Origin: Isoperla grammatica
Lineage: Eukaryota > Arthropoda > Insecta > Plecoptera > Perlodidae
NCBI GenBank assembly: GCA_945910005.1
Contig: OX246746.1
Coordinates: 35,820,638-35,884,637 of the forward strand
DNA: 64,000 nucleotides
Direction of reading: 5' to 3'
In this document: positions 1 through 64,000 of the stretch, in pieces
How the letters are laid out: every line of letters begins with the position of its first letter
Position numbering within the stretch: the stretch's first letter is position 1
Notes under the pieces: generated by a model
The model's database searches: none
What the model was told of the DNA's origin: nothing
What the model saw: only the letters and a program-made list of their open reading frames with translations
Program-made: the position numbers and the translations under genes

Positions 1-302
1 GTAGTGAATGTAGCTATTGTGCCAAGCTCAAGCCTAGGTGTACAGTATTAAAAATAGTTTAAACTCCACTAAATGTATGCAATCACCACAATGTCTCGTC
101 ACTTAAGTCGAAAATGAACAATCAAAAGCCTTGATAGCGAATTCATCCATTTACTCTACCTGTACAGTGTATTTAAATGTATGCATATAATTGTAAGATT
201 ATGTTAAAATAATCACATATACACACACACACAGAAAAAAATATCACAAAAATATCACATAAACATTATGCTAATGTGTGTATTTTTGTTTTCATGTGCC
301 AG
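1..302 (+). other. CADPS: CADPS intron (3' part)
   Basis: AT-rich intron sequence ending in the acceptor TTTTCATGTGCCAG at 289-302. A short (AC)n run lies at about 220-232. No exon or other structured feature is seen. The preceding CADPS exon is outside the window. Confidence 0.8.
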
Positions 303-472
303 AATCGAAAATTGATGCCAAAATTTGTACTCAAAGAAATGGAATCTCTATACATCGAGGAACTAAAATCATCAATAAATTTACTAATGGCAAATTTGGA
401 ATCTTTGCCAGTCTCAAAAGGTTCTATGGATTCCAAATATGGCCTTCAAAAATTGAAAAGATACAACCACAG
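303..472 (+). CDS. CADPS: CADPS exon 1 of window: region before the C2 domain
   Basis: Encodes residues 1-56 of the recoverable protein plus two bases of a split codon. The translation contains [20 protein letters not shown], then [14 protein letters not shown] and LQKLKR. These align closely with the segment of animal CAPS just N-terminal to its C2 domain. CAPS is a cytosolic protein that primes dense-core vesicles for Ca2+-triggered exocytosis. The acceptor is AG at 301-302 and the donor is CACAG/gtatgt, with GT at 473-474. The entry phase is 0, which fits an upstream exon ending at a codon border. The open frame reads upstream into a Met at 276, but that part is intronic: it lies before the acceptor and has no similarity to CAPS. 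Confidence 0.95.
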
Positions 473-996
473 GTATGTATTTGAAAGTGGACTAGGTGTG
501 ATGTCTAGAACGTGTGTCCCGTATGAGCCTACCCGACCTATCCATGCTGACAACTACCATACAAAATGGCAACTGTTGTTTGTTGTTGTGAATGCTATGT
601 GATTTCAATATCAATGGTATATGTCAATTTCTGTCAGTATAATTACTGCTATACATGTACGTGCACAAAGGCTGCTCTTTTCCTACATATATTTCTCATG
701 CCAGTAAGAAGAAACAATCGCATCACAAATTAGAACTGTTTCATTTCATCATGTTTCTGTGGCAAAATTATACATACTAACTTGACACGAGTTTCAATAG
801 AAGACTTAACTTTCCCAAGTATTGTTTAATATTAATTATATTTGCCCATACAAGGCAAACATGTAATTCATCCTTCGTTTCATCTCGCCACACTTAACAT
901 TGAAGGGTTTTACAGTGGTGCCAGGTAGCACAAGAAATCAGTATTGAGCAGTCTACAAGATATTGAAATAAAAAAAGTTTGCTGCTGCTTTAAGCG

Positions 997-1360
997 AAGG
1001 GTACCTCTTTGTCAAAAAAAGCAGGAAATTTCCATTTCTTAATTATATTTCAAGATTGCAACACAAAATCAAAAATCTGAGTCAACAGCACACTGTGTAT
1101 TGGCAAGCCCTACAGACTGAATGCAATATTATAACTACTAGTATAGCTATTTTGATTATTAAATCTATAATTAATAATAAAATTAATTAGAAACAAAAAC
1201 CGTACTGATTATAATGTGACACAATTTAGAGCATTCAGTATGTAGGGCTTACCAAACCAGTGTGCTGTAGATTCCGATTTTCGATTTCGAAGTCCATTCT
1301 TGAGATATAATTAAAAAAGGAAACTTTTGTGCGGCTTTTGACGTAGAGGTATCTTTCCCT
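997..1360. mobile_element. Fold-back MITE, family A copy 1
   Basis: The ends are imperfect inverted repeats: left GGTACCTCTTTGTCAAAA, right TTTTGACGTAGAGGTATC. The similarity continues inward through AAGCCCTACAGACTGAATGC and its complement near 1220-1250. The centre is AT-only. A second copy of the same family is at about 17476-17834. No coding capacity is seen. The ends are approximate because no clear target-site duplication was found. Confidence 0.65.
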
Positions 1361-4300
1361 GTTACAAGTAACCCATTATCTACTTTTTTTTATTTAAGTA
1401 TTTTGTTTTTGTTTTAATGACATTGTATGTATTTCCAATTTTTTCCATTATCAATCCAAATAATTGGGCATCTCCTACAAATATCCAAAACATATTTTGT
1501 AGTGTTTGAAAACTGCCTCTTCCACATAGAAATAGTATATCAATAACAAAATATTATGTTTGCCACGAAAACCGGCAATGCAATGTTACTGCGGCATATT
1601 CTGTACGGTACTGATAATTAATTGTATAGATTTTTGTCTTTTTATTTTGTCTTTTTTTATTGGTCATGCCTAATGGCATTAAATCCTGTACTGTGTCTTC
1701 ATGTAAATAAATAGATTAACAATATTTAATTGCATTTTTATGGTACTGGCCACTGGGTAGACCCCATATTGAAGCAAATTCATTACAGACTAGTTTTTGC
1801 TTGTTTTGAACATGAAATTACAGCATACTAGTAGGTGGCCCAACTGAATTTTAGTTTATAGAATATAAAATGGAGGGTCAGTTATTCATGTGATTCAATA
1901 GGATACCACAACCAAAAATGCTATACATTACAATTGATCACACAAGACAGTGATTGGCCAATGCCAACTAACTAAATCTTTTATACGTACAGTAGTTAAC
2001 AAGTCTTTTTTCAGCAGAACTATCCTTGGAATCGAGCTTGGTTATCATGTAGGTAGGGATTACCATTACCAGAGGACAAACGAACAAAGTAACTCCGTAC
2101 TACTCTAGCAATGAATCTTGATATTGATTAACCACCAAGGGCATAGTGCACTTATCTAAAAAATATACAAACTAATACTGTCTAAATAAAACATTACGAG
2201 AAAAAAATGTGATAAGGCATATTCTGCTTCTCGTTCAATACAAAGTAGTTTAACTGTCGGCATTCTCTGAATCCCTTCTGTACTCATCCTGTTCTAAATG
2301 CACGAGGCACGGCCGCACGAGGCACGTTTACCAGGACTTCCCTCGTCTTAAGGCCCAATCATCATAGTTTTGACATGTTACTCCACTTTTCAATTCGATT
2401 TTGTCATGTTTGTATCAAGTTAAAACCAACTTTATGTATTTCCTTCGCATCCTGGAATCGTTAATAGCCATTTCCTTACCTTATACAGTATAAAGAATAA
2501 CAAAATCCATTGCCATTTTATGTGAATTACTATATGAATATTGAAAATTGCTATGACCCAAATAGCCCCTGGTACTTCTATTGCAAGGCAAGCCGCATGC
2601 TAGTCTGTAGCTCACATGAGTTAGTTGAAGGGTGTTGTATGGATTGACATTTCGTGCACCAACGATAGCACTTCTTACACTACACTGGAAGCGCTACAGA
2701 AAACAATGAAATATCAGCTGTCGAATTGACCTGTGGCAGAACTCCACACCCAAAACTACAATTGTTGCCCCCACAACCAGGACAACTTAGGGGTGTACGT
2801 ATTACAGTACTCACTACATAAAGTATTGTTTCTACAGTTAGGTTTACATGAACAATTTTCAAGGTTAGGTCACTGTGTTGATGCGTGACAGTGTGTGATA
2901 GCCAGAAGTGCAAAGATGTATGTACAGTACTTAGTTTAAATGTACAGTGTTTGTTACACAATAATCAATACTTTCTTCATTTACTTATTCCTACTTCAAT
3001 GATACTATTAAAAGAATATGTATTGGTTTACAATTTTGTAAAAAGAAGGAAAACCAAGGTTTTTCTTCAGTGGTAACATAGGCAGTGTTAGTCAGTATAT
3101 GTGATAACTTTTAGATCAGTATTTTATGCATTCCTGAACTATTTCAACTCTAAATGAAAGCCAATACTTCATAAAACGCATACAATCAGGTTAGGAAGTT
3201 GACGCGAGGCTAAAGCATGGGTATTCGCATGGCGTTGGAGTTTTGTTGTAAACAGACTCTCGTAGTGTCGATAATGGTTTATTAAGTTGATATGCATCAT
3301 ACTAGACATAGTGCGATAGTTGAAATGTGAGACTTTAAGAATACAATATCCATTAAGAAAAGGAAGACATACACAGTACATATTATGACACTAACAAGAA
3401 AACGGTTCAGCTTCTGAATCACATATTACACCAGTGACTTTATTTATTGGCTGTCAATCAGAGAAATGGAAATCCATGCCATTCATGTTTACATCTGTTT
3501 TCACAAACGGCATCTCTAGTCGACCGTTGATTATCGGTAACTATTTACGCACCGTTTTATTCACGGTCGGAAACGACCTCCACGGGTTATGCTGCTTGAT
3601 ATTCCTTCCCGTCCTGTTGTCTTAACGGGTCGTACGACTACGTGTACAGCCTTGATGGATTTCAAAGTTTCACTGGTTGCAATTATGAATGTAATCTGGA
3701 ATAATTTACCAGATGTTTTAGCGACTTCTCTCTGCAGGAGGGTAGATTTGTATCGTGTGTCGTAGTTGGACGCCGGCATAGTTGGTGTGTGAAAATGTGT
3801 GTATACATTATAAAGGCAGTTGCACTTGCATCCATGTAGCTAGTGTTTGCGAATGCTTTTACACCTGGTTTTGTTTCGTTGGTTTGCCCACTCTGCTGTT
3901 GTTTTTATTTGACGCATGTACTTTGTGTGGCCGTGACATGCAACAAGAGATGTTGGGGATCAGTGTGCTCGTTGCCCATCTGACTCAGTTGACGTTGATC
4001 ACTTTGGTGTCTTTGCAGTCAGCGGCAGATCATAATTAACATACGAGGGTGGAAAGTCATGTGGGCGTAAGTGACACTTCTTCAAAATTGATATGTGGGT
4101 TGTATTTTATTTCATATTTACATGCTTAGGTGCTATATTGTTAAATTGCAAGTTATTTTTATTTTCCTTAATAGAAAAAGTGCAAGTTTGTCATAATAAA
4201 ATAGCTAGAAGTTAGATGTTGTTACATCATGTACTTAATAACTTGAAACTAATTGAGTTTTGAACATTGTTATTCACTTTCATCTACATTCTGAGCCACA

Positions 4301-4647
4301 AAAATCATTTTAAGACTTTTCATTATTCCAATCTACACATTTTAAAAACATTTAATCAAGTTAAAATACCCTGCATTAAATACCTGCTAAAAACACATGC
4401 TTCACAGCACGAACAAATGCTTGGTTGTTTGAACCAGTTATGGTATGTTGCTTCCCCTTATGGCTCTCAACCCTCGCTGGCAATCCCTTGTGGAATGTCA
4501 CTGGTTCTAAATTCTAAATTGTCTCGAAAATAAAATAACACGCATAAAATAATAAGCTAACCGAAAAGAAACGGCTTGTACTTTTAGTTTGTTTTTTTGA
4601 TTTGTTGACTAATAATGTGATGCTCTTTCTTCTTTTGCTGTCCGTAG

Positions 4648-4675
4648 TCGCAGGAGAAGCTCTGTCTTAAGGCAG
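4648..4675 (+). CDS. CADPS: Candidate CADPS microexon (28 nt, possibly alternative)
   Basis: A strong pyrimidine tract (TGCTCTTTCTTCTTTTGCTG) precedes the acceptor TCCGTAG, and the donor is GGCAG/gtagaa. If joined after exon 1 (two bases left over), the 28 nt read SRRRSSVLRQ and end in phase 0. The next exon then has to be entered at its second AG (start 5093, GSLAKLEG) rather than at 5086. Without the microexon, exon 1 joins 5086 and reads RSQGSLAK. Both routes are open. The encoded RRRSS is a basophilic-kinase-like site. This is inferred from splice signals and phase only; I know of no homologous peptide. Confidence 0.4.
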
Positions 4676-5085
4676 GTAGAATGTTGTTATTGTTTTCATC
4701 TGTTGTTGTCACGCTATAACTGCAGCTTTACCACATTTGCTTCATATTTGTGTTTTGCATTATTCACTAATTTGATTATTTTTACTTTATTATAATTTTT
4801 ATTCAGTATTATATATGTATTATTATAATTTAAACATTATTATTGTTACAGTTACAATTATTATTGTTACTTGTATTATTTATTGTTGTTACAATATTAC
4901 ACTTATTAATTATTTTTCACAATTATTTTTGTTTATGCCCGTACAAAGTATTAGCCTTCAAGCAGAGGTTTTTGGATGTATTTGATTTGATTAACTTGTT
5001 ATGTCATGTTGTGTTTGTGTGAGTTTTGAGTAGCCGTACTTGTGTGCGTGTGTGACGGGATGTGATGTCCATATGTGTCCAACAG

Positions 5086-5179
5086 ATCGCAGGGGTCCCT
5101 CGCTAAACTAGAGGGAGATTCTGCTGACAGCGACACGCAGCTGACCAAACTAGATGTGGTGCTCACGTTTCAGCTTGAG
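5086..5179 (+). CDS. CADPS: CADPS exon 2: linker to start of C2 domain
   Basis: Residues 57-88. The first base completes the Arg codon left by exon 1; then comes SQGSLAKLEGD, an acidic linker, and LTKLDVVLTFQLE, which matches the first strand of the CAPS C2 domain (vertebrate form SKSDVVLSFSLE). The acceptor is AACAG at 5081-5085. A second AG seven bases on (5091-5092) would be used if the 28-nt microexon is included. The donor is CTTGAG/gtaact with GT at 5180-5181, and the exit phase is 0. A 35-bp minisatellite begins only about 10-50 bp after the donor. Confidence 0.92.
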
Positions 5180-5189
5180 GTAACTATGG

Positions 5190-6110
5190 GCTGCCCTGAC
5201 AAACACATTCCTTCCTATAGAGCACAGGTCCCTGTGAGAACACATGCTCCTGTGACAAACACGTCCTTGTGAGAACACATGCTCCTGTGACAAACATGTC
5301 CCTGTGAGAACACATGCTCCTGTGACAAACACGTCCTTGTGAGAACACGTGCTCCTGTGACAAACACGTCCCTGTGAGAACACATGCTCCTGTGAGAAAC
5401 ACGTCCCTGTGAGAACACATGCTCCTGTGACAAACACGTCCTTGTGAGAACACATGCTCCTGTGACAAACACGTCCCTGTGAGAACACATGCTCCTGTGA
5501 CAAACACGTCCCTGTGAGAACACATGCTCCTGTCAGAAACGTGCTCCTGTGACAAACACGTCCCTGTGAGAACACATGCTCCTGTGACAAACACGTCCCT
5601 GTGAGAACACATGCTCCTGTGACAAACACGTCCCTGTGAGAACACATGCTCCTGTGAGAAACACGTCCCTGTGAGAACACATGCTCCTGTGACAAACACG
5701 TCCCTGTGAGAACACATGCTCCTGTGACAAACACGTCCCTGTGAGAACACATGCTCCTGTGACAAACACGTCCCTGTGAGAACACATGCTCCTGTGACAA
5801 ACACGTCCCTGTGAGAACACATGCTCCTGTGACAAACACGTCCCTGTGAGAACACATGCTCCTGTGACAAACACGTCCCTGTGAGAACACATGCTCCTGT
5901 GACAAACACGTCCCTGTGAGAACACATGCTCCTGTGACAAACACGTCCTTGTGAGAACACATGCTCCTGTGACAAACACGTCCCTGTGAGAACACATGCT
6001 CCTGTGACAAACACGTCCCTGTGAGAACACATGCTCCTGTGAGAAACATGCTCCTGTCAGAAACGTGCTCCTGTGACAAATTCGTCCTTGTGAGAACACA
6101 TGAAACACGT
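5190..6110. repeat. Minisatellite, 35-bp unit (about 25 copies)
   Basis: The unit is built from two related halves: GCTCCTGTGACAAACAC (17) and GTCCCTGTGAGAACACAT (18). Copies are nearly identical, with C/T and C/G variants (GTCCTTG, GAGAAAC) and a few half-unit changes near 5530 and 6040-6070. The period is not a multiple of three and no stop codon falls in any minus-strand frame, so very long frames appear on that strand. They are a by-product of the repeat. The array starts almost at the exon 2 donor. Confidence 0.95.
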
Positions 6111-7110
6111 TCCTACCACAACAAATATACCCGTGACAAACATGTCTCTGTGACAACACATGTAGGGCCTACCTGTAAACTAACACGTTTCTGTGACAAC
6201 ACATGTAGGGCCTGCCTGTAAGCTAACACATTTCTGTGACAACACATGTAGGGCCTACCTGTAAACTAACACGTTTCTGTGACAACACATGTAGGGCCTA
6301 CCTGTAAACTAACACGTTTCTGTGACAACACATGTAGGGCCTACCTGTAAGCTAACACGTTTCTGTGACAACACATGTAGGGCCTACCTGTAAGCTAACA
6401 CGTTTCTGTGACAACACATGTAGGGCCTACCTGTAAACTAACACGTTTCTGTGACAACACATGTAGGGCCTACCTGTAAACTAACACGTTTCTGTGACAA
6501 CACATGTAGGGCCTACCTGTAAACTAACACGTTTCTGTGACAACACATGTAGGGCCTACCTGAAAACTGACACATTTCTGTGACAACACATGTAGGGCCT
6601 ACCTGTAAACTAACACGTTTCTGTGACAACACATGTAGGGCCTAGGCCTACCTGTAAACTAACACGTTTCTGTGACAACACATGTAGGGCCTACCTGTAA
6701 ACTAACACGTTTCTGTGACAACACATGTAGGGCCTACCTGTAAACTAACACGTTTCTGTGACAACACATGTAGGGCCTACCTGTAAACTAACACGTTTCT
6801 GTGACAACACATGTAGGGCCTACCTGTAAACTAACACGTTTCTGTGACAACACATGTAGGGCCTACCTGTAAACTAACACGTTTCTGTGACAACACATGT
6901 AGGGCCTACCTGTAAACTAACACGTTTCTGTGACAACACATGTAGGGCCTGCCTGTAAACTAACACGTTTCTGTGACAACACATGTAGGGCCTACCTGTA
7001 AACTAACACGTTTCTGTGACAACACATGTAGGGCCTGCCTGTAAACTAACACGTTTCTGTGACAACACATGTAGGGCCAACCTGTAAACTAACACGTTTC
7101 TGTGACAACA
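6111..7110. repeat. Minisatellite, 43-bp unit (about 22 copies)
   Basis: The unit core is CTAACACGTTTCTGTGACAA followed by CACATGTAGGGCCTACCTGTAAA. The spacing was checked at 43 bp (for example 6241 to 6284). The CTGTGACAACACATG segment is shared with the neighbouring 35-bp unit, so the arrays are probably related. One copy near 6637-6655 has a 6-bp insertion that duplicates GGCCTA. Confidence 0.95.
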
Positions 7111-7119
7111 AATTCCCCA

Positions 7120-9112
7120 GGTGTTATTTCCAACACAACTTATCAATGCTTACCAATTGGCTCCATCTTCTAGAATCACCCTATCTAGCTTACAGCATAG
7201 TATCTCCAACTCAACCATCCTAGGCTAACCAATTGGCTCCATATTCTAGAATCACCCTATCTAGCTTTCAGCATAGTATCTCCAACTCAACCATCCTAGG
7301 CTAACCAATTGGCTCCATCTTCTAGAATCACCCTATCTAGCTTACAGCATAGTATCTCCAACTCAACCATCCTAGGCTAACCAATTGGCTCCATCTTCTA
7401 GAATCACCCTATCTAGCTTTCAGCATAGTATCTCCAACTCAACCATCCTAGGCTAACCAATTGGCTCCATCTTCTAGAATCACCCTATCTAGCTTTCAGC
7501 ATAGTATCTCCAACTCAACCATCCTAGGCTAACCAATTGGCTCCATCTTCTAGAATCACCCTATCTAGCTTTCAGCATAGTATCTCCAACTCAACCATCC
7601 TACGCTAACCAATTGGCTTCATCTTCTAGAATCACCCTATCTAGCTTTCAGCATAGTATCTTTAACTCAACCATCCTAGACTAACCAATTGGCTCCATAT
7701 TCTAGAATCACCCTATCTAGCTTTCAGCATAGTATCTTTAACTCAACCATCCTAGACTAACCAATTGGCTCCATATTCTAGAATCACCCTATCTAGCTTT
7801 CAGCATAGTATCTTTAACTCAACCATCCTAGACTAACCAATTGGCTCCATCTTCTAGAATCACCCTATCTAGCTTTCAGCATAGTATCTCCAACTCAACC
7901 ATCCTAGGCTAACCAATTGGCTCCATCTTCTAGAATCACCCTATCTAGCTTTCAGCATAGTATCTCCAACTCAACCATCCTAGGCTAACCAATTGGCTCC
8001 ATCTTCTAGAATCACCCTATCTAGCTTTCAGCATAGTATCTCCAACTCAACCATCCTACGCTAACCAATTGGCTTCATCTTCTAGAATCACCCTATCTAG
8101 CTTTCAGCATAGTATCTTTAACTCAACCATCCTAGACTAACCAATTGGCTCCATCTTCTAGAATCACCCTATCTAGCTTTCAGCATAGTATCTCCAACTC
8201 AACCATCCTAGACTAACCAATTGGCTTCATATTCTAGAATCACCCTATCTAGCTTTCAGCATAGTATCTTTAACTCAACCATCCTAGACTAACCAATTGG
8301 CTCCATATTCTAGAATCATTCTATCTAGCTTTCAGCATAGTATCTCCAACTCAACCATCCTAGACTAACCAATTGGCTCCATCTTCTAGAATCACCCTAT
8401 CTAGCTTTCAGCATAGTATCTCCAACTCAACCATCCTAGGCTAACCAATTGGCTCCATATTCTAGAATCATTCTATCTAGCTTTCAGCATAGTATCTCCA
8501 ACTCAACCATCCTAGACTAACCAATTGGCTTCATATTCTAGAATCACCCTATCTAGCTTTCAGCATAGTATCTTTAACTCAACCATCCTAGACTAACCAA
8601 TTGGCTCCATATTCTAGAATCACCCTATCTAGCTTTCAGCATAGTATCTTTAACTCAACCATCCTAGACTAACCAATTGGCTCCATCTTCTAGAATCACC
8701 CTATCTAGCTTTCAGCATAAGATCTCCAACTCAACCATCCTAGGCTAACCAATTGGCTCCATATTCTAGAATCATTCTATCTAGCTTTCAGCATAGTATC
8801 TCCAACTCAACCATCCTAGGCTAACCAATTGGCTCCATCTTCTAGAATCACCCTATCTAGCTTTCAGCATAGTATCTTTAACTCAACCATCCTAGACTAA
8901 CCAATTGGCTCCATCTTCTAGAATCACCCTATCTAGCTTTCAGCATAAGATCTCCAACTCAACCATCCTAGGCTAACCAATTGGCTCCATATTCTAGAAT
9001 CACCCTATCTAGCTTTCAGCATAGTATCTCCAACTCAACCATCCTAGGCTAACCAATTTGCTCCATCTTCTAGAATCACCCTATCTAGCTTTCAGCATAG
9101 TATCTCCAACTC
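7120..9112. repeat. Minisatellite, 76-bp unit (about 26 copies) with higher-order structure
   Basis: The unit contains AACCAATTGGCTCCATCTTC, TAGAATCACCCTATCTAGCT and TTCAGCATAGTATCTCCAAC, followed by TCAACCATCCTAGGCT. The spacing was checked at 76 bp (7221 to 7297). Diagnostic variants recur in blocks: TCCAAC/TTTAAC, CATCTTC/CATATTC, CACCC/CATTC and TAGGCT/TAGACT/TACGCT. The rare TACGCT variant occurs at 7601 and again at 8057, exactly six units (456 bp) apart, in similar surroundings. Confidence 0.95.
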
Positions 9113-9725
9113 TTCAGTGAAGTACCACCTAATTTTTGATAGTACATTTGCTTGTAAGTCACCAGTGCAGATGTGCCCTATTCTAATAACAAAAACTACA
9201 TTCAATACATAAGACACAAACTAAAAATTCACTCCTTTAAACCTAAAAATAAAACTAGGTTTAAATAAGCTGTGCTCAAAATAAGGAATTTTATACAATT
9301 CTATCTAACGGGTAAAGTGGCAGCCTGGTAAAGAAATGAGTACATAGTTTGTTAAAGTATTATTTAAATTTAAATGATTTTATTTCGCAACTAAAAGAAG
9401 AAAACCACGGTTCACAAGTGCAATAAAATTAATTACGCAAGGACAAGCTCAATTCCATACAAAAACAAATACTGGTGATAAAAGTATAGGTTTACACCTA
9501 AAGATATTTTCATACAATCATAGTGTGTTGCACAGTAAGAACATAAAATAAAAATGAATTTGTAAACAAATATTTCGGACGGAGGTGGTAATATTATTGA
9601 CGTACGTAAGAGTGTCATGAATAGGAGAAACGTTCAGGTTATTACTTAATAGTTCTGTTAACTGCAGATTTCCACACATCAAGTTTCATATGATGGTATG
9701 AAGAATGTCCAGGTCAGTGTATTAT

Positions 9726-10714
9726 ACGAGTGGGATAACTAATCGGTTAGCCGATTAACCCATTGAGCCATGAGTAGTTTTCTGGTTTTTGTGCCCCTAG
9801 GCTACAGTTAAACATGGAAATTCAGCATTTATTTCACAATCGCAGTTCTTTAGTCATGTAAAGTGTATACTACAACCACATGAGTCTTGTAAAGCTTACA
9901 ACTAGGCATACTGCTATTGTACAGTGTTTACTTGCAGTGTAGGCCTACTGCTATCCATTCTCACAGCTGTAATCAACATCACTTTGGCCTAAAACACTTT
10001 CATCACTTTCTGATAAAACACTTTTAGGTTCCGCATCACTAAAATCACTTACTTCACCTCCTGACTCACTATATAATAATAACTTGCATACAATGTATTT
10101 CTTACAACTTGGAAGTTAGCCATATTCACAAAAATGTAAACAAACCTAACAAACAGCTGAGAAGCCTATTTTTTCTCAATGCACTGCCATCTGTATTCGT
10201 CTGTGAAATGGCCGTGTTCGAGAAATTGTTCAAAAAAAAATCATAATTATATCGGCAAAGAAGTCTGCTGTAATATAGTGCTGCTACCCATGTGAAATTG
10301 TTTGTACTACGTTTACCCGCGCGCATTTATAAATACGTACGGAACCGTTCCGTATGTCAGAATTTGGGCCAGTCTACGGCGCTACGGAACGGTTCCGTAT
10401 ATCTGGCGCAGTGGGTTAACCGCCCATGGCTGGAAAACTGGTTAAAGGTTTTTCTCGCTCTGTTAACCGTGAGCTCAACAATGGCCCGCAAATACAACAC
10501 AAAAGTGAAAAAACTAATGTTTTTCTAATGTACTGTAGCTGGCATGCCCATGCGTGCCTAACATTTAATAGGATTAAAGAAATTAATTTAATTTTTTCGA
10601 TGCATATTTTATGATATTTATACGATTTTTTAAAGGATTTTGGTTAGTCGGTTAACCACGGTTAATATCGCCGATTAACCAATTAAGTAATAAACCGACT
10701 TATCCCACCCCTAG
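9726..10714. mobile_element. Non-autonomous hAT-like element
   Basis: The ends are imperfect inverted repeats (left ACGAGTGGGATAACT; right, read inward, CTAGGGGTGGGATAAGT), and CGGTTA/TAACCG motifs recur near both ends. It is flanked by an imperfect 8-bp duplication, TGTATTAT at 9718-9725 and CGTATTAT at 10715-10722. Inside, ACGGAACGGTTCCGTAT-type palindromes occur twice near 10340-10400. No transposase coding is seen. The 8-bp duplication and TAGGGGTGGGA terminus suggest hAT. Confidence 0.65.
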
Positions 10715-11141
10715 CGTATTATGGAACTAAAGTATTGTAGGTTGATTGAACTAAGTTAATGGGAGAAAACTTGCAGAGATCAATGCGAGGACGTGCCAAT
10801 GACGACCATTTTATGATTTTGTATGCATCTTGTGAGTATATTAGAAATTTGATATTGAGAAAATTCAAGCAATTTCGAGTCACACTTGATCCACTTAAAA
10901 TATATAAATATATAAATATATATTTTTAAATTAACCATAAATTGCTTTGTAAAGTGCAACATTTATTTTGGACGAGAGTTTTTTGAAAGTGGAATCGACA
11001 TAAGGGAAAAGTTTTGAGTTGATAAATCAAATGACATGTTTTAAAAGACCAACACCGTGTTTAGGCTGCTTTGAATGAGCTGGAGCACGAAACATGAGGA
11101 GTGAGGACCAACTCATCAGTACCCATTGTCTCTGCCAACAG

Positions 11142-11263
11142 GTTGTTGTTATGGAAGTCAAGGGATTAAAGTCCTTGGCACCCAATCGAATAGTTTACTG
11201 TACTATGGAAGTGGAAGGAGGAGAGAAACTACAGACAGATCAAGCAGAGGCTTCTAAACCCAT
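11142..11263 (+). CDS. CADPS: CADPS exon 3: C2 domain, first half
   Basis: Residues 89-128 plus two bases. It reads [20 protein letters not shown], then [20 protein letters not shown], nearly identical to the vertebrate CAPS C2 segment. The C2 domain of CAPS is known to lack most of the Ca2+-coordinating aspartates of synaptotagmin-type C2 domains, and none stands out here. The acceptor is CCAACAG at 11135-11141. The donor is CCCAT/gtaaga, and the leftover AT is completed by G from exon 4 to give Met where vertebrates have Thr. Entry phase is 0. Confidence 0.95.
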
Positions 11264-13992
11264 GTAAGAGACTTAGAGGTTGTTTCTTATTGGCTATGTT
11301 TAGAAAAAAAAATGTTAGATTATATGCAGTATAAATATTTTCTTTCATTCAAAAACATTAACCATAAGACTGGGTTCCCATACGTTGTTTAGTATTTACC
11401 ATAATAAAAACTACCTTAATCACTACCTCTGTTGTAGTAGTACTTGATCGGCTTTATTTAGCCCACAGGTAGAGATAATGAGATATGGTGACATACAAAT
11501 ACAAATTTTGTTTTGAAAAATACAAATTTCACGTTTTTTGCAATTTGACAGAAATGGTCAAAATGGCTACTAAAAAAAGGGGGGGGGGAGTTATTAAGTA
11601 ATATTACTAAAACAAAGTTTATCTAGTTATATGTTCTGTACTGTCAACTTTCATTATGTAATTACAAGGCTTTACATTTTTAACGTAATCAGCTTTTCTG
11701 TGGAAATGACCGACCGATTTCCGCACTTTGCGAGAAGAATAAAACACGTCCTAAAAGGTCAATTACGCGAGTTAATTTGCATTTTGATCAGTTTTATACA
11801 CTTTCAATCACGATTTTGTGTTATAGGTGAGATTTCGCCATATTCGCGATTTCTAAATGTGGGTTTATCATATCTAAATGATGTTATTCATCGACAACTA
11901 TATGGTAGGGGAAAAAACGTTCATTTAAAAGATTTCTCGAATTTCGGTATCACCATTTTTCACTACCTCTACCCATAGACATAGGACCTGCATGCACATG
12001 TATTTGCAGCAACACAATAGCTTGAGTTTTGGTACAGTATGCTGTTCTTTATACTGTGGTATAAGCAGCAATTTTTACGGGATCTCTTTCTATATATTTG
12101 GACAAAAATATTGTTACTTTTTAGGATTAATACAGAGCAGTCTCCTAATAGTCTTAAGTGCATTATTAGGAGAGAATAGTAGGAGTTTAATTGTAAAGTC
12201 TATAGATAGAGCCCCAAAAAAATTTGCAATCACGAAATCATATGATTGCTGTGAATATTGGTTAATTTGATCAAATATCGGCATTTGATAGCAAGAGTCC
12301 AACATTTTTTAAATTAAAATGCCAAATTTACAAGATTGGCACTAAACACTGCAAATAGTAAAATCTCCTGTTTTATGCGAAACGACTACGAAATCTGGCA
12401 AAACTATTGTCTGAATTCCCATTTAACAGCAAAACTTTTTCTGAAACTTGCACAAAAAGTTGCGTCCTCTTAAAATTAATAAATTTAGTTTGAAATGAAA
12501 TAAATTTTGGACCATTTTTCCATAACGGGGATAAGAATATTAATTTCGCCAACACATTTTACTTTGAGTAAACGTGTGAAGTAGGCCTAGCACGTGTAGT
12601 CACAGATTGTAGACTACATTGTATCACAGCTAAAAATAATAACACTGCTAAATATCGAAACCGTCGATTTTTTAAACCAAGTTTGGGAAAAATAAACCAA
12701 CTTCAACTGGACTCTATCTGTAGATGATATGGCCTAGAAAAATATTATATGCATTCACTGTCTATAGTGGAAACCACTTTTGGTCAGAACCAAACCGGAC
12801 GCTGAAGACAGAGCATCAATTCAACGCGCGCTACTTGAAAACTGTCCTCAGTGTTGCCCAATCCACCCTACCTTCCTTGAAGAGACCCGTGCGTTACGGT
12901 GCATCGCCCCCCTCCCCCGTACCGACAAGGGAGATGCAACACAGCTTTGCGAGACACATCTGCTTATGAAATTATCCTAACTGGCTGGTCAGGAAGAGCC
13001 CCCCACCCCTCACCCCTCGCAGACTGCCGTGACCATGTGCAGTGCATGAAAGTAGACTTTGAACACTATTTTCAAACAACCATGTAGACAAACCCAACCC
13101 CCCTCATAAAGTCGCTTCCAGTTTGGTTCTGACTAAGAGTGGTTTCCACTATAGTGTCTGTCCACCAGTACCAGCTGCAAGCAGTGGCTTATGAATGATA
13201 TGTATCAACGTGTGTCCTAGGTGGGATACGCAAGGAGACTTCTCCACAACGCACCCGTTGCCATATACCCGTTGCACTATAGTGTCTGTCCACCAGTACC
13301 AGCTGCAAGCAGTGGCTTATGAATGATATGTATCAACGTGTGTCCTAGGTGGGATACGCAAGGAGACTTCTCCACAATGCACCCGTTGCCATATACCCGT
13401 TGCACTATAGTGTCTGTCCACCAGTACCAGCTGCAAGCAGTGGCTTATGAATGATATGTATCAACGTGTGTCCTAGGTGGGATACGCAAGGAGACTTCTC
13501 CACAACGCACCCGTTGCCATATATACCCGTTGCACTATAGTGTCTGTCCACCAGTACCAGCTGCAAGCAGTGGCTTATGAATGATATGTATCAACGTGTG
13601 TCCTAGGTGGGATACGCAAGGAGACTTCTCCACAACGCACCCGTTGCCATATACCCGTTGAACTATAGTGTCTGTCCACCAGTACCAGCTGCAAGCAGTG
13701 GCTTATGAATGATATGTATCAACGTATGTCCTAGGTGGGATACGCAAGGAGACTTCTCCACAACGCACCCGTTGCCATATACCCGTTGCACTATAGTGTC
13801 TGTCCACCAGTACCAGCTGCAAGCAGTGGCTTATGAATGATATGTATCAACGTGTGTCCTAGGTGGGATACGCAAGGAGACTTCTCCACAACGCACCCGT
13901 TGCCATATATACCCGTTGCACTATAGTGTCTGTCCACCAGTACCAGCTGCAAGCAGTGGCTTATGAATGATATGTATCAACGTGTGTCCTAG
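11264..13992 (+). other. CADPS: CADPS intron between window exons 3 and 4
   Basis: AT-rich to about 12750, with a G-run at 11580-11588. It then holds an inverted-repeat element (12762-13154) and a tandem array that repeats the intron end and exon start (13147-14034). Nothing else is recognised between 11300 and 12750. Confidence 0.8.
12762..13154. mobile_element. Inverted-repeat DNA transposon relic
   Basis: The terminal inverted repeats are about 34 bp: left CTATAGTGGAAACCACTTTT then GGTCAGAACCAAAC, right GTTTGGTTCTGACTAAGAG then TGGTTTCCACTATAG. The interior (about 320 bp) is C-rich with no recognisable transposase. The outermost TATAG would fit a TA-duplicating (Tc1/mariner-type) element, but this is not certain. 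Its right terminus overlaps the start of the first 128-bp repeat unit. Confidence 0.7.
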
Positions 13993-14034
13993 GTGGGATA
14001 CGCAAGGAGACTTCTCCACAACACACCCGTTGCC
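13147..14034 (+). repeat. Seven-copy 128-bp tandem repeat carrying a CADPS splice acceptor
   Basis: Units start with CACTATAGTGTCTGTCCACC at 13147, 13275, 13403, 13533, 13661, 13789 and 13919. The period is 128 bp, or 130 where CATATATACC replaces CATATACC. Each unit contains GTGTGTCCTAG (GTATGTCCTAG in copy 5), which is the exon 4 acceptor, and then the first 42 nt of exon 4 ([14 protein letters not shown]). In copies 1-6 the exon copy stops after GTTGCC and runs into ATATACCCGTTG and the next unit. Only copy 7 continues into AGCGGTCAAAG and the rest of the exon. Confidence 0.95.
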
Positions 14035-14244
14035 AGCGGTCAAAGTAAAGCTCTACACAGAGAACCCTGGCATGCTGGCCTTAGAAGACAAGGAACTAGG
14101 CAAAGTAATCTTAAAACCAACACCAGTCTCTTCCAAAGTTCCCGAGTGGCATAAAATGAATGTTCCGAAAAACCTCCAAGATCAAGATTTAAGAATAAAG
14201 ATCGCCTGCAGAATGGATAAACCACTAAATATGAAACACTGCGG
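13993..14244 (+). CDS. CADPS: CADPS exon 4: C2 domain, second half
   Basis: Residues 129 (split Met) to 212. It starts [20 protein letters not shown], then has [17 protein letters not shown] and [20 protein letters not shown], ending [13 protein letters not shown]. It matches the vertebrate CAPS C2-PH junction closely. The acceptor used is the seventh and most distal of seven nearly identical acceptors; only from here is the whole exon readable. The donor is TGCGG/gtgagt at 14245. In the functional copy the Thr codon before HPLP is ACA, while the six upstream partial copies have ACG or, in one, an ATG-type change nearby; the protein sequence is unchanged. Confidence 0.95.
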
Positions 14245-14356
14245 GTGAGTTGGATCACTACTATGTAAATGTAAGCATCCACATATTTGTCCCACTGTAT
14301 AGTGTATACTAATATTAATACATTCATTAATTAATTTTGTATATACCGTACTCTAG

Positions 14357-14710
14357 TTCAGCGGTTTTTAACTTTTTCACTCCGCGGACCCCTAAAAAAT
14401 ATTATTTTCAATACGACCCCCATGTTCCACAGAAGAGCAAAACGATTTGAAACAACGAAAAAACATATTTTGTACGAATGCCTCTAAAGCTCTTTGGTTT
14501 GCGGTACCAGCCATTTCCACCAACTTTTTCTCGTTTTTCAGGTCCTCTAGTCTTCGACGAAAGACATCTTTCCATTTTCTTTGAAAAGCTGTATGATTTG
14601 TCTCTAAATGCCTTACCAAGAGCATGTTTCTAAACAAAATTTAAAATTACAAACCCAAACGAAGGAATTCTTTCTAACCATCTGTAGACCCCAGGTTAAG
14701 AACTGCTGCT
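14357..14710 (-). mobile_element. hAT-like (ZBED-type) relic, copy 1
   Basis: The ends read CAGCGGTTTTTAACTTTTTC on the left and CCCAGGTTAAGAACTGCTG on the right, which are imperfect inverted repeats of the CAGNGGTTCT class typical of hAT elements. The minus strand at 14392-14637 encodes LLVRHLETNHTAF and RRLEDLKNEKK. That resembles the end of a BED zinc finger and the following segment in ZBED5-like transposase-derived proteins. A second copy in the opposite orientation lies at 53825-54204. It is too short to be active. Confidence 0.65.
14392..14637 (-). pseudogene. Fragment of ZBED-like hAT transposase
   Basis: An 81-codon open fragment inside the hAT-like relic. The HLETNH motif corresponds to the last zinc ligands of a BED finger; the preceding cysteine pair is missing, so the finger is incomplete. 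It is followed by an EDLKNEKK helix as in ZBED-type proteins. The related fragment at 53914-54195 shares MFRN-LLVRHLETNHTAF and RRLEDLKNEKK. The family assignment rests on motif recognition only. Confidence 0.5.
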
Positions 14711-14913
14711 CTGTAGTTAGATATTGTGCTAACAATAAGTTAGTGTTATTTTTAGCTTTGAACTGCCTACACAATAAGGGGGAGTAAGAGAGAGAGAAAA
14801 GAATGAGCTATCTACCATCTATGAGTCAATGACTGACTGACTGTCTGTGGTCAACTTCTGAATCCTTATCACCATCTGCTATCAGTCTTCCATATGCTAC
14901 TATAGATAAGACA

Positions 14914-15064
14914 TAGGTTGGAATTCATAGTCAGCCCCTACACCTAGGGGCACCCATTGTTGCTATGGATTTGTTTTGTTTATGGGAAATAACATGCAAA
15001 CAATTGTTACCTTAGCAACAATGGGCGCCCCTAGGTGTAGGGGCCGACTATGAATTCCAACCTT
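14914..15064. repeat. Hairpin MITE, about 150 bp
   Basis: Arms of about 48 bp are almost perfectly complementary: left AGGTTGGAATTCATAGTC, CCCCTACACCTAGGGGC, CCCATTGTTGCT; right AGCAACAATGGGCGCCCC, TAGGTGTAGGGGC, GACTATGAATTCCAACCT. A loop of about 50 bp (GGATTTGTTTTGTTTATGGG etc.) separates them. No coding content. Confidence 0.85.
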
Positions 15065-15688
15065 AGGACCTATATGTAATTTAGTCTGCCATTACCTATG
15101 TCTTTATACATCACACATATGAACATGTATATATTCATGAATACAAAGCTATTTCAAGCGAGTGCTACGGTATTCTGAAATGCATTCTCCTTATTAGACT
15201 ATGCAGACAAAAATACAGAAAAGGTCTAAATCAGCTATAACCCTTTCTAACACTTTTTGATGCAATGCAATTAAAAATATCTATAAAATGAAATACTACC
15301 AAAATATGGCCTTTAACACTTAGTTAAACTTGATTGAACTCTGGATAACTGTCAGCAGATAATGTAAAACAATTTCTAGATCTGGGTTTCACTGCAGATT
15401 GGTATGACGAGTGGGACGAAGGCTCCCACTTCTGTTCAGGACAACACAATCATACAACACTTGAATAGTAGGCAGCAGCTTTTAATTGCATCATTCAGCT
15501 GTTGGTTTGGTATCGTGTGATTTTTATTCTTTTACCTTGATCTGGTCAACCCGGTTTATAAATGTTTTTGTAAAGAGTCAAACGACCACAAATAAAATAA
15601 ATAAAATGAATGTCCAGTACAAAAAATGGGATCAGACCATTTTAATGATGCTAAAAACTCCATATTTATATATTATTTAACTTTTCAG

Positions 15689-15864
15689 GTACCTGTATGC
15701 TCTTGGTAAAGCAGTATGGAAAAAATGGAAGAAGAGATATTTTGTTTTAGTCCAAGTTTCACAATACACATTTGCCATGTGCACTTATAAGGAAAAGAAG
15801 TCTGAGCCATCAGAAATGATGCAGCTGGATGGCTATACAGTTGACTACATTGAAGCTGCCAGTG
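15689..15864 (+). CDS. CADPS: CADPS exon 5: PH domain, first half
   Basis: Residues 213 (split Gly) to 271 plus one base. It reads [40 protein letters not shown] and [16 protein letters not shown]. This is the start of the CAPS PH domain. The basic run KKWKKR corresponds to the region of mammalian CAPS that binds PI(4,5)P2 at the plasma membrane. Acceptor CTTTTCAG at 15681-15688; donor CCAGTG/gtaaga at 15865. Confidence 0.96.
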
Positions 15865-15940
15865 GTAAGATTACTTATTAAAAATCAACACTTACTTAGC
15901 GGGAAATGGTATTACCAAAATTAAATCAATGCATATTTAA

Positions 15941-16578
15941 TAGGGCTGCCCAGCGATAAAAAAATTCATATCAATATCGCGGATGTAAGTATCGATATTG
16001 TATCACGATATCGAATTTTTTAAACTCGGTTCGCCGATATCGTAATTATTTTTTTTCAAACCAGCCAGAGGCCATTCATTATAAACAATTTAATGTGAAT
16101 AATTTAACGTCGAAATGTTTTACTATGAGCGTCAATTTGTGTGTTGTATTATTATTAAAAATGTATCCACAAAACAGCGATGTTGTGATTGGCGTGACGT
16201 GACGTGAGTGTGCAGACTGGCAGAACGAGCGCGGGCGTAAGAGACTCCCGGCCGGCGGACGACGAGGCATCAACTGCCGGCCGGCCGAGCCACTTGCTTC
16301 CCGTACGGCCAGCGCCCGCGGCTCACGCCGCTACGAGGGGGGGGGGGGGGGAGGGGGGGGGGTTACTGGCGGAAGGTGGGTGGAGCGCAACAAAAGGCGA
16401 GTAGGTACCAACGCGAATGTTGCAGTGTATGTATCACAAAGATGCAGAACCACAACACTGCCTTACTTTTTTTTTTTACGATAGTTGACACTTGATCGAT
16501 ATCGCGAAACGTACGACATATTAATTCTATATCGATATCGAATTATTTTTCTATTATCGATATCGTTGGGCAGCCCTA
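15941..16578. mobile_element. Non-autonomous hAT-like element (638 bp)
   Basis: Flanked by a perfect 8-bp duplication, ATATTTAA at 15933-15940 and 16579-16586. The termini are inverted repeats TAGGGCTGCCCAGCGATA and TATCGTTGGGCAGCCCTA. Subterminal ATCGATATCG motifs recur many times on both sides. The centre is GC-rich (about 16200-16400), including a G-run at 16337-16361. No transposase is seen. Confidence 0.88.
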
Positions 16579-17475
16579 ATATTTAATGCTTTTAATATAT
16601 ATCGCAAGCAATTGCAGGTTGGGTTTTGTGTGCGCTGTGCCCAGTGGAGAGTGGCTAGGCCTTTCCTGTGACCTCGGGTGTATGTACTGTACTGTATGTG
16701 GTGAATGTGCCCGAGATAAAAAAATGGAAAATCTAATTCTCTCCCCAAATCATGTAAATCATGTATAGTCTTCGTTGTTGAGAGACGCCGGCATCCTGTT
16801 GAAATTTTTAACCCCATAGTTGCCCATAGTCCTTCGAATAGCTTTACTATACCCCAGTGACCACTTAAGAGGTTATTGGTATACGAATACCAAGAAACAC
16901 GTCAAGAGTTGACAAACGTTTACTGGCTCAGTCTTCGTCCCCCACTGTGCTGGGTACAAGCTTGGCCCGTGTGTTTGGCCATTATGAACAGTGTGGTTAC
17001 TTCTGGGATCCCTGTGACAACTCTTTGCCGCCAACTAGCCACTTACGAACAAAATAGCAAACATAATGTTTTACAGCGCTTTGTGTTGAACACCCTCTCT
17101 CAACTCAGGATGAAAATTATACGTTATTCCAACAAATGGTTACATCCATCTTGGGTTGCAGTATACATGCCACAACTGATCTTAAGAATGGTGTACTACA
17201 CTGGAAATGAAGGGGGATGTGGTTGTGTAAGAATTGAACACTGAAAAAGAAATTCTAATATTGTAAATCATAATGTTTGTTATTTTGTTTATTAATCAAA
17301 ATAGCAAAGCTGTACTGTTTATAACCATATTGTATTGTGTTAATGTTTTAAATAAAGTCACCTTTGCTCAGGAAGTGTGGGACAAACAAATGCATTCTGA
17401 CTACCATAATACCATCAATTCCATGAATATTAGTTAAACTAGACCATGTGTATTAATTTTGTCTTAAGAGTGAAC

Positions 17476-17834
17476 GGTACCTTAATGTCGAAAACCGCAG
17501 AACATTTTCATTTTTTAATTATATCTCAAGTTAATGCACCTCAAAATCGAAAATCTGAGTAATAAGTGGGCTGTGGTTTGGTAAGCCCTACAGACTGAAT
17601 GATTGATGTATCTGACATTATAATCAGTATGACTGATATTTATTTAATTAATAATTTAATGAAATAAAAATCACAGTCATACTGATTATAATACTACATA
17701 CATTTATCATTCAGTTTGTAGGGCTTACCAAACCACGGCCCGCTTATTACTCAGATTTCCGATTTTGAGGTGCATTCTTGAGATATATAATTAAAGCATG
17801 ACAATTTACTGCGGTATTTGACATCAACATACCC
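17476..17834. mobile_element. Fold-back MITE, family A copy 2
   Basis: Related to the element at 997-1360. The ends are GGTACCTTAATGTCGAAAACCG and its imperfect complement GCGGTATTTGACATCAAC. Shared internal blocks are AATTATATCTCAAG, AAAATCTGAGT and AAGCCCTACAGACTGAATG and their complements. The AT-rich centre lies near 17640-17670. No coding content; ends approximate. Confidence 0.65.
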
Positions 17835-19499
17835 ATTGTTCTTAATTCTTAAAAGTTCAAACATCTTCTTTTCATATGCCTACATTTTTGGCTTACAAGG
17901 CTGTCATACATTTTCTGGTTTTCCAGTAGAGACAGGCTTCATTTTCCTCATAGTTGATGCCAGGTGCTGAGGCACCCATTTTGTCTTAAAGACTACAAGT
18001 AGGCCTACCTATTTCATTCTCACCTCCCACAGAGGTGATTCCTATCCAATATAATTGCTTTCCAAGCATATCACATTCTGTTTGCACTCTTTAACTGTGC
18101 AGTGCAGTTATCTTTTGCAATACAGTAGTTTGTCATTTCCTTTAATGATCCACTCCTTTTGCACTTTCTGGAAGTTGTGCCTTTACCGCAGTATGTGACA
18201 GATTCTCGACTCCTTGGGGCATTTCGCTGCCTCTCGTTGCCGGATAATATGCCTTCTCATTAATATACTTCACCTCCTCCTGGGATTCACTGCAGCACTA
18301 CCTCTCTGGCCTTGCCTCATTTTGCAGCATAATCCCAAATTTAAAGGAATTTTACTGTACCTAAATGTTTTTTAGTTGATATTACAAGTTAAATTTTTCT
18401 GTATAACAATTAAGATTGGCAGGCTTGGGGAAAAGCGCACTAATTGTGATTACGCGACGTAAACAAGAGTACTGTATAAATAAAGTGATCAAAAGTAACA
18501 AGTAGTTTAAAAGCAGTGCACTAGACCTACATGTTTTGCGTCACACAAACTTAGCACCACTATATTTACAAAATGGTAGAAGCTACTTTTTAGGCAAGTA
18601 GCGTCCCCAAGACTGATTACTAGTACATAGTATTGAAATGTTAAACCATGTCTATACCAAAGCTTTGTGGTTATTTTCTAGCAAACCTAATGGTAGGGAT
18701 GGGTAAGTTATATAATACTTTTAAATAACTAGAACGTTTGTTTCTACATGCATGCATTCATTAATATTACTTTTACCAGTAACTAGAGTACAAGGAAGTT
18801 CATTGGCAAAGACAGTCATTGAATACAAGATATCAATCTAAGCTGTGCACATTTTCAGTGATCTTGCACATTTCTTCTTCCACATATAAAAACATAGAAC
18901 AAATTAGAAAACTATTTGCCTTAAATAATTTTATAAACCAATAGATATACTGTAGCCTATAGGCTTGCAAAAGTAATTTCGATTTTAGAGATGTTTACAT
19001 AGTGTTCACCATTTTACTGATCTTACTTGAGACTTCATGTGGAACTATCTCCAATGATTTTTTAAATTTCATATAGCCTAAACAACTTCATTAATCTTAT
19101 AGTCTACTATAGGCCTATGTGCTTCATTTATGTATTAAATTAAAATCAAACACAAAACTTTGTAATTCGATAGGGCAAAAATTCGTGGGTTGTCTAGGGC
19201 CTACCGTATCTTAGGTCCGATTTGTTAATATCGGCTTTGATAACCTCGGATTGGCTACTATGGTTTCAATAAACAAGTCGACAACATACAAATACATTAT
19301 GTCTTCTACCAGGTGCCATGATTGTTTAGAGCTAATCTAGGATTAACGGCTAATCGTTTGGTGAAACCGAGCCTTAGAGCACAAGACAAGTGAAATTTTC
19401 AGAACTTCCCGTGATCTAATTTCATTTGTTTTCAACTCAACTCGTTCATATTCTAAACAAAAAAGTAAAAACCAATTGAACGCTCACCTGTGTGTGCAG

Positions 19500-19825
19500 A
19501 TCTGGAGGGGGGTCGCTTCTTCTTCAACGGAGTGCGCGAGGGCGATAGTATTCTCTACGCCTGTGACGACGAGAACGAATGTCATCTGTGGGTGATGGCG
19601 ATGTACCGGGCGACGGGCCAGTCACACAAACCCACGCCGCCCATTACGCCCGCGGGAAAGAACTCCACCATCTCCAAGATTCAGGGAGATGCCGACCGGG
19701 CCCGGAAACACGGAATGGAGGAGTTTATTTCGGCCGACCCTTGCAAGTTCGACCACGCATCCTTATTCAAGATGCTGCAGACTCTAACATTGGACTATCG
19801 GCTTAGTGACCCATACTGCTCCCTG
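19500..19825 (+). CDS. CADPS: CADPS exon 6: PH domain, second half, and following linker
   Basis: Residues 272 (split Asp) to 380. [20 protein letters not shown] and [20 protein letters not shown] complete the PH domain; the Trp in the C-terminal helix is present. Then come a Pro/Thr-rich linker ([12 protein letters not shown]) and [38 protein letters not shown], which is the start of the CAPS-specific conserved region. The acceptor is GTGTGCAG at 19492-19499 and the donor is CCCTG/gtaaga. Local GC content is clearly higher than in the flanking introns. Exit phase 0. Confidence 0.96.
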
Positions 19826-21318
19826 GTAAGACAAACAAACACTTCTGTCAGATGATGCTTAATCATTTCAAAAGCTTTTACTGTTTTATGTTTTGTTTTG
19901 TGAATTTTATTTTCATGTCTAAAAAAGAAAGAAGCTTGAAATGATAACACGTGTAGGCCTATAAAACAAGGAAAATAATGTGGGGGTATAGGTGTAGGAC
20001 ATAGGGGGCATATGCATGGGTTCTTTAATGGGGCAGGGGGGTACAATTTAAAAATAACTACCAAGTTTTCATTTTGTACTCGATTACTTTTTTTAAATCG
20101 TGTTTATGGTATGAATCATGATTATTTATTTTGATTTTTGATTGATTGATTTAAATTACAAACAGAGGCATCTTTAAGCTTTCTTTGAAGTTACCTATAA
20201 TATCCTCTTCTGACAGAGAACATACGAGATCTTGTTCAGTGTGTATAAGCAATAAATAGGTTTTGCAGATGATCCTCCCGTGTAGTGCTATGCAGTTTGG
20301 TAGGTACATGCGCTTGTTTCGAGAACACACTTTCATAGAAACAACTTGTTACTGGTATAACCTGTGGTATAATGACAAACTCTTTTAACATGTTTGTGAA
20401 TGATTCCATGATGGTTGAAAAAAAAAACACAAAAATAAAAAAAGTGTGGCCTAAAGAAGGAGGGGGGGGGGGGGGGCAACGCCTTCCTTGGCCTCCTCCT
20501 GCACTTGCCTATGGTGGGGAGTGACTTATTTCACTAACTCACCATCTACATTTTTAGGACCTGTCACTCATAATATATTCATTCAGTTTGTTTATTCAGT
20601 TTAGTTCATTTGCTGCTTTTACCTACATAATAATTAATTAATAATGTATTATTTTGAACATATTACAGTATATTATAAATTATGAGTACCATTTACAGTT
20701 ACATTTGAAGTGTGTCATCCATTACAAAGAGTATCACCGTACAACAACTTAACCATTACCCAAGTATTGAAATGTGATGCTATATGTAGCAACCATTTGC
20801 TACATGAAACAATAATATTAATACAGGTAAACTTTGTTTATACTTTATACATTTTTAAATTGCATTTTTTCTCAGTAATGCCATTTTTAAATGGAGCTAG
20901 TTTTCACTGTTCTTGTCAGTGTCAGTGTAGTTCAGTGTTCAGTATCTATTTTAAAAGAACTTTTGAAAACACATTACAACAAAATGCAATACAATATACA
21001 TACAACATACATCACAATAACCTTAAAGAGCATAATAAGAACATAACTAGTTTATAATTTGCAATAATTTTAATAATAATAATATGAATTAAAAACCATC
21101 CACGGATGGTCTGCTATACGTCAAGATATTCCCCGAGAGTAGAAACTATATTACCCTTGATTTATAAATGTCGGCACGTGTACATAATAATTTACATGTA
21201 ATGAGATATTCGAGCTATACATTTTTAATACCTGACCATTTGAAAAATGTATCAGGAGGTGACTGACCACTCTCTGGACTTTCCAGAAAAGAAAAGACGT
21301 TTGTATTTTTCCTTCCAG
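19826..21318 (+). other. CADPS: CADPS intron between window exons 6 and 7
   Basis: AT-rich intron with a 16-base G-run at about 20461-20476. No transposon or other feature recognised. Confidence 0.75.
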
Positions 21319-21506
21319 GGTTGGTTCAGTCCTGGTCAAGTATTTGTTCTGGACGAGTACTGTGCGAGGTACGGAGTGAGAGGCTGCTATCGACACCTCT
21401 GTTACTTGGCAGACTTGCTAGATCGGGCCGAGAAGAATATCATGATAGATCCTACGCTTATTCACTACAGTTTTGCCTTCTGTGCGAGTCATGTTCATGG
21501 AAACAG
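21319..21506 (+). CDS. CADPS: CADPS exon 7: CAPS-specific conserved region
   Basis: Residues 381-442 plus two bases. It reads [40 protein letters not shown] and [20 protein letters not shown]. This block is nearly invariant in animal CAPS proteins and lies between the PH domain and the Munc13-homology region. Acceptor CCTTCCAG at 21311-21318; donor AACAG/gtcagt. The leftover AG is completed by G of exon 8 to give Arg. Confidence 0.97.
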
Positions 21507-24026
21507 GTCAGTGTTCTATCAAACCGAGCGCAATAAATTAAGTGCACTGTGTGGCAAACATTCACACAAGCTTAACTTTCTACTGCAAATGAAATTTGGT
21601 TCTGGGGGTGTACAAGTGTGTTTTGCTAGATTTTTTTAAAAACAAGGAGTATTATGTCTTTGAAACAAAATTAAAAGCTTATGTGCATACATGTTTTATT
21701 ATTTAAATTCTTAGTTTAGTCCTAAACTATTAGGAATGATCATTGTACTAAAGCTTGGACACTGCTTAAATCACCGTTGTAGTCCATTCATTTTGTGGAT
21801 ATATTCTTGACATTCGTCCTATCAAGTATCACACTTTCAGACAAAGGTAAAGAATATCCTATATCCAGAGTCAGGGGCCAAATTCAGGAAACCAAATTGC
21901 ATAACTTACACCAGAATACGTAATATATACTCAACCTTATCACCATAAGATATCTGGATTAACAATGTTTAGTTATACAATGGTAACCACGCAATAGTTT
22001 CCTTTATTTATGTTTTCGCTAATCGAAAGGAAATACAATATTAAGTCTACAAGTTACTGTAATGTGTTTGGGACTACAATTCTTCAGTGAACAGTTTGCA
22101 AGCTGGAAATGTAATTTAAACTTACTACATGGTCTATATTGTACAATAACAGGAGAATAGCTTGCTTGTAACAGCAATACAGTTTAACATTACTTTTCAA
22201 AGACAGCTATGTATCATTTTATCATTTCCACTTGAAAACATGTTATACATGTTATGCTATGCTATGAGGCTACCTTAATTTGGCTCCAAGAATGCAGATA
22301 ATCATAATTTCTTAGAGCTCTTCTAGAGAAGACTTCACTGTCCCTACTATGTATGTCGAGTATAATACATTATAACCCAATGATAGACATAGGACCTAAT
22401 TAAGTTAGTTTCATAAACGGTTCCTCACTTTCAGTGGATTCACTGCTTACAATGAGACCGTTTTGGAAACGTTCTTACAGCAGTCATTTCAGATAGGTAC
22501 TTGACATTCAGCTTAGCAACTAAACAATTTTCCTTAACGCTCTCATCTTAAGCAATAGTGGAATTAATAAGATTGAAGTCTATATGTACATATTTTATCA
22601 AACAACTCTGAAATTAATCTGCAAGTAGTGGGTTGAACTAAAAATACTGGAGTTTTAAATACATAATACAAAGTAACATATCGATTGAGTAACAATTTCC
22701 AAAAAGGTTTGGGAAACAAACAATGCACTCAAACACCCTCAAGGTACAGAGAAACCATAGCTCCCGCATGAAAACTGTTCCGGCGGAACCTCGCTTCTAG
22801 TTGGACACGGCAAGCTCTCCTAGGTATTTGCACCACGTGGGCTATTTACCTGCAAGCTATCACTTGTAACAAACATAAGTAAGCACCAGATGTACCTCTT
22901 TTTGGGTGACTAACTTCGTATATTCAGGGGGGTCAATAATTGGAAAGAAATTTCCAAGAGATATCTTATAGGACTCAATGCCAGCACTCACCATGTGACT
23001 GAGGAATACATTGAACATTTTTTTATCAGAGGCAGTAAAACGAAACTACATGGTCAATAACAATATTTTGAACACGCAAATTCAAATATGAAATTAAATA
23101 CTTTGGTTGCCTTTAATAAGAGATATCTGCCATATGGACATTTCCGAATTGAGATATATCCGATTTTTGTCGTTTCTTTGACATAAAACTAATGTTTCCG
23201 AGATGAATACATAATCGTAAAAATAATCACAGATAATAAAGACCAAATTATATAATTCACATGCCAGCCACCTACACTTATGTTCTGGAACACGTTATTG
23301 AGCTTGGAGGTACAAAAGCCCTGTTCTAGAAAAGATCTTCTCGTATTTTAGCATTTCCAACACTTACTAATTATTTTCAGCAAACCCAGCGAAAAATGGA
23401 AGATATTTTTTTTACAGCATTGTATTAATCTCCTACTGCACTTAGTAGTAGTTTCTCTGTACCTTCTACAATTTATGCTTATTTTTGCAGTCCACAAATT
23501 GGCACATTTAAGGCTCCGGACCCCTCTGCCAGGTTGGTATATTACGCTGGCAATGTTAAAATCCCTTAAGCATGCCTTAGCCGGGAGCAATCTACTTGGA
23601 AACTGTGTGTGGGAATATTCTTACTTCTTAATAAGAAATACAATCATACGATTTACACAACTTCGGGATGTAAATGCTGGTTTACACGTTTTCTATTTAT
23701 TTCGAAGTCTAGGGCATAATGTTCTTACATTTACTTGGATCTTAGAGCTTGGAAATAGAAGATTCATGAATTCACATAATACTCACCAGAATAGCTTAGT
23801 GCTATTCTTATTTATTTCAAGAGATTATTAATTAACAAACTCAAAATATTTAGAGAAGCTGACTAAACTGTGTGGTTTTATACAACATAATGAATTACAA
23901 ATATATATCACTAAACAGTAATGCAAAATTTCAAAAGTAATTCCTATATACAGTATATAAAGAAAAACTATAATACTCAATGCTTCAATTAACTTCTTGT
24001 CATAACTAACCAAGCGATACTAACAC

Positions 24027-24126
24027 AATAAATAGAAGGGGTTATGGCTAGGGATAAACTGATACCAATATAGAATATTCTCATTGATATCAGCTTATCT
24101 CTAGCCATGACCCCTTTTGTATTATT
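24027..24126. repeat. Hairpin MITE, about 100 bp
   Basis: Imperfect palindrome: left AATAGAAGGGGTTATGGCTA then GGGATAAACTGATA, right TATCAGCTTATCTCTAGCCA then TGACCCCTTTTGTATT. The loop is about 20 bp. No coding content. Confidence 0.75.
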
Positions 24127-25233
24127 TATGTATATTATATTATACACAAAAAACATGGCAGCCTTAAGGCTGGATTAGACAAAAAATTTAATTCAATAGT
24201 TTCATGTTAAGAGTTTCCATATGCACGAGGATTCAAAATGCCCTACCATGTTTGCATACATCTTGACATCTTTAACATCTTAACGGATTCAGTTAAATTT
24301 GAAATTTCAATGACAACACCTCATGCGCGATGCGATCGCTTGGTCTACGGAAAGTAAAGTAGTAATTCTTTGTTTAATGAACGTTTGCACAAGCAAAAAC
24401 AGTGTAACTTCTGAAACGACTAAATTTATGAAATGGAATAAACTATTAGCATACGAAGCATTGTTAAGTGTTGAGCTAAATTATTATATTCATACAAAAC
24501 TTGATTGTGTTGTGTCTAGTGTTAAATATTTAAGATTACAAAAATATTAATTTGCAGTAGACTAGACAAAGATTAAAGTTTGAATTACCTACTATGTTAG
24601 AGTAGTAAATAACCAGTATTCTAACTTATTCTGAATTCTGCTTAGTGGTCAGTTCTTACTTCACACAGTTTTTCTGAATAAATTGTTCCCAGCCAAAGTT
24701 CAAGTGATTTTTTCCTTGGTCCGGGACCTTAAATGCTGGATGCACAATCATGTACGTTGTTGGGGTGTGAGTGCCCACCGCAGGTAACACCATGTTGAGC
24801 TTAGGTGCACCTCTGTTTTGCAACCATTTCCAGTTGCAGCATACATAATGGACTGTATTTCTATCAATGAGATGCATCTTTCTGTGCTTTAAGTGGACAT
24901 ATTTTATGTTTTGCAATTTATCGGTTACATTATAGATTTTTGACTGCAGTTTCTAACACTAAGATTATAATTCTAACTAGTACCCCACAAATAAACTAGC
25001 TTAAAGTTCTGTACGTCAAATGTTAGCTGAACTTCGATGGGTCACAAGAAGGTATGGACACGATGATAACAACTTGCATAATATGCTGTGGCTGTTTTAA
25101 GTTTTACTCTCAGTGCAAGAATTGCAACATTGCAACATCAATTTGCATTTTTAGCTAATACCATAATATAGCACTTCTCCTTCCCATGAAATTTTTGTGA
25201 AGTAAGTTTGTTACCTATGTAAACATTTCCTAC

Positions 25234-25256
25234 CTCCCCCCCCCCCCCCCCCCCCC
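25234..25256. repeat. Poly-C tract
   Basis: A run of about 23 C residues just upstream of the (CATA)n microsatellite. Run length in assemblies is often unreliable. Confidence 0.9.
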
Positions 25257-25325
25257 TCCCCTTACTCCCCATGAACACTGGTAGTGTGGTGGTGCCCTGA
25301 TACAATCTAAATCTACATGGCAGGA

Positions 25326-25663
25326 CTACATACATACAAACATACATACATACATACATACATACATACATACATACATACATACATACATACATACATG
25401 CATTCATACATACATACATACATACATACATACATACATACATACATACATACATACATACATACATACATACATACATACATACATACATACATACATA
25501 CATACATACATACATACATACATACATACATACATACATACATACATACATACATACATACATACATAGATACATACATACATACATACATACATACATA
25601 CATACATACATACATACATACATACATACATACATACATACATACATACATACATACATACAT
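25326..25663. repeat. (CATA)n microsatellite, about 340 bp
   Basis: About 84 tandem CATA units with only a few interruptions (CATGCATTCATA at about 25397-25408, CATAGATA near 25565). The tract is open in several frames on both strands, giving MYVC- and HTYI-type repeats, which are not genes. Confidence 0.97.
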
Positions 25664-26261
25664 GATTCAAACTTTGTATTTGAAAAAAAAGCTAAGATGA
25701 AATAAAGCAAGAGACCATCACTACTTACACACAAACCACGATAGCTGTTTACCTGATGGTCTTTGTATGTTTTATTTTAACACTAAAATAGCAAAACAAA
25801 AATTACAATACAGACTAGTATACTTTTATCAGTACGGGTTCTTATAATAACAGTATTATCTACATGAGATGCTGTTATTTTTCTTTTACATGGAAGTTCA
25901 TGTATATATAATATATAAATACATAGATACATTGAGGTAATGATCAAAACTGAACTCTATCTATAAGACATCGTAATTTTAAAAATATACTTTACATACT
26001 GTATTTTAATAAGAGTGCAATCGACATGGTACAGTGGTGAATGAATGAACACTGAAGCACCACAAATTGCCTGCCATATAGATCTAACTACCTTCAGCCT
26101 CAATCCACACCAGCTTCCATTTCACAAACATTGGGGGCATATGAATTATGGTTCTTATGTGTACCTAACTTCACTCAACAAGATTGTACGGAATATATTT
26201 TGGACATTTAATACGTTTTATTTTATAAAACACCTGTTAAATGTAATATTCACACAGACGC

Positions 26262-26284
26262 CCCCCCCCCCCCCCCCCCCCCCC
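26262..26284. repeat. Poly-C tract
   Basis: About 23 consecutive C residues, following GACG and ending in ACTAAAATG. No adjacent element was recognised. Confidence 0.9.
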
Positions 26285-28439
26285 ACTAAAATGCCTTAAA
26301 CAGTGACGACAAACGTACAACACAATCTTTCCAAGTGTTTCTTCTATAGGCCTATTGATGATGCATGACTCTGTTAGCCTATAAACGTTTTCCAGCAAAA
26401 AATGAAAATAAGCTCGACTATGTAGGATACATGGCTAGTTGCGCGGGAGCTGTATCAATTCATGTCCATATTAAGTAAATTACAATCAAAAATAATTTCC
26501 ATAGTGAAATCAACAAGAGAACAACTAAGCCAGTCTTCTTCTCTTACTTTTAAGCCACATAGGTTTCACAAAACAAATAGCCTGCCAAACTGTTAAAATG
26601 GTCAAACCTTGCAGCACAAAAGTAAACATATTTAAACGAAAGTAACGGAACTAACGAAACAACGATACACATAAGTTTATCCAGCTCTCTCCCATCTAAG
26701 ACAGCAATGTTTTCATAGGGTGCATGCAGTGCTAGGAAATGTGTTTCAATCTAACCATGTAACTACACTCTAATACTAAACGGTACCATCCTTTACTTAG
26801 CACGGAGGTACTCTGTGAGGATGCCTCTGTGGCAAGGTTTGTAAAACACTTGTACACTTACTTTTTACTTCACAAGAAATACGTTAGTCATGTTGTGGCA
26901 ATGCATTTTGTATCAATCTTTCATTTCTGCATGCAGTGTTTGAAAACTTAATTCATTTTCTTAGAGAATAGTTCAGTTAAAACTAGAACACATCTTTTTG
27001 AATGATTTACTTAGGCTTTCATCCAAGCATCATTTCACTTTCACTGCCAATGTGCTGGTGCATCCCGCTTCTAATAATCAAACTGGAACCTTAAATCTTT
27101 GGCTAAATAAGATAACTAATGTATTCAATGTTAAAATTAATTAAACTCTCTTAAAAGAACTTTTATTAATACGTATGTTAGCCCTTGCCGATTTGTAGCA
27201 CTTACTAACTCTAGGTAGGCTACACAAACTTCAACTTGAGCAGTGAGATTGAATCCTTTAACATAAAAGTTCACCCAAGTGCTAAGCAGACTGAAATTAG
27301 ATAATAAATAAAAACACATTTACTAAGTTGATCTGACCCAGGATATGTCATTGAAAATAGGCATTATAAAAGCAATTGAGTTCCATTTTGTGGCATTTTT
27401 CATTTTCTTTAATATCCATGAAAATAGATAGGCTATGTGAGGAGTGAACTTTAAAGAGATAGGCCAATTCAACAATTTTCAAAAACGTTGAAAATAATTT
27501 TTTGGTTAAGGCATCCTACCATCAATATTGTTTTGCATTTAAGTTCTATTAGCGAATGAGATTGATTTGTGACGTTTCATATTCTTTATATTGCGTGAAC
27601 TCTATGCTTATACGATCAAGTTTGTAAAATGCCTCGTCTTTATCAGTTTTTGATATACGAATTTGTTTTAAAACCATGTACAAAATACCCATTTGTACTA
27701 GAGCAACAACAATTTTTGTTTTTTATACTGTTCAAGATAATTGGTTTTCCAAATTTGTCATATAAACAAAGATGTTCTAACACACACACATAAAATATTA
27801 ACCTTTACAATTTCATTTTACTCGCTAAAGGTGGATCAATGGAACATAAATGTAAAACAAAATATTGTCGGAACCGCAGACCTACGCCTTGTCCAAAGAA
27901 TTTTCTTTTTAATTTTTGAACATGTTTAAGACCTCTTTTAAGGTTCACTCAGAAGTCTTTTTTCAAGAATATTTAAAGAGAATGGAAAATGCTGGTGTTA
28001 AACTGTAGTATTTAAATCAACTTTTAACAAGACATCATAAATATCCTCTGAAACAAGCCTTTCTTAAGCTCTACAATTGCCTACCTTTTAAACAGTTCTA
28101 CATGACAAAGCAACTACTGGGGACAAATACAACTTAAAAGCTGTTTTATTTTCATTTAATACAATCCCACTTGTTGAGAAATAATGGCAGACAGCAACAT
28201 TACAAACTGGTTCCATAAAATACTATACTACCACTAAGTGATCATTTAGTTTATTAAAATAAGTTTTGTATACTCAGTTCACCACTGTTGGCCCCACAGT
28301 AACTCTTGTACAATGTATGCAACACAGTACTGCAGTACATTCAATGGTGACCTTCTCAACTGTTAGATGCACATGACACTGGTAACAAACCAATAGCTGT
28401 AAACTAACGGGAGAACGTGACGGTATGAAGAGAAGGAGG

Positions 28440-28680
28440 GGGAGGAGGAAAAGTGTGTTGGTACTGTGGGTTTATTCCTCAGTTTTAAAGCAGAGGGACC
28501 AGGATTCAAATTCCGGTTCCCAGTGCGTTTAACTTCTGTAACCGATTAAAATCTATCTATGATACCGGTACTGGCATACGAGTCAACGGTGACTTTGGAG
28601 TCGTCAAAGCAACGAGGTACATAATAAATGGTACAATGTCCCCCACTGAAAATCTGTTTTTTTTTTTTTTTTTTTTTTTG
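28440..28680 (+). mobile_element. tRNA-derived SINE, copy 1 (3' truncated or ending in poly-T)
   Basis: A degenerate B-box-like GGATTCAAATTCC at 28502-28514 is followed by the family body: CGGTGACTTTGGAGTCGTC, AGCAACGAGGTACATAATAA and TGTCCCCCACTGAAAATC. It ends in a T-run at about 28658-28680. The body matches copies at 29600-30020, 39062-39305 and 40905-41032. Confidence 0.7.
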
Positions 28681-29599
28681 AAAGGGTAGATTTAAAAAAG
28701 TATATTAATGATATTATGATAATCTAAATCAAATAACAGTTTTGCAATTTGGAACATATTGATGCATAGTAGTAGCTACCTTAACGTGTAATAGCTACAG
28801 ACATAGCCCAGCTGGTATTAAACAGTGTATGAATTGTGCAACATTTATTTTGGTATTCTTTACTTGAAAGAGCACCTCCATGAATTAAAACATTCTTCGT
28901 GTGCAATGAAATAAACATTTTACATTCAAATGATGACATAAGTATATATGTAATGGTATTTTAGCTAGCCTACATGTGATAAATATTATGTAAAGATAGC
29001 CAAAAACTGTTAGGTCAACCACAGCATGGCAGCCATCAAGTTATCACTTATCCACATTCATAGTTTGGGGTGCAGTAGATTTGTAAATTTTTTTCCTGGA
29101 CAAAATCTAACAAATTTTGCTGACGTATTCAAGATAGTAACTAGCCCTATATTTTACATATTTCAAAAGTTATTAAGAAATAGTACCCATAATAGTATAT
29201 AGATAGTTTGTTTAGTATTGAAATCTGCATTCTTTCTTTTGAAATGTTAAGTATTGGTATGTATACATTTTTACCCCTTAGCAAATTCATGTCAAGTTGG
29301 GGGGAGTAGTATATTAGTATATTTCGTTTACTTCACTTAACATCTTCGTTGCCAGCTAGGCCAGGCCTAACCATAATAGAAAAAATACAAGGGTGACAAT
29401 TATTACTCTTTCCATACCAAACAAGTTAACTCATTTGCAGCATAGTTCCCAGCAAATGATTGTGTCACTAGAGGTACGATGGGAAGCCTTGCTAACAGGT
29501 GTTGTGCTTTTAAATGTATTTGCATGTGCTTAAAAAGCAATGGGATTTTTCAAATTGTCTGTCTGATAATCCATGTAATATTTAATATTAGTTGGTACA

Positions 29600-30020
29600 G
29601 TAGGTGGCTCGTTGGTCCAGTGGTTAGAATCCCTGCTTCCAATGCCAATGGTCCCAGGTTCAAATCCCACTTCAGGCAAAACTTTTTTTAACTTCTAATA
29701 TGGATTCAATTCCATCACTTCTTGGCTTAGGAATAAGTAAACGGTGACCTTGGAGCCGTCCTAGTAACAAGGCACTCAATAAATTCAAAAATTGTTCTGA
29801 ATCGACCTTGTTGATACTGACATTGGTCCGCAGGTGTTCGCACTGTCCAATCACTGATTCATATGTTTCGTATTTGAAATATCGATCTTTGATTGGTTAT
29901 CCCTCACTCGTCGATGGTGTTCAGAGCCTACAGGGTTGGCTTAGTCACTTTAAGTCCCCCACTGAAAATCAGTCTTGTTACTGAGTGGGTAGACTATAAA
30001 TAAGAATGTATTTAATTATT
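29600..30020 (+). mobile_element. tRNA-derived SINE, copy 2 (most complete head)
   Basis: The head has TGGCTCGTTGGTCCAGTGG, an A-box-like sequence, and GGTTCAAATCC at 29657-29667 as the B box. The body is GGTGACCTTGGAGCCGTC, AGTAACAAGGCACTCAATAA and, after about 160 bp not present in the other copies, TCCCCCACTGAAAATCAGTC, TTACTGAGTGGGTAGACTAT. The extra segment (about 29785-29945) looks like an insertion. The tail is AT-rich. Confidence 0.75.
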
Positions 30021-31624
30021 CAATTTAAAAGGTGATGTCTTACCAATATAGTTTAGTAAGCTGGGACTGGGTCATATGTTCCCACTTAAGCAGTACGTGT
30101 ATCGGTCAGCCCATTTCCGAGATAACATGTATTGCTGAAGTTGGCAGCATTCTTGTCTGCAAGCAGTCAAACAGGTCACATATCAGGAACTGCATGGCTA
30201 GTATTGCATATCTAACCAGTTTTGCTAAATCACATTCATTTAGTATTGTTTTATAATCAGTCAGTAAGATAAGCTATGCTAATTTCCTAAACAAGCATTA
30301 ATACAAATGCATTAGATATCAGTAGATCATTATCAGTATGTAGTTTCCAGTATGAGTTGATGAATGTTTGGCATCATAAAGTTTAACTGCTTGTTATAAG
30401 AAAAAAACAATGTCTACCATCAATGACTACAGATCTGCAGATTTATGCTACAGTATATTTTATTTTGAACATTACCAATTTTAACTGTTTTTACAAAACA
30501 GCTAAAATAAATTAAAATAACAATATATTGCTATTTCCAAATACTGTAAGCATTTGTTCATTCAATAGCAATAGTCTTGGAAAGGCAAGCTTGTTTTCAA
30601 TTAAACATATTCTCTTCAAAGATTATGAAATTCATCAAACCCTACTGGAAATATAAAGTGCTTTATATAAAGCTATGTACAAGCATAATTCACCGTGAGT
30701 TACATAGGCTAAGGTAATGTCAGGGTCGCAAGCTGTGACTCACATGCAACACCCCTCAAAGTGTGCATTGCATATCTAGGCCTAATCTGCATTGAAAATA
30801 GAACAGTAGATTGCATTCAGTGTGAATACTATACTGCTCAGAGTAGCGTAAGCACTACATAGTCGATATCACCGTCCAGTGTCCAATAGCAATGAATGTG
30901 CATAGCGCATTGTTTTAGATTAAATGCCCACATTATGTACATACTAAATAAACTAAATAGCATAACTAGAGGAAGGTGGCTCAATATGTAAGGGGCATTC
31001 ATTATGTAGTTTGGGCATTCGTTACTAGTGTATGAGCTTTTATGTAAAACATGCGAACTGGACTATCACATTACTTGCTTGCCATGTAATCTTAAGTATT
31101 AAGTAATACACCAACCAATACCATCCTTCGTATACTGAATGTAAATTACGTGCAACACAATCCAAGTCTTTGGACTTGAAATAGTTATGACTTGCAATCA
31201 TCTTTAAGTCTATATATATACATAAATGCCCATCATAGACAATACCATACATTAATTGAAATTAATACATTATACGATACCCAATAATTATACTGGGCAT
31301 AATCAAATTACAAGACCTTTTTAAAAAAGAATATCAGTTCTACTTGCTACGTTAATTGTGTATGATAATGATGACTTGCCGCATGAACATTATCCCAAAC
31401 AATATTACCATTTCTCATGATGTTTGCATGTACATCAAATGCACGTGGTGTCTTATTTCCCCTATAAAAAACTAATAATAAAACAGAAAAGAAAAACAAT
31501 ATATGTACTATACATAAACTTCAAACACAATTGTTGCTCAGGTTGAGGAAAGTAGGGTGTGACCTTAAGGTGGTAGGCTTACGAAGAAATCTCTTATTTG
31601 AATGCTTTACCAATTCCGTTTTAG

Positions 31625-31726
31625 GCCAGATGGAGTTGGGACCGTGACACACGAAGAAAAGGATAAATTCCAAGAAATTAAAGAACGTCTCAGAATATTA
31701 CTGGAGAATCAAATAACAAACTTTAG
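31625..31726 (+). CDS. CADPS: CADPS exon 8
   Basis: Residues 443 (split Arg) to 476 plus two bases. It reads [33 protein letters not shown], matching vertebrate [20 protein letters not shown] and RLRVLLENQITHF. The segment is a charged helix in the CAPS-specific region. Acceptor CCGTTTTAG ending at 31624; donor CTTTAG/gtatgt. A MITE begins only about 30 bp after the donor. Confidence 0.96.
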
Positions 31727-31755
31727 GTATGTAACTTAATGTATTTACTTATTTA

Positions 31756-32010
31756 GCAATGGGGGTGGATAGTAAGGAAACCAACAGCTTACCCTGTTGC
31801 TGACGACCATCGGAGTTGGTAGACAAATAACGAGCATAGAAACACTCGACAATAACGTCGAAACTGTTTCGGCCTGACGTGGCCGTGTTCACCCGACAAA
31901 GGTGGAGAGGAGATTGTCTAGTCTTCTATGCTTTTTATGTGTCTACCAACTCCGAAGGTCGTCAGCAACAAGGTAAGCTGTTGGTTTCCTTCCTATCCAC
32001 CCCCATTGCT
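31756..32010. mobile_element. MITE with long inverted repeats (255 bp)
   Basis: Arms of about 80 bp: left AGCAATGGGGGTGGATAGTA, AGGAAACCAACAGCTTACC, TTGCTGACGACC, GGAGTTGGTAGACA; the right arm is the complement, ending CTATCCACCCCCATTGCT. The loop contains TTTCGGCCTGACGTGG. No coding content. Confidence 0.85.
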
Positions 32011-32520
32011 GAATATCCAAAGCTGTTAGGCACTCTAAACACATTCACATTAATTTATTTACTGTAATTCATAAATGTGACCTAATGTTATTGTTACAAT
32101 TAAGTATTTACCAATTTTTATTTTGCAGATATGATCAAGATTGTAAATGTTGAAGGATGTTTAATTTTAAACCTTGGCCCCATGGGAAAAATGACTGCAA
32201 AAAGTTGATTAAGAAAATGTGTTTGAGTTATTTTTTATTTTATGCCATAAACTAACATAGTCTTTTGATCTCAGAGAGAAAAACAAATATTTAAATAAAA
32301 TACTAAAATTATCAAAACAAAAACAAACAGTAAACAAATTGCTATCTTAAATTTGGTTACAAAATGTAATAGGTAAAAATGTCATAATACTCCCAACACG
32401 GGAACACTTCTGACCAGTCGGGAGTCAGGATGGGGGTTTCTTGATATCGACACATTTTCTTACTTCGCGTGTCCATGTCCTTCACACATGCATGAACTGT
32501 TTATTGTAGGCTCACATGAA

Positions 32521-32900
32521 GGGGGACGCGGAATATCGCCCACATGGAACAAAGCCCACATGAACACCCACATGGAACAAGGCCCACATTTTACGATCCC
32601 GAAGCTTCCCGAGCGATGCTGCGTTGCCAAATGTTTAATATTGGTTTTGATAGTCGTTACTCGTTACTCACACCTAATTTGCATAATGAAGGTCAACGGC
32701 AATGCAAGCTTCGGGATCGTAAAATGTGGGCCTTGTTCCATGTGGGCGTTATTCCATGTGGGCTTTGTTCCATGTGGGTGTTGTTCCATGTGGGTGTTAT
32801 TTCGGTAGCTTGCATGGCCGCCTGGCTCACGCTCGTAGACAGTGTCCTAAGTCTGCGATAGAGTGCATTACTCGCGCTTACCCGTTTAAAGCCAATGGCG
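32521..32900 (+). repeat. Dispersed repeat with internal palindrome and CACATGGAAC units, copy 1
   Basis: Starts GGGGGACGCGGAATATCGCC. It contains CCCACATGGAACAAGGCC-type units, then TTTACGATCCCGAAGCTT, a spacer of about 110 bp, and AAGCTTCGGGATCGTAAAAT followed by several GTTCCATGTGGGCGTT units in the opposite sense. It ends with CTTGCATGGCCGCCTGGCTC and TCGCAGACTTAGGA in complement form. A second copy in reverse orientation is at 41640-41963. The open frames across it are by-products of the short tandem units. Confidence 0.8.
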
Positions 32901-34241
32901 GTACGCGCGAAGAGAATGGCTATCCGGCTTACCTACGAATAATAGTAATAGTAAGCAACTTCGAGGTGTAGTTCGTGAGTTTCTGGTTGTGTGCACCTAG
33001 CTCCGACATATCCGACGATCGTGTACTAGATTCAGATATGTGTCTGCTGTTAATTTCTTAATCATCTTGCATATTATTGAAACTTTATAACTTGGTCCTA
33101 GGTAAGGAGAATGTTGAAATATGAATATGTTTGACATATCAATATCATAATTATGGCTTTGATAAACATGGTATAATTTTAGTGCAGATTTATTTTCAGT
33201 CTAGAATTGACAAGGAATGTGTTCTTTATAACTTGAAATACCAGGAATTTGTGTATGGTGCTGCATGTACAAAGATCTGGCTAAGCCAGGTGGTTTGGGC
33301 CATAGGTAACCCTCTTCCTTTGGTAGCCTTCGTAGGCCAAAGGGATCGCGAGGTCACGTGGTACCCTAATATTATAAAGGCACCCAACTATTGTGATGTG
33401 GTATTGATAAAATAAATTATCATTACCACATACCTGTAATTTATATATGTCCGGGAGTTTATAGTGGCAATGCTTTCTCCGCGATATACAATTATGCCGT
33501 ATAAATTCTACTTTTGTTACTGGCTCGTTTGCATTTGGACCCCTCATTTAACGGCAAAGGGTGGAATCACTATAGAAACCACGCACAAATAATGTTTTCT
33601 GTATTATCTTGACACCGGTTCTCAATATTTAAAACGTGAAAAATGTCCTAATCATGGTTTCGTAAGACCTAAAATCTGGATTTAAAATAATAAAAATATT
33701 TTTACCTTTACCGTTGATATTGGTAATAGAAGTTAATTACAATTAATTACTAAAAATTATTAAAATATCTAATTATTAGGCCTCTATTAAATTAATTAAA
33801 AGTTACAAAGACATTTTTAGTTATCCGGTAATTTACAATTTACCTTTGAAACTTTTAAATCCAGTTTTAAGGTTTTATGAAACCACAATTCTGGCAATGA
33901 CCACTTTTTTTAAAAATATTTTTCGTTGTCAATGCGTTCTCAATTATATGTTGATAACACAAACCAAAAAAAGATCATTTCGGGCGGTTTTTTATAGTTA
34001 TCTGACTACCCTTTCGCCAGAATCGTTATTCGTTTACGCCTAGAATTAGTTTTTTTTCTTTAAATTACATATCAGCTGTAGTACGATATTAAGTTTTGTA
34101 CATATCGATTTTTGTATACGTGTATCTTGTATAGTATGTGTAAATTCAGTACACCATATTATTGGACTTGAAATTATTACGAAATCATAGTTAATTACAA
34201 CACCCGTTTGTTCAACGGGCATAATAGCACAAGTTGTACAG

Positions 34242-37166
34242 GGGTCATTCCATGGAAGTTCAACCAATGCAGGTTGCCGACTTATTTCTGATATTTTTCT
34301 TAGTTGGATCGTTGATAACTACTTACTTGCAGATAGTAACACTATTTTTTTTATTTTTTTCGGATGAACGGTTTAGAAGTTACGGGCCTTGAAAGTTCAG
34401 TCCGCGTCGCGAAAATGGCAAATTTAAGGGTTTGCGTTTAATAGTGCCACACCTAAAGGGGTGAAGCTTTTGGTTTGATTTTTCCTTTCTAGGATCATAA
34501 TTGAATAGTTCTACTAGAATATGTTTTCAGAAATGTGATACTTAACATGCAAGTAGTCCAAACTGAAGGTCAAAGTCATCATATTAATTTGTTGTTTTTG
34601 CACATTTTGGGGTGTAATAACTCTGAGGGGGTTGAAGATAACCATCCAATTCTTTTTGCATAATATACTCTTTAGCCTTGTGTAATAGGAAAAAAATACA
34701 TTTTTTTGTTTTTCTGTACCCTTCATACCCAAAAATATTCCCAAAATGTAGCAAAAGTCAAATTTTGACATTTTCAAGGTCAAGTTATAGAAAAGGGGTA
34801 ACTTCAAAAAAATTGAAAATTTGGTGTTTTGTTTAACTATCTGCAAAGAACAAAACTGCCAAATATTTATGTGTTACTCAATCTGGTTTAGGAGTTACAG
34901 CCCCTCTAAAAAGGAAGTAATTCGCCCACTTTACCAGTAGGCGTACAGTGTGATTCTCAAATATAAAACACCATTTAGGCCAATAATTTACCAAATTACC
35001 TTTAAAAATAAATTAACATGTCTTTTCCATGTCCCGAAAATCCAGTTTACGGGGGTGGAAAAAGGGGGTGATTTTTTGTGAGGACACCAATATCTCAAAA
35101 ACCGAAGATGTTACAGACGTGAAAATTGGTGGTTAGATTCTCCTTCAAAAATAATGGAAAAGTACATGTTTTACCATTTTCCTAACATCCTGTTAAGAAG
35201 GATGAAAAGGGGTGGTGCTAATACTAAATTCACCCTCACGTTTTCACTCCTTCCCAACTGGATTTTCAGAAAATGGTAAAACTAGTGACTTTTAATTATT
35301 TAAACTGAATTACCTAACTATCCTTAATTATCTAATCTAATCTAAATGCTGAGTTTTTTGTCTATAACATTTTCAGTTTTTAAAATAAAATATTCACCAC
35401 CTCCTTTTTAACCCCGTGTTCACTTGTCTTAAATTGATTTCAGAAAAATTGTAAAACATGTTTATTTAATCTTAAAGAAGAATCTAAATACCAATTTTCA
35501 CATCTGCAACATCATCCATTTTCGAAATATACTTATGCTCAAAAAATAATTCACCCCCTCTTGTAACCCCCGCCCCTCTAACTGGATTTTCGAAAATTTG
35601 TAAATCAATTGTTTACATATTTTTAAATGAGTTTGTAAATAGTAATACCAAATTTCACGACTGTAACATGTTCCGTTTTTTAGTTTTAAAAAATCACCCC
35701 GTGTTTTCACCCCCTTAACTGGATTTGCAAAAAATATTCAAATACTTGTTTTTTATGTTTCAAGAAATATTTATACAAATTTTCAAGCCTTTACATAGCG
35801 TTTACGTTTACCGTTAACGATTTTGGAGGTAGGGCCTATAGGAATCTTAAAAAAAAATCCACCCCCGCTTCTCACCCCCATTAACGGGATTTTCAGAAAA
35901 TGGTATCACACGTGTACTACTTTGTTTTTTAAGGTTAATCTAAATATCAATTTTTCACGGCTATATCAGTGTCGGTTTGTTAGATACCGGTACAAGTATC
36001 CTCATTTTAAAAAACTACCCCCTTTTTCACAACCATTTCAAACCTGCCCTAGCTCATACAAGTGCAACCTTTTTGAAAAATGGTAAAATACGCGTTTCTT
36101 TATGAAGAAGAATCTATGTACCAATTTTCACATCTCGAAATCTTCGGTTTTAGAGATGAAAAAATTCACCCCCTGCACTGCACCACCCCTTTTCATCCTT
36201 CTTAACAGGATGTTAGGAAAATGGTAAAACATGTACTATTCCTTTATTTTTGAAGGAGAATCTAACCACCAATTTTCACGTCTGTAACATCTTCGGTTTT
36301 TGAGATACTGGTGTCCTCACAAAAAATCACCCCCTTTTTCCACCCCCGTAAACTGGATTTTCGGGACATGGAAAAGACATGTTAATTTATTTTTAAAGGT
36401 AATTTGGTAAAATATTGGCCTAAATAGTGTTTTATATTTGAGAATCACACTGTACGCCTACTGGTAAAGTGGGTGAATTACTTCCTTTTTAGAGGGGCTG
36501 TAACTCCTAAACGAGATTGAGTAACACATAAATATTTGGCAGTTTTGTTCTTTGCAGATAGTTAAACAAAACACCAAATTTTCAATTTTTTTGAAGTTAC
36601 CCCTTTTCTATAACTTGATCTTGAAAATGTCAAAATTTGACTTTTGCTACATTTTGGGAATATTTTTGGGTATGAAGGGTACAGAAAAACAAAAAAATGT
36701 ATTTTTTTCCTATTACACAAGGCTAAAGAGTATATTGTGCAAAAAGAATTGGATGGTTATCTTCAACCCCCTCAGAGTTATTACACCCCAAAATGTGCAA
36801 AAACGACAAATTAATATGATGACTTTGACCTTCAGTTTGGACTACTTGCATGTTAAGTATCACATTTCTGAAAACATATTCTAGTAGAACTATTCAATTA
36901 TGATCCTAGAAAGGAAAATTCAAACCAAAATCTTCACCCCTTTAGGTGTGGCACTATTAAACGCAAACCCTTAAATTTGCCATTTTCGCGACGCGGACTG
37001 AACTTTCAAGGCCCGTAACTTCTAAACCGTTCATCCGAAAAAAATAAAAAACAATTGTGTTACTATCTGCAAGTAAGTAGTTATCAATGAGCTTAATTTG
37101 AAAAATATCTCAAACATGTCAGCAACAAATTAATTCCAAATTGGTTGATTTTTCATGGAATGACCC
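34242..37166. mobile_element. Fold-back (long inverted repeat) element, 2.9 kb
   Basis: Two arms of about 980 bp (34242-35218 and 36180-37166) are near-perfect reverse complements, ending GGGTCATTCCATGG and CCATGGAATGACCC-like termini, flanked by ACAG on both sides (34238-34241, 37167-37170). The spacer of about 960 bp is itself made of degenerate units with CACCCCC, TAACTGGATTTTC and AATCTAAATACCAATTTTCA motifs. Each arm has the same 110-codon open frame in mirror positions, with no recognisable protein content. Confidence 0.88.
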
Positions 37167-38421
37167 ACAGGTCAAGTTATGATTTCTGTTATATTCTGCT
37201 AATTCTATACGATCTGTCAGTCAACAATCTCAAAGTTATACTCAATGGTCATGTCATCCGATGTTGGTATGTGGAAGACGCGGAGGAATGTGTTTTCAGT
37301 GTGGTAGAATCTTGAAGCATAGTATTTTGATATTTTACAGTTTTGTGTTTACATGCTTATGCTAATTTATTTTATGCAATTCACGTTTGAGGTAAATAAG
37401 TGATATTAATGAAAATGTGCCATTGAAAAATCTAGGGGGATTTTTATGGCCATTCACATGAGCATCCGCAAAATCAGTGATAGTTATTTTCGAAAATTAA
37501 AGACACCTTGACAAACTCCATTAATAATAAACATGTACTAGTTTAAGTGCCCGTTACCTCTTTACAAAACGGAACTGATGTGTTCCTTAGGACTAATTTA
37601 GTAAACTTTATACCGATCGAAAGGATTGTAATTGCGGATTGAGTTCTGCCATTCACACAAGCATCCGAATTACGAAAGTCTTCAATGGGGATTGTTGTGA
37701 TTGTTATCAATTGGTATTGGATACTGTCCCAAACAAATGTACAAAATGAAATTATACATACAAGCTATAAAGTGCATTCGAATATAATTTTGTTACTATA
37801 TTATGCCACGAAAAATTATAATACTATAATATAAAGATGTATAAAAACGGTTCAATGTTCTGTCCGATGTACGTACAGTCGTCCACATGCATAAATCAAG
37901 AGTATGACGAAAACCTTCTCTGCTCTGGCATTTATTCTTTACCTGCCTCTACTCTCACTCCAATCTTCGTCTCATTACCATCACCTGTCCAGGAATTACC
38001 AGAACAGTTCTTGTTTGAATATAATGTTCCGTATCCCGGCACAAGCAGTTGGAACGAGAACAATCATGGTTTTTTGGAACATTATTTCAACCGACATTTA
38101 GGATAATGAAATGATTTTGCTTGCATTATATTACGTTTTATTGAAGACGGAGAAAATTGTACATATATTACAAGTAAATGCGACATTGCTATGTTCAATA
38201 GAGCTTGGTTCTGCTGTAATAGTAGGTGGTACAACGGTACGTACTATGCAGCTAGGGCCCAGTAAAACTAACAATAGCATACATTTTGTGCCTTTACTTG
38301 TCCAAAATGTACAAAAAAGGAAGTGTTAAACATCCTTGCGCATGCTGATGGTCAGGTCATTCAATACACTTCCTTTGGGTAATGGTATTGTATATCATGA
38401 ATTGATTTGCATAACTATAAT

Positions 38422-38572
38422 AAGGACCGGTCTTACAATCTCCTAATAAGAAAGTTATTTGTAGCAATTAAGCTATTTGGAGGATTTCAAGGGTTTTGAT
38501 TGGTGGTTGCCATGGAGAAAACAAGCTATTCGACAAATAAGTAGTTATTGGGACATTGTAAGACTGGACCTA
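38422..38572. repeat. MITE with inverted ends, about 150 bp
   Basis: Left AGGACCGGTCTTACAATCTC and CTAATAAGAAAGTTATTTG; the right side is the complement CAAATAAGTAGTTATTGGGA, CATTGTAAGACTGGACC. The centre reads TTTCAAGGGTTTTGATTGG. No coding content. Confidence 0.75.
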
Positions 38573-38640
38573 AATGTAATAAAAAGAGAGTTTTTTTATA
38601 AATTCCCCAGGGTAACGTGCGTTCATGGATCGGGACACTA

Positions 38641-38689
38641 GGGGGGGGGGGGGGTATATATATATATATATATTCCTACAAATACGTAT

Positions 38690-38743
<54 letters not shown>
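38641..38743. repeat. Simple repeats: G-run, (TA)n, (ATT)n
   Basis: A G-run at 38641-38653 is followed by (TA)n to about 38671 and (ATT)n at about 38690-38743. Any open frame over it (poly-Tyr) is an artefact of the (ATT)n tract. Confidence 0.95.
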
Positions 38744-38744
<1 letters not shown>

Positions 38745-39061
38745 GCTTGTTTTGTACAATTCGATTTTGCATTTTTAGAAACTACAATTTCAACTTTTTC
38801 TAACGGTTAGCTACATGAATAAATTGTATATTCTACGGTAAAAATAAGCTATTCATGTAATGTCACTACGGTGATTCTGGTAATCAAACTCTAAATGTAT
38901 TAACATTTGATCAGCGAACAAAAACGAAGGCCTATATGCTTACGATACAAGATGGCCGTTAACACGTGTCAACGACATGACATGTGTGCTACAGCCACCT
39001 CAATAGGAGTGAACGAGACATTTTTTCAGTATCTCAATCCCCTATTTTCTAGTAATAGCAA

Positions 39062-39305
39062 ACCAATGTTGAATTGTTAATTCCAGCTTCCAATGCAGAA
39101 GGTACAGGGTTCGATTCCCGGTTCGGACTGTTTTTTTTTTTTTTTTTTTTACTTTGGAACTTAACTGTATGGCACCGTTGTCCATGTAAACGGTACCTTT
39201 GGAGCCGTCATAGCAACAGAGCACATGATAAATTGTATAAATGTCCCCTACTGAAAATCAGTTCTTGTAATTGAGAGGGTAGACTATCAATACAAATATA
39301 TTTAT
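39062..39305 (+). mobile_element. tRNA-derived SINE, copy 3
   Basis: A perfect B-box-like GGTTCGATTCC at 39108-39118 is followed by a T-run, then AACGGTACCTTTGGAGCCGTC, ATAGCAACAGAGCACATGAT, TCCCCTACTGAAAATCAGTT and GAGAGGGTAGACTAT, and a TATTTATTC-type tail. The A-box side is degenerate. Confidence 0.75.
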
Positions 39306-39375
39306 TCATTTATGAAAGACGTACTTGAAGCTTAGGTCATATGACGTCTTTCGAATCTGAAGAACAGTAATGTAT

Positions 39376-40468
39376 CAGTGGCGTGCCGTGACTTTTCTAA
39401 TGGGGGAAGCAACTACTTTTTTAAGTAATCCCTTGGCAATGGCACTTGTGAGACCCCACCCCCCCACCTAATACATGCATGGGGGGTCTGGGGGGTGGCC
39501 CCCCAGTCAATGCGGGTCCGGGGCGCATAGCCCCGGATTTTTTTGGATTATCGTGATTGCCGTAAGAGCCTTTTAACGAGTTTTAGGCAATTTACCATAA
39601 GAAATTTAAGAACAAAAATCTGATCCATTATAAAATATCAGTGCTAAAATGCCGAGTGCATTTTTTGGTTTTTGAATTGAGATTTGGCAGAGCTGGTGTT
39701 GGTCGGCCACTCTCAATAATTGCACATTTTTCTTGAAAAGATCGAGTACTAAATGGGCGCGCAAATAATTCATCGATTACATAACATTCAATCATGTTCA
39801 TGGTTATTGAAAGTTGATAGTACAAATTCAGAGAGGAGTGCACATTCGCGCTAGACCTAGATCCTCCACATCCGCGCTAGACCTAGATCCTTGGCCCACA
39901 GCAAGCGATCCGATCGAGCTCGCAGACTCGGAAGCAATCCTTCATATTGCTTATTCGCGCGTAGATGAACAACACACCAAACATTTGTCACACACTACAA
40001 TTATACTCAAATAATCAACTAATCAATGTAGAATCGCATTCCTTCTCACACTGAATGAATTTAGAAAATAAACAAAACGGTTTTACGGTTATAAAGAGGT
40101 AAAAACACGAACAACTTTCAAACCCACGTGTGTCTCGGAACAGTCTGGCTTACGGGTGCCGGGTGGAGGCAATCCGAGGCATTGCTTCCACTCGGCTTTT
40201 CTTCGTCAACCCTCGGCCGCCCTCGTCGCTTGGCCCACAGCGAAGGCCTGGCGCTCGAATTCAAACGCGTAGAATATGGTACAAGGATTTTTCATTGCGC
40301 TGTCAGTTATTTCGCATAATTCGGGTAGTTAAGTTTGGTTCATTAATTATATTTTAGTGTTACTGGTAAGCGATATTGTTAACCAGCATTGAGGGTATAC
40401 ATAGGTAATTTAGTTAAAAATAAAATGGAAGCAATGCTTCCATTGCTTCCATGGATGGCACGCCACTG
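39376..40468. mobile_element. hAT-like element with transposase remnant (1.09 kb)
   Basis: Flanked by a perfect 8-bp duplication, TAATGTAT at 39368-39375 and 40469-40476. The termini are CAGTGGCGTGCC and GGCACGCCACTG. Inside are GGGGGTCTGGGGGGTGGCCC-type sequence near the left end, a minus-strand transposase-like fragment (39628-39843) and GGAAGCAATGCTTCC repeats near the right end. Confidence 0.88.
39628..39843 (-). pseudogene. N-terminal fragment of a hAT-like (ZMYM-type) transposase
   Basis: A 71-codon open fragment in the 39376-40468 element. The segment FARPFSTRSFQEKCAIIESG, RPTPALPNLNSK, KKCTRHFS resembles the N-terminal part of hAT-derived ZMYM/DUF4371-type proteins, where a GRPTP motif precedes an aromatic/basic stretch. 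The rest of the transposase is deleted. The family call is from motif memory and should be treated as tentative. Confidence 0.4.
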
Positions 40469-40904
40469 TAATGTATGTCAATAAAATGGTAACAGTGTTT
40501 ATTACGAAAAATGATAAATTGTGGCTAGTGGTGGCGTTCTCGAACTACATGTGGATTCGATCTCCTTTCCCGCAACCACCATTGTAACTATGCTTGGAGG
40601 GTTGCCGTATACCCTAGACTCGAACGCATTGGGGGTGTAACTCGAGAAGGGATAACCCCAAATCATCTTAAGCGAATTTACGTTAACAAATTACCGGTAG
40701 TTCAAATAATCTCTCTAATTCTCCCCCAATTACTCTCGCAAGTACAATCAGTTTTTTATGTTAAGCTATGAGCAGACATGTTATTGTACTAAAACCAGGG
40801 AAGGTTGTAAAAAGTGCCAACTTAAACCTCAACAGTAAAGATCATATTATAATATCACATTGTTTTAAAGTATATTTTTATTTGTCTCATATTTGTGTGC
40901 GTCA

Positions 40905-41032
40905 CTGCGACACGTAAACGTAGCAACGAGGCACATGATAAATTTAGTATCATGTCCCCCACTGAAAATCAGTTCTAGTAACTGAGTGGGTAGGCAATAA
41001 ATACAAATTTATTTATTTATTTTATTTACCTC
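40905..41032 (+). mobile_element. SINE 3' domain, copy 4
   Basis: GTAGCAACGAGGCACATGAT, TGTCCCCCACTGAAAATCAG, TTCTAGTAACTGAGTGGGTA and a (TTTA)n tail. The 5' body is missing here. A B-box-like GGATTCGATCTCC at about 40554-40566 may be the head of the same copy with an intervening insertion, or may be unrelated. Confidence 0.65.
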
Positions 41033-41639
41033 TCAAGTCGAGTGTCTTTCTTCTGAGGTTTCGTGCAAATAAGCGTTCACGCTAAGATGTTTTCAGATTA
41101 TCAATTGAGCTCACGGACTTTATTAACAATGACACGTTGTTTCTTATTAGAGGATGCTGGGCCCGATTCCCGTAACCAGAAATCCTCAAGTTGGCGAGAT
41201 TTTCCTATAGTAGTGATAAGGTGAATTCTGGGTTTGTATTCTACAAGCAGCCCTCGGACATAGTGGAACCCGTTTTAGAAACACAACCTGAGACCCTACA
41301 AACTTGCGGGCTAGTTACTTCTTGAAGTAGCATAATTCTTTATTTTGAAGATATGACTTCGTTACTTAAAACACTACACACTGACTTAGTTCCGCTAGAA
41401 TAAATTTACCTAATTCGTATCATTTAACAACGGTTAATTAGAGTAGCGTAGGCGGAGTGAATCTTTCAATTCAACTCAAACGGCGCTTTCTGTTTCATTT
41501 TGAGCGCTCTGTCAACGCGGTTCTCATGCGGCGTTTTCCTAATTAGTAATAACAAGGGCTGTTTTCTTGCACAAATTGTGTTTTCCTTTCGAATCTTTCT
41601 TTTCAATTTTACCGCCGTCATAAAACGGCCGCCAGATTC

Positions 41640-41963
41640 GCCCGTGTTGGCGCGAGTAACGCACTCTATCGCAGACTTAGGACACTGTCTAGTGTCTACG
41701 AGCGCGAGCCAGGCAGCCATGCAAGCTACCGGAATAACACCCACATGGAACAAGGCCCACATGGAACAAGGCCCACATTTTACGATCCCGAAGCTTGCTT
41801 TGCCGTTGACCTTCATTAAGCAAATTAGGTGTGAGTAACGACTATCAAAACCAATATTAAACATTTGGCAACGCAGCATCGCTCGGGAAGCTTCGGGATC
41901 GTAAAATGTGGGGCTTGTTCCATGTGGGCGTTGTTCCTTGTGGGCGTTATTCCGCGTCCCCCA
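41640..41963 (-). repeat. Dispersed repeat with internal palindrome, copy 2 (inverted relative to 32.5 kb)
   Basis: The reverse complement of the 32521-32900 element: GAGTAACGCACTCTATCGCA, ACACCCACATGGAACAAGGC, TTTACGATCCCGAAGCTTGC, AAGCTTCGGGATCGTAAAAT and GGGCGTTATTCCGCGTCCCC occur in mirrored order. It has two CACATGGAAC units on one side and two or three GTTCC-TGTGGGCG units on the other, fewer than copy 1. Confidence 0.8.
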
Positions 41964-42272
41964 TCACTGGCCCAGTGATGACATCACAGAGCAGCTGTTC
42001 CACAGGTTGCTGAGTGTAAACAACACTGGGGCCTTGCATGACACATACATTACATTACACAACATCTAGGCCTATAACAAAAACTATTGACAATATTTAG
42101 TTTTTAAAAGAGTTAAAAACCAAATTGCGTACATAATATACAATTTAGCTCAAAGTTACACACACACGGAGACAATGTCTTTTTCATTAAATCTATCCTC
42201 AACTAGATGAAGAGGACCACATAAATATTATCAAATTAAACCAATTGTAGTAAAATCATAAAAATAGGTAAC

Positions 42273-42439
42273 TATAGGTCTCGCAAAACAACTTCGGTAA
42301 TGCTTTCGTCATCAATCAATGACGTGTTTACGGTCTCGGCCAACCCGAGCAGGTATTTGAATTAGTCACGGCTGCTGGTTGGCTGCCGCTCACCCACCCG
42401 TGGCGGAAGCATTACCGAAGATGTTTTGCGAGACCTATA
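42273..42439. repeat. MITE with about 36-bp inverted ends
   Basis: Left TATAGGTCTCGCAAAACAAC then TTCGGTAATGCTTTCG; right CGGAAGCATTACCGAAGATG then TTTTGCGAGACCTATA. The terminal TATA would fit TA duplication. The centre is GC-rich. No coding content. Confidence 0.82.
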
Positions 42440-42772
42440 ACTGTCTTACCAATAGAGTTCAGTGAAAGTAATTATTTCCTCAAAGTAGTTTGAATGTTGT
42501 CATTTGACTGTTGATTATATTCTAGATTGAACAATCAAAATTCATTTTGTGATCTACAACAATGAATTCAACTTTTCATGTCAGACATACAAAGTTTTTA
42601 CTTTTGAGATACATATTTTCTCATTACAGTTCTCTTTGAATGTTGGAATTTTATCGGTGGAAGTCAAAAAGTTTGTTTCAAATCACCGGTGTTTTCAAAA
42701 ACAATCTGATCTACAGGCATGTATTTCTATTTCCTAATTCAAATGTGTTGGTTGATTTGCAGGTACTGCTTT

Positions 42773-42836
42773 CCATTTGGCAGACCAGAAGGGGCATTAA
42801 AGGCAACACTTTCCTTACTAGAGCGGGTAAGAATGA
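42773..42836 (+). CDS. CADPS: CADPS exon 9 (64 nt)
   Basis: Residues 477 (split Arg) to 498: [20 protein letters not shown] after the first Tyr, identical to vertebrate CAPS. The acceptor is ATTTGCAG at 42765-42772 and the donor is GAGCGG/gtaaga. Entry needs one base and exit is phase 0. The very short exon is fully constrained by protein conservation and by both splice sites. Confidence 0.96.
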
Positions 42837-43004
42837 CGACCGAGTCAATCAACATAAAACTACACCCTAATCACAAACATGCACGTGAATTGTTATCAGT
42901 ATCTATTAAAGGGATGCATATTTCTGTATCAAAGATATTAATATCCAAACCTAAGAAATCATTTGATTAACATGCTTTGGAAAACCTCTTCAGATAGTTC
43001 AGAG

Positions 43005-43528
43005 TAGAGGTTTGCAAGGGTACGGGCTTGGCCCGCGGGCCCGGGCATGGGCCTTGATATGTTTATTAAGCCGGGCCCGGGCCAGGCCTGGGCCTACATA
43101 TCACTGAACGAGGAGAGATTTTTCGGGCTTTTCTAATTTTTTTTAATTGCAATGAAAGAAAAGTAATGTTATTTTACCAACATTTCCAAAACTTAAAATA
43201 AATACCAACTAGTATAAACTTCCGGTCACAACATTTGTGTTGTAATTCTTTACGTTACATATTTTCATTGGCTATAGCTACTAGAATTTCGCTTCATCTA
43301 ATTTCCTTTTTGTTCCCACCCTGTCGTTCGCATTCCTTGCCAAATAGCCTACTATAGAAATCAACTTGCTGCTTTAACAGTTGAACGGGCTTTTACCGGC
43401 AAATTTACACTTCAGGCGGGCCTAAGCCGGGCCCGGGCTTTGATTAGCTTACTCAGTACGGGCCGGTACGGGCCCGGGCTTGAAATACCGGGCGCTGGCT
43501 TCTATATTTGGGCCCGTGCAGACCTCTA
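43005..43528. mobile_element. Non-autonomous hAT-like element (524 bp)
   Basis: A perfect 8-bp duplication, GTTCAGAG, at 42997-43004 and 43529-43536. The termini are TAGAGGTTTGCA and TGCAGACCTCTA. Both subterminal regions are full of GGGCCCGGGC and GGCCTGGGCC motifs. No coding content. Confidence 0.9.
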
Positions 43529-43774
43529 GTTCAGAGTTAGGGATGGTGGACTTGAAAATGAGTCTAAACATAACCACTTCACTATATATTTAAGCCAACG
43601 TAGCTTTGATAATGTCAAACCCACCTAAACACTGCGTTGCACATTGTTGTAGATATAAACAAGAATAAAATTTTTGTTTAATTATGAATTAAAATTCTGG
43701 TGTGTAAGCAAAATATACAATTACCGCTACCCATAGAGTAGATCAGGAACACTTTTCCACATTTTGCTGTGGCC

Positions 43775-44403
43775 AAGATATTAGGGACTATCAAGTCCTA
43801 GGGATAATCGTCAGCTTATTAGGGACTATCAAGTCCTAGGGATAATCGTCAGCTGATTAGGGACTATCAAGTCCTAGGGATAATCGTCAGCTTATTAGGG
43901 ACTATCAAGTCCTAGGGATAATCGTCAGCTTATTAGGGACTATCAAGTCCTAGGGAAAATCGTCAGCTCATTAGGGACTATCAGGTCTTAGGGATAATCG
44001 TCAGCTTATTAGGGACTATCAGGTCCTAGGGATAATCGTCAGCTTATTAGGGACTATCAGGTCCTAGGGATAATCGTCAGCTTATTAGGGACTATCAGGT
44101 CCTAGCGATAATCGTCAGCTTATTAGGGACTATCAGGTCCTAGGGATAATCGTCAGCTTTAGGGACTATCAAGTCCTAGGGATAATCGTCAGCTTATTAG
44201 GGACTATCAGGTCCTAGGGATAATCGTCAGCTTATTAGGGTCTATCAGGTCCTAGGGATAATCGTCAGCTTTAGGGACTATCAAGTCCTAGGGATAATCG
44301 TCAGCTTTAGGGACTATCGAGTCCTAGGCATAATCGTCAGCTTATTAGGGACTATCAGGTCCTAGGGATAATCGTCAGCTTATTAGGGACTATCAGGTCC
44401 TAG
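43775..44403. repeat. Minisatellite, 38/36-bp unit, left block
   Basis: The unit is TTAGGGACTATCAAGTCCTA then GGGATAATCGTCAGCTTA (38 bp); a shorter form with AGCTTTAGGG is 36 bp. The core GGACTATCAAGTCC is an inverted repeat. A common variant has AGGTCC, which weakens the stem. The left block is interrupted at 44403 by a hAT insertion and resumes at 45677. Confidence 0.95.
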
Positions 44404-45676
44404 CAGTGGCGTAACTTGCTTAGTGCGGGCCCCCCCGCGAATGTAATTCACTTGGGCCCCCCTATAATCAATAGACAATAATCAATGGTCGGTGTGGGAG
44501 GTTACGTCCAAGCTAGGCGGCCCGGTGGGGAGGGGTGAAGGGGGGGGGGGGGTTACATAGTAATATTCATTCATATATTAATAATTTATTTACTCACCAA
44601 GCAGTCCTAGAAGATGGATAATGTTCTTAAAAACATCGCCTCTCACTATCTTTGTCGCGTGGAAAAGATATATTTTTGGGTCTGCAAGATCCATGTTTAA
44701 TAATCAAACGTTTTGTGTTAGAGTCTAGAATATTAGTAGGAAAATTAGCCCTGTCTGTAGGATATTGAACTTTATTATCGAACGTAACCGGCTCAGTAGT
44801 CTGATTGTGGTCACTTACTGAGATGGGGTGAGAACAACACGGGTCACTAACAGTTTCGTTTACTTCCGAAATGTCAATTTCATTTGTTTGTACGTTAGAA
44901 GATGTTGAAAAATAGGAATTGATCTTCGGCAGTTTTTTTATTTCCTTTTCTCTTTCCAACTTCTTTTTTATTTTCGCACAACCACTTTCACTCCGATAAC
45001 TCATCGCATCGTTATTCTTACACTGAACTGCTCCTTATAGTAACTTACACAAAACACAAGTTACACAGCACGGCACAAACACATATTTACAATTTTATAC
45101 TAAAACCACATAGTTAGGCCTACTATAAACACAAATTGCAACGCAAAATATAATAACAGTTTTACATGCGCGAAAGTCAAAAAACTTCCACGACCCTTCA
45201 CCGAGAAAGTTAGCGCGATACTAAAGAAGGGTAGCGGCTGGCGAGCGACGGATTCTTCGTCACTCAAGGAAAAGACCATATGTCAACTAACAATTGTGGT
45301 CAACATTTTGGTGGGCATCCCTATAATTGGGGTTTGCTTTGAAATTGCTAAATACGGAAAAACTTATTTTCTCCCCGAGTGGAGCTACACATGAAACAGC
45401 AGTGCATTTAGCACAAAGCAGCTCGCCTTCACGGAAACCACACCCTGGGACGAGGTAGTTTCCAAGAAATATGTGAATAACACTCGTTGTTCCGTTTTTT
45501 GTTTACAATTTTTTTTGTGACACGTGACACAGGGACGTATTCAAAACAGATTAGTTCAATGCATGGCAACAAAGTCTTACCAAAGACCACACACTATCAG
45601 GGGCCCTTGCGGGCCCCTAAAACCCCCGGGCCCCCCCGCGGTCGCGGGGGCTGCGGGGGCGGTAGTTACGCCACTG
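44404..45676. mobile_element. hAT element (1.27 kb), inserted in the minisatellite
   Basis: A perfect 8-bp duplication, GGTCCTAG, at 44396-44403 and 45677-45684, is made from the repeat unit itself. The termini are CAGTGGCGTAACTTG and TAGTTACGCCACTG. Subterminal GGGCCCCCC-type tracts are present on both ends. It encodes an N-terminal transposase fragment on the minus strand (44627-45004); the remainder of the transposase is deleted. Confidence 0.93.
44627..45004 (-). pseudogene. N-terminal part of a hAT (ZMYM/DUF4371-like) transposase
   Basis: A 125-codon open frame starting MSYRSESGCAKIKKKLEREK, with KLPKINSYFSTSS (a basic stretch followed by a PIP-box-like segment), a Ser/Thr-rich linker, and YPTDRANFP, IIKHGSCRPKNISFPRDKD. 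The last part matches the region of ZMYM1-like hAT proteins where a LI-x-x-GP-CQP-x-x-FPRD motif precedes the TTF-type zinc finger. The frame stops soon after, before the zinc finger and catalytic domain, so this is a deletion derivative. It sits inside the 44404-45676 element. Confidence 0.65.
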
Positions 45677-46251
45677 GGTCCTAGGGATAATCGTCAGCTT
45701 TAGGGACTATCAAGTCCTAGGGATAATCGTCAGCTTTAGGGAACTGTCAAGTCCTAGGGATAATCGTCAGCTTATTAGGGACTATCAGGTCCTAGGGATA
45801 ATCGTCAGCTTTAGGGACTATCAGGTCCTAGGGATAATCGTCAGCTTTAGGGACTATCAAGTCCTAGGGATAATCGTCAGCTTTAGGGACTATCAAGTCC
45901 TAGGGATAATCGTCAGCTTATTAGGGACTATCAGGTCCTAGGGATAATCGTCAGCTTATTAGGGACTATCAGGTCCTAGGGATAATCGTCAGCTTTAGGG
46001 ACTATCAAGTCCTAGGGATAATCGTCAGCTTTAGGGACTATCAAGTCCTAGGGATAATCGTCAGCTTATTAGGGACTATCAGGTCCTAGGGATAATTGTC
46101 AGCTTTAGGGACTATCAGGTCCTAGGGATAATCGTCAGCTTTAAGGACTATCAAGTCCTAGGGATAATCGTCAGCTTATTAGGGACTATCAGGTCCTAGG
46201 GATAATCGTCAGCTTTAAGGACTATCAAGTCCTAGGGATAATCGTCAGCTT
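45677..46251. repeat. Minisatellite, 38/36-bp unit, right block
   Basis: Continuation of the array at 43775-44403 after the hAT insertion. The 36-bp form (CAGCTTTAGGG) is more frequent here than in the left block. One unit near 45740 has GGGAACTGTCAAG and another near 46095 has ATAATTGTC. Confidence 0.95.
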
Positions 46252-46879
46252 ACCGACTTGGAAGCTCGGTCTTGAATGTAGTTTGCTAAGAACAATGTGA
46301 TCGCGCACGGAAGCCCGCAAGGAAGTTGGGTAAGTCTGCAAACATGAAATACACTTCATGAGGACAGTATTACATATTTATTTCTGCTATCCTTTAGCAA
46401 AAATGAAAGCATATTTAGCAATTATAGATTTGTAAATTGAAATGGAAGATTTCTTAGCCCTCCAAATCCACATTAAAACCAAGTACCCCATACATTTATT
46501 TAATGAATGATTTTATCATGAAACACATATGTCCATACTTGCGAGTATTATCACATAAGAGACATATTAGGCATTGAAAGATTTACCGTTAGTATGCGGG
46601 GTTTCACAAATATGTGAACACCATGGCAATCACTAATCAGGTATTCATCTAATGCATGCATAGCTGTAGGTTTTAACTTTTAACTAAGCAGTAACACAAT
46701 AATGTCACCTTATTTATATTTGAATCAACAAATTATATAAGCCTCAGCAAACTCTTCCAAATACATATCATGTTTCTTACCAATCATCATGCATACAACA
46801 TCATACATTATCAATTATCATATATAATATGAGCATCATGTGTTCAGTTCCGACCAATAGATTACGTATTCCATTCACA

Positions 46880-47310
46880 CTTCTGCAATAATTAAGCGAG
46901 CGTCTCCATTAGACCTTTATGGCACTTCGTTCTGTTTTTTTGTTTGTTTGTTTTTATGTCTGTCGATAGCGGTCGAACGCAAAGTCCGATCAACTTGAAA
47001 TTTGGACCATCCACAAGCCTCGATGTGGGTTGAAGGTGTATAGTTTTGTGGCAAAAACGTTCGAAAAGTTACAAAGTTACACTATAGTTACTGTGAAACA
47101 AAATGGCGGCAAAATGTGAGATAGCCATATTTTTATAAACATTTTTCCGGTCACAAATATGTTCATTTTATGGCGATCTGATAACTAAGTATTGGCAAAG
47201 TTACACAAAAGTTACTCGAAAATAATTTTCTGGAACACAGTAACGGCAAAATGTGAGGTGGCAATATTATAGTAAATGTTTGTCCGGTCACGAATATAGT
47301 ATATGATGGT
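46880..47310 (+). mobile_element. Helitron-like 5' fragment (tentative)
   Basis: Begins near TTCTGCAATAATTAAGCGAG CGTCTCC, then GTCGAACGCAAAGTCCGATC and AACTTGAAATTTGGACCAT. The start resembles the 5' end of the Helitron-like element at 54910. Two tandem subrepeats contain CCGGTCACAAATATG and CCGGTCACGAATATA. No 3' hairpin/CTRR end was found. Confidence 0.4.
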
Positions 47311-47793
47311 CCCCTTGGTACTTTTCAACAGGAGTAGGCTACGTGCCAGTACCAGGCTTCCCCTCCTCCCTTCCTTGCTATCATTCATCAACCATCACTC
47401 ATCAGGCTAAAGAGAGCATTGGGCCCTTATAAAGTAAAGTAAAGTTATACCAGCTGATAGGGATGGGACGTTTAAACGTGGGAGTGGCTTTAAACGTTTG
47501 TACTTTTTACGCCTCGTTTAAACGTGCGTAGAAGTGTTTGTATATAAGATAAGAAACAAATATTTTAGAACGTAGCGTACTGCAGTACTAGTCTACTATT
47601 ATAGTTTTTTCTAGCTACAAATTGTAATTTTACCCAATGTTTCGGAACTTTTCGGTAATTTACTGCAAAGGTCGTTTTATTCATCTCAGGGCAGGGGATA
47701 GAGTGAGTAAAACGTTTAAACGCGAGTTTTAAAAACGGTTCAACGTTGATTAGCATCTATCAGCATAACCTAATGTATAAACTGTGTGTTCAG

Positions 47794-47917
47794 GTGTTAA
47801 TGAAGGATATCGTGACGCCTGTCCCGCCCGAAGAGGTACGAGGGATGATCAAGAAGAGCTTGGAGACCGCAGCATTAGTCAACTATACCAGACTGTCTGC
47901 AGAAGCCAAGATTGAAG
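47794..47917 (+). CDS. CADPS: CADPS exon 10
   Basis: Residues 499-539 plus one base. It reads [41 protein letters not shown]. It is closely similar to vertebrate [15 protein letters not shown] and YSRLSEYAKIE. Acceptor GTGTTCAG at 47786-47793; donor GAAG/gtgagc at 47918. The following junction is a known region of alternative splicing in vertebrate CADPS. Confidence 0.96.
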
Positions 47918-48939
47918 GTGAGCTGGTTTCACCTATCTCACTGTTCTAGGGATGTCCAGCCACAAGACCAACACTTGTGCAGGGTACCCGCTCTAACAGT
48001 AGGTTGGAGTGCTTGTTTTACAACACTATTTTAGTGGATTAACAGTTACCAACCCTGGGATCCTGGATTAAAATACTGAATGGATTTAAAAAAAAAAAAA
48101 AATTCTATTGGATAAAATTCCAATTTAAAGGCATTTTGATTGTATAATATGTAGGCCTAGGCAGATACCACTTGATAATTGCATGTTTATCCTCCAGTTA
48201 TACATATCATCTGGACATGCCTTGGTTGATGGCGTAATATTATTCAATGGTTTTGTTTTATTATGGTTTAGAAACAACTGAAAATGCATGATGACTACTA
48301 CTCCTCAATACACCCCTTGTTAACAAAGTCAAGTGATAATATTCAATACTAATAGGAATGGGTAGTCTCACATTTAAAGCCTTGCAAAATTAACAAGTAT
48401 TAGAATGAGAGAATGCTACATAATTTGTATTGAAAAAGTGCACAAAAACCAAAATTTGGTTTTGAAATAACTAAACACTGGATTTAAAAAGTTTTCAAAT
48501 ATCGTAGGCCTACCGTATTTCAATCCTTACAGTTGTTATTTTGGAAGCCAATTAAAGAATTAATAAATAGCCTAGGCCTAATTAATTAATATTCTAAATT
48601 ACAATCTGTAAGATCACAATATTTGAAGTTTTGTTAATCCAGTTTTTAGTTCTTATGAACCTAATAGTTGGTTAATAATCACTCTACGTATTAACATTGT
48701 GTAGTGTTCTTAAGATATTACTACAACACATTAATCTTGCGAGGTTTGAATAGTTTAGACTCACCTCCCTTCTTAACCTATTTCCCAACTGGTACCACAA
48801 CTTTGTCAAACTGAGTGGCCTGGGCATCCCAACCAGCATCTATTTATTATTTAATGATTGGACATTGAAGCAATTAAATAAGAGAATCCAACACAGAGCG
48901 TTGAAAGTGATTTCTTCTTTCCACGGTGACTTGGCGCAG

Positions 48940-48960
48940 GCGGTGAAGGAACGGTTCAAG
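48940..48960 (+). CDS. CADPS: Candidate CADPS microexon (21 nt)
   Basis: A pyrimidine-rich stretch (TTTCTTCTTTCC) precedes the acceptor TTGGCGCAG, and the donor is TTCAAG/gtaaac. The length is a multiple of three. Entered after exon 10 (one leftover base), it reads GGEGTVQ and passes phase on so that exon 11 continues DDLSGE. It would therefore insert seven residues at the position where vertebrate CADPS is alternatively spliced. No homologous peptide is known to me, so this is signal-based only. Confidence 0.35.
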
Positions 48961-49149
48961 GTAAACGAGCGGCTCCTTTGTATTCTGCACATGTAGACCT
49001 CATACTCGTAGACTTTAGAACAGTTGACTTGTGCATGCCTGCTTTAAGATGGAGGGATACTCCAAATATTAAAACCATAACAAATGAAGGCTTTTTAGTA
49101 GGGATGTCAATACCTAAGTGGAGATTGATGTAATTGTCATGGCTGTCAA

Positions 49150-50178
49150 CATAGGCGTGCGCAACGTCTAACATTAGACCTGGCACAAGGTGGCGTGGTA
49201 TAGCTGGGGCCTGGGGCCTGGGGCAAAGCCCCAGCCGCCGGAGGCAATTTCGCCGTAGGCGAAACATTTTTCGGTTGATACTAGGGATGACATCGGGTAC
49301 CCGGGTAACCTGGGTACCCGGCTCCAAAGTATTACCCGGAGCCGTTTTTCAGGTCCGGGTAATTTATTAGTACGTTTCTGGGCTATATTTACGCGCCAGT
49401 ATTGCTGCGGTTGATTTCGATGGAGCCAGCAGGTACGGCGCGAGCTTACCCTTCCACAACACGTGACCCGTCGGGGAACAGAACAGACGTGAACCGACTG
49501 GCATTCGTTACTGTTTGTTCATTGTTTAACATTCTGGTGAACATTCTGGCTAACACTTGTTCTATTACAATTTATTTAACTTGAAAAAGCATGTTTTATG
49601 TACGTGCTTCAGTTGTGTATTGCAAAATGTTTTTTTTTACTCGACGTGATTACTGCAGGCGTATTCCGTGGGGCTATTCGAGCAGGCGGCATGCATGTCA
49701 TTCGTCCCTCGTCTTCGCGCCCAGCGCCCTTCACAAGGCCTAGCGACGACCTTCAAATCTACCCTACACATCGAAAAATACGTTTTCTGGATCCGGGTAC
49801 CCGGGTAATATGAGAGCTGGAACCGGTTCCGAATTTTATTACCCGATGTCATCCCTAGTTGATACACTAACTTTTATGGCCTAAAACGCGATTTTAAGAC
49901 GCGACGCTTTTCACTGCCATAGGATCTTGTGGCCCCTATAGGGCTATGTTTTGTTTCATTTAAATAAAAGATAAATTAGAAATTACTAGTGCAGCCCTGG
50001 GTGAAGTGTGCTTTTGCGTAAAAACGCGCTGATGACAGTGCATTTTAATTTAAAGACTAATTTAAAGTTAAGTTTAAGGTTACTCGGCCCAGGCCGGGTC
50101 TAAAGAAATTGGAGTCCAGCGCGGCCCGACCGCCAAGTTGACACATTAGGTCCGGCCTGGGCCGTGGGCACGCCTATG
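49150..50178. mobile_element. Middle hAT-like element of the nest
   Basis: A perfect 8-bp duplication, GCTGTCAA, at 49142-49149 and 50179-50186. The termini are CATAGGCGTGCGCA and TGGGCACGCCTATG. It starts only about 50 bp inside the outer element and is itself interrupted by the 49282-49857 element. GGGGCCTGGGGC-type sequence lies near the left end. No coding content. Confidence 0.88.
49282..49857. mobile_element. Inner hAT-like element of the nest (576 bp)
   Basis: A perfect 8-bp duplication, GTTGATAC, at 49274-49281 and 49858-49865. The termini are TAGGGATGACATCGGGTA and TACCCGATGTCATCCCTA. Subterminal GGGTACCCGGGTAA motifs occur on both sides. No transposase is seen. Confidence 0.93.
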
Positions 50179-52354
50179 GCTGTCAAATAACTCACAAAAC
50201 CATCCATACCTAGTTACATGGTAGCAGTATTTGATGTTATAAAATTGTTTTCAATGTAACACGAATTCTGAAGGATTCATAATAACTCTTACTTAAAAGC
50301 TATAATAAAGAGCCTACGAAGCAAACCTCTATTGCACGCACAAGTCCTACACCCTAACCAGTGCAAGCATCCGGAAAGCACTCGACAGATACCCACATGA
50401 GGGATTTGCAACATTGGAGGAGGCATTTCCGTTTACGTTAGGCCTGTAGGACGGAATACGGTAACTACAGCCGATGACAAATAAACAAGTTACAAGAAGG
50501 TTGAGTACCAACCAACTACGGATGCGAGATGAGTGGCAATAATTCCAGCTAGTAAATAAACTCGAATTCAGTCAGCTCAGACAAATTGACCTGCAAGAAG
50601 CCACGAGTAGAAGTTTATCGCATTATCGCGTGGATAGCTCTATCACATCAGATGGATAAGAATTGTTCACAAAATAAATTTTTAGAGAAAAGGTTTTGTC
50701 TATAGGTCTGTGACAACCTTAGTTTTAAAAAAATTGTTACAAGAAAAGCCTTCCATTCAGCATAGGCTACAACAAAAATTCTAGATTTTTAGTCAATAAA
50801 TGTAGATTAGGCCTATGTTGAATATATATATTTGTTGCACAAAAAGAGTGCTCTCAAAGTGATTGTAATTTATGTAGCTACACAAACCCGTCAAGATTAG
50901 CAGTATCACTACTTGGACGCCATGTGTGCATCATGATCCAGTTGGTGGCGGGAGAAGTGTGTGTGTGGAGGGAGGGGGGGAACTAGTGACCACCACTGCA
51001 GGGAGGAAGCGACTCCCAAAGAGGATAAAGCATAGAGACTTTCTGAACACCATAATTATGGAATTACTTCAGCTTGGAAAGGAACTGGTAACTACCGCTA
51101 AAGGGTACTGAAAAGTGGATCCGTATCCGAGCAGACTATTAACGAGTAGGCCTACCCATTGACATCCCTAGTTTTTAGGTATGTCTGGAGAATTGTACAG
51201 AATTTTGGAAAGGTCATTTATAGCCCCAATGTGATTTTGTTAGAACTTTTGTAGATAATCCAGTGTTTAGTTCTTAGAGACCACATCTGGGTTTAATCGC
51301 TTGTTTCAATATTGTTAAGAGTTATCAAGATATTATTAAAAACCTTAATTTGGCATGGTTTATAGGTATATTGGAACTATCCCTCCAAGGTTAACAACAT
51401 AAATGATAGCCTACATTAGCGTACATCATTCGTACCATCTCAATTAAACATCTTTTTATGTTGCCAAACCATGCAGAAGCCTACAAGTATACCCAAACAG
51501 CTCTGCGTGCATTAAATAATTAATAAATTAATAAATCAGCAAAATATATGCAAATAAGATAAAATATAAAATACCCATAACTCTAACGATAGGTAGGCCT
51601 ACACAGAAGTTGACCCAGTCTACTAGGAGCAGAAGAATCATTGCAGTATTAATAGCCTATGAGATTGTCAAACACTATTATTGTAGTACTAAATATAGAT
51701 ATAATTATAGATATAAATGTAGATAAATATAGACCTATACAATACATAGGCATATGCCAAAAAAAATCAATAGGCCTACTTGTAACCACGATCTTTGTGT
51801 GATCAGCGACGGTTTCATCCCGACAACTGGGTATGTGATATGTTTCTTGTTAGGTATCTTGATTTTGATAACTTTCTGGCAGTAGGTCTAGCCTATGAAG
51901 GAGGGATATTAGGGAAACGTTTTGTATTGGGTAGGCCAGCCTACATATGTTCAGTTTCACGATTTGGCACCTAGGGGTTAGTGCATAGGCCTAAGCCTTT
52001 AGTAGACCCATAATTTTCAGACTCACAATAAACATAACCTTGTGTCTTAGGAGTGTAAACAGTTTAATTGATTCATACAATGTCAAAATTCAAAACTAGG
52101 CCTAGGCCTACTTAAGGTAGAATTTAGCTTAAAACATGATTGATGAGGTTACTTTCGTAAACAAAAAAAATATTAAAAATTACATGACCCTGTGCACTTG
52201 CATGAATAGTAGGCCTAGGCCTAGGTAGTGCCTTCTAGCAAACTGTAGTAGGCCTAGCCTACCATGTAGTGGCAGTATATATTTATCTGCCTATGTGTAG
52301 ACATAGGCAGACAAAGGCCTAGGCCTAGGCTTAGGGCTAGGCCTAGACCTAGCC

Positions 52355-52590
52355 TAGACATAAAGTTCATACCACATCAACTTCCAACCCTGATCCGCCA
52401 AAAGGACAATGCATAACTCGGGGGGATTTAGCCCGTAAACAAGTTTTTTTTTGTTTGTTTCTGTTTGGTTCTTTGGTTAAGCAGTCTTCTGCTAGACCTA
52501 GGCCTAGTTATATAACAACTACTTTGTCAGGTCAAGTCAAGGTTGGAACTTGATGTGGTACATAGGCCTAGGCCTAGCCTAGTTTAGAGA
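52355..52590. repeat. Inverted repeat in the GGCCTA zone
   Basis: Arms of about 25 bp: CATACCACATCAACTTCCAA CC on the left (52368-52390) and GGTTGGAACTTGATGTGGTA C on the right (about 52541-52561). They are flanked by GGCCTAGCCTAG-type sequence. Possibly a MITE. Confidence 0.6.
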
Positions 52591-52949
52591 ACAATCACCA
52601 TGTAGGCCCTTGGCTAGGCCTAGGCCTAGGGAAGTCAATGATGTACTAACCTTACTTTTTCAGGTGATGTCAATAAAAACAGGCATAGGCCTAGCCTAGG
52701 CCTAGGCACTGTGCCGACCAGTTAACAGGTTGTTCGCATATTGAGCAGTAGGTCAGCCCAAGATATGCACAATTATTAAGACTAAGCCCCACTAACCTAT
52801 CTAAAATAATCTAGCAGAAATCTAGCCTAGGCCCCTGTGGGCTCTCGTACCCTGACGTAGGCCTAGGCCTAGGCCTTGTCACTGGTCAACAGGCTAGGCC
52901 TAGGGCTAGGCCTATAGCCTAGATGTAATTTTTAAGTAAATAGTCTACC

Positions 52950-53222
52950 TTTTGGGTAATTGTACAGTATCGCTGATCGCGTTTCGTACTCAATTTTTTT
53001 CGTGGGATGTCAGGCAGCTAGGCTAGGCCTAGGCCAAGATCGACCAGATACAACAACCCCCCCTAACCGATTTGCACTCGAAAGTGACTTTGTCCGAGGT
53101 TAGGGGGGGATTGTATTGGTCGATCTTGGCCTAGGCCTAGGCTAGGCCCTAGGCTAGCTGCCCGACATCCCACGAAAAAAAGAGTACGAAACGCGATCAG
53201 CGATACTGTACAATTACCATCT
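52950..53222. repeat. Near-perfect 270-bp palindrome
   Basis: Arms of about 115 bp: left GGTAATTGTACAGTATCGCT, GATCGCGTTTCGTACTC, CGTGGGATGTC, GCCTAGGCCAAGATCGACCA; the right arm is the complement, ending CGATACTGTACAATTACC. The loop contains CTAACCGATTTGCACTCGAA. The arms differ at a few positions only. It may be a MITE; no duplication was identified. Confidence 0.85.
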
Positions 53223-53824
53223 TTTGTACTAACCGATATCCTTGCAAGTGAATGGATGTACGGAAATATGAACAATTTTTCAATACTTGACAGCATATTA
53301 TCTGTGGTGACAGACATTTGGCCGGGCCCGGATCACGGCTGTTCGAACGGTCGAACCGACTTTTTTGGTTTGGAGTTTGGACCAATGAGAACACACACGG
53401 CAAATTGATCGTATGAAACCCTAATCTAGTAGGCACTGGATAATAGTAAACAACAGCTGTCTCCTTCCTCGCTAAAAGTCAACATAACCTAAAATCTGCT
53501 CTTTAGTACCCTTAAGGCGCATCATGAATATAAAACAATTCGTTTTGTACTTAGTTACTTTTGTGTATGTAGGCTTAAAAAAGAAAAATAAGCTCAAAAT
53601 TTGTTTTCGTATCCTTTCTTCTCATGCAAGAATCAAGGCCTAGCCTAGGGATCGAGTACGGTAGTAGGTACTAGGCCTAGGCATAGGCGCCCTAGATGAA
53701 GACTGCGATTATGGTAGTTATTATTATTATTATTACACCTACAATTAATATGAAGGCTTAAGCCTTACAAAATTACGTACCCTGATTACTATTATAGGCC
53801 TAGTTCTTATAGTTTAGGCTAGGG

Positions 53825-54204
53825 CAGCGGTTCTTATAACCTGGGGTCTGCAAGTGGTGTTGAAGTGGTCCGCGGACGGAATTCCTTCCTTTTGCGTTTG
53901 TTTGTAATTTTAAATGTTTAGAAACACGCTCTTGGTAAGGCATTTAGAGACAAATCATACAGCTTTTAAAGACAAGTCTGAAAATGTGTGTCATATGCCT
54001 AGAAGATTAGAGGACTTGAAAAATGAGAAAAAGGTGAAAACGGCTGTTAGGCCTACCGCAAACCTAAGAGCATTAGAGGCGTCATACAAAATATATTTTT
54101 TAGTTGTTTCAAAGCGTTTTGCTCTTCTGTGGAACATAGGGGTCTGTGTTCAAAATTATAATTTTTTAGGAGTCTGCGGAGTGAAAACAGGTTAAGAACC
54201 GCTG
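53825..54204 (+). mobile_element. hAT-like (ZBED-type) relic, copy 2
   Basis: The termini are CAGCGGTTCTTATAACCTGG and CAGGTTAAGAACCGCTG, flanked by GGCTAGGG and TGCTAGGG (54205-54212), a 7/8 duplication. Same family as 14357-14710 but in the opposite orientation. The plus strand keeps the BED-finger fragment (53914-54195). Confidence 0.8.
53914..54195 (+). pseudogene. Fragment of ZBED-like hAT transposase, copy 2
   Basis: A 93-codon open fragment with MFRNTLLVRHLETNHTAF and RRLEDLKNEKK, parallel to the minus-strand fragment at 14392-14637. The zinc-ligand HLETNH half of a BED finger is present, but the cysteine half and the catalytic domain are absent. After KNEKK the two copies differ by small indels. 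Confidence 0.5.
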
Positions 54205-54341
54205 TGCTAGGGCATAAGCCTACGATATGCGCACTTAAATAACATATCATGCCTATATTCTCTTAGGCCTACATCTACTAGGCCTATGTTAGTTGCAGAC
54301 GTGGGGACTAGGTCCATTGCTCATTTTTCTGTAAGCAGTTC

Positions 54342-54627
54342 AAGCATTAACTACAATTGTCGGCATCATGATCAGCATCATGATCGTAGAAATACTAACA
54401 CATTATCATTACAATTCTGATTTTGACGTGACGATTTAGGTGTGAACAGCATCATAAGAACTGAGTTAGTTAACTCTTTAACAATTTCCGGATTACGATC
54501 ATGATGCCGTCAAATTGTGGATAGGGCTTCCTCACAACTAAATCGTAGTGTCGCAATTCGGATTGTCAACGGAATTTGTTCATCTTCCTACGATTGCGAT
54601 CATGATGCCGACAATTGTGGTTAAGGC
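54342..54627. repeat. MITE with inverted ends containing ATCATGATG
   Basis: Left TTAACTACAATTGTCGGCAT then CATGATCAGCATCATGATCG; right GCGATCATGATGCCGACAAT then TGTGGTTAA. An internal repeat of the same motif is at about 54490-54520. No coding content. Confidence 0.7.
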
Positions 54628-54909
54628 TTTATTATTGTATTCCTTAGTAGAGAGTTGATTTCATCATTATGCATTGGGTACATTTGATGTGTCAGCTTCC
54701 TTCCTATCTCCATTTGTTTACATTGGGTTTTGTGTTGAAATCATTGGCAGGTTTTTCATACAGTTCATTGTAAATTTTGGCTTATAATCTAATTTTAACC
54801 TCAAGTATAAATTTTAGAACTAAATATTACATCATTGAAGGGCAACCAGTCCAACATGAAATATAATTGCAGAGATGAAACCACTTGGCCTTAATGGCTT
54901 TATTATGGA

Positions 54910-55509
54910 TCTTCTGTAACTTATTAGATGAGCGATAGCGAATCTCTCCATACAACTCAATCGGCGCTTTGTCTGTTTGTTTGTGTGTGCGCCAAATTTT
55001 GTTCGTCGCGCACAGGTCGAACGGCTTGACCGATTTGGCTGAAATTTTCGGTCAACACTCGTGACCACTAAACTCGATGTTGTTAACATAATTAGCAGAA
55101 TTCGTCAAAATGCCAACATACAAAAAATTAATTACTGAAAACAATTGTTCGTCGCGCACAGGCCAAACGGCTTGACGGATTTGGCTGAAATTTTCGGTCA
55201 ACACTCGTGACCACTAAACTCGATGCTGTTAACATAACCAACAAAATTCGTCACGATGCCAACCTACAAAAAATTAATTATTGAAAAAAATCCTGTATTA
55301 TTTTTTTTAAATTCAAACTTATGGACAGATTTTAATAATTTTTTATATTTATGTCCACACTAACAAGGTCAACACCGGATACAAGTTTTGAAATTTTAAC
55401 TTCAACTGCCATTTTGTAAAAAAATATTTAGTTTTCTAATCACGGGAATTCATATTGTTTGATGTATTGACAAAAATCTCTCATCTAGCAACGCGGAGCG
55501 TTTTCCTAG
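54910..55509 (+). mobile_element. Non-autonomous Helitron-like element (600 bp)
   Basis: Starts TCTTCTGTAACTTATTAG after an A, and ends AACGCGGAGCGTTTTCCTAG before a T. The end has a short GC hairpin (AACGC-GGA-GCGTT) three bases ahead of CTAG. TC start, hairpin, CTRR end and A/T insertion without duplication are the hallmarks of Helitrons. It contains a 146-bp tandem duplication (from 55001 and 55147) with CGTCGCGCACAGG and TTTGGCTGAAATTTTCGGTC. No Rep/helicase coding. Confidence 0.65.
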
Positions 55510-57106
55510 TTAATATATATGTCAGTCTGCTAGGCATGGAAAAGTTGACCTATATGTATTAAAAACCCTGTGGCTATTTAACCGTAGTACAGACAAGTTA
55601 CATGTTCTTATTAAGCCCTAGACAAGCCTGCGAAGTAATTACAGCTACTATTCTATTTAACCGTAGCTATGGAACCGCAGGTAGGGTTGGCTCACAGAAG
55701 ACTGATCTGTTCTACGCCTATTTTAACAGTAGACTTTACTACAGTTCCTTTATTTCACTGTCGGTAAACCCAAACAGTTAGAAAATTGTGTACAGTCACT
55801 GAAAAGGGTACGGATGGACTCTGACCACAAGCAGTTTCGATCGTCGAGCATCTCACCTATTAATCGTGATGACCTGTAAAAACAAATTCCATCTTATAAA
55901 CTCAGTTTTTCCGGATTTATATTAATATTTTTACACTCGGCAAAAGAGCTTGAAATTATATTACGTAAATATCAGTTTAAGATTTCTTTTTACAATGAAA
56001 ACAACGGGACTAGGAGTCTCTAACTATTAGCAAAGAAACTTTTACTCATACAAAGGAATTCAAGGGTCTGGCTATGTCAATTATCTCACATTCCAATCAT
56101 AATTATTAATTATACATGAACATGTCAAACTTGACATTTCAAAACAGCAAGAGTGAGGGAAGGAATGTTTGACAAAACAAATGAAAGGGTAAGTGGTGGG
56201 TAAAATGAGCACATTTTCGTGACTTGAAAGATCGACATTACCACCTCCAGCTTAAATGAAATGTAGGGTAAGGCCTTCAAAAGATTTACGACCGGAACTA
56301 GTAGACTAGCAGTAGTTCATAAATGGTCCCTTGTACTCCCTCACTGCTGCAAAGAAGACACTTAAAAACACTTGAAGTCTTGTTGATACTTGGAGCTGTG
56401 ATGAATGAGGGTCATTTACACCCCCCCAACACTTCAGATGACCATCCAGCCAAAACATTTTTAATGTAAACAATACTAGTTTATGGATTGAACATATGTG
56501 ATTTCTATGATATTCCTATGCATATTTATTTATTTATTTAAACTTGACTGGGTTGCTAACCCTATGCATGCGCTATGAGCTTCGGGTACCTTCGGTGATT
56601 TTCATCAACTTCACAGCTTCGGCCAAGCTTCTTTTTGCTATGGACGAATTGTAATGTATAATTTGTCAGTAGCTTAAATGGTTAAATAGCAACTCCATAT
56701 TAAAAATCTGGTTTAGCAGTGTGAAAATCATATTTTATGGACCATAGCCATGCATGACCACGGCACATAGACTACTTTGTAGGTACCTACTCTTGTCATG
56801 TACTGTATTATATATGACCAACCTTTTTTTCCACTCACTTTTGTAATAATCTGTCCACTGCATCTATCAGAAATCAGAATCATTTATAGGCCTACTGATT
56901 GACACATTCACACTACTGATTTTTTTACTTTTTTAGGATGAAAGAGGAAAGAGTTCCCTTAATTCGATATGTTTATCATACATGTATTATAATTAACTTA
57001 AATATGTCGTTTGTCAAACACATTTTAGTTTAATATAATTGATTATACCTTCATACTTACATTAGAATGTTTCAAGGAAACACTGTGGAAGTAGTGCTTT
57101 TGTTAT

Positions 57107-58796
57107 AGTGCATCACAACACTGTGGTTTTCCGTCGTTATAAAATGCGTTATTTCTTTTAATGATTTATGGCGAAAACTAGAAGTCTCTAGCTTGTACCA
57201 GAAATTTATAATAAATTATTGAAAAGACCCAAGTTTTGGTGGTGCGCGCGCACCCGATAATCGTGACGTCACGCTTGCGCATAAAAAAGTCGTATCAGAC
57301 CCCAAATTATGAGCCAGCGCCGTGAAGAACTCTCGTTGTAGCTGAAGATATGGTACTCAGAGAAAAACAAATGGTATCAACGTGTTCGGCTATCTTTTCT
57401 CTTCAATAATATTGCAAACGAAAGTATTTTTATTGAACAGAAACCATAGTTTTGATTAATTTTCCAAATGCCTTCAATTTCACTAAGTTAGCGTATTTTT
57501 AACAACATTGAAAGCGGATAAGATAAACGAAATGTTAAGATATTTTCATACTGACATATAGCCACATGCATGCAGAAAAATAAAAAAAATATGTCACTTA
57601 TAATTCGTTTCAAGATGTGCAAGTATTTGTGTGGTATTTCCAGGCGTGTTTTGTTGTTGATTCGCGCAGCAGCCTACCGCTGTATGACAGAAATCTCGTT
57701 GCGGCTTTTCAGAAAACATCAACCTTTTTACTATTCGTTTGAAACTTAGCCCATGGGTAACACCATAGTAACCATTATTTTATTCTTATTATGCGTATTT
57801 CTTTGTAGCAATTTTATATTATTTAATACCATAATATTATTATTAACTCATTATTAACTCATTGAAAATTGTCGGCCCTACAAAATATTGCATATTATTT
57901 TATTCACGGATTTCAACCAGATGCATTCCATAATCGAGCAATACGAGGTATCTCAGTTTTTATCACATAGCTGACTGCTAACTGTTTCACAGTCCTATAC
58001 ATCACTTACTTACTTTAGAGGATGAGTGTATAGTAGGTGATGATGAGCGATAACATTTAACACATGCATACGAGATACAAACTCACGTCCCTGTGTCTCA
58101 TACTAGTCAGGTGTGCGCCAGTTGTGATCCATCACGAGCTACAGCGGTTGGGGTAGAGTTGACATTTGTTGGATGAGTAGTATTCTAACAACAGTCAGCC
58201 GCGGGCGAGACTCGTTCTGGCGATCGCTTGTACCGCCGCCGAGTTGACCGAAAATGCATCTAGATATATTAAACGCACAGGTGTACACGTTTCTCTCAAT
58301 ATGCATGCCGTATTTTTTTTATTTTTCTGCATGCATGTGGCTATATGTCAGTATGAAAATATCTTAACATTTCGTTTATCTTATCTGCTTTCATTGTTGT
58401 TAAAAATACGCTAACTAAGTGAAATTGAAGGCATTTGGAAATTTAATCAAAACTATGGTTTCTGTTCAGTAAAAATATTTTCGTTATCAATATTATTAAA
58501 GAGAAAAGATCGCAGAACACGATGATACCATTTGTTTTTCTCTGAGCACCATATCTTCAGCTACAGCGAGAGTTCTTCACGGCGCTGGCCCATAATTTGG
58601 CGTCTGCTGCGACTTATAAAATGCGCAAGCGTTACGTCACGATTATCGGGTGCGCGCACACCACCAAAACTTGGGTCACTTCAATAATGTATTATTAATT
58701 TCTGGTACAAGCTAGAGACTTCTAGTTTTTGCCATAAATCATTAAAAAAAATAACGCATTTTATGACGCCGAAAAATCACAGCGTTGTGATGCCCT
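57107..58796. mobile_element. Long-inverted-repeat element, 1.69 kb
   Basis: Arms of about 480 bp (57107-57590 and 58310-58796) are near-perfect complements, ending AGTGCATCACAAC and GTTGTGATGCCCT, flanked by TTAT on both sides (57103-57106, 58797-58800). Conserved in both arms are CCGATAATCGTGACGTCACG, CCAAGTTTTGGTGGTGCGCG and TTTCTCTTCAATAAT. The unique centre (about 720 bp) has no recognisable coding region. Confidence 0.85.
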
Positions 58797-59672
58797 TTAT
58801 GAATCGTCCTATTATAGGCAGGCCTAGTTAAAAGTTAGTAAAAATAAAAATATTAAATTAAAAGTCCCGTTTACTTTTAGGTCATGTTGTGATCAATGGG
58901 GCTAAATTCTCTTTAGCCCGTTTATCACGATTCATGAAGTATTAAAATGGTTTGGTTGAGCCAAGTAGCCTGTATCTTTCTCAAGCGACCTATTAGTTAA
59001 ACCGTTTCACGTTTATATTGTTGTTTTACCACCGTCATTAAGCCAATTTAACCCCGAAAAAGATTTAGTTGAAAGCGGGTTTAACTCTTGGGATAAACGT
59101 CGTGATAGATCTACGGTCTGTATATTTTGTTTACTTTCCATTTTTGAGCATATCTGGGAATTAGGTACTTGAATCAAATGTAAGAGTTATCACACAGTTT
59201 TGTTACTACTTTTGAAACACCTTGGTTTAGCTCATGTGCCCACACTTGTTAAACAAAAGAAAAACATTTTCATTAGTGCACAATGTTTGCTTCATTGTTA
59301 TTCATAAATTGTCTGCTTTGCATTACTTTTGGTTTTAAGTTTCTTATCAATGTTTACAATTGTTTACCCAACACTGATACTGTAGGCCTACACTCTGTAT
59401 AGCATTTTATTGTTAGTACATGTTTCTTTATATTTCGTGGAATATAACAACATCACAAAAGACATACTCAAAACAGTCATCCACCATATAGGTGTACCAA
59501 AAGAATTTTCTTTGCTGTAATGCTACCCTATTGAAATCAACCTTCTCCATTATTGACAGACGTTTTAGTGAGACTATTGAATTCTATCGTTGAGAACCTG
59601 CATTTTGTGCTCTTATTTCAATCTCTTGTTTTTGATGTGATCTTGCTCAATTCCTATCTTGTGGCATAATGG

Positions 59673-59825
59673 TACGTTTACAGCTACGCGTTGCGAGCGA
59701 AGCGAGGGCGTGAGCTCCAATCGGCGGCCGAGTTTCAAGCAAAGAAGCTAATGGTTTCACGCAAACTCGGCCACTGATTGGAGCTCGCGCCTTCGCTTCG
59801 CTCGCAACGCGTAGCTGTAAACGTA
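59673..59825. repeat. Hairpin MITE, about 153 bp
   Basis: Arms of about 65 bp: left TACGTTTACAGCTACGCGTT, GCGAGCGAAGCG, GAGCTCCAATC, CGGCCGAGTTT; the right arm is the complement, ending AACGCGTAGCTGTAAACGTA. The loop is CAAGCAAAGAAGCTAATGG. Open frames across it are artefacts. Confidence 0.88.
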
Positions 59826-60328
59826 CTATAAGGTGTCCCCATTCCTGCAACCGTTTTGTGCTCTCCCACTCTTATATCCCAGCCCTTCCTAAGCTAGCCC
59901 TTCAACAATTCAACCCCTTCAATTTTCCTTCAACTCATATATTTACTTTGTATTAAGGTATAACATATATATTTTTAGTCTCATCCTAACCCACCTCCCA
60001 CATATTATGATTTTGAAGCTAAAACTAAAAATGTTCCGTTTTAGTTGATATCTACCAATTCAACTAAATACAGACATATGCAGACTGTGTGCCAACATTA
60101 GGAATTGAAAAGTATTTCCAATCATATCATGCTTTCACATTTATTTTATCCCCTAGTGGTTAGGCCTACTCTATGACTTGGGGCATATGCCAATGTATTA
60201 TTTTATTTTAGATATAAATCCTACTAATCTAGCTGCATACAGATTGGGATATAAATCACTGATCATACTCCAGTTAGGCCTACTTGAAGGGTGTGGTAAT
60301 TAGAATGTTTACATATGTTTTCGTGCAG

Positions 60329-60441
60329 ATGACCTCAGTGGAGAGGTTATGGTTGCACCTGGTAAGAAGCTGGAAGACTTGATTCATCTGGCCGAACTTT
60401 GTGTGGATCTTCTCCAACAGAATGAAGAACATTACGCTGAG
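60329..60441 (+). CDS. CADPS: CADPS exon 11: last exon in window
   Basis: Residues 540 (split Asp) to 577. It reads DLSGEVMVAPGKKLEDLIHL and AELCVDLLQQNEEHYAE, matching the CAPS segment that leads into the Munc13-homology (SNARE-interacting) region. Acceptor TTTTCGTGCAG at 60318-60328; donor GCTGAG/gtaaga with GT at 60442. The direct join from exon 10 corresponds to the form without the longer vertebrate alternative insert. Exit phase 0; the next exon is not found in the window. Confidence 0.95.
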
Positions 60442-61513
60442 GTAAGAATAGTTTTATCTGGAGGCCTTTCAATAGCATCTAGTCTAGATTAGTCAAACAA
60501 TAGCTACCTATGTCGGGGGCAACCTTCTGAGGCTTGGAGGGTAAAATCTCACAATAAAATGAAGTGATTCCAAAAAAATCAAGGTAGGCATAGTTCATCT
60601 ATTAAATTATGTACGTAGACTAGTACAACTTTTTTTTTTTTCAAAATTAAACCATGGGAGAATTTAATTTGTATAGCTTAATTCCTCCCCTTTTTAGATT
60701 AATTTGTCCCTCTTTTGAACAATCTGACTCTGATTTGGTATTTTTCGTTCCATCTGGCATCTGCTGTAGTTTCACAGCTCAGTTTGCATCCGAGTAACAT
60801 TAGTTTTATCTGGAGATTAGGCTACCTGAACAGAAATGACTAAAGACTGGCTGGGAGGAGGCGAAACGTGCAAACGAGCAAGGAGACTAGAATTAGACGC
60901 AATAGGTAATATGATAGATGTGAGTGGATATTGGAAAAGTACACTAGCAAAGGGATGTGAGAGAGAGCTTTTTGTTGGAGTATAACATCTGTTTAAGTCT
61001 TAATGATATCATGATATGTTGTGCATATAAACTACCAATCGCGTCAAGGGTCAGTTATTGTTAATATGAGTCATGTAGTCCGTAACTTCGTACCATTACA
61101 ATTGAGTTGATATTGGTTCTGCAGCGTTTTATGTATGTGGATACCTCTATATTCTCAGTAATAACCTGTTTAAACCCCTTAGAAAAATGTGGGAGAAAAA
61201 ATGTCCTTCAACTCATATATTTACTATTTATAACATATATATTTACTTAATTTTTTGGCATGTTCTGAATCGTTTTATAAGCGGTTTGCTATCACGTATG
61301 ACCACAAATGTACAGTATGTGCCTGGCATTTCTCAGGCGAAAATAGGCTTCATATAATATGCGTTCAAATAAAATCAATGCATAGCCTAAATAACTGAGG
61401 AAAGTTATCACAAATGGAACCAAACAATACTTTCATGACTGTGTTGCTAAAAAAAAGCTTTATTATTCCTCTTTCTTCATTCATTTCTTGTTACTGTGTG
61501 ATTCCCTAAATTG

Positions 61514-61517
<4 letters not shown>

Positions 61518-61591
<74 letters not shown>
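61518..61591. repeat. (ATT)n microsatellite
   Basis: About 24 uninterrupted TTA/ATT units. Confidence 0.96.
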
Positions 61592-61592
<1 letters not shown>

Positions 61593-62399
61593 GCTATGGA
61601 TCAAATTTTCCCATGATGAAATTCTGCCATGATATTATTAATCTAGTGTTAAGTCATTTAGAACAGATTAATCTGTAGCTTATTCCTAGCAGAATCATTT
61701 TCCATGACCATCTGAAGTCTGAAATATTACAAGCAGTCTATTTGATAGGCTTTTGTTATCATTTAGTTTCCCTACTGTAGTGTGGCTTGTGGTCCGTGTG
61801 GAGCATGAATTGAAGCTGTAGTTCTGTCTATGTTCAGTGTTGTACTTATTGCTCATGTCTCCTGTTTTCCCTGCTGAGTGTGTAGGCCTAGTGTGTCCTC
61901 GCCACACGGGGTTTTATTAGTGGACAGAACACTCGGAAGAAATTAACATGCTACACATAATAACACACAAAAACAACTACAAACATGCTCCATGAAGACC
62001 ATATGTATTTAGAAATAAACATTTTTCCCAGCATGCCCTTCAATGTTGCTATGTAATCTGTGATTGTGAAAACCGCTGAAGCTGGAGCGTTAAGGGCCAC
62101 AGAGAATCCTACCCCAGTAGGCTATAAACCCTTGCTTGCACTGGTTCTTATATTTCTGGGGGTAGTAGGCCTATGTGACACTTGCTAGTTGGTGTTTTAT
62201 TTGCGTTTGTTGAATCGTTATAGATCCATGGGTAACTTCAGATAACCTATTGAGCCTTCTAATGTCAACCATTAGCTCAACAATTCTAAAGAACATGAGG
62301 CTTTGCCTACTTAGGCAGATCATTGGATTGGACTTGTCACAATCTCTCATAAATTATTTTGTAGTGCATGTTTTTTTAAGCGTACAAAGCGTGTCTAAA

Positions 62400-62850
62400 A
62401 CTCGATTTGATATTTACAAGATGATTGAAGGAGATTTGTATCGCCTCTATGCTGCACTAAACAGCCACATGGCTTGCAATGATTCCATGTCTTGATATAT
62501 TTACGAGATGATTAAAGGGGATTTGTATCGCCTCTATGCTGCACTTAACATCCACATGGCTTGCAATGATTACCGTACATGTCTTGATATATTTACGAGA
62601 TGATTAAAGGAGATTTGTATCGCCTCTATGCTGCACTAAACAGCCACATGGCTTGCAATGATTCCATGTCTTAATATATTTACGAGATGATTAAAGGAGA
62701 TTTGTATCGCCTCTATGCTGCACTAAACAGCCACATGGCTTGCAATGATTCCATGTCTTTATATATTTACGAGATGATTAAAGGAGATTTGTATCGCCTC
62801 TATGCTGCACTAAACAGCCACATGGCTTGCATTGATTACATGTCTTGATC
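62400..62850. repeat. Tandem repeat, 87-bp unit, five copies
   Basis: The marker TCGCCTCTATGCTGCACT occurs at 62441, 62528, 62620, 62707 and 62794, giving spacings of 87, 92, 87 and 87. Other unit parts are TATTTACGAGATGATTAAAG and CCACATGGCTTGCAATGATT. The second unit has a 5-bp insertion (ACCGT). The first unit is open for 81 codons (62250-62495), but later units carry a stop, so coding is unlikely. Confidence 0.93.
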
Positions 62851-64000
62851 CAAACATATCTCAGTTGTGCTTTATAATGGTAAATCTTAAATGCAGTTTC
62901 CTGTACTTACAAATCCATGCTTACAAATCCATGGTACTAGTAGGTACAAAATAGTTTTTTTATAGAATGGATCTTTGCTGCAGGCATCTTCAGTAGCCAT
63001 ATGCAAAACCATTTCTCCAAAAATAGCTTACTATTATACATTGAAAGCAAATGGACAGTAGGGTAGGGTTATTCGGAATCCCCAGCTCGGCGGTTTTTCT
63101 GCGATCTAGTCGCACATGTATGGTCTGTGTTTGGGTGTTGTTACTAATCATTGTTGGTGTTGTCTCTCTTCTCCCTCTACACGTAAACCTACTACATGTT
63201 GGCTGTGAAAGGCTTACAGATCGGTGAGTGTTTGGATGGGTTGCGCTCATTTCTTTCAGCTTTCATCCATTCTTCTTCTAGCTTTAATTCCTTCTTCTAG
63301 GCGTGGCATTTCGTTTGAATTGCTGATCCAAATATCTGAAAGTTTCACACAATCAATGTACACAGTTGAAATTGATGTTTAATGCATTTAAGTTTAAACC
63401 ACATTTTTGTTTTCATTGTTTGCACCAAGGTACATTGGTAGCTTTGTAGTATCTCTAGTAAACAGTGTCTTTATCTCTATAAAGAAAGGCTGTTTGTTGT
63501 AATATCAGACGTGTTTAAGCTTACTAGAGAAACTAAAGCAAACTAATGCACATCACACTGTCTTTATATCCAAGCTGATAATATACATTTGGAAATTCAA
63601 AACAATTTTAATCTTCCATATCTGTAATATCTTTACTAAACGATAGCTTTTCTAGTAAAGGAAACAAAATTTTACATGTTTTTCATCCCCTTAGGCTATA
63701 TATATTCATCATATTTTTATGTACAAGTATTTTATTATACATATCAATGTTAGGCACACATTACGCTTTGAAATATTTTCCACAATTTGAAACACATTTT
63801 CAGCTTTGTTCACAAATGTAAAATACCCGTGTTCCACGCTAGTTTATTGAGACCAAACAATAGCTTTACATCATAGAAAATACTCAACTTACAGCAATGC
63901 TTGGGAACAAATGTATACATTACCCCACTATCCCCATTTCCCTTGTTACTTCTTGAGTGAACCAGGCTTGAAATTCTGTTCAATGTTTGTTGCTTATCTT

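Follow-up and report, generated by a model that had tools for sequence, protein, structure and literature searches.

Seven tandem copies of an intron–exon boundary beside a transposon-like end in a hexapod-like CADPS gene

In the window (the whole 64,000-nt stretch of DNA analysed here), the end of one intron of a CADPS gene and the start of the following exon stand seven times in a row. We think it rather probable that this array is a mirage-type boundary minisatellite, seeded at a transposon end and carried mainly as tolerated baggage rather than as a regulator. Beyond what an earlier note on this DNA had described, the array has a transposon end at the start of its unit, a filler copied from the exon, a duplication of a three-copy block, and AG|GT boundaries that are potential donors. 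It amounts to a natural contest among seven near-identical 3' splice sites before one exon, a situation that ordinarily has to be engineered in constructs, and the rules of proximity and exon definition can be tested on it directly.

The boundary array and its host gene

Tandem Repeats Finder reports a minisatellite at 13147-14035 (period 128, 6.9 copies, 98% matches, score 1714), a result that rules out an ordinary chance repeat; the best score for the array, 1750, belongs to a period of 386 bp. The seven copies that the earlier note had placed here are thus confirmed, and all seven of its exon-start positions (13221, 13349, 13477, 13607, 13735, 13863 and 13993) are exact. Each of them carries the acceptor boundary CCTAG|GTGGGAT (sites CCTAGGTGGGAT), and every unit spans the intron–exon boundary, taking in 74 nt upstream of the acceptor site and 42 nt downstream. 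The units lie on the plus strand: copies 1 (13147-13274), 2 (13275-13402), 4 (13533-13660) and 5 (13661-13788) measure 128 bp, copies 3 (13403-13532) and 6 (13789-13918) measure 130 bp, and copy 7 (13919-14035) is the authentic boundary, running on into the full exon. A unit opens with CACTA, 5 nt from the end of an inverted-repeat element, and a TA that is probably the target-site duplicate; the intron then contributes 67 nt and the exon 42 nt, and a filler of 12 nt, ATATACCCGTTG, closes the unit. This filler is the same at all six junctions, apart from an extra TA in copies 3 and 6, and is absent from the true exon.

Over the 116 positions that they share, any two copies differ by 0-3 bases: copies 1, 3, 4 and 6 are identical, copy 5 has two private substitutions, and copies 1-3 equal copies 4-6 except for three substitutions. 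Such near identity makes the copies too young for a test of selection. The G+C content of the array (49%) is exon-like (44% in the following exon, 32% in the upstream intron) and hence of no help in telling the copies from the exon. A search for structured RNA at 11000-14500 found no Rfam family at the gathering threshold.

The attribution of the gene to CADPS is borne out by the exon that the array precedes (exon D, 13993-14244, plus strand, 252 nt, donor TGCGG|GTGAGT). This encodes the C2 domain of CAPS: its product matches PF25341 (C2_CAPS) at 8.4e-39 and PDB 7vs3, 'Calcium-dependent secretion activator 1', at 5e-37. With a CADPS sequence as the tblastn probe, exon B (donor at 5179), exon C upstream of the array (11142-11263, phase-2 donor CCCAT|GTAAGA) and exon E, the next after D (15689-15864), were placed on the same strand. 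The nine exons B to J have GT-AG borders and are joined in the homologous frame. A further CADPS match on the plus strand at 303-472 (exon A) has a homologous frame that does not fit exon B onward, so an exon or a border appears to be missing from the model between A and B (303-5179); another match, near 60349, was excluded from the model. The label "exon 4" that had been given to the array's exon holds only in the sense that it is the fourth CADPS exon recognised in the window. Between exons B and C there are also three minisatellites in close succession (5224-9112, with units of 35, 43 and 76 bp), which begin 45 bp past the exon B donor.

The relatives of the gene were sought with the model of exons B to J (480 aa). 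Its best matches in BLAST against the protein database are insects (Diploptera, 92.3% over 273 positions; Ephemera, 91.8% over 400), and its identity to Scylla is 79.7% over 474 positions. A tree of 25 homologues chosen by hand groups the model with a mayfly, at weak support (0.684). To judge by these protein comparisons, the gene is hexapod-like. A lancelet host, raised by the papers on mirages discussed below, was rejected in view of the insect best matches of the model (roughly 92% identity to a mayfly and a cockroach) and of its weakly supported place beside the mayfly.

The inverted-repeat element and the origin of the array

An inverted-repeat search reveals a MITE-like element of 393 bp at 12762-13154. 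Its terminal inverted repeats are 41 nt long (12762-12802 and 13114-13154) and 90% complementary, a probable TA target-site duplication lies at 12763-12764 and 13152-13153, and blastn, at the setting used, found no second copy within the window by which its ends could be confirmed. The left edge of the array, 13147, falls inside the right terminal repeat of this element, a proximity of breakpoint and transposon end that was noticed post hoc. The 12-nt filler, taken with the next two bases, contains a 9-nt match, ACCCGTTGC, to the 42-nt exon part of the unit; of 200,000 14-mers drawn at random from the window (13100-14100 skipped), about 0.07% had a match as long.

These features are consistent with an origin in one repair-like joining beside the transposon end, followed by expansion. 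The element would first have inserted 67 nt upstream of exon D; since the unit holds the element's last bases, the duplication is most simply placed later than the insertion. A break at or near the right end of the element may then have been repaired by fusing the first 42 nt of exon D back onto the transposon end, with 12 nt of templated filler in between, which would have duplicated the acceptor. Repair by polymerase theta or by template switching leaves a recopied neighbourhood of the breakpoint. Unequal exchange or slippage could subsequently have brought the array to seven copies, in an expansion that would include one duplication of the three-copy, 386-bp block. Considering that the extra TA recurs in copies 3 and 6 and that only three substitutions separate copies 1-3 from copies 4-6, this block was probably duplicated late, and the duplication suggests past instability of the copy number.

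It is very unlikely, in our estimation, that the array is instead an assembly artefact or a collapsed or expanded repeat, the genome having fewer copies or just one. The array is known from a single assembly, and the draft version of one lancelet mirage, BflGb6, is described, in the portion of the literature consulted, as looking aberrantly assembled. Against this, the private substitutions, the shared 2-bp indel and a filler that is absent from the true exon all fit real evolution.

Splicing across the array

As the earlier note had it, only the seventh acceptor leads to a complete exon: copy 7 alone enters the 252-nt C2-domain exon, and among the seven acceptors it alone gives an open reading frame. 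When exon C is joined to the other acceptors and read on to the exon D donor, the reading runs into a stop: acceptors 1, 2 and 5 reach it after 35 codons, acceptors 3 and 6 after 21 (by way of the extra TA) and acceptor 4 after 18 (by way of a substituted first base in copy 5). The stop that had been predicted about 35 codons in is therefore right for three of the six upstream acceptors and too late for the others, and the predicted reading YTRCTIVSVHQYQ likewise appears in full from three of the six. An early stop, no more than 35 codons past exon C, also arises in each of the 15 combinations tested in which a pseudo-exon precedes copy 7. Pairs of units that are in frame (128+130=258) were considered and rejected, the first unit already containing a stop. 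The fault at exon A does not affect these counts, since all of the first stops lie after exon C and the frame is homologous from exon B. Messengers with such premature stops are expected to decay.

The strength of the splice signals was scored with own-gene matrices, that for acceptors being built from nine sites with exon D excluded; the scores rest on ten sites, the borders of exon A included, and are a guide only. The array acceptors score 3.68, and that of copy 5 scores 4.12. The nine other CADPS acceptors range from -1.8 to 10.18 by leave-one-out, five of them falling below 3.68, and 9.8% of the 3,382 AGs in the window reach that value. The upstream acceptors had been called good-looking, which is a relative term: they score as high as the real one, but on the same matrix five AGs within intron C-D (11469, 12993, 12606, 12010 and 12170) score higher than any acceptor of the array. 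Each copy also has a candidate branch point, CTTAT, 30 nt ahead of the first exon base, and the first AG downstream of it is that of the acceptor.

All seven copies carry AG|GT, and every acceptor is thus a potential donor as well. Its donor score is 5.86 (TAG|GTGGGA), or 5.21 once it is joined to exon C, against a leave-one-out range of 4.48-10.99 for the ten modelled CADPS donors and 9.99 for the donor of exon D. In the window, 3.6% of the 3,689 GTs score at least 5.86. Twenty-one of the 206 AGGT sites, the seven of the array included, reach both of the array's scores; as these scores themselves served as thresholds, nothing more follows from the count than that sites of this sort are not rare. 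The bases GTGGG are imposed by the codons for Met-Trp-Asp. Of the 25 homologues in the tree, 18 have letters at this place (the other 7 being gapped), and 11 of those 18 carry M-W-D, namely all 9 of the named arthropods and 2 other sequences; in the remaining 7, none of them an arthropod, a different residue precedes the Trp. Being fixed by its codons, GTGGG does not speak for selection on a donor.

Which of the seven acceptors is used would, on the reading that we prefer, be decided largely by the exon. Where introns exceed 250 nt, splice sites are recognised across the exon and the site closest across it is favoured, according to the sections consulted of PMC9225289. Exon D, flanked by introns of 2,729 nt (C-D) and 1,444 nt (D-E), is probably recognised in this manner, and copy 7, nearest to the real donor and giving an exon of 252 nt, would be favoured over copies 6 to 1, with which the exon would measure 382 to 1,024 nt. 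Stray use of copies 1-6 would end in a premature stop and probable decay, leaving at most a low-level leakage of the poison-exon kind, and mostly normal mRNA would be expected, as in the reported mirages. Several points weigh on the other side. Acceptors 1-6 score like the real one, each has its branch-point candidate, and the G+C content of the array is exon-like. In addition, the same source describes an overall upstream preference among 3' splice sites that is reduced between long introns, and in those sections a reversal is not stated, so that exon definition need not be decisive.

Of the other ways in which the cell might deal with the array, it is unlikely that the array corrects itself. 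Exon C would then often join copy 1, as the acceptor made first; either AT|GTGGGA, regenerated by that join, or a later AG|GTGGGA would act as a donor, and the block up to copy 7 would be removed in one or several steps to give normal mRNA. The AG|GT in every copy and the branch-point candidate that each copy has of its own are in keeping with this. The 772-nt block at 13221-13992 (plus strand) begins with GTGGGA and ends with CCTAG and would be a GT-AG intron if copy 1 served as acceptor and then as donor; a second splice could thereby rescue an mRNA that has wrongly used copy 1. The tandem AGGT sites of human UBC do serve as both donor and acceptor, according to parts of PMC10809524. Nevertheless, the donor is weak in comparison with most of the range of the modelled ones, and a GTGGG dictated by codons gives no signal of selection for it. 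We consider it quite unlikely that the array is, as the earlier note proposed, a poison-exon regulator, in which copies 1-6 would be used at a meaningful rate dependent on copy number and the output of CADPS lowered by stops and decay; that note's step from six upstream acceptors to a cell that must skip them, or tune CADPS through them, goes beyond what the sequence shows. All six upstream acceptors and all 15 combinations do lead to a stop within the limit of 35 codons, and the acceptor scores match that of the real site, with copy 5 slightly higher. Yet the known mirages are reported to leave splicing undisturbed, and the 0-3 differences per 116 positions do not suggest selection.

A broader proposal, which we rate as improbable, is that self-repair by a second splice lets the array expand freely within an important gene and that the copy number, which might vary somatically, sets CADPS by degrees through the balance of second splicing against decay. 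If a self-repairing, transposon-seeded array of this sort were real, boundary minisatellites would be a general feature of animal genes and not a lancelet oddity.

Relation to known systems

The tolerated-baggage reading leans on the closest parallels, the lancelet "mirages", a term for which later papers cite a 2002 paper on Adh. The BflGb6 mirage has 150-160-bp units made of an intron end and an exon start, one haplotype having 6 of them and another 3; regular splicing is suggested by RT-PCR, and the mechanism that generates mirages is termed unclear in these passages of the globin paper (PMC3087553). Mirages of Adh and troponin C occur likewise in lancelets, and imperfect repeats of 60 and 108 bp over splice sites of lancelet PGBD5 have been compared to them (PMC3902484, in part). 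For lancelet Adh, variation in copy number is reported that extends to somatic variation. As far as these excerpts go, the lancelet cases (Adh3, the globins BflGb6/BflGb9 and troponin C) resemble the CADPS array in their intron-end and exon-start units, in the authentic copy beside the full exon and in AG/GT signals in many units. The CADPS array indeed has tandem units that span the boundary and, at its edge, the authentic boundary continuous with exon D. The two differ in that the hosts in the excerpts are cephalochordates, whereas the array here lies in a hexapod-like CADPS, and in that a transposon end at one edge with a templated filler is a cause not mentioned in those excerpts. A cephalochordate host is the reported range of mirages and not part of their definition, and a hexapod-like host gene would therefore mean that this kind of array is not confined to lancelets. 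Mirages would thus be extended to a hexapod-like arthropod, and the break at a transposon end, mended with templated filler, would supply a concrete origin. No arthropod case of repeats over splice borders was found among the matches listed in a limited open-access literature. One crustacean paper reportedly deals with tandem repeats in Daphnia (PMC3152781).

Tandem duplication of an AGGT-containing segment has been put forward as a source of introns (Rogers 1989), with ATP2A1 and a potato RdRp as cases in the portion consulted of PMC4974935. Here too an AG|GT has been duplicated, block 13221-13992 is a GT-AG interval, and that block could be an intron with the protein unchanged; it abuts the existing intron C-D and so creates no new intron position. 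For the idea that introns arise from a duplicated AGGT, the array would offer an early stage. Human UBC likewise has an AGGT in each unit, any multiple of which is a legal GT-AG interval, but its units are coding sequence of a length divisible by 3, whereas those of CADPS, of 128/130 nt, contain stops and are candidates for dual use (PMC10809524, in part). The ratchet points of recursive splicing also juxtapose an acceptor and a donor; in the sections consulted of PMC8605326, the donor of a ratchet point is as a rule stronger than its downstream competitor, whereas the array's donor is weak and imposed by codons. A ratchet point was set aside as the main reading for this weak, codon-dictated donor on the ten-site matrix, where 5.86 or 5.21 stands against 9.99 for the exon D donor.

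Several other repeats were seen in the window. An element at 44404-45676, which we take to be hAT-like, has the ends CAGTGGCGTAACTTGC and GTAGTTACGCCACTG and lies inside a minisatellite of 36-38 bp; both of its flanks read GGTCCTAG, an 8-bp target-site duplication, and its minus-strand ORF at 44630-45034 had no Pfam match at E 0.01. At 34347-37051 there is an inverted repeat with 872-nt arms that are 99% complementary and 961 nt apart, which looks like a foldback element or a recent inverted duplication. Finally, a (TACA)n microsatellite of 84 units (97% matches) occupies 25327-25663, and a tandem array of five copies of an 87-bp unit (93% matches) lies at 62410-62849.
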